Shown here: positions 1 to 64,000 of the stretch, piece after piece
Layout of the letters: each line of letters starts with the position of its first letter
Position numbering within the stretch: the first letter of the stretch is position 1
From: Lachnospiraceae bacterium
GTDB lineage: Bacteria > Bacillota_A > Clostridia > Lachnospirales > Lachnospiraceae
Length of the DNA stretch: 64,000 nt
Reading direction: 5' to 3'
Assembly (NCBI GenBank): GCA_021770615.1
Contig: JAETQR010000008.1
Location: 48,819-112,818 of the forward strand
Translations under genes and position numbers: made by a program
Notes under the pieces: generated by a model
Database searches by the model: none
What the model was told of the DNA's origin: nothing
Seen by the model: only the letters and a program-made list of their open reading frames with translations

Positions 1-1
1 T

Positions 2-709
2 GAGACAAATAAGGCGATGAATGAGCGGGTCGTGGGAATGGAAAGCTCTGTTCAGGAGTTTAAAGAGTATATCGAGATGTGGATCCATGAGATCAAGCTG
101 CCGATTTCTGCGCTGTCTCTTATGAATTATAATAAGCATACCGATTTTCAGGGATACAGGCGGCAGGTGGGAAAGATTTCAAATTATGTGGAACAGATTC
201 TGTATTATACAAGGGCGGATGCACCCCAGAAGGATTTTCTGATCAAAAAATGTCATGTGGAACAACTGGTGAATTCTGTCCTTCAGGCCAATAAAGATCT
301 GCTGATCGGAGAGAAATTTACGATTGAGAAAGAAAATACCGATGTTTTTATTATGTCAGATGCAAAATGGCTGCAGTTTATGCTGGGGCAGATCGTGAGT
401 AACAGTATAAAATACAGGGGGAATAAACCGGGGTATCTGAAATTTTCTGCCACAGAGGATAAAGAATGTGTGATGCTTTCGGTAGAGGATCATGGAATCG
501 GGGTAAAGGCCGGGGATTTAGAGAGAGTATTTGAGAAAACGTTTACCGGTGAAAACGGTAGAAAAATGCCATCATCGACAGGGATGGGGCTTTATATATG
601 CCGAAAGATGTGCCGGAAAATCGGGCATGAGATATGGATGGAATCGGAAGAAGGAAAATTTACCAGGGTGGTGCTTCGGTTTGGCAAGGATAATTATCTG
701 ATCCGGTGA
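2..709 (+). CDS. BceS-like sensor histidine kinase, 5'-truncated by the window edge
   Basis: The reading frame is open to the window edge, so only the kinase core is present. A phospho-acceptor segment MWIHEIKLPI lies near the start of the visible part, followed by an ILYYTRAD helix, the ATPase N-box (QIVSNSIKY), DHGIGV and a GMGLYICRKM glycine box. This is the pattern of the small intramembrane-sensing BceS/GraS kinases that work with peptide-antibiotic ABC transporters; the two N-terminal membrane helices would lie upstream of the window. Its response regulator is probably also upstream, because the next gene has its own downstream kinase. A BceAB-type transporter occurs only at 22.9 kb, so partnership with it is open. 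Confidence 0.85.
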   Translation, partial: ETNKAMNERVVGMESSVQEFKEYIEMWIHEIKLPISALSLMNYNKHTDFQGYRRQVGKISNYVEQILYYTRADAPQKDFLIKKCHVEQLVNSVLQANKDLLIGEKFTIEKENTDVFIMSDAKWLQFMLGQIVSNSIKYRGNKPGYLKFSATEDKECVMLSVEDHGIGVKAGDLERVFEKTFTGENGRKMPSSTGMGLYICRKMCRKIGHEIWMESEEGKFTRVVLRFGKDNYLIR

Positions 710-748
710 TAAAAATGGGATCGGACATACAGCCAGGGAGGGATATTT

Positions 749-1411
749 ATGGCAAACAATAAGGTGCTGATCGTAGAAGATGAGATTTCAATCGCAAAGA
801 TGATATCCATGAACCTCAGGGTGGCAGGATATGATATCACGATGTTTCATGATGGCAGGGAGGCGGCGGAAGCGCTCCGGAAGGAGCACGCATATGATAT
901 TGCCCTGCTTGATGTCATGCTTCCCGGGATGGATGGTTTTGCGCTGTTTGAAGTCGTGAAATCTTATGAGATCCCGGCGATCTTTCTGACTGCCAAAGAT
1001 GATATCGGTTCGAAAGTACAGGGGCTTCAGGGCGGGGCGGAAGATTATATCGTAAAACCTTTTGAGATGCTGGAACTTATGGTACGGATGGAGAAGGTAC
1101 TTGATCGGAATAAAAAACTTGGAGATGTTCTCCATGTATTGGACATTGAGATCAATCTGGCAGAGCATACCGTCAGAAAAAACGGGGAAGAAATTTTGCT
1201 AAAGCCGATGGAATTTGATCTGTTGTGTGTGCTGGCGAGAAATAAGAACATCGCAATCTCCAGAGAAGAGCTTTTACGCCGGGTATGGGGAGTTGACTAT
1301 GTCGGCGAGACGAGGACGGTGGATGTGCATATCGGACAGCTCCGCAAAAAGCTCTCTTTAAATGATAAGATAAAAACGGTTTCCAAGATGGGTTACAGGC
1401 TGGAGGAATGA
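749..1411 (+). CDS. OmpR-family response regulator
   Basis: The 220-residue protein has an N-terminal receiver domain (acidic pair ED at 10-11, phospho-acceptor D55 in LLDVMLPG, T81, K103 in the IVKPF motif). A C-terminal winged-helix DNA-binding domain follows (about 130-220, ending TVDVHIGQLRKKL and GYRLEE). A strong AGGGAGGG ribosome site precedes the ATG. It lies 4 bp before the histidine kinase at 1416, so the two form a two-component pair. The terminator after the kinase closes the transcript. The uncharacterised lipoprotein/ABC-export cluster just downstream is the most obvious candidate target, but that is inference from position. Confidence 0.9.
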   Translation: MANNKVLIVEDEISIAKMISMNLRVAGYDITMFHDGREAAEALRKEHAYDIALLDVMLPGMDGFALFEVVKSYEIPAIFLTAKDDIGSKVQGLQGGAEDYIVKPFEMLELMVRMEKVLDRNKKLGDVLHVLDIEINLAEHTVRKNGEEILLKPMEFDLLCVLARNKNIAISREELLRRVWGVDYVGETRTVDVHIGQLRKKLSLNDKIKTVSKMGYRLEE

Positions 1412-1415
1412 AGAG

Positions 1416-2804
1416 ATGCGGATCAAGACCAAAATGATTTTGATATGTTGTATCAGCGTACTATTTTCATCGGCTGTCTGTAGTGTGGTTGTTTATAGTC
1501 TGGTAAAAAACAGTTCTCTTAACGCAGCCGAAGCACAGGGGCTTAAAAATGCTTTGGTTGAGTTTTCAGACATAGAAGAGCGCATTGGGACATTATATGC
1601 GGGGAAGACAAATATCATTGATGAAGAAGTGATGAAATACATTTTGAAAGAGCAGAATGATGAGATGCTGGTCTGCTTTTCCGAAAGAGGTACGGAAGGG
1701 GAGGAAATTTTTAATTCCACGGTCTTTGAACAAAAAGATTTTGAACGGCTGAGTTACCATCCGGTGGAAGGAATCGTGACGGAAGTGGCACAAATGAAGT
1801 GGGAGGGAAAACATTTTTTGGTGTACTGCCAGACCGGACACTATGGCAGCTTTGTGTTTTACAGACTTGAAGATGTCAGCTATGTGTGGGAACGTATGAG
1901 ACTTTTGGGGCTGGGGCTTGTAATTTTGACTTGTGTCATCACGATGTTCGTCTGTTTTATGCTTTTTGTCATAATAAACAGGGTACTGTATCCTCTGCAA
2001 AAATTAAATGCCGGAGCAAAGCAGATTGCCAGAGGGCAGTATGATGAGAGGATCGCGGTAATGAGGAAGGATGAGATCGGAGAATTGAGCGATAATTTTA
2101 ACCAGATGGCAGAGGCGGTGCAGCACCGGACAGATCAACTGAAGGAGGCGGAGTGGAAACGAACTTTGTTTATGGGGGACTTAACACATGAGCTGAAGAC
2201 GCCGATGACTGCGATTTCCGGTTATGCCAGGACGCTTATGACGGTGAAGCTTTCTGAGGAGGATAAGGAAGAAGCGCTTTCTTATATTTATGAGGAGAGC
2301 TGTCGATTGGAGAGGCTCTCCCAGAAGATGATGAATCTGCTGCTTTTGGAGGATAAGGAGCAGATCAAGCGGGTAGAGGTGCCGGCTAAGACATTGTTTC
2401 ATAATGCGTCGGAGGCGTGCAGCCACAGTCTGGCGGAGGACGGGATTTTTCTGGAATGCCGGGAGGCGGGAGAGAACTTTCTTGTAGATGCGGATCTTTT
2501 TACGGAGGTGCTGATCAATCTGATCGACAACGCCAGAAAAGCAAGTAGAGAGGGAGGGCGGATCATCCTGTCTGCGTCTCCGGGTGTTATAGAGGTCAGG
2601 GATTTTGGAACCGGTATACCAGAGGAGGAGACAAAAAAGATTCTGGAACCTTTTTATATGATTGATAAGTCGAGGAGCAGAAAAAGCGGCGGTGCCGGCC
2701 TCGGGCTTGCGATCACGGCGATGATATTAAAGAAGCATGATTGCGAATTGCAGATCGAGAGCAGGGTGGGAGAGGGAACGAGGATGATTTTACAATTTGT
2801 TTAA
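1416..2804 (+). CDS. HAMP-containing sensor histidine kinase
   Basis: The 462-residue kinase has a first membrane helix (about 7-29), an extracytoplasmic domain of some 130 residues, a second helix (about 162-188), a HAMP linker (about 189-241), and a HisKA domain with H258 in GDLTHELKTPMT. The ATPase domain shows LIDNARKA, the G1 box RDFGTGIP and the G2 box GGAGLGLAI. It is the cognate kinase of the regulator ending 4 bp upstream. The sensor domain is not one I can name, so the signal is unknown. Length and domain order are normal for an EnvZ/PhoR-type kinase. Confidence 0.9.
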   Translation: MRIKTKMILICCISVLFSSAVCSVVVYSLVKNSSLNAAEAQGLKNALVEFSDIEERIGTLYAGKTNIIDEEVMKYILKEQNDEMLVCFSERGTEGEEIFNSTVFEQKDFERLSYHPVEGIVTEVAQMKWEGKHFLVYCQTGHYGSFVFYRLEDVSYVWERMRLLGLGLVILTCVITMFVCFMLFVIINRVLYPLQKLNAGAKQIARGQYDERIAVMRKDEIGELSDNFNQMAEAVQHRTDQLKEAEWKRTLFMGDLTHELKTPMTAISGYARTLMTVKLSEEDKEEALSYIYEESCRLERLSQKMMNLLLLEDKEQIKRVEVPAKTLFHNASEACSHSLAEDGIFLECREAGENFLVDADLFTEVLINLIDNARKASREGGRIILSASPGVIEVRDFGTGIPEEETKKILEPFYMIDKSRSRKSGGAGLGLAITAMILKKHDCELQIESRVGEGTRMILQFV

Positions 2805-2825
2805 AAAGCGATGAATACTTGGTGC

Positions 2826-2862
2826 AAACGTCCATGTTATGATACAGATAACATGGACGTTT
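2826..2862 (+). terminator. Perfect 15-bp hairpin after the two-component pair
   Basis: Arms 2826-2840 and 2848-2862 are exact reverse complements around a 7-nt loop (GATACAG), followed by TTTATTTATAG. It sits 22 bp after the kinase stop and 57 bp before the next gene. The tract after the stem is T-rich but not pure T, so it may be a weaker terminator or an attenuator for the downstream cluster. Confidence 0.7.
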
Positions 2863-2918
2863 ATTTATAGTGATGCTGGTGGAAGCATCATGGAAAGAAA
2901 GGACAGGAGGAATCCGAT

Positions 2919-4466
2919 ATGCGAAAAAGAAGAAGGATGGCGCTGGTGCTATCATGGTTTATTGCTCTTATGCTGGCGGGTTGTGCTGATAATCCGGAGA
3001 GGTCAGTTGTCAAAGAAAAAAATATGGATAAAATGCTAGGGGAAGCTGCGGCGGGGAATGGGGAGGAGTCGTATGATGAGGTAAAAGAAGAGGTAAAAAA
3101 ATATGAAACTTATCAGACCCGCATCGAGGATAAGAATCTGAAAGTTGTGGCAGAGGTAGATGCAAAGGTAGAGATTCCGGAAGTAGAGAAGCTTTCCGTT
3201 TACCGGGTGAGTGCGAAAAAGATCGATCAGAAATTTCTGGATCGTTTCCGGGAGACGCTGACACCGGAGGTACCTTATTACGAAGGAAGAAAAAAGAATG
3301 CCAGGACAAAATCCGTGGTTGCCAAAGAACTGAAGCAAATGGAGAAAGAACTGGAAACGGAAAAAAAGTCAGCAGATCAGGAATACCTGGAGGAATATGA
3401 GGGACGGATCGCAGATCTGAAAGAAGAGTATAAAAGCGCACCGGAGGTTTCACGGCTCACAGATTACCCATCAGACCAGAAGATCCAAAGTATCCGGAAG
3501 CTATATGATAGCGACCCGAAGGATACGTTTTTTGAGTGGCTGCATGAACTGCATGGCGACGGGGAGATGTTTTATGGGGTAAGTGACGGAAGTAGTGGAG
3601 AATATCATACGCTGTATATGCAAAATTCAGCAAATTATGGGAATTGCCTGCGATATGAATGCAGTAAAAATGATTGTGAGTCTCCTACGATTTTGTATCA
3701 TGCAGATGTCGAGAATGACATTTCGTATATGCTTCCATGGAAGGAAGAGGAAGAGCCGGATTTTTCAAAAACCGGGATTGAGATGGAAGAAGGAATATCA
3801 CTGCAGCGTGCGGATAACGAACCGCTTACACTGAGTGAGGCGGAAGCGGAGGAGCAGGTAAATACGCTTCTTAGCCAGCTTGGATTGAAGGATTATGCGT
3901 GTTATGAAAAGGGGAAATACTCGCAGTTAGTAGGGAACCGTGCTGGGAAGAAAGATATGATATACCGTGATGTCTACCGGTTTTTATACCTGAGAAAGCT
4001 GGACGGGGTTTTTGTAAATAATCAGGCAGGGTTTAAACTGACCGACGAGTGGCGGGGAAATAGTTATGTGAAAAAGATGTGGGGAAGTGAGGCGATCGCA
4101 GTAACCGTAAACGATAATGGAATTGCAGACTTTTTTTATCTGTCCCCTCTTTCTGTCGATGAGACTGTGGTGAAAAAGAGCCATATCAAATCGTTTGATG
4201 AGATCAAGCAGACATTTGAGAAAATGGTGGTGATCAAAAATACGCCGGAAGACAAAGAGGACGGAACGGTGGCGATAAAGGTGACAGATGTAAGGCTCGT
4301 TTATACAAGGATCAGTGAGAAGGACAGTTTTGATACGGGGCTTGTAGTCCCTGTGTGGGATTTTGAGGGGACGATCACGGATGAATTTGGACAGGAAGAA
4401 ACAGGCAATATTCTTTCGATTAATGCGATTGACGGGTCTGTGATCGATCAGAGACTGGGCTATTGA
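2919..4466 (+). CDS. Large lipoprotein of unknown function, first gene of an ABC-export cluster
   Basis: The 515-residue protein starts with an RKRRR-charged signal peptide and a lipobox (LAGC, lipidated C22), so it should be anchored outside the membrane. The region of about 60-190 is rich in Lys/Glu and probably helical; residues 200-510 look globular. I do not recognise a named domain; similar lipoproteins of unknown function occur beside ABC permeases in Lachnospiraceae. The stop is followed after one base by the ATG of a permease gene, which implies translational coupling. A role as extracellular partner of the exporter at 4468-6636 is inferred from position only. Confidence 0.75.
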   Translation: MRKRRRMALVLSWFIALMLAGCADNPERSVVKEKNMDKMLGEAAAGNGEESYDEVKEEVKKYETYQTRIEDKNLKVVAEVDAKVEIPEVEKLSVYRVSAKKIDQKFLDRFRETLTPEVPYYEGRKKNARTKSVVAKELKQMEKELETEKKSADQEYLEEYEGRIADLKEEYKSAPEVSRLTDYPSDQKIQSIRKLYDSDPKDTFFEWLHELHGDGEMFYGVSDGSSGEYHTLYMQNSANYGNCLRYECSKNDCESPTILYHADVENDISYMLPWKEEEEPDFSKTGIEMEEGISLQRADNEPLTLSEAEAEEQVNTLLSQLGLKDYACYEKGKYSQLVGNRAGKKDMIYRDVYRFLYLRKLDGVFVNNQAGFKLTDEWRGNSYVKKMWGSEAIAVTVNDNGIADFFYLSPLSVDETVVKKSHIKSFDEIKQTFEKMVVIKNTPEDKEDGTVAIKVTDVRLVYTRISEKDSFDTGLVVPVWDFEGTITDEFGQEETGNILSINAIDGSVIDQRLGY

Positions 4467-4467
4467 T

Positions 4468-5097
4468 ATGAATAGTTTCGAGACAGATTTAAAACGTGCA
4501 TTTGGCAGTGTGAATTTTATCGCGGGATTATTGACAGCATGTATCATTCTCAGGTTGTCCGGTGCAGGATCGGAGATGTTTCGGATCAGTGTCCCCGTTC
4601 TGGCGTCCCTGCCCTATTCGACGGCATGGCTTGGGGATTATCAGAGTGGCTATATCAAAGAATATCTGCCGCGCTGTGGAAGAACATCTTATATATTGGG
4701 AAAGTTTTTGTCCTGTGGTATAAGTGGTGGAGTTCTGCTTACGGCGGCCTGCGTTCTTTGTGTGCGGGAAAGTGAGAGTGACGGGGAAGTGACAGTGAGG
4801 TTTCTTCTTATATTTATTTCCGGTATGCTGTGGGCAGTCGTGTCGGCGACGCTTGCTGCTGCCTCAAATAACCGGTGTGTTGCCTATGGTGGTGGTTTTG
4901 TCCTGTTTTATGTGCTCGTCATATTATACCAGCGTTATTTCAAGACATTGTACTGCCTGTATCCGGTAGAATGGTATGCGCCGGAGCATACGTGGGTATT
5001 CGGGGACACAGGGATCGTACTGATGCTTGCGGGCATGATCTTGTTAGTCGGCATTCTTTATTACGAAGTACTTAGGAGGTGTATGGAGCGTGTATAA
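4468..5097 (+). CDS. ABC-2-like membrane permease subunit
   Basis: The 209-residue protein is mostly hydrophobic, with about six predicted membrane segments. A cytoplasmic stretch GDYQSGYIKEYLPRCGRT followed by YILGKFLSC resembles the coupling region of small ABC-2 permeases in lantibiotic or bacitracin-type exporters. It has no good ribosome site of its own, but its ATG lies one base after the upstream stop, so it is probably translated by coupling. It overlaps the next permease gene by 8 bp. With the ATPase at 6001 it should form an ABC exporter; the substrate is unknown. Confidence 0.7.
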   Translation: MNSFETDLKRAFGSVNFIAGLLTACIILRLSGAGSEMFRISVPVLASLPYSTAWLGDYQSGYIKEYLPRCGRTSYILGKFLSCGISGGVLLTAACVLCVRESESDGEVTVRFLLIFISGMLWAVVSATLAAASNNRCVAYGGGFVLFYVLVILYQRYFKTLYCLYPVEWYAPEHTWVFGDTGIVLMLAGMILLVGILYYEVLRRCMERV

Positions 5098-5998
5098 GAT
5101 CCGGCAGGTTTTTTGCATCGCCAGGGAAGATTTTCGGAAATGGCACAGGAATCCGCAGATTGTGTTATGTTTTCTGCTTGCCTTTATCTTTTGCTTTTTA
5201 TTGTCGGATAAAGTGATGCAGTTTGCACAGACACACGGGACTTATTTGCAGGGCATGGAGGCCTTTATATGGACGTTTGGTGATTCCCAGTCAGTACTTG
5301 CTATTTCGATTCTTTTGCTCCTTCTCTTCTCCAACATGCCGGTTCTTTCCAATGAGGTTCCGTATTTTATGGTGAGGACGGACAGAAGGGTATGGATGTT
5401 TGGGCAGATTTTGTATTTGATCTCGGCGACATTTTGTTTTATGCTTTTTATCCTTGTCGCTACGGTTTTTTTGTCGGCGGGCAGGGCATATCCGGCAAAC
5501 CTCTGGAGTGATACGGCGGCGATCTTAGGTTATTCAGGAAATGGGGAAAAACTGGCCATACCGGCGTTTGTGAAGGTACTGGAACTGACAGACCCCTATC
5601 ATTGTACCCTGCATATTTTCCTTTTGATAACAGGCTATGCGGTGACGATGGCAGGTATTATTTTATTCCTGAACCTCTGCAGGCGTAATGGAGGAATGGC
5701 AGGGGGCGTTATCTTTACGGCATTCGGTATTTTGATGAATCCGGATATTGTGGCAGACTGGTTTGGAATATCCATAGAGAGAATGCGTTTTGCCAATATT
5801 TTGAGTGGATGGATCTCGCCTCTTAATCACGCCACCTATTATATGCACAGTTTTGGCTATGATAATCTGCCCAAGCTGTGGCAGTCTTATTTATTTTTCT
5901 TTGTCGTGAGTGCAGCGCTTTTTGCAGGATCCCTTATAAAAATAAAAAACTATCCGTTTCAGTTCACCGGTACGGATTTGAAAATGGGAGGATTTTGA
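5090..5998 (+). CDS. ABC-2-like membrane permease subunit, GTG start
   Basis: The start is a GTG at 5090 with AGGAGGT ten bases upstream, overlapping the preceding gene by 8 bp. The 302-residue product has about six membrane segments (hydrophobic stretches near 22-45, 65-90, 105-130, 165-195, 200-220 and 265-285) with a cytoplasmic loop near VPYFMVRTDRRVWMFGQ, typical of ABC-2 permeases. It is the second, different permease of the cluster, so the transporter may be a heterodimer with the 4468 product. The ATPase gene starts 2 bp after its stop. Confidence 0.7.
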   Translation: MYKIRQVFCIAREDFRKWHRNPQIVLCFLLAFIFCFLLSDKVMQFAQTHGTYLQGMEAFIWTFGDSQSVLAISILLLLLFSNMPVLSNEVPYFMVRTDRRVWMFGQILYLISATFCFMLFILVATVFLSAGRAYPANLWSDTAAILGYSGNGEKLAIPAFVKVLELTDPYHCTLHIFLLITGYAVTMAGIILFLNLCRRNGGMAGGVIFTAFGILMNPDIVADWFGISIERMRFANILSGWISPLNHATYYMHSFGYDNLPKLWQSYLFFFVVSAALFAGSLIKIKNYPFQFTGTDLKMGGF

Positions 5999-6000
5999 GA

Positions 6001-6636
6001 ATGGAGAAAATGAAGGGGATTGAAGTGAGACATGTTTATAAATCGTTTGGGAGGGAAGAGGTGCTTAAGGATATCAGCTTTTCGATTCCGCCCGGAAGCA
6101 TTTATGGCGTGGTCGGAAATAATGGCAGTGGGAAGACAGTACTTATGAAATGTATATGTGGTTTTATGAAATGTGACAGAGGAGTTATTTTTGTAAATGG
6201 ACAAAAGGTGGGAAGGGAGGTGGATTTTCCAGACCGGCTCGGTGTGATCATAGAGACGCCCGGCTTTATTCCGAATCTGTCAGGATATAAAAATTTAAAA
6301 ATTCTTGCCTCTTTGAAAGGACGGATCGGAAAATGGGAAATTCAGGAGACAATGAGAAAGGTGGGATTGAGACCGGAACTGAAAAAGCCGGTGGCAAAAT
6401 ATTCTCTTGGAATGAGACAGAGACTGGGGATCGCCCAGGCGATCATGGAAGATCCGGATGTACTTGTTCTGGATGAGCCCCTTAACGGGCTGGATAAATA
6501 CGGGGTCGTGGAAATACGGGAACTGCTTCAGGGGCTGAAAGCAGCGGGCAAATCAATTTTGCTCGCCAGCCATAATGCAAAAGATATCGAAGTGTTGTGT
6601 GACCATGTAAAAGATTTAACGTTGGAAAGGGAATGA
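6001..6636 (+). CDS. ABC transporter ATP-binding protein
   Basis: The ATG at 6001 is preferred over an upstream in-frame start because GGGAGG lies just before it and the earlier region codes for the permease. The 211-residue ATPase has Walker A (GNNGSGKT), the signature motif YSLGMRQRLGIAQ, Walker B (VLVLDEPLNGLD) and a switch histidine (LASHNAKD). It is short, lacking the usual C-terminal extension. This is the energising subunit for the two permeases upstream. The closest general group is the bacitracin/lantibiotic export ATPases (CcmA-like); the substrate cannot be read from the sequence. Confidence 0.9.
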   Translation: MEKMKGIEVRHVYKSFGREEVLKDISFSIPPGSIYGVVGNNGSGKTVLMKCICGFMKCDRGVIFVNGQKVGREVDFPDRLGVIIETPGFIPNLSGYKNLKILASLKGRIGKWEIQETMRKVGLRPELKKPVAKYSLGMRQRLGIAQAIMEDPDVLVLDEPLNGLDKYGVVEIRELLQGLKAAGKSILLASHNAKDIEVLCDHVKDLTLERE

Positions 6637-8546
6637 AGAGGATGAGACGATTGAAATGGAAAAGGGGAATGGCAATTTTGTGCCTTGTGGCAGGACTCAT
6701 TTTGCAGGCAGGCCCGGATGGTTTTTGTGCAGGTTCTGCCGAACAGGGGAAGGAAGCAGTGGCGGGGCAGGACGAATTGTCAGAGGACGGGAAACAGGGA
6801 GCATCCGACGGCGGAGGTACAGGATTTGCCATTGACAGCCAGAATGTGTATGAGGGAATGGAAAAATCGTGGTCTCAGGGATATGTTCCGAAGATTGAAA
6901 AGAGGAAAGCGGTCGTGGTGCTTCCGCTGCAGGCAAAACGTAAATTGTCCGGGAACCAGATCACGGCATCCCTTTCTTTGGGGGAATCGGAACATCTGCC
7001 ATTTGTGCAAAAAAATTATGAGAAAATAGTTTCGTATGGATACCATAAGACAAAAAAGGGGGGTGCATTGTCAGGATGCTGGCTTGTTGTGTTTCACCTG
7101 GAGTTAGAGGAGGAGCGCTATAACGGAGATTACCCTGTGACCGTGTCTGTTCATGCCCGGGACGAGGAGGGCGGTGAGATTTATCAGGAGTTTACTGTAC
7201 ATGTCACCATTACGAATGGCGTGGGAAAACAGGATCTGTCAGATGGCAGTGGGGGATTTGCCATTGATAACCAGAGGATATATAAAGGAATGGAGAAACC
7301 ATATTCCAGAGGGTATGTTCCGGTGATCCGGGGAGATCGGGCAGTTATCGTGCTTCCGTTACAGGCAAAGCGTAAGTTGTCCGGAAACCGGATGGCAGTT
7401 TCCCTTTCTTTTGGAGAATCAGAGCACTCACCATTTGTGCAAAAAAATTATGAAAAGGAAGTAAAATTTAAATATCATAAGACCGGGAAAAATGGAAAAA
7501 GGACAGGGGGTTATCTGGTCACTTTCCCGGTGAAATTAAAAAAGAAGCGTTATAATGGAAATTATCCTGTGACGTTATCTGTCTGTGCAGAGGATAAAGA
7601 TGGGAATGAACTCCATCAGGATTTTACGGTATACGTCGTTATCAAGGATGGAAAGAAGGCCGGTGCGGATGCCGGGGGTGGCGAAGGGAAGCAGGCTCAG
7701 TTTGCTCCCAGGGTTATGATCGAATCCTGCCGGTTTTCTGAAAAAAAGATCTTGTGCGGACAAAAATTTACTGCAAAACTTACGCTGAGAAATACAAGTA
7801 AGACAGATCCTGTAAAAAATATGCTCGTGACTGTCGTGCCGGATGAGAATATAGAGCTGTGCGGGGAAACAGGCAGCGCGTATGTGGAGGAGCTGGGAAG
7901 TGGAGGAAGCTGTGAATTGTCATTTGTATTTCGTGTAAAAGCGGCAGCGCCCTGTGGACAGTACAGTGTCGGAATTACGATGGATTATGCGGATGGCAGG
8001 GGAACTTCTTATACGTTAGAAGATGCGGTGAAAGTGTCAGCAGAGCAACAGACAAAGATTGAGATCGCCCCGCACTGTGTGCCAAAGGAAATACAAATGG
8101 GAGAGACGGTGGATCTGCAGACACAGGTGATGAATCTGGGAAAGGGAAAGCTTTATAATGTCCGTGCCATGCTGGAAGCGGATGGACTGTCACCTTCCGG
8201 ACTGGCGTTTATCGGGGATATTGAAGCCGGGACATCGATGACGGGCAGCATGGAATTTACCGCAGAAGGGCTTTCGGGAGAGTTCTTATATGGCACAACG
8301 CAGGGAAAGATAACCTTTTATTATGAGGATGAGGCGGGGAAAGAGATGACACAGGAACAACGTTTTGAAACATCGATCGTGTCTCCGCTAAAAGAAGAGA
8401 AAACGAACCGGCAGACAGACGATACCGGACAATGGTGGGTGATCATGACGGTTATTGCGGTACTCCTCATTTTGGCAGCAGTCATAGTTGTTGTGAGAAG
8501 GTTACGACAGGATAAGACAGGAGAAGCAGAAGAGAATGAAAAATAA
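6633..8546 (+). CDS. Membrane-anchored surface protein with duplicated domain and CARDB-like region
   Basis: The 637-residue protein has a signal peptide (about 1-33). Two copies of a domain of about 130 residues follow, each opening with GFAID and containing the YVP...LPLQAKRKLSGN and PFVQKNYEK motifs (DNA about 6819-7215 and 7254-7650). Two tandem beta-rich segments resembling CARDB/NEW3 adhesion-type domains follow (about 355-595). A C-terminal membrane helix (about 605-625) with an RRLRQDK stop-transfer tail anchors it. The ATG overlaps the ATPase stop. It probably forms the extracellular arm of the exporter cluster. The duplicated domain is not one I can name. Confidence 0.7.
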   Translation: MKRMRRLKWKRGMAILCLVAGLILQAGPDGFCAGSAEQGKEAVAGQDELSEDGKQGASDGGGTGFAIDSQNVYEGMEKSWSQGYVPKIEKRKAVVVLPLQAKRKLSGNQITASLSLGESEHLPFVQKNYEKIVSYGYHKTKKGGALSGCWLVVFHLELEEERYNGDYPVTVSVHARDEEGGEIYQEFTVHVTITNGVGKQDLSDGSGGFAIDNQRIYKGMEKPYSRGYVPVIRGDRAVIVLPLQAKRKLSGNRMAVSLSFGESEHSPFVQKNYEKEVKFKYHKTGKNGKRTGGYLVTFPVKLKKKRYNGNYPVTLSVCAEDKDGNELHQDFTVYVVIKDGKKAGADAGGGEGKQAQFAPRVMIESCRFSEKKILCGQKFTAKLTLRNTSKTDPVKNMLVTVVPDENIELCGETGSAYVEELGSGGSCELSFVFRVKAAAPCGQYSVGITMDYADGRGTSYTLEDAVKVSAEQQTKIEIAPHCVPKEIQMGETVDLQTQVMNLGKGKLYNVRAMLEADGLSPSGLAFIGDIEAGTSMTGSMEFTAEGLSGEFLYGTTQGKITFYYEDEAGKEMTQEQRFETSIVSPLKEEKTNRQTDDTGQWWVIMTVIAVLLILAAVIVVVRRLRQDKTGEAEENEK

Positions 8547-9390
8547 GATCCGGTATTTTTTAAAACTCAGAAAACAAAATGATGTGGTGAAATGGATCTG
8601 TATCTTTGTGTTGTCAGGAGCCGCATTTTTGATCAGTGCGGCGTGTCATATAAGGGCGATCTACCGTTATGTAAATACTCCGGCAGAATATGTATTGGCC
8701 GGAGAGAGTGTGATATCGCAAAGGCGGGTAGATGAATTATGGAAGAGTAAGGATGTGGCCATGGTGAGCCGGCAGCTGGAGGTTCCGGTATCCATATCCT
8801 GTCAGGGAGCAGTGGCGGACATAACGGCTACGGTGCTTTCCGAAGAATATATTGAGGGAATGTGTGGAGCGGAAGCTTTAGCCGGAACGAAAAAGATCTA
8901 TATGAATGAAACCGCCTTTCGGGAATTACAGTTTACGTTATCGGAGAATCATGTGGATATACAGAGCGTGGGACAGACAGATGACGTTCCGGAATACGAT
9001 ATCCGTTATTTTATGGCAGAGGCCACGAAGGATCCGGAGGGAGAGGAGGCGACCAGGCCGGATTATAAAACAGCGAAGCTTATCGTGCAGAAGACAGGGC
9101 AGCAGGGAGAGGAGTGTGCTGTTTTTATGGCGGGGACAGACAGCTGGCTTTTAAAGGAGGCCTGCAGCCTGCGGGTGCAGTTTACAAAACATGATCTGGA
9201 TGGACTTCATGTCGACTGGCTAAAGAAGCTGGGATATGTGATCGAGAATGAGGAGATGGTAGTTGCGGAGGAGTATGAGATACAGCAGGAGCTGCTTCAT
9301 GTCCGGTATGGGCTGCTTTGTTTTGCAATCTGCCTGGCGGCAGTGTTTGTGTTAGCACGGAAATCAATTTGGGACGGCCACAATTTATGA
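8536..9390 (+). CDS. Membrane protein of unknown function closing the export cluster
   Basis: The 284-residue protein overlaps the preceding gene by 11 bp. It has an N-terminal membrane helix (about 20-42), an extracytoplasmic region of some 200 residues, and a C-terminal helix (about 258-276). That is the topology of the extracytoplasmic domains in MacB/FtsX-like permeases, but with only two helices. I recognise no named family. The last nine codons (KSIWDGHNL) and the stop lie inside the left arm of a long palindromic element (9361-9608). Either the natural C-terminus was copied to make the inverted arm, or the element replaced the original end. Confidence 0.65.
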   Translation: MKNKIRYFLKLRKQNDVVKWICIFVLSGAAFLISAACHIRAIYRYVNTPAEYVLAGESVISQRRVDELWKSKDVAMVSRQLEVPVSISCQGAVADITATVLSEEYIEGMCGAEALAGTKKIYMNETAFRELQFTLSENHVDIQSVGQTDDVPEYDIRYFMAEATKDPEGEEATRPDYKTAKLIVQKTGQQGEECAVFMAGTDSWLLKEACSLRVQFTKHDLDGLHVDWLKKLGYVIENEEMVVAEEYEIQQELLHVRYGLLCFAICLAAVFVLARKSIWDGHNL

Positions 9391-9608
9391 GAATCGTGAC
9401 ATTTGTACAGTAGCGGGAATATTTTCTGATCTGGACCCGCTTGCGCTGAATAAACATGTAGCGGTACAAAGGCTGCAAGGTGCCCAAATCGCACCTTATA
9501 CGCAGCCTAAGGACCGACACGTTTATACGGTCCTTATCAGAAAATATTCCCGCTACTGTACGAAGCTTTATCAGCTTTCCATAAATTGTGGCCGCCCCAA
9601 ATTGATTT
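9361..9608. repeat. Long multi-hairpin palindromic element, copy 1 (uninterrupted)
   Basis: Outer arms 9361-9388 and 9581-9608 are inverted repeats with one mismatch in 28. Inside them, 9405-9430 and 9536-9561 are perfect 26-nt inverted repeats. Between these lie three smaller hairpins: CCGC/GCGG (about 9437-9463), GGCTGC...GCAGCC enclosing GGTGC/GCACC (about 9471-9507), and AAGGACCG/CGGTCCTT (about 9509-9535). The whole could fold as a four-way junction. The core 9405-9561 recurs at 57089-58885, where an IS interrupts it. There is no coding potential. The stretch 9506-9520 is identical to the IS target in copy 2. Confidence 0.9.
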
Positions 9609-9655
9609 CTGTGTTGTGTTAAGGACATTTATTGTGCGAGGGAGGGGGATATTTA

Positions 9656-10195
9656 ATGAGAATAAAAAAGCGACGGAAGAGTATCGTGATGGTGATGGTC
9701 TGGTGTCTGATGCTTGGCAATATTTCCGGCTGCGGAGTTGGCAGCCGGGGAGACTATCTGGCAGAGACAAACCAGACGGAAAAAGAACATGCGGATAAGA
9801 TGATGCAGTCGGTACTGGATGCATTGGAGGCAGGGGATGCAGAGGGATTAAAGAAGTTATTTTCCACCTATGCCCAGGAACATGCGTATGATCTGGATGG
9901 GAAAATAGAAGAATTAATGGAGTTTTATCCCGGTTGTGATGGCGGATATGAAGGGAATGTAAGAAGCCACAAAACGACGGACCAAGGCGAGACCGTATAT
10001 GTGATAATGCCTAAGTATACGGTGAAGAACGGGGAAGAGTCATATCAGCTCAGGCTTACGATATATGTTGAGAATAGTGTGGAGGATGAAAAGATTGGTC
10101 TGTACATGATACAGGTGATGACAGAGGAGGATAAGCCGGATGGATTTAAGTGGAAGGATGAAGAAGACGAGCCCGGGATCTATGTATTAGAGTAG
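9656..10195 (+). CDS. DUF5104-like lipoprotein
   Basis: The ATG at 9656 is chosen over an upstream in-frame ATG (9632) because GGAGGGGG lies just before it and the signal peptide begins there. The 179-residue product has a KKRRK-charged signal peptide with lipobox ISGC (C26). A helical segment (EKEHADKMMQSVLDALEAGD) and a compact alpha/beta domain follow. This matches the general look of DUF5104-type lipoproteins of Firmicutes, which have no established function. It is probably transcribed separately from the export cluster, because the palindromic element lies between them. Confidence 0.65.
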   Translation: MRIKKRRKSIVMVMVWCLMLGNISGCGVGSRGDYLAETNQTEKEHADKMMQSVLDALEAGDAEGLKKLFSTYAQEHAYDLDGKIEELMEFYPGCDGGYEGNVRSHKTTDQGETVYVIMPKYTVKNGEESYQLRLTIYVENSVEDEKIGLYMIQVMTEEDKPDGFKWKDEEDEPGIYVLE

Positions 10196-10300
10196 TAGAG
10201 GGATTTTTGACTTAATACTGTTCTGTACATTTATCTTTGATTATGCTATACTAAAGAGCAGATCAGAAGGATAATTATATAATTCGTGGAGGGGATTTGT

Positions 10301-11782
10301 ATGGAACTGAATGTATTAAAGAATGTAGAGAGAAAAAAGAATCTGCTGATGTTTATTGTAAACGTATCGGTTCCAATTGCAGCATTGCTTTTTGTGATGT
10401 TGTTCCTAAACGGAACGGTCAGGGATGTCAGTGTGTTGCTTGTGTCATTGGCTGGTGTGATGATACGGCTGTTTGAAGTAAAATTAGGGAAGTTTGCAAA
10501 ATATCTTTATGTGTCTATTATACCTTTATTGGGAGCAGTTGTAATTGCAGTAGGAGCAGACGGGAAATTTGCTGCCATGACGCAAGCATATTTTTTTGTA
10601 TTGCTGCTTTCGATTGGTTATTATGATATATCAGTAATAAAGGTAAATGCAGTTGTTACACTCATTTCTAATATTATGGGCATGATAATTTTTCCAAATG
10701 CATTTTTACAAATGCATAGCTGGATTATCTGGATTTTTATAGGGATTGTATATATTCTGGCGGTGGTTGGAGCTATTATGACAGCAAGGGAGACCTATGA
10801 ACTGTTTGCGAAAGTGGAAGATAAAGAACAGGAATTAAGGGGGGTTGTTGACAATGTAAAAAATGCATTTGAGAAGCTTGGAGAATCTTCGGATAATATT
10901 TGCACTTCTTTAAATTCTTTTGAAACAATTTCGGAAACGATTACGAAATCGATCGGAGAAATTTCGGAACAAGCAGAGCAACAGAGAACGGAAGTAAATG
11001 GAAGTGTAGATATATGTGACAAGTTAAATGGGAAGATTCTTAGTTCAGAAACATGTTTACATAAAACGGTGGATAATATTAATCATTTGAAAGAAAAAAA
11101 TGATGAGGGAATGGTAGCTATTTCAGAATTATCTTTAAAATTTGGTGAAAATATCAAATCGACACAAGCGGTTTCTGAAGAAATTAAAGCGTTGTCTGAA
11201 AAATCTGCTTTAATTGGGCAGATTATAGAAAGTATTCATGAGATTGCCCAGCAGACAAATTTACTTGCCTTGAACGCAGCTATTGAAGCGGCCAGAGCAG
11301 GAGAAGCAGGAAAAGGATTTGCGGTTGTTGCAGATGAGATTAATCAGCTTTCGGTGGAAACGACAGAGGCTACAGGAAAAGTGGATTCTATCTTGAAGGA
11401 TATTGTTAGCACGATTGTTCGTACAAGTGAAATTATGGGAAGTACGGATGAGATTGTGAAGGTTTCAAATGAAAGATTGGAGGATACGGTAAAGATTTTC
11501 GAAACAATGCTACACTCTTCAGAAGAAGTAATACAAGTTACACACCATTTGGAAAGGGAACTGAATAGTATCATAGATATGAAAGAAATGTTACTTGGTT
11601 CCATGGAACATTTAGAGCAAATGTCTGAAAAATCTTCCCAGACTACTACTGAAATTACCACATCTGTTGGAGAGCAGATGACTGGAATTGAAGATATTGT
11701 AAGAACACTGGAAAGTGTGCAGAAAAATGTTGAAAATGGAGCAGAGGGACTGAAAAGCGTACTGGAAAACGAAGGTGAGTAA
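10301..11782 (+). CDS. Methyl-accepting chemotaxis protein with six-helix membrane domain
   Basis: The ATG at 10301 follows GGAGGGG by about six bases; the upstream in-frame ATG at 10286 lacks a site. The 493-residue protein has about six N-terminal membrane helices (residues 15-165) with almost no extracytoplasmic loop. A long coiled coil follows, carrying the conserved hairpin tip ([20 protein letters not shown], then [14 protein letters not shown]). There is no recognisable ligand domain, so it may sense membrane or cytoplasmic state. No other chemotaxis gene is in the window. A terminator follows at 11853. Confidence 0.88.
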
Positions 11783-11852
11783 CACAATGTCATTTAGTTT
11801 AACAGAATAATTGCAGATAACAAGTGAGAATATTTTCAAGGAAATTAATGAG

Positions 11853-11886
11853 AAGGGCGTTCCTGTTGTACAGGGATGCCCTTTTT
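11853..11886 (+). terminator. Intrinsic terminator after the chemoreceptor
   Basis: AAGGGCGTTCCTG (11853-11865) pairs with CAGGGATGCCCTT (11871-11883), with two G-T pairs, and runs into TTTTT. The 13 nt GTTCCTGTTGTAC in its stem-loop also occur in the terminator after phoR (18431), so related hairpins flank the pst-pho operon. Confidence 0.85.
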
Positions 11887-11940
11887 AACGCATGCTTTTC
11901 TTTCGTTCCGAAAGGAATTTCTGAAAAAACAGGCTGCAAA

Positions 11941-11996
11941 TTAACATACAATTAACACACATGTACTTTTGGAATTAACATGAAAGGCATTATATT
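11941..11996 (+). promoter_or_regulatory. Pho box and promoter of the pst operon
   Basis: Three TTAACA repeats stand at 11941, 11952 and 11975. The first two are spaced 11 bp and the third lies 23 bp on, as in the TT(A/T)ACA direct repeats bound by PhoP/PhoB-type regulators in Firmicutes. A TATATT -10 element follows at 11991 and pstS starts at 12033. The regulator would be the OmpR-type protein encoded at 16053, giving phosphate-starvation control of the whole operon. Confidence 0.75.
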
Positions 11997-12032
11997 TTGC
12001 TTATACAAAAAATTCAAAGGAGTGTGTTAAAC

Positions 12033-12878
12033 ATGAAAAAATTGATTACGATTGTAGCAGCGATTGCTCTTATAGCGGGAGTGTTAACAGGATGTGGCGC
12101 AAAAAATACGAAGAGCAACGACACAGGTAGCAAGAACACGGACAGTTCACAGGTGGTTGCCACAGACGGTTCTACCTCTATGGAAAAAGTCATCGGATTT
12201 TTGAGTGAAGCTTATATGGAAGAACACAGCGATATAAAGGTTACTTATAATCCAACGGGATCCAGTTCCGGCATACAGGCGGTAGCTGAAGGCAGATGTG
12301 ATATCGGGTTGGCAAGCCGTGATCTGAAGGAAGAGGAAACGGCAGATCTGCAGGGGACGGTAGTTGCGATTGATGGGATTGGAATTGTGGTTAACCCTGA
12401 CAATCCGGTAACCGACCTGACGATCGAGCAGATCGGAAAGATTTACACGGGTAAGATTACGAACTGGAAGGAAGTTGGAGGCAGTGATGCACCGATCGTC
12501 TGCATCGGACGCGAGGCGGCCTCTGGCACAAGGGATGGTTTTGAGGAAGTGACAGATACAAAGGATCAATGCCAGTATTCCCAGGAACTTACATCCACAG
12601 GAGACGTAGTGCAGACGGTGTCCGGGAATCCGAACGCCATTGGTTATGCGTCGGTTGCTTCTGCAAATGATACGGTAAAGATGGTCAGTGTAGAAGGGGT
12701 TACTCCGACAACAGAGACGATCCAGTCCGGGGAATACAAAGTTCAAAGAAATTTTGTACTTGTAACCAAAAAGGACACCGCCCTTTCCAAAACGGCACAG
12801 GAGTTTTTTGACTTTGCTACAAGCTCACAGGCAGACAGCCTTATCGCGGAAGCAGGTGCGGTACCGGTAAAACGTTAG
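12033..12878 (+). CDS. pstS: Phosphate ABC transporter substrate-binding lipoprotein
   Basis: The ATG at 12033 is chosen because AAGGAG precedes it and a classic lipoprotein signal begins there (lipobox LTGC, C21). The 281-residue product shows the PBP-like phosphate-binding pattern: DGSTSMEKV, NPTGSSSGIQAV, DIGLASRDLK, a TNWKEVGG segment and REAASGTRDGFEE. It captures inorganic phosphate outside the membrane for the PstCAB transporter. It is first in pstSCAB-phoU-phoB-phoR, behind a Pho box, so induction under phosphate limitation is expected. Confidence 0.95.
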   Translation: MKKLITIVAAIALIAGVLTGCGAKNTKSNDTGSKNTDSSQVVATDGSTSMEKVIGFLSEAYMEEHSDIKVTYNPTGSSSGIQAVAEGRCDIGLASRDLKEEETADLQGTVVAIDGIGIVVNPDNPVTDLTIEQIGKIYTGKITNWKEVGGSDAPIVCIGREAASGTRDGFEEVTDTKDQCQYSQELTSTGDVVQTVSGNPNAIGYASVASANDTVKMVSVEGVTPTTETIQSGEYKVQRNFVLVTKKDTALSKTAQEFFDFATSSQADSLIAEAGAVPVKR

Positions 12879-12892
12879 AAACGGGGAATATT

Positions 12893-13774
12893 ATGGAAAA
12901 GATAAAAAAGACAGCAAAATGGCTTGAAAAGACAATGAACCTGTTGTTTCTGGTGTGCGGTCTGATGACGATATTATTTGTCATACTGATTACGGTCTTT
13001 CTTGTGATAAGCGGGATTCCGGCAATACAAAATATAGGTATGATAGATTTCCTGTTTGGGAAGGTTTGGGCATCTACTGCCGCAGAGCCTTCCTATGGTA
13101 TCCTTCCTTTTATCCTGACCTCTGTGTATGGAACCTGTGGGGCAATTCTCATAGGGGTTCCGGTAGGACTTTTATGCGCTGTTTTTCTGGCAAAAATGTC
13201 TCCGGGGAAAACAGGCAGCATTGTGAGAAATGTGGTAGATCTGCTTGCCGGAATCCCTTCTGTCGTTTATGGACTTGTAGGGATGATCATCATTGTTCCA
13301 TGTGTAAGGGAAATATTTCATCTCCCGGATGGTGCGAATCTGCTTTCTGCAATCCTCGTCCTTGCTGTTATGATCCTTCCCTCGGTTATCTCCGTATCAG
13401 AAACAGCGATAAGAGCAGTTCCGAAAGAATATGAGGAAGCATCTCTTGCACTGGGAGCAACGAAGACGGAAACGGTATTCAAGGTAGTTGTCCCGGCTGC
13501 AAAAAGCGGAATTGTTACCGCTATTGTATTGGGGATCGGAAGATCGGTCGGGGAGGCGATGGCAGTCATGATGGTAGCAGGAAATGTTGCCAATATGCCG
13601 ACCCTTTTCGGAAGCGTCCGGTTTCTGACTACGGCAGTCGCCAGTGAGATGTCCTATTCTTCCGGTTTACAGAGGCAGGCATTGTTTTCCATTGCCCTTG
13701 TACTGTTTCTTTTTATTATGGCGATCAACCTGATGCTGAATTTGATCATAAAAAGGAGGGAAAGAAATGACTGA
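12893..13774 (+). CDS. pstC: Phosphate ABC transporter permease PstC
   Basis: The 293-residue inner-membrane subunit has six membrane helices and the binding-protein-dependent permease loop EEASLALGATKTETVFKVV. The segments SVVYGLVGM and GRSVGEAMAVMM are typical of PstC. It begins 14 bp after pstS, and its end overlaps pstA by 8 bp. Together with PstA it forms the phosphate channel driven by PstB. Length is normal for the family. Confidence 0.95.
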   Translation: MEKIKKTAKWLEKTMNLLFLVCGLMTILFVILITVFLVISGIPAIQNIGMIDFLFGKVWASTAAEPSYGILPFILTSVYGTCGAILIGVPVGLLCAVFLAKMSPGKTGSIVRNVVDLLAGIPSVVYGLVGMIIIVPCVREIFHLPDGANLLSAILVLAVMILPSVISVSETAIRAVPKEYEEASLALGATKTETVFKVVVPAAKSGIVTAIVLGIGRSVGEAMAVMMVAGNVANMPTLFGSVRFLTTAVASEMSYSSGLQRQALFSIALVLFLFIMAINLMLNLIIKRRERND

Positions 13775-14630
13775 TACAATATCGAAAACAAGAAAGATCA
13801 GAGATGGCATTTTAAATTTATTGATGTTTTTGTCTGCTGCGTTGATCTGTGGTCTTTTACTCGGGTTGATCGGATATATTCTGTATCGCGGGATCCCTCA
13901 CATATCGTGGACGCTTGTTTCCACAAAACCAAGTCTTTTGAGAGGAACTGTCGGCATCCTTCCTAATATTTTAAATACGTTATACATTATTTTAATGACC
14001 CTTCTGATTGTACTGCCATTGGGTGTAGGAGCCGCTATTTATCTGAATGAATATGCAAAAAACAAAAAATTTGTAAGGATGATCGAATTGGCAACGGAAA
14101 CTCTTGCCGGGATACCATCCATTATATATGGCCTGGTGGGTATGTTAGTGTTTGTGCAGTTTTTCTCTTTCGGAACAAGCCTGGTGGCTGGAGCGCTGAC
14201 TTTAGTGATCATGACGCTTCCGACGATTATCCGTACCACACAGGAAAGCCTGAAAACTGTGCCAATGGCATACCGGGAGGGGGCGCTTGGATTAGGTGCG
14301 GGAAAATGGTATATGATCCGCACGGTCGTCCTTCCCTGCGTGATTGATGGGATCGTAACGGGATGTATCTTATCGGTCGGCAGGGTGGTGGGCGAAAGTG
14401 CTGCGCTTCTTTTTACGGCGGGAATGGCAAATGAGCTGCTGTCTCTGCCGGAGGCCCTGCAGTCAGGAAATGCAGGCTCTACCCTGACGGTTGCCCTGTA
14501 TATGTATGCAAAGGAACGCGGGCAGTTTGACATTGCGTTTGCAGTTGCTGCGATATTGCTTGTGCTTACATTTCTGATCAATATGTCAGCAAAGGCCGCT
14601 GCAGTAAAATTGAAACAGAAACGAGGTTAG
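13767..14630 (+). CDS. pstA: Phosphate ABC transporter permease PstA
   Basis: The 287-residue six-helix permease carries the loop YREGALGLGAGKWYMIRTVV, the SIIYGLVGMLVF segment and GRVVGESAALLFTAG, all typical of PstA. It overlaps pstC by 8 bp and precedes pstB by 3 bp, so it is translationally coupled within the operon. It pairs with PstC in the membrane. Nothing suggests truncation or frameshift. Confidence 0.95.
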   Translation: MTDTISKTRKIRDGILNLLMFLSAALICGLLLGLIGYILYRGIPHISWTLVSTKPSLLRGTVGILPNILNTLYIILMTLLIVLPLGVGAAIYLNEYAKNKKFVRMIELATETLAGIPSIIYGLVGMLVFVQFFSFGTSLVAGALTLVIMTLPTIIRTTQESLKTVPMAYREGALGLGAGKWYMIRTVVLPCVIDGIVTGCILSVGRVVGESAALLFTAGMANELLSLPEALQSGNAGSTLTVALYMYAKERGQFDIAFAVAAILLVLTFLINMSAKAAAVKLKQKRG

Positions 14631-14633
14631 AAT

Positions 14634-15386
14634 ATGGAGAATATTATCACGACAAAAGCTTTGAATTTATGGTATGGCGCAAGCCATGCCCTGAAAAATA
14701 TCAATATGCAGATTCCCGAGAAAGAAATTACTGCGCTGATCGGCCCCTCCGGCTGCGGAAAATCCACTTATCTGAAAACATTGAACCGAATGAATGATCT
14801 GGTAGAAAACTGCAGGATTGAAGGGGAGATCACACTTTCCGGCGTTGATATTTACCAGGGGATTGATGTAAACATATTAAGGAAACGTGTCGGTATGGTT
14901 TTTCAGAAACCGAATCCATTTCCAATGAGCATCTACGATAACATTGCCTATGGCCCGAGGATCCACGGGATAAGATCAAGGGTAAAACTGGACGAGATCG
15001 TGGAGCGCTCCCTGATGCAGGCGGCAATTTGGGATGAGTGCAAAGACCGGCTGAAAAAAAGTGCGTTGGGGCTAAGCGGGGGACAACAGCAGAGGCTCTG
15101 TATTGCAAGGGCGCTGGCGGTTGAACCGGAGGTTCTTCTGATGGATGAACCCACGTCTGCCCTTGACCCGATTTCCACTTCAAAGATCGAAGACCTGGCA
15201 ATCGAATTAAAAGAAAAATATACGATTATCATGGTTACACACAATATGCAGCAGGCGGTGCGGATCGCGGATAAGACAGCGTTTTTTCTATTGGGTGAGG
15301 TGGTAGAGTTTGATGATACGGGGAGCATGTTTTCGCAACCATCTGATAAGAGAACAGAGGATTATATCACAGGGAGGTTTGGATAA
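14634..15386 (+). CDS. pstB: Phosphate ABC transporter ATP-binding protein PstB
   Basis: The 250-residue ATPase has Walker A (GPSGCGKST), the PstB-typical [10 protein letters not shown] and [18 protein letters not shown] segments, the signature [15 protein letters not shown], Walker B ([14 protein letters not shown]) and switch histidine (VTHNMQQA). It hydrolyses ATP to power phosphate import through PstCA. Its last base is the first base of phoU, a 1-bp overlap. Confidence 0.97.
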
Positions 15387-16051
15387 TGCGGAATAAATTT
15401 GACAGACAATTATCACAGCTTAATACGGAACTGGTAATGATGGGAGCGTTGTGCGAGGATGCGATCCGGAATGCCGTGAAATATCTTACAGATAATGATG
15501 AAGGCAGTAAAAACGCATGCTTGGATGCTGACAGGCAGATCGATAAAAAGGAGCGTGATATTGAAACTCTCTGTATCAAATTGATCCTGCAGCAGCAGCC
15601 TGTGGCAAAAGACCTGCGGATCGTTTCAGCAGCCCTGAAAATGATATCCGATATGGAGCGTATCGGGGATCAGGCATCCGATATTGTGGAAATAGCTCCC
15701 TATGTAGCGAAAAAGAGAACTCTTGGCGAAACGCATATCAGGGAAATGGCAGAGGCAACTATTAAAATGGTATCGGAAAGTATCGAATCTTTTGTAAAAA
15801 TGAATCTGGATATTGCAGGTCTTGTTATTGAACATGATGATGTGGTAGATGGATTATTTGACAAGGTAAAGCAGGAATTGATAAAATCGATTACAGAAGG
15901 GCACAGTGATGCGGAGGCGTTGATGGATCTGCTTATGATCGCAAAATATTTTGAGCGGATTGGCGACCATGCGGAAAATATCGCGGAGTGGGTTATCTAT
16001 TCCGTGACTGGAGAGCATCGGAAACGCTCCGGACATAAGGAGGAAGAATAG
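15386..16051 (+). CDS. phoU: Phosphate signalling regulator PhoU
   Basis: The 221-residue helical protein has the two three-helix PhoU repeats with metal-binding signatures: one in DADRQIDKKERDIE, and AALKMISDMERIGDQASDI in repeat 1 mirrored by LLMIAKYFERIGDHAENI in repeat 2. PhoU damps PhoR signalling and Pst activity when phosphate is plentiful. Its position between pstB and the phoB/phoR pair is the usual clostridial arrangement. Confidence 0.95.
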   Translation: MRNKFDRQLSQLNTELVMMGALCEDAIRNAVKYLTDNDEGSKNACLDADRQIDKKERDIETLCIKLILQQQPVAKDLRIVSAALKMISDMERIGDQASDIVEIAPYVAKKRTLGETHIREMAEATIKMVSESIESFVKMNLDIAGLVIEHDDVVDGLFDKVKQELIKSITEGHSDAEALMDLLMIAKYFERIGDHAENIAEWVIYSVTGEHRKRSGHKEEE

Positions 16052-16052
16052 A

Positions 16053-16730
16053 ATGATTTATCTTGTTGAGGATGATGACAATATTAGAAAACTGGTATGT
16101 TATGCTTTGTCAAAAGAAGGATTTGACGTGCAAGGATATTTTTCGCCAAAAGAATTTTGGCAGGGGATGGATAAAGAACTGCCGGAGTTGATCTTACTGG
16201 ATATCATGCTGCCGGGGGAAGATGGATTGTCGGTTCTTGATAAATTGAAAAAACATGCTGAGACCGAGCATATTCCTGTTATTATGCTTACGGCAAAGGG
16301 AAGCGAATTTGATAAAGTGACAGGACTGGATATGGGAGCAGATGATTATGTGGTGAAGCCTTTTGGGACAATGGAACTGATGTCAAGGGTGAGGGCGGTA
16401 CTCCGCCGTTTTGAAAAAACACAGAATCAAAGAATTTATGAGCTTGGTGGATTGTATGTAGATCCGCAAAAACACATCATTACCGTATCAGGAGAAGAGG
16501 TATCGCTTTCTTATAAAGAATATCTTCTGCTCATGGTTTTATTAGAGGCGGAAGGCAATGTGGTGGAGCGAGACAGACTGCTTTGCAGTGTATGGGGAGA
16601 ATATTACACGGAATCAAGGACGTTAGACGTCCATATCCGAAAACTGCGTATAAAACTTGGCGATGCAGGAAAAATGATACAGACGGTAAAAGGGATTGGT
16701 TATAAGTTGGGGGGTGCGGTGAATGAGTAA
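16053..16730 (+). CDS. phoB: PhoB/PhoP-type response regulator
   Basis: The 225-residue OmpR-family regulator has a receiver with acidic residues EDDD at 6-9, phospho-acceptor D50 (LLDIMLPGEDG), T80 and K102 (VVKPFG). A winged-helix domain ending TLDVHIRKLRIKL and IGYKLGG follows. It starts one base after the phoU stop and overlaps the phoR start by 8 bp. By context it is the phosphate-starvation activator that should bind the TTAACA repeats upstream of pstS. The name PhoP would be equally valid in Firmicutes. Confidence 0.9.
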   Translation: MIYLVEDDDNIRKLVCYALSKEGFDVQGYFSPKEFWQGMDKELPELILLDIMLPGEDGLSVLDKLKKHAETEHIPVIMLTAKGSEFDKVTGLDMGADDYVVKPFGTMELMSRVRAVLRRFEKTQNQRIYELGGLYVDPQKHIITVSGEEVSLSYKEYLLLMVLLEAEGNVVERDRLLCSVWGEYYTESRTLDVHIRKLRIKLGDAGKMIQTVKGIGYKLGGAVNE

Positions 16731-18423
16731 AAAAATCTTCCGTTCTTCAATGCTTACCGTGTTTCTTGTGTTGATCGCTACGATTGCACTGATCATGGGG
16801 GTTTTGTTTCGTTTCTTTGAAAAACAGATACAGACGGAGCTGGCGAACGAAGCGGGATTTCTTGCCCGGGCTGTTGAAAATGAGGGGGCAGGGTATTTTG
16901 ATGGCTTTGACAGCACGAATAACAGAGTAACGTTGATCGACCAGAATGGAACGGTGCTGTTTGACAGCGAGGCGGATGCCCGGACACTTGACAATCATGC
17001 GGACAGGGAAGAAATCAAGGCTGCGATGGAAGAAGGGAAAGGAACGAGTATACGGTATTCTACAACGCTGACGGAAAAAACCGTGAATTATGCCCTGCGG
17101 CTTTCAGATGGCTGTATTTTGCGGGTTTCCACGGAACAGTACACGGTGATAACTATTTTGCTTGGGATGGTCCAGCCTGTTCTGGTTATTATGCTTGTTG
17201 CCCTGATCCTGACGATGGTATTTTCCTCAAGGGTATCGAAAGCCATCATAGAACCGATCAACAGACTGGATTTGGAGGTTCCGGAGAATAATGATGCGTA
17301 TGAGGAGCTGACGCCGCTGCTCAGAAAAATTGCAGACCAGAAGCAGACGATCGAGGAACAGCTTTCGGATGCCCATAAAAAACAAAGGGAATTTAGTCTG
17401 ATCACGGAAAATATGAGTGAAGGTTTTCTGGTAATAGATCAGGATGCAAATCTTCTGACTTATAATTCTTCTGCATTAAAGCTGCTTGACATTACGCCGC
17501 CCGCCGACAGAAGCGTGCTTATGTTCTGCCGGGCCAAAGAATTCCGCGATGTCATATCCGATGTGCTGGCTGGGAAGCGGGCAGAGAGTATTATGGTACG
17601 GGAGGAACGCAGTTACAGTCTGCTTGCCAATCCGGTTTTTGAGGAAGAGGCAGTGATCGGAGCTGTTATTGTTATTCTGGATGTTACGGAAAGTGAAAAA
17701 AGGGATACGCTGCGAAGGGAATTTACAGCAAATGTTTCCCATGAACTGAAAACGCCCCTGACCTCTATTTCCGGCTTTGCTGAGCTTATGAAAGAGGGGG
17801 ATGTTTCGGAGGAACATGTCATTGACTTTTCGGAGTCTATTTATGATGAGGCCCAGAGACTTATTACGTTGGTAAATGATATTATTAAACTTTCAGAACT
17901 TGATGAACAGAGCATTTCTTTTGAAAGCGAACCGGTGGACCTGTACGAATTATCAAGGAAGGTGATCGACCGCCTAGAAAACGAAGCAGCCAAAAAGAGT
18001 ATCGCTCTTCATTTGATCGGCGGCAGCGCCGGGATCCGGGGTGTGCGTAAAATTCTGGAGGAAATGCTGTATAATCTCTGCGACAATGCGATTAAATATA
18101 ATAACGAAGGTGGGACAGTGGATATCATAGTCAACCAGACCGAAGACGGTGTGAATGTGATCGTGAGGGATACCGGGATCGGGATACCGGCGGCACACCA
18201 AAACAGAGTATTTGAGCGCTTTTACAGGGTAGATAAGAGCCATTCAAAGAAAGTAGGCGGGACAGGGCTGGGACTTGCTATCGTAAAGCATGGAGCCATG
18301 TATCACCATGCAAAGATCAGTATGGAAAGCACTGTGGATGTGGGTACGGAGGTAATGCTTGATTTTCCGGGAATGGAAGTAAAGAAGCGCAGAGGGATTC
18401 GGCGCAACCATATAGATTCGTAA
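16723..18423 (+). CDS. phoR: Phosphate-regulon sensor histidine kinase PhoR
   Basis: The 566-residue kinase has helix 1 (about 9-30), an extracytoplasmic domain of some 110 residues, helix 2 (about 145-168), a PAS domain (about 222-325), HisKA with H340 (TANVSHELKTPLTSISGF) and an ATPase domain (CDNAIKYNNEGG, DTGIGIP, GGTGLGLAIVKH). Domain order matches Firmicute PhoR. It overlaps phoB by 8 bp. Signal input is expected through the Pst/PhoU complex via the PAS domain rather than by direct phosphate binding. A terminator follows immediately. Confidence 0.92.
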   Translation: MSKKIFRSSMLTVFLVLIATIALIMGVLFRFFEKQIQTELANEAGFLARAVENEGAGYFDGFDSTNNRVTLIDQNGTVLFDSEADARTLDNHADREEIKAAMEEGKGTSIRYSTTLTEKTVNYALRLSDGCILRVSTEQYTVITILLGMVQPVLVIMLVALILTMVFSSRVSKAIIEPINRLDLEVPENNDAYEELTPLLRKIADQKQTIEEQLSDAHKKQREFSLITENMSEGFLVIDQDANLLTYNSSALKLLDITPPADRSVLMFCRAKEFRDVISDVLAGKRAESIMVREERSYSLLANPVFEEEAVIGAVIVILDVTESEKRDTLRREFTANVSHELKTPLTSISGFAELMKEGDVSEEHVIDFSESIYDEAQRLITLVNDIIKLSELDEQSISFESEPVDLYELSRKVIDRLENEAAKKSIALHLIGGSAGIRGVRKILEEMLYNLCDNAIKYNNEGGTVDIIVNQTEDGVNVIVRDTGIGIPAAHQNRVFERFYRVDKSHSKKVGGTGLGLAIVKHGAMYHHAKISMESTVDVGTEVMLDFPGMEVKKRRGIRRNHIDS

Positions 18424-18430
18424 TGAAAAG

Positions 18431-18462
18431 GGATGTTCCTGTTGTACGGGAACATCCTTTTT
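18431..18462 (+). terminator. Intrinsic terminator of the pst-pho operon
   Basis: GGATGTTCC (18431-18439) pairs with GGAACATCC (18449-18457) around TGTTGTACG and is followed by TTTTT. It shares the 13-nt stretch GTTCCTGTTGTAC with the terminator at 11853 on the other side of the operon. Confidence 0.88.
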
Positions 18463-18649
18463 GCGGCAAGAATGTTAGATTTCATTCTGGAATAATACAA
18501 ATAGTTGTGATAAACTACATATAGTTGCTTCATAAATATTTTGCTTAAATCTATACTGATATCCGAATCCGGAAACATTTATTAATATATATAATAAGTC
18601 AGACAAAAAACAAGTAATTAGGAGAGGCCAAAAAGAAAGGGAAGATGGC

Positions 18650-19165
18650 ATGTTTGCAAAGTTGAGAGTAAAGTCAATAAGAAAAATAGCGATTGGGATT
18701 TTGAGTATTCTTTTGGTGGTTATTTTTTTGAGTTTGATTTATTTAAAAAATAATGTTGTCTCAGAACCCAAGCAGGATGAAAGGATTAGTAATTTGCTAA
18801 AACATACAGAAACACTTACTTTGCTGGAGAAACTATATGGAAAAAACGAAGAACTTGAAATAGTGAATGAAAATGAGGGTATAAAGGTAGAAAAAGGAAA
18901 AATAACTGAAGATGAGAAAACAAGATTAAGAAAATTTTTTCGTGATCTGGGATGTGAGAGAATTTTTAGCTTAAAAGAGGGTGATGTAAAGTGTGTCCGG
19001 ATAATATTTCCCATCATTGCAGCTGGCCAAGGTCGTGTAGGGGGAGCAATCGCACAATACTGTCCTGAAAAGGATAAATATGCTGCTCAGTATGGTGAAG
19101 AGATATCAGCACTTGGAAAAGAGTTTAGAGTTAACTGGTACTATGAAGTATATTATTATACTTGA
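18650..19165 (+). CDS. Small membrane-anchored protein, unknown
   Basis: The 171-residue protein has a basic N-terminus and one membrane helix (about 15-33, GILSILLVVIFLSLIYL), followed by an extracytoplasmic domain rich in Lys and Glu. I recognise no family. It opens an AT-rich patch (18.6-21.4 kb) of short proteins with the same plan (one N-terminal helix plus a 100-200 residue outer domain), each with its own ribosome site. A purine-rich site (AAAGGGAAG) lies before the ATG. Function is unknown. Confidence 0.6.
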   Translation: MFAKLRVKSIRKIAIGILSILLVVIFLSLIYLKNNVVSEPKQDERISNLLKHTETLTLLEKLYGKNEELEIVNENEGIKVEKGKITEDEKTRLRKFFRDLGCERIFSLKEGDVKCVRIIFPIIAAGQGRVGGAIAQYCPEKDKYAAQYGEEISALGKEFRVNWYYEVYYYT

Positions 19166-19196
19166 TAAGATAACGAAGGTCGGAGAGGGGAAATAA

Positions 19197-19289
19197 ATGA
19201 AAGCAAAATAAAAAAATTTAGTATTATTTTTAATCATTGCCATGGTTTTATGTGTATGTGCAAGCTGTGGTAAATATTATGGAAGATAA
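19197..19289 (+). pseudogene. Remnant of a small lipoprotein gene with stop at codon 5
   Basis: After a good ribosome site (GGAGAGGGG) the frame reads MKAK, a TAA stop at 19209, then in the same frame KNLVLFLIIAMVLCVCASCG, a lipoprotein signal with lipobox CASC, and a second stop at 19287. The downstream DNA to about 19380 shows no sustained frame. This looks like a decayed lipoprotein related in plan to its neighbours. A sequencing error could explain the first stop but not the second. Confidence 0.55.
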
Positions 19290-19414
19290 AGATGATACTG
19301 CTGCTTTACATAATGATGATAAGTATTGGCGTGGGAGTGCGAATATGTTCTGCAGCATATAGAATATTTTGAATCATTTGAGTGGAGTTATACAGAGAAG
19401 GAAGGGTTAAGATT

Positions 19415-20029
19415 TTGAAAAAGAAAAATGTTTTCAGATTGTTGATAAGTATAATCTTGATCTGGGTTATTATTTATGGTATATATTCCTGCGCATTTCG
19501 GGAAAAAAATTTTTACGGTAAGGTATTGTCGGTGACAGAAATATGTAGCCGTATTAGGTATATTAAAAAGGAAATTACTCCTAAATTGAGTGATAGAAAT
19601 TACGAAAGGAAGAGTACAGATTCCAGTAATATTAATTTGCTTAAAGATAGTATTGGGGATAGGTCAATCACTTCCTATTATTATGAAATCTATGAGAATG
19701 AGAAGGGCACATTAATTGGATTGACATATGAAGTGAATTATAGTATCTTGTGGTTTAAAGTCGAGGTAAAAGGAAAAGAAGGAGATTATCCTATAGAAGA
19801 CTATAAGATGGCAGTATCTTTTTACAAGCAATTTACTTATGGAAAAATCGATGAAGATAATATATATAAACTGGTAGAGAACAAAAAATCCCAAATAGGA
19901 GAGTATCGTATTGATTCAATGAATTATAATGATGTATTTCTTTATGAGGTAAATGAGGATAATAGACAAAGTAATTTTATGATTACAGGACTAGTTAAGC
20001 CTTTAAATGAGAGTCCCGAAGATTCGTAG
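19415..20029 (+). CDS. Small membrane-anchored protein, unknown, TTG start likely
   Basis: A TTG at 19415 preceded by GAAGGAAGGG gives a 204-residue protein that begins with a KKK-charged segment and one membrane helix (about 9-27). The ATG at 19382, 33 bases earlier, is also in frame but has a poorer site. The rest is a Tyr/Asn/Lys-rich outer domain with no family I can name. It belongs to the same AT-rich group of single-helix proteins. A lipidation site at the cysteine in IYSC is possible but weak. Confidence 0.55.
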   Translation: MKKKNVFRLLISIILIWVIIYGIYSCAFREKNFYGKVLSVTEICSRIRYIKKEITPKLSDRNYERKSTDSSNINLLKDSIGDRSITSYYYEIYENEKGTLIGLTYEVNYSILWFKVEVKGKEGDYPIEDYKMAVSFYKQFTYGKIDEDNIYKLVENKKSQIGEYRIDSMNYNDVFLYEVNEDNRQSNFMITGLVKPLNESPEDS

Positions 20030-20109
20030 TATTTTCATCCATTTGATTTGGAGGAGGCGGGAATTATTGCCTGCTATATAGAGAGTGAGCTAAGAAGGAA
20101 AGGAAGAAA

Positions 20110-20886
20110 ATGAAAAAAAGAATAAGCATACTGGCTATTGTAATATTATTATCTGGGATAGCTTCAACAGTATCTTTTATCCATAACAGAAATATCGAGG
20201 AAGATAATACGAATGAGGAATTAAGTATAGATATAAATGATTATATAATCCGATTTGTACAGGATAGTAAAATAGTAAGGGGCGTAGAAAAGGAAATTTG
20301 TATTCCGTATATTAAATTTTTAGATGAAAATCGAGAGGAATTGGAGAATCGGATTAATGAAACAATTTATAACACGGCGACAGATTGGATGGATTACAAA
20401 TTTATTAAGATGAACACAAAGCAGATAGAAACAGAGTTAACATGTCATAATGATAAATATATATCAATATCTTTGAGCTATTATTTAAAGGCAAATAGAA
20501 GTAAAATACTTAACAATTATATTGTAGTAGATATTACAAGTGGAAAACGCCTGTTTTTGAAAGATTTTGTTAGTGATGAGAATCAATTGATTTCGAAAAT
20601 GAAGGAAGGGAACGGAATATATGCAGATACACATGCTTTTACTTTGGAAAAAGATGAGGCAAACAATCAATTAAAAAGTTTACTGTTGGAAGAGCCAGAG
20701 GAAGATTTAAGACAAATGCTAATTCAATGTTCTATGGAAGAAAAAAAATTCCCTATTATATATGAAATTGAACAAACGTTGCCAACGCTATTTGAAAAAA
20801 GTAGTTTTTATATCGAAGGGGATAGCATTGTAATTGATTATGGAAAATATGATCATACGAAAATACATTTTGAGGGAATGCTTTAG
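20110..20886 (+). CDS. DUF4163/DUF3298-type extracytoplasmic protein
   Basis: The 258-residue protein has an N-terminal membrane helix or signal (about 5-25). Its outer domain resembles the paired DUF4163/DUF3298 fold seen in PdaC and RsiV-like proteins: a strand-rich part with NDKYISISLSYYLKAN, then NYIVVDITSGKRLFLKDF, and a C-terminal segment SSFYIEGDSIVIDYGKYD. There is no deacetylase domain. GAAAGGAAG precedes the ATG. In other proteins this fold binds lysozyme or cell-wall ligands; here the role is not established. Confidence 0.65.
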   Translation: MKKRISILAIVILLSGIASTVSFIHNRNIEEDNTNEELSIDINDYIIRFVQDSKIVRGVEKEICIPYIKFLDENREELENRINETIYNTATDWMDYKFIKMNTKQIETELTCHNDKYISISLSYYLKANRSKILNNYIVVDITSGKRLFLKDFVSDENQLISKMKEGNGIYADTHAFTLEKDEANNQLKSLLLEEPEEDLRQMLIQCSMEEKKFPIIYEIEQTLPTLFEKSSFYIEGDSIVIDYGKYDHTKIHFEGML

Positions 20887-20945
20887 TACATTACGTATGA
20901 GTAAGTACGATTCGTTCGCCGTTTTCTTCAGGAGGAGGTTTTTAG

Positions 20946-21446
20946 TTGAAAGCCACAGAGAGTATAAATAGAATATGGATGAAATCAAGATGGATTTTGC
21001 AACTGGTTATTACATGTTTAATAATCGGATTGTTTGTATTGATGCTTAATTACAATAACTTTGTTTTAACAAGATTTTCTTCTCAGTTGTTTGAAATGGA
21101 TTTGCCAGAGGATATTTACATCATGGAGGAACATAAGGTTAGAGGCAAGTTGAATGGAAATGGGAATGGAATGGATTTTTTTGCCTGTATTTTGGTTAAG
21201 ACGAAGCGTTTGCAAAAGGAACTTTATGATTATTTGAATAATTATGAATTTGCTCCGGCAAAAGATCATGAGACTGTAGAGACAGAAGTGATAAAGCTGC
21301 GGAGTAATCGATTAGAAACAAAGTATGTGGAACATGAGGAAATAGTGTTTGAGACGATACAGAATGAAGTCAATTTTGATGACTATTATGTCTTAATAAT
21401 ATATGATGGTGGATATTCTGCTGATTTTGATATTTTAGGTCATTAG
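20946..21446 (+). CDS. Small membrane-anchored protein, unknown, TTG start
   Basis: The start is a TTG at 20946 with AGGAGGAGG about eight bases upstream. The 166-residue product has one membrane helix (about 17-36) and an outer domain that ends in NFDDYYVLIIYDGGYSADF. No family was recognised. It is the last of the four single-helix proteins in this patch. About 95 bp of non-coding sequence follow before the hairpin-promoter at 21542. Confidence 0.55.
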   Translation: MKATESINRIWMKSRWILQLVITCLIIGLFVLMLNYNNFVLTRFSSQLFEMDLPEDIYIMEEHKVRGKLNGNGNGMDFFACILVKTKRLQKELYDYLNNYEFAPAKDHETVETEVIKLRSNRLETKYVEHEEIVFETIQNEVNFDDYYVLIIYDGGYSADFDILGH

Positions 21447-21541
21447 TCATAATTGCATACTATTTGCGGTAAATGAAGATATGTTTGTTGGTGTGATCAA
21501 TCAGCGGTTTTGCGATGGTACGGAAAGTGCTATTCATAGAT

Positions 21542-21604
21542 AAATGTCAAGTAAGTTCGCCCGTACCGAACTTACTTGACATTTTTGCGGAAAAGTTCGA
21601 TAAT
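21542..21604 (+). promoter_or_regulatory. Perfect 18-bp hairpin overlapping a consensus promoter
   Basis: Arms 21542-21559 and 21567-21584 are exact reverse complements around CCCGTAC. The right arm contains a -35 box TTGACA (21576-21581). After exactly 17 bp comes GATAAT (21599-21604) as -10. The transcript would start just before the ribosome site of the ATPase at 21626. The palindrome covers the -35 and could be an operator, or a terminator for the upstream genes (TTTTT follows it), or both. Confidence 0.7.
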
Positions 21605-21625
21605 ATAAGCGTGGAGGTGGCTGCT

Positions 21626-22840
21626 ATGATAAAGAGGGAATCATATCTTGCTAAGGTGAGAGGATTTTACCATATGGATCTGATCAAGGTCATTACGGGA
21701 ATCCGTCGCTGTGGAAAATCTGTTCTTTTAACGCAGATCATCGAGGAATTAAAAGAGCAGGGAATAGATGATGGCCAGATCATTTATATTAATTTTGAGG
21801 ATTATGACTACAATTTTATCCAGTCGGGTACGGATTTACATGAATATATCAAAAAGAAATTAGATAAGGATAAAAAGTATTATCTTTTTTTTGATGAAAT
21901 ACAAATGGTTTCTGATTTTGAACGGGTCATTAATTCTTTCCGTATAAAATTCAATACAAGCATTTTTATCACGGGTTCCAATGGGAAACTATTATCTGGG
22001 GAATTGGCTACTTTTTTGTCCGGACGTTGTGTCAGTTTTTATCTTCAGCCCTTTTCCTTTGCCGAGGTGTGTGAAATAAAAGAAATCAAACCGGATGCGG
22101 CTACAGAGAAGGATCTGATGGAATATCTGGAGTGGGGTGGTATGCCACAACGTTTTCAGATGCAAGAGGAAGAGCAGATGAAAACATTTTTGCGGGATGT
22201 GTATGATACGATTGTATTTCGGGATATTGTACAACGTGGGAAAATTAAAGATATCGAATTATTTGGGCGTATTATTGATTATTTAGTCAACAACCCATCG
22301 CAGACATTTTCTGTGTCCGCAATTACAGATTATTTTTTAAGTATCAGCAGGAAGGTATCAAAAGAAACGATATATAATTATTTGGAGCACATCACCTCTT
22401 CCCTGATCATGAGAAAAGCATCAAGGTATGATATCAGGGGAAAGAGAATATTGAAGAAAAAGGATAAGTATTACCTAACGGATTTAGGCCTTGGCCGTAT
22501 ACGGAATACCGGGTTCAAGCTGGAAATGGGAGCGCTATTGGAAAATGCAGTATATAATGAATTGGTCCGTCGGGGATATGAGGTTTATGTGGGTAAGACA
22601 AGAAAGGGCGAAATTGATTTTGTTGCCATAAAAGAAAATAATAAGGAATACTATCAGGTAGCCTATTATCTGGCTGATCAGTCTGTAATTGACAGGGAAT
22701 TTAATGCATTTGCAAATATTCCGGATAATTTCCCCAAATATGTAATTTCGATGGATTTGGGAGATTTCTCCCGGGATGGTATTATCCACAAAAACGCAAT
22801 CCGGTTTTTGCTGGACGATCCCAACCTTACAAAACTGTAA
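21626..22840 (+). CDS. AAA_14/DUF4143 family ATPase
   Basis: The ATG at 21626 follows GGAGGTGG; the longer in-frame reading would run through the hairpin-promoter. The 404-residue protein has Walker A (GIRRCGKSVLL), Walker B (KYYLFFDEIQ), sensor ITGSNGKLLSGELAT, and the C-terminal DUF4143 domain with the nuclease-like motif GEIDFVA preceded by a conserved E (GALLENAVYNEL). Such proteins are common, often multicopy and poorly characterised in anaerobes and archaea. The DUF4143 end resembles a restriction-endonuclease-like fold. The gene stands alone with its own promoter, consistent with an accessory unit. Confidence 0.85.
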   Translation: MIKRESYLAKVRGFYHMDLIKVITGIRRCGKSVLLTQIIEELKEQGIDDGQIIYINFEDYDYNFIQSGTDLHEYIKKKLDKDKKYYLFFDEIQMVSDFERVINSFRIKFNTSIFITGSNGKLLSGELATFLSGRCVSFYLQPFSFAEVCEIKEIKPDAATEKDLMEYLEWGGMPQRFQMQEEEQMKTFLRDVYDTIVFRDIVQRGKIKDIELFGRIIDYLVNNPSQTFSVSAITDYFLSISRKVSKETIYNYLEHITSSLIMRKASRYDIRGKRILKKKDKYYLTDLGLGRIRNTGFKLEMGALLENAVYNELVRRGYEVYVGKTRKGEIDFVAIKENNKEYYQVAYYLADQSVIDREFNAFANIPDNFPKYVISMDLGDFSRDGIIHKNAIRFLLDDPNLTKL

Positions 22841-22923
22841 CCCTACGTAAGAAACTTCGATGGAAAAATCCTTTCATTTGCGGTATGCTCTCAATTAGTA
22901 CCAACGAAAGGAGCGATTCAACA

Positions 22924-23688
22924 ATGGATACAATACTAAAATTAGAAAACGTAGAAAAATATTACGGGAATACGTCCAACCTGACAAAGGCGGTCGACCG
23001 GATTTCCTTTGAGGTAGAGACCGGGGAATTTGTTGGGATCATGGGGGCAAGCGGCTCGGGAAAAACGACACTTTTAAACTGTATTTCGACGATCGACCGG
23101 GTCACGAGCGGAAGGATCTTCGTCGAGGGGAGAGATATCACTGCAGTGAAGGGGAATGCCCTGAACCGTTTCCGCAGGGAGAAACTTGGATTTATCTTTC
23201 AGGAATTTAACCTGTTAGATACGCTGACGGCGTATGAAAACATTGCGCTTCCGCTGACGATCCAGAACATGGCGCCGCTGAAGATCGATGCTAAGATCGA
23301 GGAGATTTCAGGGATCCTTGGAATCGACAGTGTCATGAAAAAATATCCGTATCAGATGAGCGGCGGGCAGAAGCAGAGAGTAGCAGCGGCGAGGGCGCTT
23401 ATTACGGATCCGGCGATGGTGCTGGCGGATGAGCCGACGGGGGCTCTGGATTCCAAATCGGCGCGGAGCCTGTTAGAGAGCATGGAGGGGATGAACCAGA
23501 ATTATAATGCCACTATTCTCATGGTGACACATGATGCGTTTGCGGCGAGCTTTGCCACACGGGTCATCTTTTTAAAGGATGGACAGATCTTTAATGAGGT
23601 GAGAAAGGGATCGGATACAAGGAAAGAGTTTTTTGACAAAATAATGGACGTAGTTATGGTGATGGGTGGTGATCTGAATGATCTTTAA
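22924..23688 (+). CDS. BceA-like ABC transporter ATP-binding protein
   Basis: The ATG at 22924 follows AAAGGAGC; an upstream in-frame ATG at 22885 has no site. The 254-residue ATPase has Walker A (GASGSGKTT), Q-loop (FIFQEFNLLDTLTAYEN), signature MSGGQKQRVAAARAL, Walker B (AMVLADEPTGALD) and switch H (MVTHDAFAASFATR). It overlaps its permease gene by 11 bp. BceAB-type transporters remove cell-wall-active peptides such as bacitracin and signal to BceRS kinases. No regulator pair is adjacent here. Confidence 0.9.
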   Translation: MDTILKLENVEKYYGNTSNLTKAVDRISFEVETGEFVGIMGASGSGKTTLLNCISTIDRVTSGRIFVEGRDITAVKGNALNRFRREKLGFIFQEFNLLDTLTAYENIALPLTIQNMAPLKIDAKIEEISGILGIDSVMKKYPYQMSGGQKQRVAAARALITDPAMVLADEPTGALDSKSARSLLESMEGMNQNYNATILMVTHDAFAASFATRVIFLKDGQIFNEVRKGSDTRKEFFDKIMDVVMVMGGDLNDL

Positions 23689-25687
23689 ACTGGCATTCCG
23701 TAATATGAAAAAGAGCATGTCGGATTATGCGGTGTATTTTGTGACGCTGATCATCGGTATCTCTATCTTTTATGTATTTAATGCGATTTCGGATCAGACG
23801 GTGATGATAAAAATATTCAAAAATGAATACGACATACTGGATCTGATGAAAAGTACGCTTTCTGTAGCGAGTGTGATCGTGTCGGTGGTATTGGCGTTTT
23901 TGATCGTATATGCCAGCAGCTTTCTCATGAAGCGGAGAAAAAAAGAGTTCGGTATTTACATGCTGCTTGGGATGGGGAAGAAAAAAATAGCAGGTGTTCT
24001 CATGGCAGAGACGGTGATCATCGGTATCCTTTCACTTGTCGTAGGGATGGGGCTCGGGATCATCCTGTCACAGGGAATGAGCGTGCTTGTGGCGAGCCTG
24101 TTTGAGGCAGACATGTCGAAATTTACCTTTGATGTATCAACAGAGGCTTTGGGAAAGACATTATTATATTTTCTTATTATGTATGCATTGGTTCTTATAC
24201 TGGATGTGTTTGTTGTGGGGAAATCCCGCCTGATCGATCTGTTAAATGCGGAGCGCAAAACAGAGAAAAACAGGGCAAAAAATCCATGGGTCTGCCTGGT
24301 TGTGTTTGTAATTGCGGTATCTGTCCTTAGTCACGCTTACTGGATGATGACTGCAAATGCAGAGCAGCTGACAAAAGAAAGCCAGATCGTAGTTCAGATC
24401 ATAAAAGGGATCATTGCTACCTATTTGATTTTCTGGTCCTTGTCGGGACTTCTGATCTTCCTTGCAAAACTGAGGAAAAGGTCTTATATGAAGGGGATCA
24501 ATACGTTTACGACGAAAGAGATCAGCAGCCGGGTCAATACAAATGTATTTGCAGGGAGTATCATCTGTCTTCTTTTGTTTATTACGATCTGTATTTTTTC
24601 CACCTGTTTTTCAATCAATAAATCCATGAACGATAATCTAAGGACGCTTGTGCCGAGGGATGTCAATTTTTTTGGCTCCTATGATCAGGGACTTTCTTTT
24701 GACAGTGAAAAGAAGACGGCTGGCGAGATGATCGAAGAAGCGGGAATAGACGTCAGTATGTTTGAGGATGTGGTAGATATCACTGCCTATGAATATTACA
24801 AATGGAATGAAAAGGAGCAGGTGGCCGAAAGTGATAACACGAATGTCTTTGCCAACAGCGGAATCGTATTAAAATTAAGTGATTATAATAAAGTGGCAAA
24901 AGCATATGGGCTGAAACAGCAGACACTGGCAGAGGATGAATACATTGTCATATCAAATTATGATTATACACGGGAGCCGTATAACAGGGATTATCTGGGA
25001 AAAGGCCATGTGATCCGGCTGGGTGGAAAGGAATACCATCCCAGATATAAGGAGTGCCAGGATGGATACCTGATGATGTCGGCAAACAGTTCAGAACTTG
25101 GATTTACGGTAGTTCCTGATGATGTCCCGGCAGATGAAGATCTTCATTTGTGCTGTATGTATTATATTGCTGATTATAATAAAGATCACAGCAAAAGTGT
25201 GGAGGAGATCGATAAACTTGTGAACGGAGAGAAATTCCAGAAAAAGTTGCTTGATATGGGTATTGTTGTATCAACCAGGACTGAGATCCAGCAAAGGAGT
25301 ATTGGACTGACGGCGCTGATCGTCTTTATAGGATTATATCTTGGTATTATCTTTGTCCTTGCAAGCTCCGCACTGCTTTCGCTCAAGGAGTTGTCGCAGG
25401 CAGCAGACAGTAAAGGAAAATACCGGATCCTGAGAAAGATCGGAGTGGATGAAAAAATGATCCACCGTTCGCTCTTTCAGCAGAACCTGATCTTTTTTGC
25501 CATGCCGCTCCTCCTCGCTGTGATACATTCGATTTTTGGAATCCAGGTATGTATCTATATCATGGAAGTTTTTGGGAAAACGGGTCTGCTTTATTCTATC
25601 ATTTTTACGGCAACGGTATTGCTGGCAGTTTATAGCATCTATTTTGTGATTACTTACCGTTGCAGCCGGAAAATTATTGATGAATAA
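23678..25687 (+). CDS. BceB-like FtsX-family permease
   Basis: The 669-residue permease has the ten-helix plan of BceB: one helix near the N-terminus, then three helices in the first FtsX block (about 55-185), a further pair, a large extracytoplasmic domain of about 210 residues between helices 7 and 8 (about 315-530), and three C-terminal helices. Motifs KRRKKEFGIYMLLGMGKKKI and SKGKYRILRKIGVDE are typical. The large outer domain binds the peptide or its lipid II-cycle target in known systems. It is coupled to the ATPase by an 11-bp overlap. Confidence 0.9.
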   Translation: MIFKLAFRNMKKSMSDYAVYFVTLIIGISIFYVFNAISDQTVMIKIFKNEYDILDLMKSTLSVASVIVSVVLAFLIVYASSFLMKRRKKEFGIYMLLGMGKKKIAGVLMAETVIIGILSLVVGMGLGIILSQGMSVLVASLFEADMSKFTFDVSTEALGKTLLYFLIMYALVLILDVFVVGKSRLIDLLNAERKTEKNRAKNPWVCLVVFVIAVSVLSHAYWMMTANAEQLTKESQIVVQIIKGIIATYLIFWSLSGLLIFLAKLRKRSYMKGINTFTTKEISSRVNTNVFAGSIICLLLFITICIFSTCFSINKSMNDNLRTLVPRDVNFFGSYDQGLSFDSEKKTAGEMIEEAGIDVSMFEDVVDITAYEYYKWNEKEQVAESDNTNVFANSGIVLKLSDYNKVAKAYGLKQQTLAEDEYIVISNYDYTREPYNRDYLGKGHVIRLGGKEYHPRYKECQDGYLMMSANSSELGFTVVPDDVPADEDLHLCCMYYIADYNKDHSKSVEEIDKLVNGEKFQKKLLDMGIVVSTRTEIQQRSIGLTALIVFIGLYLGIIFVLASSALLSLKELSQAADSKGKYRILRKIGVDEKMIHRSLFQQNLIFFAMPLLLAVIHSIFGIQVCIYIMEVFGKTGLLYSIIFTATVLLAVYSIYFVITYRCSRKIIDE

Positions 25688-25693
25688 TAAATA

Positions 25694-25753
25694 CAAACAA
25701 ATGTTTGATTTTTCCGAACATATGTGTTATACTAATATCAAAACAAATGTTCG
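25694..25753 (+). promoter_or_regulatory. Promoter with three LexA-like boxes before the repair pair
   Basis: A promoter TTGATT (25705) - 17 bp - TATACT (25728) carries CAAACAAATGTTTG (25694-25707) on its -35, CGAACATATGTGTT (25715-25728) in the spacer, and AAAACAAATGTTCG (25740-25753, reverse CGAACATTTGTTTT) just after the -10. All resemble the Firmicute LexA box CGAAC-N4-GTTYG, the spacer box only in one half. This supports SOS control of the radical-SAM and DUF4130 genes. Confidence 0.7.
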
Positions 25754-25764
25754 GAGGTGGCATA

Positions 25765-27192
25765 ATGGAGCTGACAGCAGACATTTTTTCAAAGCTTGAG
25801 ATACTTTCCGATGCGGCGAAATATGATGTGGCCTGCACATCCAGCGGGTCGAGCAGGAAGGGAAGAAAAGGAACGATGGGAAATACAGTATCCGGTGGGA
25901 TCTGCCACTGCTTTTCCGCAGATGGCAGATGTATTTCCCTGTTAAAGATCTTACAGACCAATGAGTGCGTTTATGATTGTAAATATTGTGTGAACCGTCT
26001 GTCAAACGATGTACCCCGGGCGTCTTTTTCGCCTGAGGAAATCGCTGAGCTGACGGTTTCTTTTTATCGCAGAAATTATATAGAAGGGTTGTTTTTGAGC
26101 TCAGGGATACGGAAAAATCCGGATTTTACGATGGAGCAGATTTATCAGGCGGTATATCTGCTGCGTACAAAATACCGTTTTAACGGATATATCCATGTAA
26201 AAGCGATACCGGGGGCGGATCCCCTCTTGATCGAGAAGACGGGGTGGCTTGTAGACCGGATGAGTGCAAATCTGGAGATGCCGACAGCAGAGGGATTGAA
26301 AACGCTTGCTCCCCAGAAATCGCGAAAGACGATACTGACGCCGATGCGCCAGATCCAGGTGGGGAGGATGGAGCAGCGTCTGCTCTTGGAAAGCGGTGAA
26401 AGAACACGCCATCCTTTCAGGATTGAGGAAAAAGAGGCTGCAGAGCCGTCGGTGGGGAAAAAGCAGCTTCCGGAGCGGACCGGGAATAATTTTTCCCTTC
26501 AGGAATTTCATCCTGACGCCAGTTTTGTGCCTGCCGGCCAGAGTACCCAGATGATCGTGGGGGCTTCCGATGAAAGCGACTATGAGATCGTGCACATGGC
26601 AGAGGCGATGTACAGGCAGTTTGATCTGAAACGGGTTTTCTATTCCGCATTTATCAATACGACAAAGGATCCGCTTCTTCCGGATGGGAAAGAGGGGCCG
26701 CCGCTTTTGCGGGAACATCGTCTGTATCAGGCTGATTTTTTGATGCGTTTCTATCAGTTTAAGGCAGAGGAGATCATTACAGAGGACACCCCGTTTCTGA
26801 ATGTACAGATCGATCCGAAATGCAACTGGGCGCTGAACCATCTCGAATTTTTCCCCGTGGAGGTTCAGACGGCAGATTATCATACACTTCTCAGGATTCC
26901 GGGAGTAGGGGTTAAGTCGGCGAGGAGGATCCTCGCAGCGAGGAGACTCGGGAGCCTTGATTATCCGGCGCTTAAAAAATTTGGCGTAGTTCTCAAGCGG
27001 GCGATGTATTTTATTACCTGTGGGGGAAAGACGATGATTCCGCTTAAGTTAAATGAGAGGTTTATCTTAACAAATCTTCTGGGGCTTAGGGAAAGGCTTC
27101 CGGTATCGGTGACGGGGGAGACAGTATATGAGCAGATGTCTCTGCTGGATCTGATGCCGCAGGGGCAAAAGGAGGCATGGGGAAATGGATGA
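25765..27192 (+). CDS. Putative DNA modification/repair radical SAM protein
   Basis: The ATG at 25765 follows GGAGGTGG. The 475-residue enzyme has an early radical-SAM cluster motif C68-x3-C72-x2-C75 (ECVYDCKYC) and ends in a helix-hairpin-helix DNA-binding motif (LLRIPGVGVKSARRILAARR, about 380-400). This is the layout of the TIGR03916-type family, which is genomically paired with the DUF4130 family encoded next. The reaction is not established; DNA repair or modification is inferred from the helix-hairpin-helix motif, the pairing, and the LexA-like boxes upstream. It overlaps the partner gene by 8 bp. Confidence 0.85.
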   Translation: MELTADIFSKLEILSDAAKYDVACTSSGSSRKGRKGTMGNTVSGGICHCFSADGRCISLLKILQTNECVYDCKYCVNRLSNDVPRASFSPEEIAELTVSFYRRNYIEGLFLSSGIRKNPDFTMEQIYQAVYLLRTKYRFNGYIHVKAIPGADPLLIEKTGWLVDRMSANLEMPTAEGLKTLAPQKSRKTILTPMRQIQVGRMEQRLLLESGERTRHPFRIEEKEAAEPSVGKKQLPERTGNNFSLQEFHPDASFVPAGQSTQMIVGASDESDYEIVHMAEAMYRQFDLKRVFYSAFINTTKDPLLPDGKEGPPLLREHRLYQADFLMRFYQFKAEEIITEDTPFLNVQIDPKCNWALNHLEFFPVEVQTADYHTLLRIPGVGVKSARRILAARRLGSLDYPALKKFGVVLKRAMYFITCGGKTMIPLKLNERFILTNLLGLRERLPVSVTGETVYEQMSLLDLMPQGQKEAWGNG

Positions 27193-27955
27193 AAAATATA
27201 TTTATCTGTGTGAAGATTCTTTTGAGGGAATATTGACAGCGGTTTATAATGCTTATGAGGACAGGCGTGGCCATGAAAACAATAAAATCCTCATATCAGA
27301 GGGAATGTATCATCAGGAATTATTTGCGACATATATTTCTGTTGATACCGATTATGAAAAGGCGGTGAAGGTGGCGCGCACGATGCAGAATAAGGTGTCA
27401 CAGGAGGTGTATGAATTGATACAGAAGACATCGGTATCTTTTCATGCCGGTAAGGCGGATGCCATCTATCGTGTGATCATCCTTGCCCTGAAGATGGGGA
27501 GCAGAGTATTAGATTACCTGACAGAGCCTAATGTACAGTTCCTGATGGAACTTGAGAGACATATTGCCAATGAAATCCAGCATGAGATCCAGTTTCTCCG
27601 TTTTGAAGAACTGGCAAATGGTGCGCTGTTTGCGAGGATCAATCCGAAAAATACACTTCTTCCCTATCTGGCAGAGCATTTTTCTGATCGTTTTTCCGGA
27701 GAGGACTGGCTGATCGCCGACACCGTACATGGAGGAGTGCTGGTTCATGAAAAAAATAAAGGGTGCAGTCTGGTAAGTGCAGAGGACATAGATTTTGACG
27801 CTCTCGAACTTTCTTATTCAGAAGGCGAGGAACTCTGGCAGAAGCTGTGGAAACGATTTGTGGATTCGATTGCGATCAAAGAGCGGATCAATCCGAAACT
27901 GCAGATGCAGATGCTGCCGCTCCGTTTCCGTAAATATATGAAAGAACTGCAATAG
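27185..27955 (+). CDS. DUF4130 (TIGR03915-type) DNA-metabolism partner protein
   Basis: The 256-residue protein matches the DUF4130 family: an N-terminal YLCEDSFEGILTAVYNAYE block, a central helical part with ALKMGSRVLDYLTEPNVQ, HEIQFLRFEEL, and a C-terminal LPLRFRKYMKEL. The family is regularly the direct partner of the TIGR03916 radical-SAM proteins; their joint biochemistry is unknown. It overlaps the upstream gene by 8 bp, so both share the LexA-boxed promoter. No nuclease or glycosylase residues can be named with confidence. Confidence 0.85.
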   Translation: MDEKYIYLCEDSFEGILTAVYNAYEDRRGHENNKILISEGMYHQELFATYISVDTDYEKAVKVARTMQNKVSQEVYELIQKTSVSFHAGKADAIYRVIILALKMGSRVLDYLTEPNVQFLMELERHIANEIQHEIQFLRFEELANGALFARINPKNTLLPYLAEHFSDRFSGEDWLIADTVHGGVLVHEKNKGCSLVSAEDIDFDALELSYSEGEELWQKLWKRFVDSIAIKERINPKLQMQMLPLRFRKYMKELQ

Positions 27956-28004
27956 TTAAAATTGATCTGTGTGCCTGATCCCGTGTTTTAGAAGCGTTGG
28001 CGTA

Positions 28005-28033
28005 TTGACATTTACAGGCCCATATGATATTAT
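28005..28033 (+). promoter_or_regulatory. Consensus promoter of the phosphorelay genes
   Basis: TTGACA (28005-28010), a 17-bp spacer and TATTAT (28028-28033) lie about 100 bp before the HPt gene. The leader between them (about 28045-28095) contains short TATGGCAT / ATGCCATA inverted repeats that could form a small hairpin. Confidence 0.7.
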
Positions 28034-28129
28034 TAATTTTGTATGGCATTAGTATAATTTCTTATGCCATAAAATTGATTTGTGGCATTTTATTACGATA
28101 TAAATGTATCAAAAAAGGAGAGGATCATA

Positions 28130-28480
28130 ATGGGTATGCTCGAAGAATTAAAAGAGATGGGAGTAAATACAGAGGAGGCGATAGAGCGTTTTGTTGGGAA
28201 TGCGGCTCTTTATGAGAAAATGTTGCGTACCTTTCCCAAAATGATCAGGAGTTCAGAGGTGGATCCTGATTTTGATGCGAATGATTACGCAGAAATGATT
28301 GAAAAAACCCATGCAATCAAAGGAACCTCGGGAAATCTTTCTCTTACGCCGATCTATAAGGCATATACAGATATCGTAGATCTCTTGAGGAGTGGGAAAC
28401 CGGAAGAAGCCCGACAGGTATTAAAAGATATTTTGCCTGTTCAGGAAAAGATACTTGAGTGTATCGAAAGAAATAGCTAG
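28130..28480 (+). CDS. Stand-alone HPt (histidine phosphotransfer) protein
   Basis: The ATG at 28130 follows AAAAGGAGAGG; the longer in-frame reading starts inside the promoter leader. The 116-residue helical protein carries the HPt motif THAIKGTSGNLSL with phospho-histidine H61. It is encoded 62 bp before a hybrid kinase that has two receivers but no HPt domain of its own, so the pair can complete a His-Asp-His phosphorelay. The final output regulator is not in the neighbourhood. Confidence 0.85.
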   Translation: MGMLEELKEMGVNTEEAIERFVGNAALYEKMLRTFPKMIRSSEVDPDFDANDYAEMIEKTHAIKGTSGNLSLTPIYKAYTDIVDLLRSGKPEEARQVLKDILPVQEKILECIERNS

Positions 28481-28542
28481 TACAGTTTATCCGCTTCAAA
28501 TAAAGATCACGTTTTATCTATAAGAGAAAAGGATGAGAGATA

Positions 28543-31101
28543 ATGAATAAAAAGATTAAAAACGTTATAAGATTTGGGTTTCTTATTGTAGTGCTTATTT
28601 GTATACTGGTGTTTGTCTTCCTTACGGTATTTATGACACAGAAGACAGAGCAATCGGTCGTTGATATCAGTGAGATCTACATGTCAGAGATGAATGTTCA
28701 ATTACAACAGAAGTTCAAGTCGATCACTGCTCTGCGTCTGACCCAGGTAGAGGGTATGATTCAACGGTCACCATCTGATTCGCTGAAATACGGTACGGAA
28801 ATGCTGGATGAACTGAAGCTGAATGCAGAGGTAAGAAATTTTTCTTATCTGGGGCTTTATTCAGAGACGGGATTGGCGGAAAAAATCTTAGGGGAAGAAT
28901 TGGACGTCAATGAATATGACAAGGTAGTGGGAAGCCTGAAAGAAAACGGGACTGCTATTGCGTTGGGGACAGATAGGGCAGGCGGGAAATATCTCCTGCT
29001 TGGGAAAACAGTCGACTATCCATTAAAAGACGGGACGAAAAGTTTTGCCCTCATCGCCGGGGTATCAATGGAATATCTGAATAAGGCGTTATATCTGAAT
29101 GAAGACGATACGATGGCATATTCTCATGTAATTGCGAGCGATGGAAGTTTTGTGATCCGTAATGGGGATGCTTACAGAGAGAGTTATTTTGAACGTCTGC
29201 GGGGTATTGTCGGGGGTGTAAATGAAAAAGAAGGTGAACAATATGTGAATGAGCTGAAGGAGGCGATTTCCAAAGGGGAAGAGTATTCTGCCGTTGTCTC
29301 TGTAGAGGGGGAGTCGCGTCACATATTTTGTTCGCCGATCTCTGAGAATGTTGACTGGTATTTGGTGACGACTATGACAAGCGGGGTTCTGGATGAGAAG
29401 ATTGCATCTCTGGATAGGACGCGTATGATAATGATGTTTAGTTCTGCGATCATTATTTTTATTGTGATGATGATTCTCTTTGTTTTGTATTACCGATTGT
29501 CGCAGCAGCAGATGAGGGAATTAGAGGAGGCGAGACGGGAAGCATCCCGGGCCAATCTTGCTAAAAGTGAGTTTTTATCCAGTATGAGCCATGATATCCG
29601 GACGCCGATGAATGCTATCGTCGGGATGACGGAGATCGCATTGAAAAATAAGAATGACATGGAACGGGTGGAGGATTGTCTGAGAAAAGTAAAATTATCC
29701 AGTAAGCACTTGTTAGGACTGATTAACGATGTACTGGATATGTCAAAGATTGAAAGTGGTAAACTCAACCTGAACATAACCCAGATTTCCCTGAGAGAGA
29801 CGATGGATGATATCGTAAATATCATGCAGCCGCAGGTGAGGGCACGGAATCAGTTTTTTGATATCTTCATCGAGAAGATTCAGTGGGAGGATGTTTATTG
29901 TGACAGTGTGCGTTTAAATCAGGTCCTTTTGAACCTCCTGTCCAATGCAGTGAAATTTACACCAGAGCAGGGAAGGGTTGATGTATATCTGTATCAGGAG
30001 GCGTCGCCGCGCGGTGAGGATTATGTGAGGAATCATTTCAAGGTAAAAGATAATGGAATTGGAATGACAGAAGAATTCCAGAGGAAGATTTGGGATTCTT
30101 TCGCAAGGGAGGAGACGGAGCAGGTACAAAATATCATGGGAACCGGTCTTGGTATGGCTATTACAAAACATATCGTGGATCTCATGGATGGAACCATTGA
30201 GTTGAAGAGTGAACTTGGAAAGGGAAGTGAGTTTCATGTCACCTTAGACTTGAGGTGTGCCAAAGTAAAAGAGGAAGATATGATGCTGCCTGCATGGAAT
30301 ATACTTGTTGTGGATGATAATGAGCAGTTATGTCTTAGTGCAGTGGCAAATCTGGAGGAGATGGGTGTTCATACAGACTGGACAATGGATGGAGAAGAAG
30401 CGGTTCGCATGATCGAAGAACGTCATGCAAGACAGGAGGATTATCAGTTTGTCCTTATTGACTGGAAGATGCCGGGAATGGATGGGATAGAAACGATCCG
30501 CGAAATCCGGAAGAGAGTGGGGAAAGAAATTCCTGTATTTATTATTTCGGCATATGACTGGAACGATATTGAGGATGAGGATATTGTGTCAGAAATCGAA
30601 GGATTTATCTCAAAACCATTGTTCAAATCGACATTGTACCAACGGTTGATCCAGTATGTGGAAGGCAATAAAACGGATCTGGAGCAACAGGAAGGTCATG
30701 AGATTGATTTTACCGGTAAGAAGATTCTTTTGGCAGAGGACATCGAAATGAATTACGAGATTGCCAATGAAATTCTGACTTCCGTTGGTTTTGAAATAGA
30801 GTGGGCGATGAATGGTAAGGAATGTGTCAAAAAATTTGAAGAGTCGGAACAGGGCTTCTATGATGCGATACTGATGGATATTCGTATGCCGGTGATGAAT
30901 GGTTATGAGGCTACAAGAGCAATCCGTGATTTGAACAGGCCGGATAAAAATCTGCCGATCATCGCCATGACAGCAGATGCGTTTTCGGATGATATCCAGC
31001 GATGTATCGAGTGCGGAATGAATGCGCATACGGCAAAACCACTTAATATCAAGGAATTGCTACGGTTGTTGGAAAAATTTTTGTATAGAGAGGCAGAATA
31101 A
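28543..31101 (+). CDS. Hybrid sensor histidine kinase with two receiver domains
   Basis: The 852-residue protein has helix 1 (about 8-29), a Cache-like extracytoplasmic domain (about 40-285), helix 2 (about 293-315), HisKA (SSMSHDIRTPMNAIVGM), an ATPase domain (LLSNAVKFT, DNGIGM, GTGLGMAITKHIVD), and two C-terminal receivers. Receiver 1 has phospho-acceptor D in FVLIDWKMPGMDG; receiver 2 has D in AILMDIRMPVMNG and the lysine in TAKPLN. It acts with the HPt protein just upstream. The Cache-type sensor suggests a small extracellular ligand, but which one is unknown. A bidirectional hairpin ends the unit. Confidence 0.9.
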   Translation: MNKKIKNVIRFGFLIVVLICILVFVFLTVFMTQKTEQSVVDISEIYMSEMNVQLQQKFKSITALRLTQVEGMIQRSPSDSLKYGTEMLDELKLNAEVRNFSYLGLYSETGLAEKILGEELDVNEYDKVVGSLKENGTAIALGTDRAGGKYLLLGKTVDYPLKDGTKSFALIAGVSMEYLNKALYLNEDDTMAYSHVIASDGSFVIRNGDAYRESYFERLRGIVGGVNEKEGEQYVNELKEAISKGEEYSAVVSVEGESRHIFCSPISENVDWYLVTTMTSGVLDEKIASLDRTRMIMMFSSAIIIFIVMMILFVLYYRLSQQQMRELEEARREASRANLAKSEFLSSMSHDIRTPMNAIVGMTEIALKNKNDMERVEDCLRKVKLSSKHLLGLINDVLDMSKIESGKLNLNITQISLRETMDDIVNIMQPQVRARNQFFDIFIEKIQWEDVYCDSVRLNQVLLNLLSNAVKFTPEQGRVDVYLYQEASPRGEDYVRNHFKVKDNGIGMTEEFQRKIWDSFAREETEQVQNIMGTGLGMAITKHIVDLMDGTIELKSELGKGSEFHVTLDLRCAKVKEEDMMLPAWNILVVDDNEQLCLSAVANLEEMGVHTDWTMDGEEAVRMIEERHARQEDYQFVLIDWKMPGMDGIETIREIRKRVGKEIPVFIISAYDWNDIEDEDIVSEIEGFISKPLFKSTLYQRLIQYVEGNKTDLEQQEGHEIDFTGKKILLAEDIEMNYEIANEILTSVGFEIEWAMNGKECVKKFEESEQGFYDAILMDIRMPVMNGYEATRAIRDLNRPDKNLPIIAMTADAFSDDIQRCIECGMNAHTAKPLNIKELLRLLEKFLYREAE

Positions 31102-31143
31102 GGACAGGAAAAAATGACACCGATTCAAACGTTCTGATATTCC

Positions 31144-31203
31144 ATCCCCTTTGATGTATAAGTTATAATAAGATTATAATTTATGCATCAGAGGGGATTT
31201 TTG
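31144..31203 (+). terminator. Long terminator hairpin between kinase and GH127 gene
   Basis: ATCCCCTTTGATGTATAA (from 31144) pairs with the region ending CATCAGAGGGGAT at 31198, with few mismatches over about 23 bp and a short AT-rich loop. TTTTT follows. It overlaps the 5' end of a longer in-frame reading of the next gene, which supports the later start at 31231. Confidence 0.8.
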
Positions 31204-31230
31204 ATACCATGGAAAGGAGCGCAGGAGAGA

Positions 31231-33258
31231 ATGGAAAAAAGATTGTTTAGCAGGGGATTTAACCTCAAAAATATCCGAATAACCGATCGTTTTTTTGGAA
31301 CACTTATGGATACGGTGAGGGAGGAGGTCATCCCCTATCAGTGGAAAGCATTAAATGATGAGGTTGAAGGTGCCGAGCCGAGTTTTTGCATGCGTAATTT
31401 TAAGTTGGCCGCAAAACTGGCAAAAGAAAGGAAACAAAAAGGGCAGGAAAAACTCCCGGTGTATTCTGTGGAGAATTTTAATCTTGTTCCGGAAGATATG
31501 GAAAAAATGGAGGATTGCTTTTACGGATTTGTATTCCAGGATACCGATTTTTCTAAATGGATCGAGGCAGTGGGATATTCTTTAAGTTCTCATCCGGATA
31601 AGGAACTGGAGGAGCTTGCAGATGCGGCGATTGATATCGTGTGTGAGGCTCAGTATGAGGACGGATATCTGGATACTTTTTATATCATCAATGATCCGTC
31701 AAAACGTTTCACGAATTTAAAGGATCATCATGAGCTTTATTGTTTTGGGCATCTTGCAGAAGGGGCCATTGCTTATTATGAGGCGACCGGAAAGGATAAA
31801 CTTCTGAAAGCAGTGATGCGGTTTGCAGACCATATTGGAACTGTGTTTGGGCCGGAGAAAGGAAAGTGCAAGGGGTATCCGGGCCATGAGATTGCTGAAA
31901 TGGCATTGGGCAGATTATACGAGGTGACGGGAGAGGACAAATATTTGAAACTGGCGCAGTTTTTTATTAATGAGCGCGGGAAAAAACCGTATTATTTTGA
32001 TCAGGAACACAAGGTGAAGAGAGAGAAAGAGGATGAAGAGGATTATTATTACCATCAGGCACACCGTCCGGTGAGGGAGCAGGATGAAGCGGTAGGCCAT
32101 GCGGTCCGTGCGGTTTATCTCTATACGGCGATGGCACAGGTGGCCAGGTATACGAATGATGAAGGGTTGAAAAGTGCCTGTGAAAAACTTTGGGACAGCA
32201 TTGAAAAACAGAAAATGTATATCACCGGGGGGATTGGCGGAACACCGGAGGGAGAGGCATTTTCATATCCGTATCATCTGCCGAATGACCGGATGTACAA
32301 TGAGACTTGTGCGTCGATCGGGCTTGTGTTTTTTGCGAGGCGTATGTTGGAGATGAGCCCTAATGCACGATATGGGGATGTGATGGAGCGGGCTTTATAT
32401 AATGGAATCATAAGCGGGATGGCGCTTGATGGGAAAAGTTTCTTTTATGTAAATCCAATGGAGGCAGAGCCGGAGGGATGCCGCCGGGATGCTCACAGAA
32501 AACATGTGGCACTGCCGAGACAGAAATGGTTTGGCTGCGCTTGTTGTCCGCCCAATCTGTGCCGTATGATAAGCTCAGTGGCACAGTATGCCTACAGCGA
32601 TAATGAGGACACTGTTTTTATGCATTTGTACTGTGGGGCCAGACTTCATAAAGTATTTGGGAACTCGACGGTGGAAATTTCTGTAGATACAGAATATCCG
32701 TGGAAGGAAGATGTTAAAATCGAATTGGAAATGAATGCCGAGACGGAGTTTGTTTATGCGCTGCGGATTCCGGGATGGTGTGAGGATTTTTCTGTCATGA
32801 TAAACGGGAAAAAAGAGGAATATCCGGTATCCGATGGTTACATGTACATAAAACGCAAGTGGAAAAACGGAGATCGGATCTGGCTGCATCTTCCGATGGA
32901 GCCTGTATTTTATCAGGCGGATACAAGGGTGAGGGATGACATCGGCAAGGTGGCGTTGATGCGGGGGCCAATGGTATATTGTGCAGAAGAAGTGGATAAT
33001 GGGAATGAAATGGATCTTTTAGAGGTAAATGCTGCCCATAAGCCATCTGTCCGTGAGGAGCATGGAGAGCTGGGTGATATCGTGGTGATGGAAGCGGACG
33101 GAAGAAGAATTTGTCCACGACATCCGGATCGCTTGTATGAACCTTACCGGGGATATGAATATAAGCTGGCCAAGATCAGGTTTATCCCGTATTATCTTTG
33201 GTGTAACCGGGGAGTGGGAGAGATGAAGACATACCTGAGATGGTATAATGAGGAATGA
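31231..33258 (+). CDS. GH127-family beta-L-arabinofuranosidase
   Basis: The ATG at 31231 follows GGAGAG and avoids the terminator upstream. The 675-residue protein has the GH127 (former DUF1680) pattern: NIRITDRFFG near the N-terminus, KDHHELYCFGHLAEGA, ITGGIGGTPEGEAF, NETCASIGLVFFARRML (general acid/base Glu region), and WFGCACCPPNLCR with the cysteine cluster that supplies the unusual Cys nucleophile. Such enzymes release beta-L-arabinofuranose from plant glycans. No signal peptide is seen, so it acts in the cytoplasm on imported oligosaccharides. The AraC-type gene downstream is convergent and may regulate it. Confidence 0.92.
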   Translation: MEKRLFSRGFNLKNIRITDRFFGTLMDTVREEVIPYQWKALNDEVEGAEPSFCMRNFKLAAKLAKERKQKGQEKLPVYSVENFNLVPEDMEKMEDCFYGFVFQDTDFSKWIEAVGYSLSSHPDKELEELADAAIDIVCEAQYEDGYLDTFYIINDPSKRFTNLKDHHELYCFGHLAEGAIAYYEATGKDKLLKAVMRFADHIGTVFGPEKGKCKGYPGHEIAEMALGRLYEVTGEDKYLKLAQFFINERGKKPYYFDQEHKVKREKEDEEDYYYHQAHRPVREQDEAVGHAVRAVYLYTAMAQVARYTNDEGLKSACEKLWDSIEKQKMYITGGIGGTPEGEAFSYPYHLPNDRMYNETCASIGLVFFARRMLEMSPNARYGDVMERALYNGIISGMALDGKSFFYVNPMEAEPEGCRRDAHRKHVALPRQKWFGCACCPPNLCRMISSVAQYAYSDNEDTVFMHLYCGARLHKVFGNSTVEISVDTEYPWKEDVKIELEMNAETEFVYALRIPGWCEDFSVMINGKKEEYPVSDGYMYIKRKWKNGDRIWLHLPMEPVFYQADTRVRDDIGKVALMRGPMVYCAEEVDNGNEMDLLEVNAAHKPSVREEHGELGDIVVMEADGRRICPRHPDRLYEPYRGYEYKLAKIRFIPYYLWCNRGVGEMKTYLRWYNEE

Positions 33259-33261
33259 TGT

Positions 33262-34098
33262 CTAGGGGCGCGTATTGTTCATACCCGCAGAAATACGGTA
33301 TTCGCTTGGGGACATTCCGGTGATCCGTTTAAAAATACGGGAAAAGTTATGACTGTCCGTGTAACCAAGCTGGAATGCGATCTCACTGATGGTATTTTGT
33401 GAACCGGACAGAAGTTCCTTTGCCGCCTCCATATGCTGTTCATCAATATAATATTTCAGCTTTTTGCCGGTAACGCTGACAAATACGGAGGAGAGATATT
33501 TCCCGGAATATCGCATGTATTCTGCGATTTCAGATATTTTGATATAGTGGGCCCTGTTCCAGTAAATATAATTTTTGATCTTTTTACACAAGTCAGTTTT
33601 TTGCAGGGAGATTCCGTCAGAGCCCTTTAGGTCAGAGCGGGAGCGGTCTGTATGGTACAACTGGTTGTAAATCTCCAGCAAAAGGGCGGAGACAAGAAAA
33701 GACGACTGTGTTGTGTCAGAATAAAATTGTTCATTGTGATATATTTGTGATAAATAGGTCTGGATTCCGGAAAAATCAGGAATCCGGGCCTGTTTTGGCA
33801 GGCGGAAATATTCCTTTTCAGGCCGGCATTGTTTGTTGAAATCAAAATGAAGCCAGTAAAAACTGCAGGACGACGGACGCCATCCGTATTGATGTCCGCA
33901 GGGAGGCATAAGGATGTATTCTCCTTGTTTTACTTCATATTTTCCATGCTCATCTGCAATATATAAAATTCCTTTATCTACGATCATAAGTTCATATTCA
34001 TGTAAGGTCCGGGAATAGTGGATCCAGTTTTGAGACATTGTGGTCTCTTTCCCGAGCCACATAAAAGTCAGCGGCGTGCCAAGATAGATCGGAATCAA
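33262..34098 (-). CDS. AraC-family transcriptional regulator, TTG start
   Basis: The start is a TTG at 34098 on the minus strand with AAGGAGGA about eight bases upstream. The 278-residue protein has an N-terminal cupin-like sensing domain (HEYELMIVDKGILYIADEHG, GEYILMPPCGHQYG) and two C-terminal helix-turn-helix motifs (KISEIAEYMRYSGKYLSSVF; TISEIAFQLGYTDSHNFSRI), ending with the AraC signature FKRITGMSPSEYR. It faces the GH127 gene with only 3 bp between stops and no terminator. Control of sugar use is likely but inferred from position. Confidence 0.9.
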   Translation of the reverse strand: MIPIYLGTPLTFMWLGKETTMSQNWIHYSRTLHEYELMIVDKGILYIADEHGKYEVKQGEYILMPPCGHQYGWRPSSCSFYWLHFDFNKQCRPEKEYFRLPKQARIPDFSGIQTYLSQIYHNEQFYSDTTQSSFLVSALLLEIYNQLYHTDRSRSDLKGSDGISLQKTDLCKKIKNYIYWNRAHYIKISEIAEYMRYSGKYLSSVFVSVTGKKLKYYIDEQHMEAAKELLSGSQNTISEIAFQLGYTDSHNFSRIFKRITGMSPSEYRISAGMNNTRP

Positions 34099-34213
34099 AG
34101 AGGTGTCCTCCTTTGTGGTTTATTAGTAAATTATACGGGGATGAGGGGGAAAAGTCAATTTCTATAGAACTATTGTTAGCACCCGGCGAGTATTAGTAAT
34201 TATTCCAAGTTTC

Positions 34214-34352
34214 GTATTTCAAGGAAAGAAAATTTATTCACATGGGCACTCGCGTTATTTAAGTACGTAGTGGTATGGATGTTGAAACGACCAACATCTC
34301 ATACCAACGCACTTAAAACCTATGTGCATTAAATTTTCTTTCCTTGAAATAC
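34214..34352. repeat. Long intergenic hairpin element
   Basis: Perfect 23-nt inverted repeats at 34214-34236 and 34330-34352 enclose sequence that continues to pair imperfectly to the centre, ending in a GTGGTATGgATGTTG / CAACATcTCATACCA stem around AAACGAC. There is no sustained coding frame on either strand. The 476-bp gap between the AraC and IbrA genes (34099-34574) holds this hairpin, the second one at 34439, and a small ATACCA/TGGTAT palindrome near 34515; nothing else was recognised. Confidence 0.85.
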
Positions 34353-34438
34353 TGGATTCCTGAAGCAGTTGGAAGGGTTTGTCTGTACGGGGCTCAGAGT
34401 TGGCTCCCGGCAGAACTACATTTTGATGCCATGAAGTG

Positions 34439-34492
34439 CAGTATTTGGGAGGGGGAGCGCCCATGCGTTAGAAACATCTCCCCTCCCAAACA
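34439..34492. repeat. Second hairpin in the same gap
   Basis: AGTATTTGGGAGGGGGAG (from 34439) pairs with CTCCCCTCCCAAACACT (to 34492), with a loop of about 18 nt. No T tract follows on the plus strand, so it is not a clear terminator. It may belong with the preceding 34214 hairpin as one composite element. Confidence 0.7.
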
Positions 34493-34574
34493 CTGACCTC
34501 ATTACTTGAAAAATATACCAAAATATGGTATATTTACCATATATTACATCAGAGGAAACGGGGGCATACGGTTT

Positions 34575-35906
34575 ATGGTACGAAGATACGAAGAAAAAAA
34601 TGTATACGATGCCTTGCAAGACAGGCTGAAACTCATTTTCGAAGAATTTGATAATATATATGTGTCCTTTTCAGGCGGAAAAGATAGTGGGCTTCTTTTG
34701 AATCTTGTGCTCGACTACCAGAAAAAATATTATCCGGACAAAAAAATCGGTGTATTTCATCAGGATTTTGAGGCACAGTACAGTGTGACTACAGAGTACA
34801 TAGAAAAGACCTTTGAACGGATCCAGGAAGATGTGGAGCCATACTGGGTGTGCCTGCCGATGGCGACCCGGACGGCACTCAGCAGTTATCAAATGTTCTG
34901 GTATCCATGGGATGACACAAAAAAGGAGGCATGGGTGCGTCCGATGCCTGAATACGATTATGTGATCAATTTGGAAAATAATCCGATGACGACATATAAA
35001 TACAGAATGCATCAGGAGGATCTGTCCAGACAATTCAGCAGATGGTATAAAATGTGCCATGGCGGGAAAAAGACAGTATGCCTTCTTGGTGTGCGGGCAG
35101 ATGAGTCTATGCAGAGATACAGTGGCTTTTTAAATAAAAAATATGGCTATAAAGGTGAGTGCTGGATCAGTAAACAGTTTAAGGATGTCTGGTGCGCCTC
35201 TCCTCTTTATGACTGGTCGCTGAAAGATATATGGCATGCCAACTATATCTTTGATTATGAATACAATCATCTGTATGATCTGTATCATATGGCAGGGCTT
35301 CACGTGTCCCAGATGAGAGTGGCCTCACCATTTAATGATTATTCCAAAGACAGTTTAAATCTTTACCGTGTGATCGATCCGGAGATGTGGGCAAAACTCG
35401 TCGGCAGGGTGCAGGGTGCAAATTTTGCCAGTATATATGGGAAGACGAAAGCGATGGGGTATCGCAATGTCACACTTCCGGAGGGGCATACGTGGGAATC
35501 TTATACGAAATTTTTACTGGACACGCTTCCTGTGCGTCTCAGAAATAATTATGTAAAGAAATTTAATACATCCATCCGTTTCTGGCATAAAACAGGAGGG
35601 GGACTGGATGAGGAGACGATTCAGGAATTGGAGGAACATGGTTACCGGATTAAAAGAAATGGCGTTTCTAATTATACGATCCGGAAAAAGTCACGTATAA
35701 TTTTTGAGGATAAGATTCCGGATGATACGGATGATATAAAGTCTACAAAAGATATACCAAGCTGGAAAAGAATGTGCTTTTGCATTTTGAAAAATGATCA
35801 CATTTGCCGTTTTATGGGATTTGGGCTCACAAGGGAACAGCAAAAACGTATCGACGTGATCAAAATGAAATACGGAAATTTAGAGGAGATAGATTATGGC
35901 ATTTAA
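34575..35906 (+). CDS. IbrA-like PAPS-reductase-family protein (DUF3440)
   Basis: The 443-residue protein opens with a PP-loop (YVSFSGGKDSGLLLNLVLD) and continues with the DUF3440 region (VCLLGVRADESMQRYSG, DVWCASPLYDWSLKDIWHA, HVSQMRVASPFNDYSKDSLN). This is the pattern of IbrA, a PAPS-reductase-like ATP-pyrophosphatase relative, not a true sulfate-assimilation enzyme. The ATG at 34575 is preferred, but upstream in-frame starts exist and the ribosome site is weak. It overlaps an IbrB-like ParB-domain gene by 11 bp. IbrA/IbrB were described in E. coli as co-activators of prophage-borne surface genes; their biochemistry is unknown. Confidence 0.85.
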   Translation: MVRRYEEKNVYDALQDRLKLIFEEFDNIYVSFSGGKDSGLLLNLVLDYQKKYYPDKKIGVFHQDFEAQYSVTTEYIEKTFERIQEDVEPYWVCLPMATRTALSSYQMFWYPWDDTKKEAWVRPMPEYDYVINLENNPMTTYKYRMHQEDLSRQFSRWYKMCHGGKKTVCLLGVRADESMQRYSGFLNKKYGYKGECWISKQFKDVWCASPLYDWSLKDIWHANYIFDYEYNHLYDLYHMAGLHVSQMRVASPFNDYSKDSLNLYRVIDPEMWAKLVGRVQGANFASIYGKTKAMGYRNVTLPEGHTWESYTKFLLDTLPVRLRNNYVKKFNTSIRFWHKTGGGLDEETIQELEEHGYRIKRNGVSNYTIRKKSRIIFEDKIPDDTDDIKSTKDIPSWKRMCFCILKNDHICRFMGFGLTREQQKRIDVIKMKYGNLEEIDYGI

Positions 35907-36423
35907 AAGTCCGGTATATGATGTAATCTCAGTACCAATCGAAAAAATAAAACCAAATTCATATAATCCGAATTCGGTGGCACCGCCGGAGATGAAACTT
36001 TTGTATGATAGTATCCGGGAGGATGGTTATACGATGCCGATCGTATGCTATTATTCCAAAGACAGTGATGTATATGTTATTGTAGATGGATTTCATCGTT
36101 ATCGTGTTATGCTTGAGAATCCGGATATTTATGAGCGTGAAAAGGGAATGCTGCCGGTGTCTGTTATTGATAAACCGATTGAATACCGTATGGCCAGCAC
36201 GATCCGTCATAACCGTGCGAGGGGAAGCCATAATGTAGATCTGATGAGCAATATTATTAAGGAACTGCATGAAATCGGAAGATCGGATGCATGGATCTCA
36301 AAACATCTGGGAATGGACAGGGATGAAATATTAAGATTAAAACAAATCACCGGTTTGACAGCGCTGTTTAAGGATGTAAGGTTTGGGCAGGCGTGGAAGC
36401 CGGAGGAAGAGGATATGGAGTAA
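35896..36423 (+). CDS. IbrB-like ParB/Srx-domain protein
   Basis: The 175-residue protein consists of a ParB N-terminal-like nuclease/Srx-type domain (VPIEKIKPNSYNPN, LYDSIREDGYTMPIVCYY, YVIVDGFHRYRV) and a short C-terminal helical part with MASTIRHNRARGSH and AWISKHLGMDRDEILRLKQI (a helix-turn-helix-like segment). It overlaps the IbrA-like gene by 11 bp, so the two act together. ParB/Srx-fold proteins include CTP-binding switches. The pairing with a PP-loop protein recalls DNA phosphorothioation modules, but that link is speculation. Confidence 0.82.
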   Translation: MAFKSPVYDVISVPIEKIKPNSYNPNSVAPPEMKLLYDSIREDGYTMPIVCYYSKDSDVYVIVDGFHRYRVMLENPDIYEREKGMLPVSVIDKPIEYRMASTIRHNRARGSHNVDLMSNIIKELHEIGRSDAWISKHLGMDRDEILRLKQITGLTALFKDVRFGQAWKPEEEDME

Positions 36424-36619
36424 ATAAAGTGGGGTTAGGAAAAGTCTCTTGTTCATTAAGGAATCTGGTAATCTGTATAAAAAGAAATAAAATGAGCAAC
36501 ACATTAAAACAAAAGCCTTTTCGCACCTACGCATAAGATATAATTTAGAAAAACTGTATATTTCCCCTAAAAAATGGAAAACTAAGTGCAAATATTTTTT
36601 TAAAGGAGGAAATAAGATC

Positions 36620-37219
36620 ATGGCAGCAGATTTCAAAAATAGTGAGACCAAGGATAACCTGATGAGGGCCTTTGCGGGAGAGAGCCAGGCGAGAAACCGT
36701 TATACATTTGCCGCTCAGAAAGCAGAGGAACAAAACCATCAGGTTATTTCTATGGTGTTTTTATTTACCGCAGAGCAGGAGAAAGAGCATGCAAGAGTTT
36801 TTTATGACCATTTAAAAGAACTTTCCGGGGAGAATATACATGTGGATGGCGGTTATCCGGTGGACTTAAGCGAGGATCTGTCAGAGCTTCTCAGAATGGC
36901 ACAGCACAATGAATATGAGGAACATGATGACGTCTATAAAAAATTTGGTGATAAGGCGATGGAGGAAGGATTCCCGAAAGTGGCAGGTACCTTCCACATG
37001 ATCGCAGAAGTCGAAAAACTCCACGGGGACCGTTTTGGGCGGTTTGCCGAGTATCTGGAGCAGAACAAATTATATGTGTCAGATGTAGAGACAGGCTGGA
37101 TGTGTCTGGGGTGCGGATATATATATGAAGGTGAAAAAGCACCGAAAAAGTGTCCTGTATGTGATGCGGATCAGGGATATTTTATCCGGGCTGAACTGTC
37201 TCCGTTTGTTGGCAGATAA
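36620..37219 (+). CDS. rbr: Rubrerythrin
   Basis: The 199-residue protein has an N-terminal ferritin-like diiron domain (AFAGESQARNRYTFAA, EKEHARVFYDHL, MIAEVEKLHGDRF) and a C-terminal rubredoxin-like Fe(SCys)4 site (CLGCGYIYEG and CPVCDA). AAAGGAGG precedes the ATG. Rubrerythrin reduces hydrogen peroxide in anaerobes. A thioredoxin reductase gene starts 22 bp downstream, so both probably form an oxidative-stress unit. The gap before it (36424-36619) contains a TATAAT-like -10 near 36539 but no clear operator. Confidence 0.95.
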   Translation: MAADFKNSETKDNLMRAFAGESQARNRYTFAAQKAEEQNHQVISMVFLFTAEQEKEHARVFYDHLKELSGENIHVDGGYPVDLSEDLSELLRMAQHNEYEEHDDVYKKFGDKAMEEGFPKVAGTFHMIAEVEKLHGDRFGRFAEYLEQNKLYVSDVETGWMCLGCGYIYEGEKAPKKCPVCDADQGYFIRAELSPFVGR

Positions 37220-37241
37220 GTCGTTTTGGAGAGGTGAAAAA

Positions 37242-38153
37242 ATGTATTATGATATTATTGTGATCGGTGCGGGGACAGCGGGAATGACAGCAGCAGTGTA
37301 TGGTGCCAGAGCCGGAAAAAAGGTTCTGGTACTGGAAGCCAGACAGGCAGGAGGACAGATCATAAACTCACCCAGGGTGGAAAATTATCCCGGTATAAAA
37401 TTTATATCGGGATTTGAGTTTGTAAAGGGGCTTAAAGAGCAGGCAGAGACACTGGGAGCGGAAATTCGGGAAGGCATAGCGGAACAGATTATTGACCAGG
37501 GACGAAAAAAGCAGGTCCGGGTAGGAGAAAATTATCTGGAATGCAGGGCTGTTATCATTGCAGGCGGGACAGCATATCGCAGGCTTGGATTGGAAAAGGA
37601 GGAAGAACTAACAGGAAGCGGCGTATCCTACTGTGCCGTGTGTGACGGGGCTTTTTACCGTGAAAAGGATGTGGCGGTCGTAGGCGGCGGAAATACAGCG
37701 CTCGAGGATGCGCTGTTTTTGGCAGATCGCTGCAGGAAAGTTTTTATGATTCATAGAAGAGACCGTTTCCGCGGGGAATCACACCTGGTAGATGCGCTGC
37801 ATCAGAGGGAAAATGTAGAATTTGTGTTGGAGAGTGTAGTTACTTCATTGAGGGGTGAGAGCCGCCTTGAGTCGATCATTATTAGAAATGTAGCGACAGG
37901 CGTTGTACAGGAAAAAAAGGTGGACGGGCTTTTTGTTGCAGTTGGCCAGAAACCGGAAAATGAGAAATTTGCAGATGTTGTAAAATTAAGTGAGGATGGT
38001 TATATTCAGGCCGATGAGACGTGTGAGACGGATACACCCGGACTTTTTGTGGCGGGCGACTGCCGCACGAAAAGCGTTCGTCAGCTTGTGACAGCAGCTG
38101 CGGATGGAGCAGTGGCAGCTCTTGCGGCATGTGGATATCTGTACAACGAATAA
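37242..38153 (+). CDS. trxB: Thioredoxin reductase (NAD(P)H-flavin disulfide reductase)
   Basis: The ATG at 37242 follows GGAGAGG; the longer in-frame reading overlaps rubrerythrin and is rejected. The 303-residue flavoprotein has the FAD site (VIGAGTAGMTAAVYGARAG), redox-active cysteines (SYCAVCDGAFY), the nucleotide-binding motif VVGGGNTALEDALFLA and the C-terminal GLFVAGDCRTK...QLVTAAADGAVAA. It reduces thioredoxin, and here it may supply electrons for peroxide reduction with the adjacent rubrerythrin. Length is typical of the low-molecular-weight class. Confidence 0.93.
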   Translation: MYYDIIVIGAGTAGMTAAVYGARAGKKVLVLEARQAGGQIINSPRVENYPGIKFISGFEFVKGLKEQAETLGAEIREGIAEQIIDQGRKKQVRVGENYLECRAVIIAGGTAYRRLGLEKEEELTGSGVSYCAVCDGAFYREKDVAVVGGGNTALEDALFLADRCRKVFMIHRRDRFRGESHLVDALHQRENVEFVLESVVTSLRGESRLESIIIRNVATGVVQEKKVDGLFVAVGQKPENEKFADVVKLSEDGYIQADETCETDTPGLFVAGDCRTKSVRQLVTAAADGAVAALAACGYLYNE

Positions 38154-38280
38154 TTCTCCATTTTTTACAGATAATAACTTTATAACCGGTTTTTGTGACA
38201 GAACTGACCTGCTGAACTTAAACCGAGAAGAGATAAAAACAGGGAAAAGGAGAAAACCTCCTTTCAGGAAAGGAGCTATT

Positions 38281-38826
38281 ATGAAAGCAACAGGAATTGT
38301 GCGTCGGATCGACGAACTTGGAAGAATTGTTATACCGAAAGAAATACGAAGGACGCTTCGGATACGCGAAGGGGATCCGTTAGAAATATTTACGAACCAT
38401 GAGGGCGGGGTCATATTAAAAAAGTATTCGCCGATCGGTGAGCTTGGCGAGATGGCAAAAGAATATGTGGAATCTGTAGCAAATGTGGCAAAATGTACGG
38501 TGTGTGTGGCGGATCGTGATCAGATCGTAGCGGCGGCCGGCCCCTCGAAAAAAAGCTATTCAGGGAAAGATATTCATAAAGAGCTGAAACAGTGTATCGA
38601 TCAACGGGCAAATCTTTTATCGACAGAAAAGAAGGATACCCACTGCAGAGTGATCGAAGATGGAGAAGAGGAGGAAAATCAGGCAATCGGGACAATCGTG
38701 TCAGAAGGTGATGCAATCGGGGCAGTTATTCTCTTATCCAATGATAATAAAAAAAAGTTTGGGGAATTTGAGGAGAAGATGGCGCTGTGCGGGGCTAATT
38801 TTCTGGGCAGGCAGATGGAAAGCTAA
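38281..38826 (+). CDS. spoVT: Stage V sporulation protein T
   Basis: The ATG at 38281 follows AGGAAAGGAG; an upstream in-frame reading is rejected. The 181-residue protein has an AbrB-type swapped-hairpin DNA-binding domain (MKATGIVRRIDELGRIVIPK, EIRRTLRIREGDPLEIF) and a C-terminal GAF-like domain (about 56-180), exactly the SpoVT layout. In Bacillus it tunes late forespore genes under sigma G. It opens the core cluster that runs to ftsH, matching the order in other spore formers. A strong terminator follows. Confidence 0.95.
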   Translation: MKATGIVRRIDELGRIVIPKEIRRTLRIREGDPLEIFTNHEGGVILKKYSPIGELGEMAKEYVESVANVAKCTVCVADRDQIVAAAGPSKKSYSGKDIHKELKQCIDQRANLLSTEKKDTHCRVIEDGEEEENQAIGTIVSEGDAIGAVILLSNDNKKKFGEFEEKMALCGANFLGRQMES

Positions 38827-38827
38827 A

Positions 38828-38886
38828 AAGATGCCGGGGTCAAAAGGGTGTCTGTTTGTGGCGGTTTTGCCCCGAAGGGGCTTTTT
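38828..38886 (+). terminator. Terminator after spoVT
   Basis: GCCCC-GAA-GGGGC (38869-38881) is followed by TTTTT. A larger outer pairing of ATGCCGGGGTCAAAAGG (from about 38831) with CTTTTTGATCCCGGCAT (38881-38897) surrounds it, so alternative folds exist. Confidence 0.85.
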
Positions 38887-38955
38887 GATCCCGGCATTTT
38901 AAAAGTGAACAATATGTAAATATTACCGTTTCCATGGTAAAAACAGTAAAAAACC

Positions 38956-38984
38956 TTGACAAATGGCTGAAAAAAGGGTATAAA
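38956..38984 (+). promoter_or_regulatory. Consensus promoter of the HU gene
   Basis: TTGACA (38956-38961), 17-bp spacer and TATAAA (38979-38984). In the leader, GTAGGTTTACA occurs twice, 17 bp apart (38993-39003 and 39010-39020), a possible regulatory direct repeat. Confidence 0.8.
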
Positions 38985-39057
38985 TATGTTTAGTAGGTTT
39001 ACAGGGATTGTAGGTTTACAAAAAATCAAAGTAAAAATTACGAGGAGGATATCATCC

Positions 39058-39333
39058 ATGAATAAGACAGAATTAGTAGCAGCTATTGCTGATCAGGCTG
39101 AATTATCTAAGAAAGATGCTGAGAAAGCATTAAAAGCATTTGTAGATGTAGTTACAGATGAGCTTAAGAAAGGTGAGAAAATTCAGTTGGTAGGATTCGG
39201 TTCTTTTGAAGTTACAGAAAGAGCAGCAAGAGAGGGAATTAACCCGCTTACAAAGAAACCGATGAGCATTCCTGCTTCTAAGGCGCCTAAGTTTAAGGCT
39301 GGTAAGGCACTGAAAGATGCTGTAAACGCATAA
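39058..39333 (+). CDS. hup: HU family DNA-binding protein
   Basis: The ATG at 39058 follows AGGAGG. The 91-residue protein is a complete HU: NKTELVAAIADQAELSKKDA, the VQLVGFGSFEV-type core, and the DNA-binding arm with NPLTKKPMSIPASKAPKFKAG. It compacts and bends DNA. Codon use is strongly biased toward a few codons compared with its neighbours, in keeping with high expression. It has its own promoter and terminator inside the sporulation cluster. Confidence 0.97.
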   Translation: MNKTELVAAIADQAELSKKDAEKALKAFVDVVTDELKKGEKIQLVGFGSFEVTERAAREGINPLTKKPMSIPASKAPKFKAGKALKDAVNA

Positions 39334-39368
39334 TTTTAGTGGTTGGACAGGTAAGATCGTGAAATTAG

Positions 39369-39404
39369 AACGTCGATTCTGAAGCATTCAGAATCGGCGT
39401 TTTT
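39369..39404 (+). terminator. Terminator after the HU gene
   Basis: AACGTCGATTCTGA (39369-39382) pairs with TCAGAATCGGCGTT (39388-39401), one G-T pair, followed by TTT. Confidence 0.85.
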
Positions 39405-39432
39405 AAAATGTAGATGTAGAGGAGAGCAAAGT

Positions 39433-39672
39433 ATGAGATTAGATAAATATTTAAAGGTATCACGGCTGATCAAGCGCAGACCTGTGGCAAATGAGGCGTG
39501 TGACGCCGGGCGGATCCTTGTGAATGATAAAGTGGCAAAAGCATCCCTTAATGTAAAGCCGGGAGATGTCATTGAGATTCAGTTTGGAAATAAAAATACA
39601 AAAGTAGAAGTGCTGAGTGTTGAGGAGACGTATAAAAAGGATGAGGCAAAGGAGCTTTACCGGTATTTGTGA
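39433..39672 (+). CDS. rqcP: S4-domain RNA-binding protein RqcP
   Basis: The 79-residue protein is almost entirely an S4 RNA-binding domain (MRLDKYLKVSRLIKRRPVAN, ACDAGRILVNDKVAKASLNV, KPGDVIEIQFG). This is the size and position of Bacillus YabO, renamed RqcP, which works with RqcH in C-terminal tailing of nascent chains on obstructed 50S subunits. GGAGAGCAAAGT precedes the ATG. In Bacillus yabP follows directly; here a 300-bp palindromic element intervenes. Confidence 0.9.
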   Translation: MRLDKYLKVSRLIKRRPVANEACDAGRILVNDKVAKASLNVKPGDVIEIQFGNKNTKVEVLSVEETYKKDEAKELYRYL

Positions 39673-39687
39673 TCGTTCACGGGCATG

Positions 39688-39990
39688 ATTTTAAAGATTC
39701 GGCCGTTAAAAGCTTTGTTTCATTAAGAGGTTTGGTAATATGCATAAAAAAGAATACGCGGAGCAGCCGGATGCACGGGACATTCCGCAGTGTGGCGACC
39801 CAAAAACCCTTAAGGATTTTTCGGTCGCCACACTAGTCTCAATATCGTGGGAATCGTGTTCAGTAAGGACTTCCACGATTCCCTGAGTCTCAGCTCCATC
39901 GTGCATAAGGTTGCTCCGCGTATTCTTTTTTATGCATATTGCTAATTCCTTTTATAAAACAGGGTTTTTGAGCAGCCGAATCTTTAAAAT
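39688..39990. repeat. Long multi-hairpin palindromic element inside the sporulation cluster
   Basis: Outer arms 39688-39703 and 39975-39990 pair over 16 bp. After a bulged but still similar stretch, inner arms 39737-39768 and 39909-39940 pair over 32 bp with one G-T pair. The centre holds GTGTGGCGACC/GGTCGCCACAC (39790-39833), GGGAATCGTG/CACGATTCCC (about 39849-39883) and ATGCACG/CGTGCAT (about 39770-39906), again a multi-way junction. It fills the 406-bp gap between rqcP and yabP. No gene was seen in it. Confidence 0.88.
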
Positions 39991-40078
39991 GGAAATATAG
40001 AGGAAGACATGCTGGCAGGCATAATCGGTTCTGTCCCCTCATATAATGTGGTAAATGGTTTTTTTGAGGTGGCGGAAA

Positions 40079-40402
40079 TTGCAGGATTCCCAGAAAAACA
40101 GATTCAGTCATTACCCGGATGCGAGGGATGATGGCGCAAACAGCAGGCATGACGTGAACATGGCAGACCGCAGGAAGGCCACAGTGTCAGGGGTAAAGGA
40201 AGTCATATCCTTTGACAGCAATGAGATCCTGCTTGAAACGACGCGGGGTATACTGGGATTTCACGGGGAAAATCTTCATGTAAAGCGTCTTACCCTTGAG
40301 AGGGGCGAGGTGGATTTAGAGGGAGAGATCAATGAGCTGAAATATTCAGATACCCACTCGGTAAAGGACGCAGGCTCCTTTTTGGGAAAGCTGTTTAAAT
40401 AA
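40079..40402 (+). CDS. yabP: Sporulation protein YabP, TTG start
   Basis: A TTG at 40079 preceded by GAGGTGGCGG gives a 107-residue protein close to the usual YabP length. The ATG at 40055, eight codons earlier, and an internal ATG at 40160 are alternatives. The core is a YabP/YqfC domain (LETTRGILGFHGENLHVKRL, GEVDLEGEINELKYSD). In Bacillus YabP is made in the mother cell and is required for sporulation. Its stop abuts the yabQ ATG. Confidence 0.88.
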   Translation: MQDSQKNRFSHYPDARDDGANSRHDVNMADRRKATVSGVKEVISFDSNEILLETTRGILGFHGENLHVKRLTLERGEVDLEGEINELKYSDTHSVKDAGSFLGKLFK

Positions 40403-40792
40403 ATGGAAGAGATCAAGAATCAGCTTGTATTTTTGCTGGGGTCGTTTCTGAGTGGTGTGGCTGTTATGTTTGCGTATGAGGCGGTAAATATATTCCGGGG
40501 ACTTTTCCGGCCCCGGGTCATAGGAAGGTTTATCGCCGACGTGCTTTTTTTTACTGTGAGTGCGGTGTTTGTGTTCCGGATGATCTTTTTGTGTAATAAC
40601 GGTACGATCCGGAGCTTTTTTCTGTTTGCCTTTGGAGCGGGGGCTCTTTTGTACCGGAAAACTTTCGGGACAGCAGTATCGGATTTTTGTGTGCGACTGA
40701 TCCGGAAGGTAATCCATATGATTTCCAGACCATTTGTTTGCCTTTGTAAAAAAATACTAAAAAAACCGAAAAAAGATGAAAAAAAACCTTGA
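40403..40792 (+). CDS. yabQ: Spore cortex biosynthesis protein YabQ
   Basis: The 129-residue membrane protein begins at the base after the yabP stop. It has about three membrane helices (residues 8-30, 44-65 and 70-90), with the YabQ-like opening QLVFLLGSFLSGVAVMFAYE and a basic C-terminal tail (KKILKKPKKDEKK). In Bacillus it localises to the outer forespore membrane and is needed for cortex synthesis. Position between yabP and divIC is diagnostic. Confidence 0.9.
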   Translation: MEEIKNQLVFLLGSFLSGVAVMFAYEAVNIFRGLFRPRVIGRFIADVLFFTVSAVFVFRMIFLCNNGTIRSFFLFAFGAGALLYRKTFGTAVSDFCVRLIRKVIHMISRPFVCLCKKILKKPKKDEKKP

Positions 40793-40928
40793 AATTTACC
40801 AAAAAACGTTCTATAATAACAATTACACACTGGTCTACAACTATAGAAAATACAGTTGTAGAATGAACGGACAGATAAAAGGGTAATGAAGCCAAGCGCA
40901 AAAGACGGCGCAGGAATGGAGATTGATT

Positions 40929-41216
40929 ATGAAAAAAAGGAGAAGGAGAAACCGAGCCGGGTTGTTTCTGGTTATGACGGTTGTCCTGCTCTTCTGTGGT
41001 ACTCTTATGATCCACAGTATATCCCTGAAAGCAGACTGCCAGACGCTGCAGCAGCAAAAGCAGGAGCTGGAGGAAAAGAGGGATGATCTGGCGAAGGAAA
41101 AGAAGTCCATACAGGAGCAGGAAGCGTATATGCAGACGAATGAATATGTCGAGCAGGTGGCGCGCGAAAAGTTTGGTCTTGTATACGATAATGAGATAAT
41201 TTTTAAGGCCCGGTGA
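40929..41216 (+). CDS. divIC: Septum formation initiator DivIC/FtsB family
   Basis: The ATG at 40929 is used (a TTG two codons earlier is possible). The 95-residue bitopic protein has a KKRRRRNR cytoplasmic start, one membrane helix (about 11-30), and a coiled coil (LKADCQTLQQQKQELEEKRD) ending in the conserved YVEQVAREKFGLVYDNEIIF. It belongs to the divisome FtsL/DivIB complex. Its stop overlaps the first bases of a terminator. Confidence 0.9.
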   Translation: MKKRRRRNRAGLFLVMTVVLLFCGTLMIHSISLKADCQTLQQQKQELEEKRDDLAKEKKSIQEQEAYMQTNEYVEQVAREKFGLVYDNEIIFKAR

Positions 41217-41256
41217 GAATCATGTCGAAAAGTTTTTTTGACATGATTCTTTTTTT
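41216..41256 (+). terminator. Terminator after divIC
   Basis: AGAATCATGTC (41216-41226) pairs with GACATGATTCT (41240-41250) and runs into TTTTTT. It overlaps the Spo0A-type boxes of the spoIIE promoter. Confidence 0.9.
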
Positions 41257-41287
41257 GACAAAATCTGATATCGAAATTGTCTATACT
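41223..41287 (+). promoter_or_regulatory. spoIIE promoter with Spo0A-type boxes and 21-bp spacing
   Basis: TTGACA (41255-41260) and TATACT (41282-41287) are separated by 21 bp, too long for ordinary sigma A promoters but the same as the Spo0A-activated spoIIE promoter of Bacillus. TGTCGAA (41223-41229), a consensus 0A box, lies upstream, and TTTGACAAA (reverse TTTGTCAAA) overlaps the -35. Direct activation by Spo0A is therefore likely. Confidence 0.75.
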
Positions 41288-41321
41288 TATGTTTACTACA
41301 CTTGTAAACGGAGGGATAATG

Positions 41322-43628
41322 ATGATTCAGGGTGCGATATCAAAGAAGCGGTGGATTTTGCAAGCGGTGCTGGGATTTATGCTGGGACGTGTATGGTTGT
41401 TTTCCATAAACCCATTTGCGCCTGCGTATGTTTGTGCGGCGGTGGTTTGTCCAAAGAGCAGGACGCCGGTGCTTCTGGCAGTGTTGGCGGGGGTGCTGAC
41501 AGAGGCGAGGGGACTGGATTTTCTGCAGTATATTATTTTGATCGGATTGACAGGATTTGTACAGAAGGTCATGAGACAGATTGATGGGAAAGAGGGAAGT
41601 GTGTTGTCAGTGGCGTGTGTGTGCGGCATCCTGAATCTGATACTTGGGATCACTACAGGTGTAGTCGCATTTAATACGACAGAAGTGATCTGGTTGAATG
41701 TGCTTGAGAGTTTGTGTATCGTTGCTCTCGCAAACGTATTTCAGTGGGGATTACGTTTTCTGTTATACGAAGACTGGGACAAGATATTAGGCAATGAGGA
41801 AATGATCAGTCTTATTTCTCTGGCGGCACTGGCGATATATGGTATGCCCCGCGCCTTTGAGGGGGTATTTTCCATTGTCGAGACAATGTCCTATCTTCTT
41901 GTGCTGTTTGTAGGGTATCGCTATGGTGCGGCACCCGGCGCGATGGCAGGAGCGGCGGGAGGAATACTGGCGGCGGCATCCGGGAGCGGAATGGTGCTGG
42001 TGGGCGTTTACTGCCTGTTGGGGATCGGCGTGGGCGTGTTCCGGGAGATTGGAAGGGTCATGAGTACGCTGGCTTTTCTGGCAATGGGTATTATCATGGC
42101 ATATATCATCCGGAACGAGGTGCTTGGTATCGTGGAACTGCGCGGCATGGTGTCAGCGGCTATTATCTTTTTGTCGATACCGGGATCTGTCATACGGACG
42201 ATAGAAGATGATCTGACGAAGGATCAGGAAAATCCATTCGCAAAAGAAGATCTGAAAATGCTTGCTGATTATAAGATCGACGGTTTTTCGACGGCATTCC
42301 GGAGATTGGCAAAATCCTTCAGTGATTTTACACAGAAGGAGCGTCAGATCTCGGGAGATGAAATGGAAGAGATTTTTGATGAGCTTTCCGGAAAGGTATG
42401 CCGGCAGTGTGTGAACTGTCATTATTGCTGGGAGACAAATTATGAGGAGACATATAAAAATATAAGAAGTATTCTTGCGGCGGCCAGTGAGCAGGGGATG
42501 GTGGAGACAGAACGGATCAATGAGAAGTTTTTGAACCGGTGTCTCCGGTTGGACGAATACATTGAAAAGATCAATGAAAGAATGGCAGTGGCCCGCATGA
42601 ATCTGAGCTGGCGCAATAAGATGGCAGAAAGCCGTGAGGCGATGGCGAGCCAGATGTTGGAGATCGCAGGGGCATTGAAAGAATTTACGGTGGAGTTGAA
42701 CCAGACGGTAGAAGTTCCCGTGGAAACAAAAAAGAAAGTGTTGTTTGCCCTGAGGGGCCTTGGAATCCGGGTTAAAAACCTGTCTTTTAAAACAGACAGG
42801 AGAGGGAATACGGAAATTTATTTTATGGCGAAGGCCAAAGGAAATGCATGTATTACGAAAAAAGATGTGTCTCTTGCCTTAGGAAATGTGTTAGATATGC
42901 GCATGTGTCCGGGACATTATGTAAGAAATGTCATTCCCAGGGAGTATGAAGCCGTGGTCTTTGTACAGGATACAAATTTTAAAACTCTTACCGGTCTGGC
43001 CAGAGTGGCAAAAAGTGGTGAAAGGGTCTCAGGAGATAATTTTTCCTTTATGGAGCTGTCTACCGGAGAATTAGTTATGGTGCTTTCTGATGGCATGGGA
43101 AGCGGCGACAGGGCATGCCGGGACAGTGAGAATCTCGTAGAGGTCCTGGAGAGTCTGATCGAGGCAGGGTTTCGCAAAGAGTCTGCACTTCGTCTTATGA
43201 ATACTTTGTTTGTCATGTCATACGAGGGAAAAAAGTTTACAACCCTTGACATGACGGCGATAGACCTTTATAGTGGAAAATGTGAGATAGTAAAAAATGG
43301 TGCAGCTGCCACATTTATCAAGAGGGAAGGCGGAGTAGAGACGATTTTTGCAAAAACCCTGCCGATGGGGATCTACATGGAGGCCCCGGCAGAATCAATC
43401 GAGACAAAGCTGTCTGACGGGGAAATGGTAGTCATGGTGTCAGATGGTATTATTGATGCGTTTCCGGGTGAGGATAAAGAATTTTATGTCCAGAATATAC
43501 TGGAAAACATAACCAGTAATAATCCGTCGGACATTGCCAATGCGGTACTGATGCAGGCTCTTTCCAGAAATGCAAAAAAAGCGTCGGATGATATGAGCGT
43601 GCTCGTGGCCGGTGTGTGGGAAAAGTGA
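41322..43628 (+). CDS. spoIIE: Stage II sporulation protein E (PP2C-type phosphatase)
   Basis: Two adjacent ATGs (41319, 41322) follow GGAGGG; the second has the better spacing. The product of about 768 residues has some ten N-terminal membrane helices (to about 290), a central regulatory region with a CxxCxxCW cysteine patch (VCRQCVNCHYCWE), and a C-terminal PP2C phosphatase (FSFMELSTGELVMVLSDGMG, TLDMTAIDLYSG, VVMVSDGIIDAF). It dephosphorylates SpoIIAA to release sigma F in the forespore. All catalytic acidic motifs appear intact. Confidence 0.96.
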   Translation: MIQGAISKKRWILQAVLGFMLGRVWLFSINPFAPAYVCAAVVCPKSRTPVLLAVLAGVLTEARGLDFLQYIILIGLTGFVQKVMRQIDGKEGSVLSVACVCGILNLILGITTGVVAFNTTEVIWLNVLESLCIVALANVFQWGLRFLLYEDWDKILGNEEMISLISLAALAIYGMPRAFEGVFSIVETMSYLLVLFVGYRYGAAPGAMAGAAGGILAAASGSGMVLVGVYCLLGIGVGVFREIGRVMSTLAFLAMGIIMAYIIRNEVLGIVELRGMVSAAIIFLSIPGSVIRTIEDDLTKDQENPFAKEDLKMLADYKIDGFSTAFRRLAKSFSDFTQKERQISGDEMEEIFDELSGKVCRQCVNCHYCWETNYEETYKNIRSILAAASEQGMVETERINEKFLNRCLRLDEYIEKINERMAVARMNLSWRNKMAESREAMASQMLEIAGALKEFTVELNQTVEVPVETKKKVLFALRGLGIRVKNLSFKTDRRGNTEIYFMAKAKGNACITKKDVSLALGNVLDMRMCPGHYVRNVIPREYEAVVFVQDTNFKTLTGLARVAKSGERVSGDNFSFMELSTGELVMVLSDGMGSGDRACRDSENLVEVLESLIEAGFRKESALRLMNTLFVMSYEGKKFTTLDMTAIDLYSGKCEIVKNGAAATFIKREGGVETIFAKTLPMGIYMEAPAESIETKLSDGEMVVMVSDGIIDAFPGEDKEFYVQNILENITSNNPSDIANAVLMQALSRNAKKASDDMSVLVAGVWEK

Positions 43629-43649
43629 TAAAAACACAGGGAGAATGTT

Positions 43650-45041
43650 ATGTTTAAGGATAAGGTACTAAAGTATAATAAGAGAAATAAACTTTTTCAG
43701 AAAGGGGACAGGATCGTCGTAGGAGTTTCCGGAGGAAAGGACTCCGTCTGTCTTCTGGATGTGTTAGACAAGTGCAGGGAAGAGTTTGAGCTTTCATTGC
43801 TTGTAGTACATGTCAACCACTGCCTGCGGGGAGAAGAAGCTGACCGTGATGAAAAGTTTGTGGAAGAACTGGCGAGAGAGAGAGGGCTCGAATTTCACTG
43901 TGAGAGGATAGATGTAAGGGAAATTGCAAAGGAGCAGAAGATGACGGAAGAGGAGGCGGGAAGGTATGCCAGATATCAGATCATGCAGCATGTGTGCATG
44001 GAGAAAGGATATCAAAAGATAGCAGTCGCACATCATCAGGATGACGTCGCTGAGACTGTTCTTTTTCAGTTGTTTCGCGGGAGCGGCCCAAGAGGGCTTT
44101 CCGGTATCCATGCAAAGCGGGAGTATATTATCCGTCCAATCTTGTTTGCTGAGACCAGCGAGATTGAAGAGTATATTGAAAAAAATAATCTGATCTACCG
44201 TGAAGACAGTACAAATCTGGATGAAGATTATTCCAGAAATAAAATACGCCTTCGGGTATTTCCTTATGTAGAAAAGGAAATAAATAATAGGGCAAAATCA
44301 CATGTGGCAAAAGCAGCACAGAAAATATCCCTTCAGTATGCTTATGTTGAGAAACAGGCGAAAAAAGAATATATGCGGGTAGTCCGTGTGGACCGCGGAG
44401 AGTATTATTATGATTGTGTGGAGTTTGATAAGCTGGATATTGTGATAAAAGTAGAGATCATCCGGCTGGTGTTGAAAAATTTCCGGGAATCGGTAAAAGA
44501 TATTACAGAGAAGCATTATACCAAATTATTATCCATGTCGAAAATGGAGGCCGGCAAAAGGGTGAACCTGCCAGGTGGCGTATGTGTTGAGAGAAGATAT
44601 GGCTGTGTCTGGTACCGGCATGTTCCAAAGGAGGAAAGAGATATATTCTTGCAAATGTGTGAGATGCCGTTTGAAGGAGCCGTGGAAATAAGACGGGAAA
44701 GAATGCACATTGATATGGATGTGGTTGCAAGGGAAAAACTCCCCAAAGAAATTGTACAAAAGGACTATACGAAATGGTTTGATTATGATAAAATCAAGAG
44801 TGGCATATATATGAGAAACCCTCTTGAGGGAGATTATTTTGTAATGGACTCAGAGGGAAAACGAAAGAAACTTTCCAGATATTATATTGATGAAAAAATA
44901 CCGTTTAGTGAGAGAACAAAGGAAATTGTGCTTGCAGATGGGAATCATGTGATCTGGGCAGTTCCGGGACGTATCAGTAATGCATATAAAGTAACAAAAG
45001 ACACGAAGAAGGTTTTAGTAGTTGTATTGACAAAGGTGTAA
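43650..45041 (+). CDS. tilS: tRNA(Ile)-lysidine synthase
   Basis: The 463-residue enzyme has the PP-loop VVGVSGGKDSVCLLDVL, the VVHVNHCLRGEEADRDEKF block, and VAHHQDDVAETVLFQLFRGS, followed by TilS substrate-binding and C-terminal domains (DYFVMDSEGKRKKLSRYYID). It converts C34 of the AUA-reading tRNA-Ile to lysidine and is normally essential. It lies between spoIIE and hpt, as in many Firmicutes. Ribosome site GGGAG precedes the ATG. Confidence 0.95.
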   Translation: MFKDKVLKYNKRNKLFQKGDRIVVGVSGGKDSVCLLDVLDKCREEFELSLLVVHVNHCLRGEEADRDEKFVEELARERGLEFHCERIDVREIAKEQKMTEEEAGRYARYQIMQHVCMEKGYQKIAVAHHQDDVAETVLFQLFRGSGPRGLSGIHAKREYIIRPILFAETSEIEEYIEKNNLIYREDSTNLDEDYSRNKIRLRVFPYVEKEINNRAKSHVAKAAQKISLQYAYVEKQAKKEYMRVVRVDRGEYYYDCVEFDKLDIVIKVEIIRLVLKNFRESVKDITEKHYTKLLSMSKMEAGKRVNLPGGVCVERRYGCVWYRHVPKEERDIFLQMCEMPFEGAVEIRRERMHIDMDVVAREKLPKEIVQKDYTKWFDYDKIKSGIYMRNPLEGDYFVMDSEGKRKKLSRYYIDEKIPFSERTKEIVLADGNHVIWAVPGRISNAYKVTKDTKKVLVVVLTKV

Positions 45042-45065
45042 AGCCTTCTTTCAGAAAGGATGATC

Positions 45066-45602
45066 ATGAAAGAAGAAGTAAAAGTATTGATCGGGGAAGA
45101 ACAGCTTTTGGAAAGGATTAAAGAAATCGCAGGCCGGATCAATCTGGAGTATGCGGGGAAAGAAGTATTTCTGCTCTGTATCCTGAAAGGAAGCGTGTAT
45201 TTTACCTGTGAACTTTCAAAATATTTAGAGATGCCCGTAAAGCTTGGGTTTATGAGTGTCACCAGTTATGGTGACGGTCTGACCAGTTCGGGTGCTGTCA
45301 CGGTAAATGGCAGCACGGATCTGGATGTAAAGGGAAAGCATGTTATCATTATAGAGGATATCATAGATACGGGGAGAACGCTTTCTTTTCTGTTCCATAT
45401 GCTCGCAAAGAAAAATCCGGCAAGTCTGAAACTTTGTACGCTTCTTGATAAACCAGGCAGCCATGTTTCGGAGATAAAGGTAGATTACTTAGGATTTGAG
45501 ATCCCTGATAAGTTTGTCGTGGGATTCGGAATGGACTATGCGCAGAAGTACAGAAATCTGCCATATATTGGAGAATTGGTTTTTAAGGAGGATAGAGAAT
45601 GA
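45066..45602 (+). CDS. hpt: Hypoxanthine phosphoribosyltransferase
   Basis: The ATG at 45066 follows AAAGGA; an ATG two codons earlier is also in frame. The 178-residue enzyme has the PRPP-binding motif VIIIEDIIDTGRTL and the flexible-loop part SVTSYGDGLTSSGAV, plus PDKFVVGFGMDYAQKYRNLP. It salvages hypoxanthine and guanine. Its stop overlaps the ftsH start, matching the conserved tilS-hpt-ftsH order. Confidence 0.95.
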   Translation: MKEEVKVLIGEEQLLERIKEIAGRINLEYAGKEVFLLCILKGSVYFTCELSKYLEMPVKLGFMSVTSYGDGLTSSGAVTVNGSTDLDVKGKHVIIIEDIIDTGRTLSFLFHMLAKKNPASLKLCTLLDKPGSHVSEIKVDYLGFEIPDKFVVGFGMDYAQKYRNLPYIGELVFKEDRE

Positions 45603-47437
45603 AGGCTTTTAAGGGCTATGGATTTTTTGTGGTGCTGCTGTTAGTGCTTGCAGTTGTATATATATCCAATTACTATTTTATCAATTTGAATCGTGGAAAT
45701 TATAATCTTACCCAGTTTAAAGAGGATATTGCGGCGGGAAAGATCCAGAGTGTAGAGGTTACGCAGAATGCGGAGGTACCGACCGGAGAGGTAACTGCTA
45801 AATATTCGGATACGACCAAACGGTTATATGTTCCGGATGTCAATCAGATTTTGAATTATCTGGATGAGCGGAATTTTACCCAGGTGAACGTAAAAGATGT
45901 GGAAAGAACGCCGTGGTATCTGGAATTTTTACCATATATACTGGGATTTGTGTTGATTCTGCTTTTGTTCAGCATGATGTCCTCCAATGCCGGCGGTGGC
46001 GGCGGGGGAGGAAAAATGATGAATTTCGGCAAGAGCCGTGCGAGGCTTATGATGCCGGATGATAAAGTAAAGACATTTACAGACGTGGCAGGCCTTGTGG
46101 AAGAGAAGGAACAGTTAGAAGAGATTGTAGATTTTCTGGCGGCTCCGGGTAAATATACAAAGCTCGGTGCGAGGATTCCCAAAGGGGTTATCATGGTAGG
46201 CCCTCCGGGTACCGGAAAGACCCTGTTGGCAAAGGCAGTGGCAGGAGAAGCCGGGGTACCGTTTTTCAGTATATCCGGTTCGGATTTTGTAGAGATGTTT
46301 GTAGGAGTCGGAGCTTCCAGAGTCCGTGATCTGTTTGCAGAGGCAAAGAAAAATGCGCCGTGTATCGTGTTTATTGACGAGATTGATGCTGTGGCCAGAC
46401 GACGCGGAAGCGGCCTTGGCGGCGGGCATGATGAGAGAGAGCAGACATTAAATCAGATGTTAGTTGAGATGGATGGTTTTGGCGTCAATGAGGGAATCAT
46501 CGTTATGGCAGCCACAAACCGGGTTGATATTTTGGATCCGGCGATTTTGAGACCGGGACGTTTCGACCGCAGGATCACGGTAGGGCGGCCTGATGTGAGG
46601 GGAAGAGAGGACATTCTCAAAGTCCATGCGAAAGATAAACCATTATCGGATGACGTAAATCTTGAGGATATCGCCAGAACGACGGCTGGTTTTGTGGGGG
46701 CTGACCTGGAGAACCTGTTAAATGAGGCGGCGATTGCTGCAGCCCGCGATAACCGCGCATTTATCATGGAAGAGGACATCAAAAAATCATTTATCAAAGT
46801 AGGGATTGGCGCAGAGAAGAAAAGTAAGATCATCTCTGACCGCGATAAGCGGATCACTGCATATCATGAGGCGGGTCATGCGATCCTGTTTCATCTGCTC
46901 CCGGATGTGGGGCCTGTATATACCGTTTCGATCATTCCGACCGGTCAGGGGGCGGCCGGATATACGATGCCACTGCCGGAAAAGGACGAGATGCATCTGA
47001 CGAAAGGGAAAATGCTTCAGGATATTACGGTTTGTCTTGGTGGCCGGATCGCAGAGAGTATTGCCTTTGATGATGTGACGACAGGTGCTGTTCAGGATAT
47101 TCGCCAGGCGACGGATGCTGCACGTGACATGGTTACAAAATATGGTTTTTCCGATACTCTTGGTATGATAAATTATGATACATCCGATGATGAAGTATTT
47201 ATCGGAAGGGACATTGGTCATACGAAAAACTTCAGTGAGTCTACATCTGAGGTGATTGATGAGGAAGTGAAAAAGATCATTGACAGCTGTCATGAGAAGG
47301 CAGAGACGATTTTGAAGGAGAATCAGGGCATTCTTGATCGGCTTGCAGATCTTTTGATCGAGAAAGAAAGGATCACGAAGGAAGAGTTTGAGGCGCTGTT
47401 TGAGCAAAATGACGAGGAATTGGCAGAAAATGTTTGA
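45599..47437 (+). CDS. ftsH: ATP-dependent zinc metalloprotease FtsH
   Basis: The 612-residue protease has two membrane helices (about 7-27 and 108-128) flanking an outer domain, a glycine-rich linker, an AAA domain (Walker A GPPGTGKT, Walker [12 protein letters not shown], second region of homology [20 protein letters not shown]) and the zinc site HEAGH. AAGGAGG precedes the ATG, which overlaps the hpt stop. It degrades membrane and regulatory proteins, and in Bacillus it is needed for sporulation. Confidence 0.97.
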
Positions 47438-47618
47438 GCGATTGTGCATTTTCTCGTATGCGGAGAAGGGTATTGGGCACATTTTACAAATAATTTTTTA
47501 AATTTATTTAATGTTTGTGCACACTTTATTGCGATATCGTGCTATACTTCTTATCGTAAACCCCAATACATTATATAGTTTTTGCTACACCCCATAAGTA
47601 ACAAAAATACCTTCTCCC

Positions 47619-47649
47619 AAAAGGACAGCCCACGTGAAGCTGTCCTTTT
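47619..47649 (+). terminator. Hairpin terminator downstream of ftsH
   Basis: AAAAGGACAGC (47619-47629) and GCTGTCCTTTT (47639-47649) are perfect reverse complements around a 9-nt loop. It is symmetrical (A run before, T run after) and so could act in both directions. It lies 180 bp after the ftsH stop. Confidence 0.7.
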
Positions 47650-47669
47650 GACATGTTATAAGCTACAAG

Positions 47670-47893
47670 CCATCGCATCGGATTAGCAAAACCGTTGTGG
47701 TGCTTGCACCAAACAACGGATTTTGCTGATTCGATATGTGGCGTCAGCCACACACGATGAGGCTGCGTCAGCAGGCGAAGAGTGGCGATGGCGTGAGATA
47801 TCAGGAGTGCGTTTCCGTGCTTGCACGAAGAAATTTTTTCCGCTTGCCGGATATGTGGCGCCAGCCACACACGATGAGCCTGCGTCAGCAGGC
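47670..47893. repeat. Multi-hairpin repeat element with duplicated 44-nt unit
   Basis: A 44-nt unit occurs at 47733-47776 and 47850-47893 with two differences. Each copy holds two small hairpins (GTGGCGTCAGCCAC or GTGGCGCCAGCCAC, then GSCTGCGTCAGCAGGC). Each is preceded by a GTGCTTGCAC-type hairpin (47699-47710 and about 47817-47827). The first is the tip of a longer stem spanning about 47678-47735. GCCATCGC (47670) and GCGATGGC (47785) enclose the first unit. This element fills most of the 501-bp gap between ftsH and the amylase; the rest is AT-rich with no gene seen. Confidence 0.85.
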
Positions 47894-47938
47894 AAATAAG
47901 GGTTCGGGAAGTAAATACAAAACGAATGGAGTAAGATC

Positions 47939-50002
47939 ATGGCGAGAGAAAATTTGAACAGGGGGGCAATATTTAGTTCCGGAACCAGCAGGTATGTGAT
48001 GCCGCCGGAGCCGGAAGCTTATGAAGAAGTAATTATCAGGTGCCGCACAGGCAAAGATGATGCTGACAGGGTTTATCTCATATCAGAAGGGTACAAGTAC
48101 CGGATGGACATAGATCCCGAGTTCTCTGGTCCGCTTTTTGATTATTATAAGACTACGATCCGTCTCGGAGTAGACCCCTTTTCTTATTATTTCCTGGTTG
48201 AAAAAGGGAATGAAAAGGTTTACTTTAACAAACAGGGAGATGTGGATCGGCCGGAGATGAGATTCTCATATTGTCTTTTTCCGGGCTACAAAACGCCTGA
48301 TTGGGCAAAAGGTGCTGTGTTTTATCAGATCTATGTAGATCGTTTTTATAATGGAGACCGGTCAAATGATGTAGAGGATCGTGAATATTCTTACATAGGG
48401 GAATCTGTGACCCGTGTAAAGCAATGGGATAAATATCCTGCGTCCATGGGAGTCCGTGAATTTTATGGCGGAGACCTGCAGGGTGTTCTTGATAAACTTG
48501 ATTATTTACAGGATCTGGGTGTAGAGGTTCTCTATCTCAATCCGATTTTTGTATCGCCATCTAACCATAAATATGACACACAGGACTATGATCATATTGA
48601 TCCGCATTTTACAGTGATCAAAGAAGATGGTGGAGAGGTGCTGGCGGAGGGCGATCATGACAATACGCATGCATCAAAATATATAAAGCGTGTTGTGGAC
48701 AGAGAAAATCTGGAGGCTTCCAACCAGTTTTTTGCAAAGTTTGTAGAAAAGGTGCATGAGCGTGGAATGAAAGTGATACTGGACGGAGTATTTAATCATT
48801 GCGGCTCCTTTAATAAATGGCTTGACAGAGAACGGATCTATGAGAAAGATTTTTCTTATGAAAAGGGTGCTTATATTGATGAGAGCAGCCCATATCATTC
48901 CTTCTTTAAATTTTTTCCGGATGGCGGATGGCCGTATAATACGCATTATGATGGGTGGTGGGGGCATGATACGCTTCCTAAGCTCAATTATGAGGAATCT
49001 GAGACTTTGTTTGAGTATATTATGCGCATTGGAAGAAAATGGGTATCTGCGCCTTATCACGTAGATGGATGGCGTCTGGATGTAGCCGCTGATCTGGGAA
49101 ATAGTGAGGAGTTTAATCACAAATTCTGGCGGGAATTTCGGAGAAATGTCAGGGAGGCAAATCCGGAAGCGCTTATTCTGGCTGAGCATTATGGGGATCC
49201 GTCGCCGTGGCTGCGGGGAGACCAGTGGGATACGGTCATGAATTATGATGCGTTTATGGAGCCGGTGAGCTGGTTTATCACTGGAATGGAAAAGCATAGT
49301 GACGTAAGCCGGCCGGATTTGAGAGGAAATAGTAATCTTTTTTTTGCCAAGATGACAGAATTTGGAGCCAAATTCAGTATGCAGTCATATGAGGTGGCAA
49401 TGAATGAGCTTTCCAATCATGATCATTCCCGTTTTCTGACGCGGACAAACGGCAGAGTAGGGCGGACTGCGTCAGCAGGGCCGCAGTCTGCTAACGTCGG
49501 GGTACGAAAGGCAGGAATGATGGCTGCAGTCATCATGCAGATGACATGGGTTGGAGCACCTACCGTGTATTATGGTGATGAGGCCGGAGTGTGCGGGTGG
49601 ACTGACCCGGACAACAGACGGACCTATCCGTGGGGACATGAAGACCGGGAGCTGGTTTGTTTCCATAAGGAACTGATTCGGATCCATAAGGATTATGAGG
49701 CGCTGCGGACAGGAAGCCTCATTTATATCATGAATGAGCCGAATCTGATTGGATACGGGCGATTTGACGACAAGGATAAATTTCTTATACTTGTACAGGC
49801 GGGCGGACAATCCCGGACTGTTACCGTACCGGTCTGGCGTCTGGAAATGAACGATGGCGAGTACATGGTAAATATGGTCTACAGTGATAATGATGGTTTT
49901 AGTTTGAATGCTAAGGCGTATGAGGTGAAGGATGGATGTATCGCGGTAGAACTCCGCGAAGACAGTGCGCTCATTGTGAAATCAATGGAACGGCCATATT
50001 AG
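47939..50002 (+). CDS. GH13 alpha-amylase-family glycosidase (cyclomaltodextrinase/neopullulanase-like)
   Basis: The 687-residue enzyme has an N-terminal beta-sandwich like the CBM34 domain of neopullulanases, then the (beta/alpha)8 barrel. The GH13 regions are DGVFNHCG (region I), GWRLDVAADLG (II, nucleophile Asp), ILAEHYGDP (III, acid Glu) and ELSNHDHSRF (IV, transition-state Asp). YYGDEAGVCGWTDPDNRR is typical of this subfamily. There is no signal peptide, so it should act on maltodextrins or cyclodextrins in the cytoplasm. It has no neighbouring sugar transporter. Confidence 0.92.
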   Translation: MARENLNRGAIFSSGTSRYVMPPEPEAYEEVIIRCRTGKDDADRVYLISEGYKYRMDIDPEFSGPLFDYYKTTIRLGVDPFSYYFLVEKGNEKVYFNKQGDVDRPEMRFSYCLFPGYKTPDWAKGAVFYQIYVDRFYNGDRSNDVEDREYSYIGESVTRVKQWDKYPASMGVREFYGGDLQGVLDKLDYLQDLGVEVLYLNPIFVSPSNHKYDTQDYDHIDPHFTVIKEDGGEVLAEGDHDNTHASKYIKRVVDRENLEASNQFFAKFVEKVHERGMKVILDGVFNHCGSFNKWLDRERIYEKDFSYEKGAYIDESSPYHSFFKFFPDGGWPYNTHYDGWWGHDTLPKLNYEESETLFEYIMRIGRKWVSAPYHVDGWRLDVAADLGNSEEFNHKFWREFRRNVREANPEALILAEHYGDPSPWLRGDQWDTVMNYDAFMEPVSWFITGMEKHSDVSRPDLRGNSNLFFAKMTEFGAKFSMQSYEVAMNELSNHDHSRFLTRTNGRVGRTASAGPQSANVGVRKAGMMAAVIMQMTWVGAPTVYYGDEAGVCGWTDPDNRRTYPWGHEDRELVCFHKELIRIHKDYEALRTGSLIYIMNEPNLIGYGRFDDKDKFLILVQAGGQSRTVTVPVWRLEMNDGEYMVNMVYSDNDGFSLNAKAYEVKDGCIAVELREDSALIVKSMERPY

Positions 50003-50155
50003 TAAGATCTTTGTAATGAGATCCCGAAATGTGATCCTTGTTCGCTATAGCGAACAGAGGTATCAGATCAATTAAAAAGAGAATTTCGTGAATTGTATAG
50101 TATGATTGGTATTGTGGCATAAATAAAACATTATTGTAGAAAAGGAGATGGTTCA

Positions 50156-51301
50156 ATGCCAGCATACAAAGACAAAAAGAATGGAAAATGGTACTGTAAA
50201 TTTTATTACAAAGATTGGACGGGGATTCGGAGACAAAAATGGAAGCGGGGATTTCCAACGAAACGCGAAGCTAAAATCTATGAGCGGGATTTTTTGCAAC
50301 AACAGGTGGCAAGTCCGGATATTTTATTTCAAAATCTATATGAGGTTTATTTGGAAGAAATGTCGGTGCGTCTCAAGCATTCTACGATTCTGATCAAGAA
50401 AAATATCTGCGAGACAAAAATTTTACCATATTTTAGGGATAAAATGGTAAATGAAATCACCGCAGCAGATGTAAGACGTTGGCAAAATGAATTGATGAAA
50501 GCGGAAAATCACTATTCAGAGACATACTTAAAGACGATCAATAATCAAATGTCAGCAATCATCAATTATGCTATCAGGTATTATAATCTGGCAAAAAATC
50601 CATGCGAACAGGCAGGAAGTATCGGTGCAAACAGAGCCGACAGGATGCAATATTGGACGTTGGATGAATTTTTGGCATTCAGGAAGGGTATATGTGATAA
50701 GAAGGTATCGTATCTTTGTTTTGAAATTTTGTATTGGACGGGGATACGAAGTGGTGAATTGCTCGCACTGACACCAGCGGATATAGATTTTCAGAAAAAG
50801 GAAATCCATATAGAGAAGACATATCAGCGTATTCAGGGAGCAGATGTCATCACAAAACCTAAGACGAGAAAAAGTAATCGAAGTATTCTTATGCCGGATT
50901 TTTTGTGTGAGGAGTTGTGGGAGTATTTGAAGAGTCTTTCCTGTGACACAATGAGTGAACGGCTATTTCCATTTACAAGATATTTTCTGAGCTATGAAAT
51001 GAAACGGGGCTGCGAGAGGACAGGGATTAAGAAAATTCGCATCCATGATCTTAGGCATTCCCATGTTTCCCTTTTGATCAATCTGGGATTTGATGCGTTG
51101 ATCATTGCTGAAAGAGTAGGGCATGAAAATGTATCAACCACACTCAATACGTATGCGCATTTGTTCCCGAATCGCCAAACTGCATTAGTTTCATCTCTTG
51201 AAAAGCTGGGGCGGAGAGAAGAGGAGTGGAAAAATAGTAGCAATATAGTAGCAGAAAAAGAAACCATGTCGTTTTTTCAAGGAGAATTAAGGCGGGTTTG
51301 A
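50156..51301 (+). CDS. Tyrosine site-specific integrase, orphan
   Basis: The 381-residue recombinase has an arm-type DNA-binding start (KNGKWYCKFYYKDWTGIRRQ), a SAM-like core-binding domain (about 58-145) and a catalytic domain. The catalytic residues are R198 (TGIRSGE), H297 and R300 (HDLRHSH), H323 (VGHEN) and Y333 (NTYAHL), so it looks active. This is the phage/ICE integrase class. No excisionase, relaxase or phage gene is adjacent, so it is either a remnant or the edge of a very small element. A 16-nt palindrome (GTTCGCTATAGCGAAC, 50040-50055) lies upstream. Confidence 0.9.
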   Translation: MPAYKDKKNGKWYCKFYYKDWTGIRRQKWKRGFPTKREAKIYERDFLQQQVASPDILFQNLYEVYLEEMSVRLKHSTILIKKNICETKILPYFRDKMVNEITAADVRRWQNELMKAENHYSETYLKTINNQMSAIINYAIRYYNLAKNPCEQAGSIGANRADRMQYWTLDEFLAFRKGICDKKVSYLCFEILYWTGIRSGELLALTPADIDFQKKEIHIEKTYQRIQGADVITKPKTRKSNRSILMPDFLCEELWEYLKSLSCDTMSERLFPFTRYFLSYEMKRGCERTGIKKIRIHDLRHSHVSLLINLGFDALIIAERVGHENVSTTLNTYAHLFPNRQTALVSSLEKLGRREEEWKNSSNIVAEKETMSFFQGELRRV

Positions 51302-51310
51302 AAAGCGAAT

Positions 51311-51497
51311 TATACTATCACGATAAGAGAAAAAATGCAATAAAAATTTTTGTTTTTTGCGGATATCTGTAATTTCATACATAAAAAATATGCCATGAAA
51401 GAGGCAAAAGGATCGATCATTTTTTGATTGGTCCCTTTTTTTGTCCTAAAATACGATGAAACCGCAGATAAGTATATTTTACTATCGTGATAGTATA
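51311..51497. repeat. Inverted 15-nt repeats flanking the gap after the integrase
   Basis: TATACTATCACGATA (51311-51325) recurs exactly in inverted orientation at 51483-51497. The first lies 9 bp after the integrase stop and the second 58 bp before the surface-protein gene. They could be recombination or regulator sites. Between them a hairpin with T run (about 51407-51442) looks like a terminator. Confidence 0.6.
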
Positions 51498-51554
51498 GTA
51501 ACGAAGAAATAGCAATATAGCTTATTTGAGCAAAAGAAAGATCAAAGGAGGAAA

Positions 51555-53621
51555 ATGAAGATGAGACTTCTGGGAAAGAAATCATCAAAGACATCCCGTA
51601 AAGCGATGGCACTTACTTTGTCACTTGCGCTTGGTATGTCTGCAGTTGCTGTATCACCTTCTGTTGATGCAGCAAGTAAAAAGGTACCGACTCTTAATGT
51701 AAAAAAGAAAACACTTTATTACAATAGGTCCGGAGCTAATGTATATACCTTGAAAGTAATAAAGAACAAGGTGAAGGCAATCAAAAAGACTACATGGAAA
51801 ACCAGCAACAAAAGTGTAGTAGCTATTAGCAGTAAGAAAAAAACATCTACAAAACTGACGGCGAAAAAGGCAGGACAGGCAAAAATTACTGCAACGGTTA
51901 AGTACACTTTAAAAGGGAGTAAAAAGGTTAAGAGTAAAAAACTGACCTGTACAATAAGTGTAAAGCGTTATCAGGATGGAGGAGTTACTCCAACAGCAGC
52001 CCCAACGGTCGCACCGACAACAGCACCAACAGCAGCGCCAACGGAGGCCCCAACAGCAGCGCCGACAGCAGCGCCAACGGAGGCCCCGACAGCAGCGCCA
52101 ACGGAGGCCCCGACAGCAGCCCCAACGGAGGCACCAACGGCAGCACCGACAACAGTACCAACGGCAGCGCCAACGGAGGCCCCGACAGCAGCCCCGACAG
52201 CAGCGCCAACGGAGGCCCCGACAGCAGCGCCAACGGAGGCCCCGACAGCAGCGCCAACAACAGCACCAACAGCAGCGCCGACAGCAGCACCAACGGAGGC
52301 CCCGACAGCAGCACCAACAACAGCACCAACAGCAGCGCCAACGGAGGCACCAACAGCAGCACCAGTAGTAACAACGGTTGAAATTGAGCCGGGGACAGAG
52401 ACGCTCAGTCTGGAGGAAGGAAAAAATAAAGTAACACTGACAGCGACGGTAAAGGATCAGTATGGAGAGGCGATGGCGGATCAGAACGTTGCCTGGTCGT
52501 CAAGTGATGCAAGCATCGCTACGGTAGAGAGTGGCGAGGTAACAGCAGTGGCAGAAGGCACTGTTACGATCACGGCGACAGTTGGTGGGGTAAGCGGAAC
52601 CTGCAGGATCGTAGTTTTGGAAGAAATACCGGTACCGGTCGTAACAACCGTTGAACTCAGTGCGACAACGGAGACGCTCAGTCTGGAGGAAGGAAAAAAT
52701 AAAGTAACGCTGATAGCGACGGTGAAAGATCAGTACGGAAATGAAATGGAAGGCCAAAACATTGTCTGGTCATCAAGTGATACAAGGATCGCTACGGTAG
52801 AGAGTGGCGAGGTAACAGCGGTAGGAGCAGGAACAACGGAGATTACAGCGAAGGTGGGCGATGTGGAATCGGAAGCTTGTGTAGTGACGGTGGAAGCGGA
52901 AGAATCGCGACTGGAAGTTGACCTTGGAGACAATGCGGAATATACGGCGACAGGTAGCGAGGAAAATTACGCTGTGACCGCATCGGTGGATTTAAGTGCC
53001 TGTGATCTGTCAAAATATGATGTAATTGGAGTGACTTTTGAAGCTCCGGAGGGAAAAGCGTTTAATCCGGTTATATATTCTGCAGGAAATACAGGTACAG
53101 AGTATGCGCAATTCGGTTATAATAAGAAATCCGGAACATATTTCCTGGCATTGACGGATGAGCTGAAGGCAAAAAAAGATGCAGTAATCGGGCTTAAGGT
53201 ATCAGAGAATGTAACTTTTGACGCAGATGCTAAAGTTAGTATTACCAAAGTTTCTCTTGTGAAAATGACAGAAGTTGACCTTGGAGACAATGCGGAATAT
53301 ACGGCGACAGGTAGCGAGGGAAATTACGCTGTGACTGCGTCAGTGGATTTAAGTGCCTGTGATCTGTCAAAATATGATGTGATCGGAGTGACTTTTGAAG
53401 CTCCGGAGGGAAAAACGCTTAATCCGGTTATATATTCTGCGGGAAATACAGGTACAGAGTATGCGCAATTCGGTTATAATAAGGAATCCGGGACATATTT
53501 CCTGGCATTGACGGATGAGCTGAAGACGAAAAAAGATGCCGTGATCGGGCTTAAGGTATCAGAAGGTGTAACCTTTAACGCAAATGTTAAAGTTAATATT
53601 ACCAATGTATCTCTTGGATGA
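51555..53621 (+). CDS. Secreted surface protein with Ig-like domains and Pro-Thr-Ala stalk
   Basis: AAAGGAGG precedes two in-frame ATGs (51555 and 51561). The 688-residue product has a signal peptide (about 1-38), a Lys-rich BIG2-like domain (about 40-137), a low-complexity stalk of PTAAPT/PTEAPT repeats (about 145-272), two BIG2 domains (about 274-355 and 360-450) and two near-identical C-terminal domains of about 115 residues starting VDLGDNAEYTATGSE. There is no LPXTG or membrane anchor, so it may be secreted or held by wall interactions. The C-terminal domain is not one I can name; its beta-rich sequence suggests carbohydrate binding. Confidence 0.75.
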   Translation: MKMRLLGKKSSKTSRKAMALTLSLALGMSAVAVSPSVDAASKKVPTLNVKKKTLYYNRSGANVYTLKVIKNKVKAIKKTTWKTSNKSVVAISSKKKTSTKLTAKKAGQAKITATVKYTLKGSKKVKSKKLTCTISVKRYQDGGVTPTAAPTVAPTTAPTAAPTEAPTAAPTAAPTEAPTAAPTEAPTAAPTEAPTAAPTTVPTAAPTEAPTAAPTAAPTEAPTAAPTEAPTAAPTTAPTAAPTAAPTEAPTAAPTTAPTAAPTEAPTAAPVVTTVEIEPGTETLSLEEGKNKVTLTATVKDQYGEAMADQNVAWSSSDASIATVESGEVTAVAEGTVTITATVGGVSGTCRIVVLEEIPVPVVTTVELSATTETLSLEEGKNKVTLIATVKDQYGNEMEGQNIVWSSSDTRIATVESGEVTAVGAGTTEITAKVGDVESEACVVTVEAEESRLEVDLGDNAEYTATGSEENYAVTASVDLSACDLSKYDVIGVTFEAPEGKAFNPVIYSAGNTGTEYAQFGYNKKSGTYFLALTDELKAKKDAVIGLKVSENVTFDADAKVSITKVSLVKMTEVDLGDNAEYTATGSEGNYAVTASVDLSACDLSKYDVIGVTFEAPEGKTLNPVIYSAGNTGTEYAQFGYNKESGTYFLALTDELKTKKDAVIGLKVSEGVTFNANVKVNITNVSLG
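51990..52370 (+). repeat. Tandem low-complexity repeat coding the Pro-Thr-Ala stalk
   Basis: Short units of the type CCAACAGCAGCGCCAACGGAGGC are repeated with variation for about 380 bp, coding PTAAPT/PTEAPT. Units differ only in third positions and in Glu/Ala/Thr/Val exchanges, so slippage-driven length variation between strains is likely. The stretch has a long antisense open frame that is a composition artefact. Confidence 0.9.
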
Positions 53622-53690
53622 GCTGTAAGATCTTTGTCAGAGATGCTTTGGCAACAACATGGTTTGAGATTCTAAATTTATATATACGAA

Positions 53691-53719
53691 AACGGTCAAT
53701 TTTTAATTGGCCGTTTTTT
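53691..53719 (+). terminator. Terminator after the surface protein
   Basis: AACGGTCAATT (53691-53701) pairs with AATTGGCCGTT (53705-53715), followed by TTTT. The remaining 120 bp to the convergent toxin gene show no feature. Confidence 0.85.
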
Positions 53720-53840
53720 GCGTCAGGCAAAATCTATTTACCATTTTTAAAAAAATTAAGTACCAGAAGAAACTTTGAAACTAAGATGTATCCATTTTTT
53801 GACGAGTATATGTAGGAATTAAATTTAGTCTTATTTAGTA

Positions 53841-54572
53841 TTAGAATTTAGAACAAACGTCAGAAAATTTCAATTCATTTTTATAATATTGAATTAATTT
53901 TTTTACTTCTTCATCGGAGGTCTGGTCAGCAGCAAAAAGATAAAGATACTTGCAACCGATTTTGCTTGTTATTTCGCATATCAAGGGGACTATTACTTCC
54001 CAGAAAATGCCGAAACCTAATGGTACGCTAGTTTGTCCATCCATTTTATATGCGCTGTTTTTGCAAAAATGATGTATTTCTATTGCCGAATAGCATTCTT
54101 CGACCTTTAATGTGAATTTATTGTCTTGCAATTCCTTTTCTTCTATCTTCAGACCAATCCGATTTTTAGCTATTTCAAATAAGCGATCCATTTCCTGCGT
54201 ATTATATACTTTGGAATCGTAATATTCGCTTAATGTATTGGTATCTTTTTGTAACATGGCATCCATTAACAGGGTAATAAAATCACGCTTATCGCTTTCC
54301 AAAGTGTCGTATTGATAATTTTTATATAATAACCCGCATTTGATTGAAAAAAATAAGGCAATGGTATCCATGTTGTCTTTCACTAAGTATACTTTGGTTT
54401 CACCCTCTAAGTCTGCCTGCCATGCGTTATTCTTTAGATAATATTCTAATCCTTTTCCGTCACCGGTTGCGACAAAATTGTTTACAGATTGTTGATTGAT
54501 TTGTTTTGAGGTCAATATCTCGGGATGAAAATTTTTAAAATATTTTCTATTGCTGTTAGTATTGCTCATCAT
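53841..54572 (-). CDS. Candidate toxin of a Panacea toxin-antitoxin pair (GNAT-like)
   Basis: The 243-residue protein follows the Panacea gene by 17 bp on the minus strand. Its sequence pattern (ALFFSIKCGLLYK, then IEIHHFCKNSAYK, then LGFGIFWEVIVPLICEI and KYLYLFAADQT, with a C-terminal KKLIQYYKNEL) resembles GNAT-type acetyltransferase proteins encoded next to Panacea antitoxins. The acetyl-CoA loop is not clear enough for certainty. Panacea antitoxins neutralise many unrelated toxins, so position alone supports a toxin role. Confidence 0.6.
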   Translation of the reverse strand: MMSNTNSNRKYFKNFHPEILTSKQINQQSVNNFVATGDGKGLEYYLKNNAWQADLEGETKVYLVKDNMDTIALFFSIKCGLLYKNYQYDTLESDKRDFITLLMDAMLQKDTNTLSEYYDSKVYNTQEMDRLFEIAKNRIGLKIEEKELQDNKFTLKVEECYSAIEIHHFCKNSAYKMDGQTSVPLGFGIFWEVIVPLICEITSKIGCKYLYLFAADQTSDEEVKKLIQYYKNELKFSDVCSKF

Positions 54573-54589
54573 CGCCTCATTTCAGTAAA

Positions 54590-55042
54590 TTACTGTTTTT
54601 TTCTTTCTGCCATTTCTCGGGCAGCATCTACTTTCATCGCATTAACTGTCAATTCGACATTTCCATTATCAGATGAATTCAACCCTTTTCTGGCACACTT
54701 CCATGAAAATTCATTGTGAGATAAACTACTTAATTTCCAAGAGGACATTTCACCATACCGGTCTAATACGTTATTTACAAGGGCTTTGGTTTCTGGCGAT
54801 ACGGTATCGCTTACGGATGAAAATAAACTGCCGCTCAAATATTCTCTTCTGACAGAAGCTAAAACAGGCCCATATTTCCAGCCTAAGAAAGGTTCATCAA
54901 ATAATACTTTTTTGTTATACATTAAGGATTCTCTTTGCACAAAATACATTAGTTTATGCATTTTCATTTCGTCCATTGGATGATTCAGGCGTCCCAGATA
55001 AGTTTGATACAAATCTTTTGCAACAGTTAATGTATTTTCCAT
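54590..55042 (-). CDS. Panacea-domain (DUF4065) antitoxin
   Basis: The 150-residue protein is a Panacea/DUF4065 domain: MKMHKLMYFVQRESLMYNKK, LFDEPFLGWKYGPVLASVRREY and a C-terminal SLSHNEFSWKCARKGL. GGGAGG precedes the ATG at 55042. It is the first gene of the pair, as expected for antitoxins, with a consensus promoter upstream and a GTAATTA/TAATTAC palindrome in the leader that suits autoregulation. Panacea proteins are established antitoxins for several toxin classes. Confidence 0.85.
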   Translation of the reverse strand: MENTLTVAKDLYQTYLGRLNHPMDEMKMHKLMYFVQRESLMYNKKVLFDEPFLGWKYGPVLASVRREYLSGSLFSSVSDTVSPETKALVNNVLDRYGEMSSWKLSSLSHNEFSWKCARKGLNSSDNGNVELTVNAMKVDAAREMAERKKQ

Positions 55043-55059
55043 AAGACTTCCTCCCTTTC

Positions 55060-55165
55060 GTAATTATCTTGTAATTACAACATATATTTTTATGTTCTTG
55101 ATTTCCTTTTTTAGATAATACACGATTTAATAGGTTTTGTCAATACGACATCGAATATTTGTTCG
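55060..55165 (-). promoter_or_regulatory. Promoter, operator palindrome and LexA-like box of the Panacea pair
   Basis: On the minus strand, TTGACA (55143-55138), 17-bp spacer and TATTAT (55120-55115) form a consensus promoter. GTAATTATCTTGTAATTAC (55060-55078) lies between the start point and the ribosome site and is a likely autoregulatory operator. CGAATATTTGTTCG (55152-55165), one base off the CGAAC-N4-GTTCG LexA box, lies just upstream of the -35. Confidence 0.65.
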
Positions 55166-55223
55166 TATGCTTCCCTATAGTTTATTATATGGAATACTTA
55201 GAAAAGTACGCATTACAATATTT

Positions 55224-56093
55224 TCATGGTTTCAGGGCAGCGAGTTCCTCCCTCTCCACATAAACACTTCCGCTCTCTCTGGCGCTCATATACCATTTCA
55301 CAAGGGTCAGGCGTCCGGTTTCGACCTCGATGCACGTAACGCAGTAAGGGTGCACACAGCAGCCGGTATTCAGGTAAGGGGAGTCTTCTTCACCGGCCAT
55401 CGGACGGTGTGTGTGGCCGGTGATCAGTATCCGGCCATATTGTCTGGCCCAGTCAGTGAGTCTCGTTTCAGATTTTTGTTTGGTCGTGTAGTTTTTGGCG
55501 GCGCTTGTGGGGTCGAGTATCCCGATCTGCTCCAATGGCTTCCACACATACCGAACAAGAAAACAGTTCACAGGCCACAGGGTAGAATTTAAAAGGGAGG
55601 CCTGGTGGCCATGGGTCAGGTAGAGGTCATGCCCGGCAGCCTGATCCCGGAGGACGATTCCGGAGTGGAACCGGATTCCGGGAAACAGGGGCTCATTGCA
55701 TTGATGGGAAGAGCAGTAATATGACGAGTATTTTTTCTTTGTAAAAGAGGCATATTTTTTTACCATATCATGATTTCCATAGATCATATAAAGACGGTCT
55801 TTCTCGTAAAACCGGGAAAGCTGCCAGAATACGTCGCTGTGTATTTCTTTGATCTGCTCCATGTTTCTGTTTTCCCAGAGTTCATCTCCATCGCCCAACT
55901 CAATATAAGTGTAACCATGCCGGTAATAGTAGCGGAGTGCGGCGAGATAGAGATGCTGGTTTTTTAGAAAATTGTCGTTGTTTGTGCCATTTCCCCTGTG
56001 ACAGTCACTAAAAAGGACATATTTACAACCGTGGTCAAGTGGCAGTACGGGTGCATTTTTAAAAGATTTGTTCAGGCGGCTCCGGCAGCTCAT
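55224..56093 (-). CDS. Metallophosphoesterase
   Basis: The 289-residue protein has the calcineurin-like metal motifs in order: FSDCHRGNG (D-x-H), YIELGDGDELWENRN (GD), MIYGNHDMVK (GNHD), LTHGHQA and ITGHTHRPM (GHTH). The group resembles YbbF/LpxH-like phosphoesterases, but no substrate can be named. It overlaps the upstream DUF4474 gene by 4 bp (ATGA), so the two are co-translated. No signal peptide; probably cytoplasmic. Confidence 0.88.
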   Translation of the reverse strand: MSCRSRLNKSFKNAPVLPLDHGCKYVLFSDCHRGNGTNNDNFLKNQHLYLAALRYYYRHGYTYIELGDGDELWENRNMEQIKEIHSDVFWQLSRFYEKDRLYMIYGNHDMVKKYASFTKKKYSSYYCSSHQCNEPLFPGIRFHSGIVLRDQAAGHDLYLTHGHQASLLNSTLWPVNCFLVRYVWKPLEQIGILDPTSAAKNYTTKQKSETRLTDWARQYGRILITGHTHRPMAGEEDSPYLNTGCCVHPYCVTCIEVETGRLTLVKWYMSARESGSVYVEREELAALKP

Positions 56094-56989
56094 TTGTTTT
56101 CTCCTTTCTTAAAGCGGTGCAGTCTCAGCATACGCCGGAAGACAAAGGGCAGATAATAATACAGATATAATACCTTGTCACAGGTGTTCTCAAATGGTCT
56201 TGTGACAAATTGGTACAGTTTGCAAAAAAGCCGGTTTTTTAACTGGACATAACCACGGTATACTTTTTTGAAAAAACATTTTTGCCGTGGAGACGAGCAA
56301 AAGCAGAAAGAAACGGTAGTAAAAAAGATTCCGATGTGGTTTATGTCATATCCCTTTAGCGTGAGAGCGTCCAGAAAAGAATCTCTCATCTCTGTGTCCG
56401 GAAAACGGATCGTGATCTCAAGCGTGAGATTTTTAGGCGAGGCAAAGTGCCCCGGTAAGAACTGTGTAAGCCACCAATGCGGGGCACCCAGATCGGAGAG
56501 AGGGCGGCCGCGCTCACACAATTCTGTATTCATAAAAAGATATTCTTCTTCTGTGGCGGCATGAAAGATCGTTTTTTTCCGGATTCCCGGGGGAACGATG
56601 GCATCTGCGTGGTAGATACCGATTTCGCTTCCGGTATTGATCCCGTACTGTCCTTTCCAGAATTCGATCAACCAGGTCTTTCCATCGTAATCAAAATAGA
56701 CTGGCTGACAGTCGAAGATCATATTAAAAAAAGGCGCCATGCGGTCGTAAATTTTGCCATAGCCGTATTGTTTCTGCCATGCGTCCTGAGTGCTGGTGAA
56801 AATTTCCTTCTGACTCATATAGCAGTAACCAAATGGTTTGGCGAGATCATTTAAAAGATGGCACTTGTAATAGGAAGACATACAGCAGATCTCCCGGATG
56901 ATCTTCTTTTTCCTCCAGTGGAAGATGAGAAGAAAAAGGATTGCGACTAATAATAGGATAAATAACAGGATATACATAACAGACCCCAT
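56090..56989 (-). CDS. DUF4474 membrane protein
   Basis: The protein of up to 299 residues has one N-terminal membrane helix (YILLFILLLVAILFLLIF) and a large domain with the DUF4474 look (AKPFGYCYMSQKEIFTST, DAWQKQYGYGKIYDRMAPFF, WLIEFWKGQYGINTGSEIGIY). An internal ATG four codons later (56977) is an alternative start, since neither has a strong site. It is coupled to the metallophosphoesterase by a 4-bp overlap. Function is unknown. A TATAAT-type -10 lies upstream near 57007 on the minus strand. Confidence 0.8.
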   Translation of the reverse strand: MGSVMYILLFILLLVAILFLLIFHWRKKKIIREICCMSSYYKCHLLNDLAKPFGYCYMSQKEIFTSTQDAWQKQYGYGKIYDRMAPFFNMIFDCQPVYFDYDGKTWLIEFWKGQYGINTGSEIGIYHADAIVPPGIRKKTIFHAATEEEYLFMNTELCERGRPLSDLGAPHWWLTQFLPGHFASPKNLTLEITIRFPDTEMRDSFLDALTLKGYDINHIGIFFTTVSFCFCSSPRQKCFFKKVYRGYVQLKNRLFCKLYQFVTRPFENTCDKVLYLYYYLPFVFRRMLRLHRFKKGENK

Positions 56990-57301
56990 TCTTTTGTTTA
57001 TTGGTTATTATATGAGGAATCCGTCGAAATGTGTCGGACACCGGAATGAATTTTTAGCAGTTGCAGCTTCCCTGGACTAGTAAGATTTGTACAGCAGCGG
57101 GTATAATTCCTGATTCAGACCCGCTTGCGCTTAAAATAAACATGTAGCGGTACAAAGGCTGCAAGGTGCCCAAATCGCACCTTATACGCAGCCTAAGATA
57201 ATATGAAGTGACCTCACATTTGCACCAACGTGGATTTACCTGTATACTAAGTTTTAGCAAAACAAAAAAACAGGAATTACCACATACAAAAGGAGGCCAC
57301 T

Positions 57302-58435
57302 ATGTATAGAATAATCAAAATCGGGATGGATGTCCATAGTAAAAATTACACACTCTGCGCAATGGAACCGGTGATCGGGGAAAAAGAACGCATTTTTGCA
57401 ACTATCCAGGTCACAGCAGATTACAAAAATATTTTACTGTTTATTGAGGATTTAAAGTTGAAGCTTGGCCTGGACAACGAATATGATATCCAATGCGGTT
57501 ACGAAGCCGGATGCCTGGGATATTCTTTGTATAACCAGCTGACAGCTGCAGGTGTAAAATGCGTGATCCTTGCCCCCACAACTATGATGACGCAGAAGGG
57601 AAAACGGGTGAAAACAGATGCAAGGGACGCCCACATGATTGCCCAGTGCCTGTCCTATGGCGGGTACCGTCCGGTCTACATCCCGACAGAAGAGGATGAT
57701 TCCGTAAAAGAATACCTTAGGATGCGGGATGACCATAAGATCACACTCAAGAAGATCAAACAGCAGATCAATGCATTCTGCCTGCGCCATGGATGCCATT
57801 ACGAAGGAACCAGATGGAGCCTCAGGCATATGAGATGGCTGAGGAAACTGGAGCTGTCCCCGCTGTACAGGGAAACGCTGGAGGAATACCTGGCGTCTTA
57901 TGATGAACAGACAGCGAAGATAGAACGCTTTGACAGAAGGATCGAGGAGCTGGCTGCCCAGAAAAGGTATAAAGAAAAGGCAGGGAAACTGGGATGCTTC
58001 CTTGGGATCAAAACCCATACCGCGCTATCCCTGATTGTGGAAACCGGGGATTTCAGCAGGTTTGCAAAGGGAAACACGTATGCAGCGTTCCTGGGGCTGT
58101 CACCAGGAGAAAATTCCAGCGGGGAGAATGTAAGTAGGACAGGGATCAGCAAAATGGGGAACAGCCACCTGAGGCGTCTGCTGACCGAAGCGGCGCAGGG
58201 CATATGCAAAGGAATGGTGGGGCATAAATCAAAAGAACTGCGGGCGAGGCAGAATGGGAACACGGCGGAAGTCATCGCCTATGCCGATAAGGCAAACATA
58301 AGGCTCAGGAGCCGGTACTACCGGTTTATACGGAATGGAAAGAAGAAAAATGTTGCGACAGCGGCAATAGCAAGGGAACTGGCGTGTTTTGTGTGGGGAA
58401 TGATGACGGACAATATCAGTTTGAAAACAGCCTGA
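57302..58435 (+). CDS. IS110/IS1111-family transposase (DEDD plus serine recombinase)
   Basis: The 377-residue protein has the N-terminal RuvC-like DEDD domain (D10 in IGMDVHSKNYTL, E68 in CGYEAG, D106 and D109 in KTDARDA), a central coiled coil (about 185-225) and the C-terminal Tnp domain with the SSG serine (S272/S273) followed by ISKMGNSHLRRLLTEAA. All key residues are present and the frame is intact, so it should be active. AAAAGGAGG precedes the ATG. Recombinases of this family are guided by a bridge RNA from their own element; a candidate lies in the 3' end. Confidence 0.95.
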   Translation: MYRIIKIGMDVHSKNYTLCAMEPVIGEKERIFATIQVTADYKNILLFIEDLKLKLGLDNEYDIQCGYEAGCLGYSLYNQLTAAGVKCVILAPTTMMTQKGKRVKTDARDAHMIAQCLSYGGYRPVYIPTEEDDSVKEYLRMRDDHKITLKKIKQQINAFCLRHGCHYEGTRWSLRHMRWLRKLELSPLYRETLEEYLASYDEQTAKIERFDRRIEELAAQKRYKEKAGKLGCFLGIKTHTALSLIVETGDFSRFAKGNTYAAFLGLSPGENSSGENVSRTGISKMGNSHLRRLLTEAAQGICKGMVGHKSKELRARQNGNTAEVIAYADKANIRLRSRYYRFIRNGKKKNVATAAIARELACFVWGMMTDNISLKTA

Positions 58436-58546
58436 GGGGGAAACAACATCACAGCCATCTGCCCGTCAAGGGTAAAATGAACTGCCGGCGCAGCCCCTGA
58501 CAACCAGGCAGTAAACGGCAGCGTTTCAGCCAGTAACAAAAAACAT

Positions 58547-58750
58547 CTGACAGCATCCGGAAGGGGCTGGGATCAATAGAAGGTTCGGGCCATCTGTGTC
58601 GGTCCTTTGTGTGCACGTAAGATCGTGATCCACGTCCTAAGATCGCAGGGCTCACGGCGGACCATTAGCCTGTTGGTAACCAATCCACGAATAACAGAGT
58701 GGCCAACTGCCGGGAACTGTTAAATCAGGGCTCCTTCCGGATGCTGTCAG
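58547..58750 (+). ncRNA. Candidate bridge RNA of the IS110/IS1111-type element
   Basis: Outer arms 58547-58567 and 58730-58750 pair over 21 bp with one G-U. Inside, GTGTCGGTCCT (58596-58606) is the reverse complement of the right target flank with core (58834-58844). CCTAAG (58636-58641) equals the left target flank with core (57192-57197). ATAACAG (58691-58697) equals the right IS end with core (58829-58835). A GTTGG/CCAAT hairpin lies in the second loop. These fit left-target, right-target and right-donor guides. The left-donor guide is not clear (ATTAGCCT at 58664 against ATTATCT). Exact RNA ends are inferred from the stem. Confidence 0.85.
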
Positions 58751-58950
58751 ACAAAAATATGGGTAATGTCAACGGGAAAAGAAAAAAGTTTGTGCCATTT
58801 AAGTTTTCCTCTTGACAAAAGTCACTTCATAACAGGACCGACACGTTTATACGGTCCTTATCAGAAATTATACCCGCTGCTGTACAAATTTTCATCCGTT
58901 CATAAGGAAGCTGCAACTGCTAAAATTTGATCCTGTGTCGGACACATTCG

Positions 58951-58979
58951 TTGATTTTTGCCGGAAGTTATGCTACAAT
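58951..58979 (+). promoter_or_regulatory. Promoter of the NifX-like gene at the edge of the palindrome
   Basis: TTGATT (58951-58956), 17 bp and TACAAT (58974-58979) start directly after the outermost arm of the palindromic element (which ends at 58950). The GTGTCGGACAC palindrome just upstream could also be an operator. Confidence 0.7.
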
Positions 58980-59050
58980 GTATGCTGATTGCAGAGTATA
59001 AGACAGCGGGAGCTGTTTCGTCACGATATAAAGAAAGGAAACCAAACATT

Positions 59051-59440
59051 ATGAAGATAGCGGTAACGTATGGGGAAGACGGTCAGGTGTTCCAGCATTT
59101 TGGACATGCAGAACATTTTAAAATATATGAATTTGGGGAGAGCGGTCTTGTGAATACAATGGTCATCGGGACAAATGGAACCGGACATGAGGCAATGGCA
59201 GGATTTCTGGCAAAGGGTGATGTAAAAGTTCTGATCTGTGGCGGTGTCGGTGAAGGGGCGATGCTGGCTCTCAGTGAGGCGGGAATCCTCGTTGTGCCGG
59301 GAGTGACGGGAGATGCGGATATGGCAGTGGCGGATTTTCTGAAAGGAATCCTTCAGCCGGATGGCGCAGCGAATTGTTCACATCACGGGGAGGGACATGC
59401 CTGTGGCGGTGGATGCGGCAGTTGCGGTGGCTGCCATTAA
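59051..59440 (+). CDS. NifX/NifB-type dinitrogenase-cofactor-like protein
   Basis: The ATG at 59051 follows AAAGG; the longer in-frame reading starts within the promoter. The 129-residue protein is a small Nitro_FeMo-Co domain (MKIAVTYGEDGQVFQHFGHA, KVLICGGVGEGAMLALSEAG) with a C-terminal tail very rich in Cys, His and Gly that could bind a metal or Fe-S cluster. There are no nitrogenase genes nearby. Such stand-alone proteins are common in anaerobes and their role is not established. Confidence 0.88.
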   Translation: MKIAVTYGEDGQVFQHFGHAEHFKIYEFGESGLVNTMVIGTNGTGHEAMAGFLAKGDVKVLICGGVGEGAMLALSEAGILVVPGVTGDADMAVADFLKGILQPDGAANCSHHGEGHACGGGCGSCGGCH

Positions 59441-59577
59441 GGCGTAGAGGCAGGGGTCAGATTGGCGCCGTTGAGCTGGTCTTTTTGTAAAAAGTGGCTA
59501 TGGACGAAATTTTGAAATGGTGTTATACTATGAAAGATTGAAAAGGCGCAGAGAACAGCGCAGAAATAAGGATAGAC

Positions 59578-60066
59578 ATGAAAAATGATGAATTGGATGC
59601 AATCGATAAACAAATATTAGAGATTTTGAAAAAAGATGCCAGGACGCCTGTGAAGGATATTGCAAAAGAGGTATTTCTCACAGCGCCCGCTGTATCAGCG
59701 AGGATAAATAATCTGGTAAAAGGACATTATATTACGGGCTTTCATGCCAGTTTGGATCCGGAATTGCTGGGCTACCATGTAAAAGCGTTTATCAATCTTG
59801 AAGTGGAGCCGAAAGACAAAAAGGAGTTTTATCCTTTTATCACAGATTGTCCGAATGTGATCGAGTGTAATTGTGTGACAGGGGACTATTCCATGCTTTT
59901 GGAGGTTTGGTTTAAGAGTACGGTAGAGCTTGATCAGTTTATAGGGGAACTTCAGATTTATGGAAGGACGAAGACACAGATCGTGTTTTCGACATGTGTT
60001 GACCATCGGGAGGTCAGCGTGCAGATGGAGGAAGATGATTATGAATATCACGATGTTGAAAGGTAA
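59578..60066 (+). CDS. Lrp/AsnC-family transcriptional regulator
   Basis: The 162-residue protein has the Lrp helix-turn-helix ([40 protein letters not shown]) and the RAM ligand domain ([20 protein letters not shown]). It overlaps panD by 26 bp, so it may regulate the pantothenate/CoA genes in response to an amino acid, but that is inferred from position. An AAGGA site precedes the ATG. Confidence 0.92.
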
Positions 60067-60433
60067 GATCCACCGTGCTGTCGTTGTACAGGCGGAGCTT
60101 AATTATGTGGGGAGCATAACAGTAGATCCGGTGCTGATGAGGGCAGCCGGGATTCTGGAGTATGAAAAAGTTCAGATCGTGGATATCGAAAATGGAAACC
60201 GGTTTGAGACATATACGATTGCCGGAGAGGAAGATTCCGGGATGATCTGCCTGAATGGTGCGGCAGCAAGACAGGTTCAGGTAGGGGATCATATTATTCT
60301 CATGGCATATTGCGATATGACGCCGGAAGAGGCAGAGAACCATAAACCGAAAGTGGTATTTGTGGACGATGAAAATAAGATAAAGCGTATATCGACTTAT
60401 GAGAAGCACGGCCAGCTCGGGTTAGAGAGATGA
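60041..60433 (+). CDS. panD: Aspartate 1-decarboxylase
   Basis: The ATG at 60041 (after GGAGG) lies inside the end of the Lrp gene. The 130-residue enzyme has the self-processing site YVGSITVD, cleaved between G24 and S25 to make the pyruvoyl cofactor, and the conserved [19 protein letters not shown]. It makes beta-alanine for pantothenate. coaBC follows after 10 bp, so aspartate to beta-alanine and 4'-phosphopantetheine formation are in one unit. No panB or panC is in the window. Confidence 0.95.
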
Positions 60434-60443
60434 GGATGAGGAT

Positions 60444-61631
60444 ATGCTGAAAGGGAAAACGGTAGTTTTAGGGGTGACGGGAAGTATTGCGGCTTATAAA
60501 ATGGCAGGTCTGGCCAGCACATTGATCAAGTGCCACTGCGATGTGCATGTGATCATGACGAAAAATGCCACGAATATCATTAACCCGATCACATTTGAGA
60601 CGCTGACAGGGCACAAGTGTCTGGTAGATACGTTTGACCGGAATTTTAATTATAATATAGAACATGTGGCGCTTGGCGACAAAGCAGATGTTGTTCTGGT
60701 TGCCCCGGCCTCCGCTAATATCATTGGAAAGATGGCAAATGGAATCGCAGATGACATGCTGACGACGACTCTTCTTGCCTGTAAATGTAAAAAGCTTGTG
60801 GCTCCTGCCATGAATACGAATATGTATGAGAATCCGGTCGTTCAGTCTAATCTGGACAGGCTGAGACAATTTGGCATGGAGATCATCGAGCCGGATACGG
60901 GGATGCTTGCATGCCGGGCAGTCGGCAAGGGGAAACTTCCATCTGAAGACATTCTTTTGGAATATATTTTCAAAGAAATTCTTGCCCCAAAAGATATGGC
61001 AGGAAAAAAGGTGCTTGTGACAGCGGGAGCGACGAGAGAAGCGATTGATCCGGTGCGTTATATCACAAATCATTCAACAGGGAAAATGGGATATGCATTG
61101 GCGAGGGCGGCGATGTACCGGGGGGCGGAAGTGACTCTTGTGAGCGCGCCTGTAACGATCGAACCGCCGGTCTGTGTCAATGTGATCGATGTGGTGAGTG
61201 CCGGTGACATGTTTGAGGAAGTAAAGAGACTGGCGCCGGATATGGACATTATCATAAAAGCGGCAGCAGTGGCGGATTACACACCTGCCCTTTATGCCGA
61301 AGAGAAAATAAAGAAAAAAGAGACGGATACGGAGCTTGTCCTTAAGCGGACAGAGGACATTCTCGCTTATCTTGGGAGCCATCGCAGAGAGGGGCAGTAT
61401 ATCTGCGGATTTTCTATGGAAACGGAAAATATGTTAGAAAACTCAAAAAAGAAATTAGAGAGTAAGAAAGCCGATCTTATCGTTGCCAATAATCTCAGGA
61501 CAGAAGGGGCGGGATTCGGGACAGATACGAATGTCGTTACGCTCATTACAGAAGAGAAAATAACAGAGCTGCCTTGTATGTCAAAGGATGAGGTGGCACA
61601 GGCTGTTCTGGATATGATCATGAATAAATAA
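60444..61631 (+). CDS. coaBC: Bifunctional phosphopantothenoylcysteine decarboxylase/phosphopantothenate-cysteine ligase
   Basis: The 395-residue protein has an N-terminal flavin-dependent CoaC part (GVTGSIAAYKMAGLASTLIK, APASANIIGKMANGIADDML, APAMNTNMY, and the CoaC-type cysteine in GMLACRAVGKGKLP). A C-terminal CoaB part follows (VTAGATREAIDPVRYITNHS, KAAAVADYTP, and NDL-like NNLRTEGAGFGTDTN). It carries out two consecutive steps of CoA synthesis. Length is normal. Confidence 0.96.
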   Translation: MLKGKTVVLGVTGSIAAYKMAGLASTLIKCHCDVHVIMTKNATNIINPITFETLTGHKCLVDTFDRNFNYNIEHVALGDKADVVLVAPASANIIGKMANGIADDMLTTTLLACKCKKLVAPAMNTNMYENPVVQSNLDRLRQFGMEIIEPDTGMLACRAVGKGKLPSEDILLEYIFKEILAPKDMAGKKVLVTAGATREAIDPVRYITNHSTGKMGYALARAAMYRGAEVTLVSAPVTIEPPVCVNVIDVVSAGDMFEEVKRLAPDMDIIIKAAAVADYTPALYAEEKIKKKETDTELVLKRTEDILAYLGSHRREGQYICGFSMETENMLENSKKKLESKKADLIVANNLRTEGAGFGTDTNVVTLITEEKITELPCMSKDEVAQAVLDMIMNK

Positions 61632-61642
61632 AAAAGAACTCA

Positions 61643-61682
61643 ACGGGAAAGAGCTGTCGCAGAAGCGGCAGCTCTTTCCCGT
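61643..61682. terminator. Bidirectional hairpin between coaBC and veg
   Basis: Arms 61643-61660 and 61665-61682 pair over 18 bp (one G-T) with an AGAA loop. A-rich sequence on the coaBC side gives a T tract when read from the minus strand, so it fits best as the veg terminator, and it can serve coaBC too. Confidence 0.8.
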
Positions 61683-61708
61683 GAGAAAAGTAAATATAAA
61701 TTGGTTTG

Positions 61709-61954
61709 TTATGCTTTACAAAGTGTAATCTGAACATTTTTTGTCAATACATCGGTGTAACTGTATGATACTGTCTGACTCGTATTTTCAAGTTCATTTT
61801 TTACGGTAATGAGGAATATACTAGGGAATGTCTCCGTGATAACACCTTCCGTAACATCTACTTTATGTCTTCCCAAATTGCAACGTATGACCACCCTGCT
61901 ACCAATGTGCCTGCTCACCGCCTTCCGCACATTTCCAACATCTGTTTTCAACAT
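61709..61954 (-). CDS. veg: Veg family protein
   Basis: The 81-residue protein is a full-length Veg (TDVGNVRKAVSRHIGSRVVI, TEGVITETFPSIFLI, SYSYTDVLTKNVQI). In Bacillus, Veg influences biofilm matrix gene expression and is strongly transcribed. It is divergent from the SipL-like gene and has a near-ideal promoter upstream. Confidence 0.93.
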   Translation of the reverse strand: MLKTDVGNVRKAVSRHIGSRVVIRCNLGRHKVDVTEGVITETFPSIFLITVKNELENTSQTVSYSYTDVLTKNVQITLCKA

Positions 61955-62049
61955 AAATAATACCGACCTTTCTTCTGCCTTATAACGACAGATAATGTGA
62001 TGCCCTATTTCCCTTAGTATTTAACCACGATATATAGAAATACAAATAC

Positions 62050-62078
62050 ATTGTACCACATAATATAGTGTTTGTCAA
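62050..62078 (-). promoter_or_regulatory. Strong consensus promoter of veg
   Basis: On the minus strand, TTGACA (62078-62073), 17-bp spacer and TACAAT (62055-62050). Both hexamers equal those of the well-known strong Bacillus veg promoter. The leader to the veg start is about 90 nt. Confidence 0.85.
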
Positions 62079-62089
62079 ATCTTGTTATA

Positions 62090-62157
62090 AATAATGTCCT
62101 TCTGTGAAAGCCAATGTATTCCGCAAAACATAATGGCTTTCGCAGAAAGACATTATT
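62090..62157. repeat. 24-bp hairpin between veg and the SipL-like gene
   Basis: Arms 62090-62113 and 62134-62157 pair with two mismatches around a 20-nt loop. It lies just upstream of the veg -35 box. The rest of the 339-bp gap holds the veg promoter and leader and a possible sigma-E promoter near 62207. Confidence 0.8.
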
Positions 62158-62206
62158 ATTATATGCCGGAATCTCCAAATTATTCCTTCGTTTTTTTTTA
62201 TTATCA

Positions 62207-62236
62207 GGCATAACGGGATGGGGAGGAGAATATAGT
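62207..62236 (+). promoter_or_regulatory. Possible sigma-E-type promoter of the SipL-like gene
   Basis: GGCATAAC (62207-62214), 14 bp, then AATATAGT (62229-62236) partly match the mother-cell sigma-E pattern GKCATATT / CATACAMT. The match is imperfect; the expected mother-cell expression of such proteins is the main reason to list it. Confidence 0.35.
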
Positions 62237-62293
62237 TTAGTAGTGATCAATCCGTAGCCGGACTGTCCGTCCAGGCTATGATGAGGAGGGTAT

Positions 62294-63856
62294 ATGGAGC
62301 TAATAAAGCAGAGAGTTCATATGAACCGGTGTAACAGCAGGGAAAATGTACAGATTACACTGGATGCAGATTTTAATGTACCAGACATAAAACCGGATGC
62401 CAGGGCAGTTATGCAGGAAAAAGGTGAGGTTGTGATCGAGGAGATCCGGATCCTTGATGGTAAAGTAAATATAAAAGGTGCGCTGTATTTTACACTTTTA
62501 TATGCCGGAGAGGATGAAATGCCGGTCTGCGACCTGACGGGAAATATTCCGATCAGTGAGACTGTGGCGCTCGGATGTGACTCCACAAGGGAGGATGAGA
62601 TCACGATACATACGTCGATCGATGACCTTCGGGGGGAGCTTATCAATTCACGTAAATTTGGAGTGAAGGCTATCATAAATATGGAAGTTTTGGCTGAAAC
62701 GGTATATGATGGCGAAGGGGCAATCGAGATCGAAGGTGATGATTCGATCCTTAAGAGGAAAAAAAGTATGGATATCACCAGATTGATCCTGGCAAAAAAA
62801 GATACGTTACGGGTTCGCGACGAATGTAAGATACCAGGGACAAAAGATACGATCGGGCGTATTTTATATGACGATGTGAGCTTACTTGAGGTGGAGACGA
62901 GAGTTGGAGAGGATAAGCTTGTGCTTTCTGGTGAGGCAAGTCTCTTCATTATTTATCTGAGCGCAGATGAATCTCCCCAGCTTAATTTTCATGAGTGTGT
63001 GATCCCGTTGGCCGGAGAGGTTAACTGCGGAGGATGTGATGAGACAAATGTGGTTCAGGCTGAGGTCGGGATACACAGCCGGGAGATCGAGGTAAAGAGT
63101 GATGAGGATGGGGAAGATCGCGTCATTGATGTGGAAATTGTCCTTGATCTTGCGATAAAAGCATTCGGGGAGGAGAGGATGGAACTTCTCACCGATTTCT
63201 ATTCAACGAAAAGGGAGTGCACACCGGTATTTGAGACGTCTTATTTTGAAAACCTGATTCTGAAAAACAAAAGCAAATCACGTGTAAACGGGAGAATACA
63301 GATGGATTCGGCAAATCCGCCTCTGCAGATATGGAAAGTTACAGGAGATGTGCGGGTGGACGAAAAAAGGATTGTGGAAGATGGCGTGGAAGTAGAGGGA
63401 ATCATAGATATAAATGTGCTGTACCAGTCTGCGGATAGTAGTGTTCCGCTCGCAGCATCCGCCGGTGTCCTGCCTTTTGAGCAGCACATTCAGGTACCGG
63501 ATATTTTACCTGACAGCGATATCCGTATGACAGCGGGGATCGAACAGATCAGCGGTTCTCTTCTGGGAGAAAATGAGGCGGATATAAAAGCCATTGTAGT
63601 TATTGATGTGCTGGCTTTTAATAATATCGAGGAGCCGATCATCGCTGACTTTAAGATCGAAGAACTGGACTGCGATGCGAGGGCGAGAGAACCGGGACTG
63701 ATCGGATATGTGGTGAAGAAAGGAGATGAACTCTGGAATATCGCAAAAGAATTTTATACGACGATCGATACGATCATGGAGATCAATAAACTGGAGAGTG
63801 ACCAGATCCATGAAGGGGATGTACTTCTTGTAATGAAAGAGGCGAACTGTGCATAG
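62294..63856 (+). CDS. SPOCS (DUF3794) and LysM domain protein, SipL-like
   Basis: The 520-residue protein has three SPOCS/DUF3794-type repeats (about 20-150, 160-310 and 320-450; for example VTLDADFNVPDIKPDA-like QITLDADFNVPDIKPDA and EQHIQVPDILPDSD) and a C-terminal LysM domain (YVVKKGDELWNIAKEFYTTI). This is the layout of SipL, the clostridial partner of SpoIVA in spore-coat assembly. GAGGAGGG precedes the ATG. The name is inferred from architecture; no SpoIVA gene is in the window. Confidence 0.88.
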   Translation: MELIKQRVHMNRCNSRENVQITLDADFNVPDIKPDARAVMQEKGEVVIEEIRILDGKVNIKGALYFTLLYAGEDEMPVCDLTGNIPISETVALGCDSTREDEITIHTSIDDLRGELINSRKFGVKAIINMEVLAETVYDGEGAIEIEGDDSILKRKKSMDITRLILAKKDTLRVRDECKIPGTKDTIGRILYDDVSLLEVETRVGEDKLVLSGEASLFIIYLSADESPQLNFHECVIPLAGEVNCGGCDETNVVQAEVGIHSREIEVKSDEDGEDRVIDVEIVLDLAIKAFGEERMELLTDFYSTKRECTPVFETSYFENLILKNKSKSRVNGRIQMDSANPPLQIWKVTGDVRVDEKRIVEDGVEVEGIIDINVLYQSADSSVPLAASAGVLPFEQHIQVPDILPDSDIRMTAGIEQISGSLLGENEADIKAIVVIDVLAFNNIEEPIIADFKIEELDCDARAREPGLIGYVVKKGDELWNIAKEFYTTIDTIMEINKLESDQIHEGDVLLVMKEANCA

Positions 63857-63883
63857 CCGGAAAGGTAAAGCATGAAGAAAAAA

Positions 63884-63935
63884 GGGGGCTGTCGCATTAG
63901 CGATTGAAAAATCGTGAAGTGGCAGCTTCCTTTTT
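63884..63935 (+). terminator. Terminator after the SipL-like gene
   Basis: GGGGGCTGTCGC (63884-63895) pairs with GTGGCAGCTTCC (63919-63930), an inner CGATT/AATCG hairpin sits in the loop, and TTTTT follows. No gene is seen in the remaining bases to the window end. Confidence 0.8.
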
Positions 63936-64000
63936 GCTGTGTTTTGAATAAATTCAGCGATTATTTCATCATTTTCTCATATTTCTTTAAAACAGGTGTA

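Follow-up and report, generated by a model that had tools for sequence, protein, structure and literature searches.

The locus described here raises the question of whether an insertion sequence of a Lachnospiraceae bacterium carries, in its own non-coding end, the RNA which addresses it to its target. The window, i.e., the whole stretch of DNA that was analysed, comprises 64,000 nucleotides and contains one intact IS110-family recombinase (57302–58435; all features are given on the + strand). We would put at roughly 0.85 the probability that this is an IS1111-type element whose 3' non-coding end is a bridge RNA (seekRNA) directing its own DEDD recombinase. Four points are counted as backed by the sequence: the match of the guides with the element's own flanks, the tracking of flanks by the guides of relatives, a fold which is kept via double changes, and the presence of an uninterrupted target.

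Recombinase and Ends of the Element

The element occupies 57198–58835 if the AG core is counted only at its right end; its junctions were set against an uninterrupted copy of the target at 9401–9572. The recombinase consists of 377 amino acids in an intact frame. In a profile search it scored 210.6 bits with NF033542 ("IS110 family RNA-guided transposase"; cut-off 140), and the domains PF01548 and PF02371 were found; a sequence search gave ISCro4 (9t56; E 4.4e-9) and IS621 (8wt6; E 1.3e-6) as its relatives with solved structures. A GL-P----SG motif is present at residues 265–274. Residues D10, E68, D106, D109, S272 and S273, which we take to be the DEDD and serine residues of the recombinase, were invariant in the 62 intact sequences among 80 examined. 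Two relatives of the recombinase were detected among viral contigs and were left out of later comparisons.

The subterminal inverted repeats, TATGAAGTGAC on the left (57202–57212) and GTCACTTCATA on the right (58821–58831), are 11 bp long and perfect (100% complementary), which is within the range of 7–17 bp given for the IS1111 branch in the available text of PMC11208160. About 400 nucleotides of non-coding DNA follow the recombinase (58436–58835), versus 104 nucleotides upstream of it (57198–57301). The DEDD recombinase, the subterminal repeats and the longer downstream non-coding part thus place the element in the IS1111 branch. An earlier note on this DNA had assigned it to the IS110/IS1111 family, which is borne out by the recombinase with its two domains and its motif and by the 11-bp repeats; the same note had expected the bridge RNA of this branch in the right end, and the RNA segment does lie downstream, at 58546–58751. 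The top-strand guide (58599–58606) stands 5' of the bottom-strand guide (58635–58641), as is the rule for IS1111. TTGACA, the predicted −35 half of a circle-junction promoter (58812–58817; partner GATAAT, 57197–57202), occurred in 59 of 62 right ends, with a spacing of 17 or 18 to the partner half.

The Insertion Site

On the host side, comparison with the uninterrupted copy gave CCTA-AG as left target half plus core (57192–57197) and GACCGACAC as core AG plus right target half (58834–58844). Joining of the flanks, with AG counted once, yields GCAGCCTA-AG-GACCGACACG at the junction. The uninterrupted target repeat, or empty site, at 9401–9572 is identical to the joined flanks in 157 of 174 positions, and its part from 9451 to 9543 is identical straight across the junction; the target 15-mer CCTAAGGACCGACAC has one exact match within the window, at 9506 (9506–9520). 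Since the uninterrupted copy can be aligned over the junction, the element corresponds to 57198–58835, inserted without target duplication.

The predicted address of the window copy is the inner stem of a long multi-copy hairpin repeat, CCTA-AG-GACCGA. This repeat has a length of about 250–330 nucleotides and a conserved core; copies in the window are located at 9365–9610 and, interrupted by the element, at 57028–57197 with 58836–58948. The uninterrupted copy (9350–9640) forms a hairpin of great length (z −16.35). Rfam gave no match in the window at the gathering threshold, and the empty repeat copy had none even at E values up to 1. The outer arms of the repeat differ between the two window copies, yet each copy is self-complementary. 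The left arm of the uninterrupted copy overlaps the 3' end of an ORF (8536–9390; regions 9360–9400 and 9573–9610), so that its right arm repeats the end of a coding frame in inverted orientation.

By coaBC, the nearest genome is G321 (83% nucleotide identity), which was arrived at via the genus and family to which the genome of locus L001, a Blautia sp. MAG, belongs; this is in keeping with the clostridial host supposed in the earlier note and makes a member of the Lachnospiraceae likely. G321 contained 24 matches to the repeat (loci L129–L152 among the repeat copies), which were merged into 21 separate places. At 13 distinct repeat sites of this genome CCTAAG was present throughout (13/13), followed by GACCGA in 3, AACCGA in 7 and TACCGA in 3. 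The repeat was absent at E 0.001 from the other 38 genomes of the genus of G321, and in G321 itself the search for the element gave no match among the 9 of 25 candidates that were scored. Weak matches to the left flank of the element (about 40 nucleotides, 83–85%) were obtained in two of 299 genomes of the family, in each of which few candidates were scored. Among viral contigs, a 30-mer from the repeat was not matched exactly.

Target Guides

The non-coding end contains, at 58596–58606, the sequence GTGTCGGTCCT, which is the exact reverse complement of the core plus right flank (58834–58844). With 11 nucleotides it is the longest complement to the right junction; when the non-coding end was resampled under a first-order Markov model, 5 of 20,000 sequences reached 11 or more. 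The exact complement stands as first described, but its whole length does not represent the guide: judged by the relatives, the guide proper has 6 nucleotides plus the 2-nucleotide core, i.e., TCGGTC-CT (58599–58606, complement of 58834–58841), which tracks the flank in relatives, and the preceding GTG aligns with the GCG of most relatives, a constant stem strand. On the left side, CCTAAG occurs once in the non-coding end (58636–58641) and equals the left flank plus core (57192–57197), exactly as had been noted before. The left target guide with core, TCCTA-AG (58635–58641), matches the left flank plus core in 6 of 7 positions, and the left guides of relatives track their flanks.

Structure of the RNA Segment

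The predicted bridge RNA, or long seekRNA, extends from 58546 to 58751, as indicated by its stem, its fold and covariation. A segment of 204 nucleotides with a closing stem in the 3' non-coding end had already been described, and it was found again: the stem arms (58546–58567 and 58730–58751) are 22 nucleotides long and 95% complementary. The segment 58547–58750 folds with −92.2 kcal/mol (z −5.69), and 0 of 200 shuffles were as low. For comparisons, 79 loci with relatives were taken from genome contigs; 45 of 46 distinct RNA segments were aligned, with the shorter segment of L001 (186 nucleotides) left out. The consensus structure comprises 51 pairs, of which 33 are changed on both sides in the 45 segments. 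In 96.8% of cells the consensus bases pair, versus 86.7% in shuffled alignments and at most 45.3% when the structure was slid, a control in which the structure is favoured, as it came from the same alignment. Double-change cells numbered 252, compared with 64.2 after shuffling. In the consensus of the 45 sequences both target guides, right and left, remain unpaired, as does ATAACAG, unlike in the minimum-energy fold of the window sequence, which pairs GGUCC of the right guide inside the RNA. A conserved structure with free target guides is thus seen in the consensus, and the single-sequence fold of the window differs from it.

Guides and Flanks of Relatives

The earlier note had proposed to check whether the guides co-vary with the flanks of each copy, and this they do. 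Guides were taken from the columns of an alignment which included 55 of the 80 elements, namely those with a recognized right end and a sufficiently long non-coding end; 48 of these 55 had a guide and at least 6 nucleotides of right flank (46 had at least 25), and they reduced to 45 distinct guide/flank pairs with 31 distinct guides. The right guide matched its own flank in 190 of 270 positions over the 45 pairs, versus a mean of 84.5 for permuted pairs, and 0 of 20,000 permutations reached 190. From position 1 to position 6 the matches were 37, 39, 42, 38, 24 and 10 of 45. For the left guide, the comparison was restricted to rows in which CT, CC or TT was recognized as core, and among these to AG-core copies; 66 of 100 positions matched over 25 distinct pairs (one of them with two N), compared with 40.2 in permuted pairs, and again 0 of 20,000 reached the observed value. 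The two positions adjoining the core matched in 25/25 and 21/25 pairs, the next two in 10/25 each.

Elements which are at least 85% identical outside the guides and have different right guides formed 54 close pairs. In 51 of them the guides fitted their own flanks better than the swapped ones; there was one tie, and two pairs fitted worse. Because close pairs fit their own flanks better, the role of ancestry in the agreement is limited. Guides that stay fixed while the targets differ had been named in the earlier note as evidence against a bridge RNA; the close pairs went the opposite way. Three elements (L021, L023 and L027) are 95–97% alike outside the guides, yet they carry unrelated guides at correspondingly unrelated targets.

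Genomes with several copies gave a similar picture. G327 (8 of 9 matches used) had AGGT in 4/4 right ends and TA-GG in 5/5 left ends, with the guides AGGTAA and TTATA-GG; in G007 (all 12 matches used) the right ends were GTGGTC, GTGTAC, GTGGTG and TTGGTA for the guide GTGGTA, and 6/6 left ends were TT-AG. The copies of one element in G327, and likewise those in G007, share the complement of the guide adjoining the core. G003 possesses both AG and GG cores, and its ends are therefore not assignable to one guide. Against tracking are the right guide of L049, with 0/6 matches, and the poor matches of L022, L041 and L065. In G004 the base adjoining the core was mismatched in 4/4 right ends, with GAG next in all four. 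L005 and L006 represent one of the two close pairs running against the trend; they are 98% identical outside the guides, with the guide of L005 fitting its own flank less well than that of L006. L040 has AG as left core, GG as right core and guides of AG type, i.e., a core mismatch between its ends.

Alternatively, the segment might belong to the recombinase mRNA as a structured 3' UTR or a terminator, with coincidental matches to the flanks, since strong hairpins are common at gene ends and the Markov resamples did produce matches of 11 nucleotides in the five cases given above. The agreement of guides and flanks over 31 distinct guides and within close pairs makes this explanation so improbable that it can practically be set aside. 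Both a chance match and a plain 3' UTR were rejected on the basis of the close-pair test together with the permutation test of guide/flank agreement.

Predicted Donor Loop

Upstream of the left donor guide a conserved ACCATTR segment was noticed, which the earlier reading had missed and which is the predicted right donor guide, ACCATTAGCC (58661–58670). Its ATTA or ATTG changes along with TAAT or CAAT at the left IS end (30 copies combine ATTA with ATAAT and 25 combine ATTG with ACAAT, with 0 exceptions among 55), and the predicted left donor guide ATAACAG (58691–58697), or else ATAACGG or ATATCAG, equals the right end of its own element in 56 of 58 copies (exceptions L040 and L079); the changes in the donor segments follow few clades and thus represent few independent changes. 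The match of the ATTA segment does not extend to the bases directly at the core. As to ATAACAG, the match with the right IS end plus core that had been reported is confirmed as an equality of sequence, but that it acts as a free guide is less certain than for the target guides, since it is complementary to CTGTTA (58717–58722) inside the RNA. That the donor loop pairs with the left as well as the right IS end is a prediction.

ISEc11, in the available text of PMC11187229, is reported to need no more than an 82-nucleotide seekRNA for movement, and this seekRNA contained target matches only. The RNA could likewise pick the target alone in the present element, with the protein reading the IS ends via the subterminal repeats and the donor loop serving as a scaffold, in which the pairing of ATAACAG with CTGTTA would find a place. 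That the left end is tracked by ATTR in 55/55 copies, and the right end by the ATAACAG segment in 56/58, argues against a mere scaffold, and so does the layout guide-hairpin-ATCCACG-guide, which is common to the target and donor loops. We consider this explanation doubtful, and prefer a bridge RNA in which both loops would act as guides.

Possible Mechanism and Comparison with Known Systems

For such a bridge RNA the following course may be envisaged. The element would be excised as a circle, the joined ends of which would form a promoter, TTGACA-17-GATAAT, for transcription of the recombinase and the RNA; a junction promoter is described for ISEc11 in the available text of PMC11187229. To the right of the core the RNA would base-pair with the top strand, and to the left of it with the bottom strand; in the donor loop, ATTA would pair with the left IS end and ATAACAG with the right one. 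Strand exchange by the recombinase would then take place at AG and leave no duplication of the target.

The window copy may have belonged to this type formerly and be no longer active; it is a single copy in the window, beside an empty repeat, and its activity is a prediction. The intact frame of the recombinase with the invariant residues kept, the intact ends, guides and promoter halves, and the match of the guides with the present site all render a loss of activity improbable, and an element still served by its own bridge RNA is the preferred reading. The earlier note had read the locus as a working recombinase/RNA pair, and in the main this is supported, with "working" as the predicted part.

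This kind of element is already known, and the window element adds a member. IS1111 elements with seekRNA (ISEc11, ISPa11, ISKpn4), as far as they are described in the available text of PMC11187229, are alike in the subterminal repeats, the downstream non-coding region, the position of the top-strand guide 5' of the bottom-strand guide and the lack of target duplication; the halves of a junction promoter are also common to both, here recognized from sequence alone. The same text describes foldable repeats as sites of ISPa11 (REP) and ISKpn4 (attC), similar to the site of the window element, and gives 330–350 amino acids for IS1111 recombinases, compared with 377 here. Unlike in ISEc11, ISPa11 and ISKpn4, the target is the hairpin repeat of the lineage or, in relatives, Shine-Dalgarno sites, and there is sequence evidence for a donor loop in the window element. 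IS621 and the IS110 group have pairs of target and donor guides around a short core, as is predicted for the window element, and the recombinases are related by sequence; the RNA of that group, however, is located in the left end, whereas that of the window element is in the right end and is accompanied by long subterminal repeats. The donor segments of the window element are outside of a simple internal loop, unlike those of IS621; this is reported for many IS1111 members in the available text of PMC11208160.

Anti-Shine-Dalgarno Guides in Relatives

Many relatives appear, from their guides and flanks, to be addressed to Shine-Dalgarno sequences instead of the hairpin repeat. Among the copies with at least 25 nucleotides of right flank, 18 of 54 were situated within a Shine-Dalgarno-like sequence that precedes a start codon and its open frame, versus 4.4% of 20,000 random AG/GG positions in the same loci (binomial 8e-12, relatedness not corrected); this control includes coding DNA and leaves the survival of intergenic insertions uncontrolled, and a comparison between classes of guides is the better one. 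The guide could be read in 46 copies of the relatives, and in 22 of them it was of the anti-Shine-Dalgarno type. Of these 22 copies, 15 were inserted at a Shine-Dalgarno-like site that precedes an open frame, compared with 3 of the 24 others (Fisher 0.0002, relatedness not corrected). The complement of GGAG or GAGG occurred in 11 of 35 distinct guides, versus 13.8% of random guides of the same composition. Since the right IS end finishes in AG or GG, the Shine-Dalgarno site is rebuilt on the right side of the insertion. Loci with both a Shine-Dalgarno-like insertion and an anti-Shine-Dalgarno guide are L003, L007, L009, L010, L011, L031, L035, L064, L066, L067 and others.

It seems fairly likely that a clade of RNA-guided insertion sequences of Lachnospiraceae possesses a bridge RNA with a copy of the ribosomal anti-Shine-Dalgarno sequence, lands in ribosome-binding sites before genes and rebuilds them, and that its guides are switched rapidly in nature, the window element being a sibling re-aimed at the hairpin repeat. 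No paper on anti-Shine-Dalgarno-guided insertion was found in the open-access literature, most subscription papers lying outside this search. If the Shine-Dalgarno reading is true, an RNA-guided element would be aimed at a functional motif which is among the commonest in bacterial genomes, and it would be a broad gene-proximal inserter.

The clade represents a natural experiment in the reprogramming of guides. Natural guide switching among near-identical elements and the anti-Shine-Dalgarno guides both raise its interest; a comparison of its members shows which guide positions count most, i.e., right 1–4 and left 1–2, and it offers recombinases with known native targets. Elsewhere in the window, an ORF at 50156–51301 resembles, judged by eye only, a tyrosine-type integrase, and the ORF following it (51555–53621) contains, also by eye only, a long low-complexity stretch, PTAAPTEAPTAAP.
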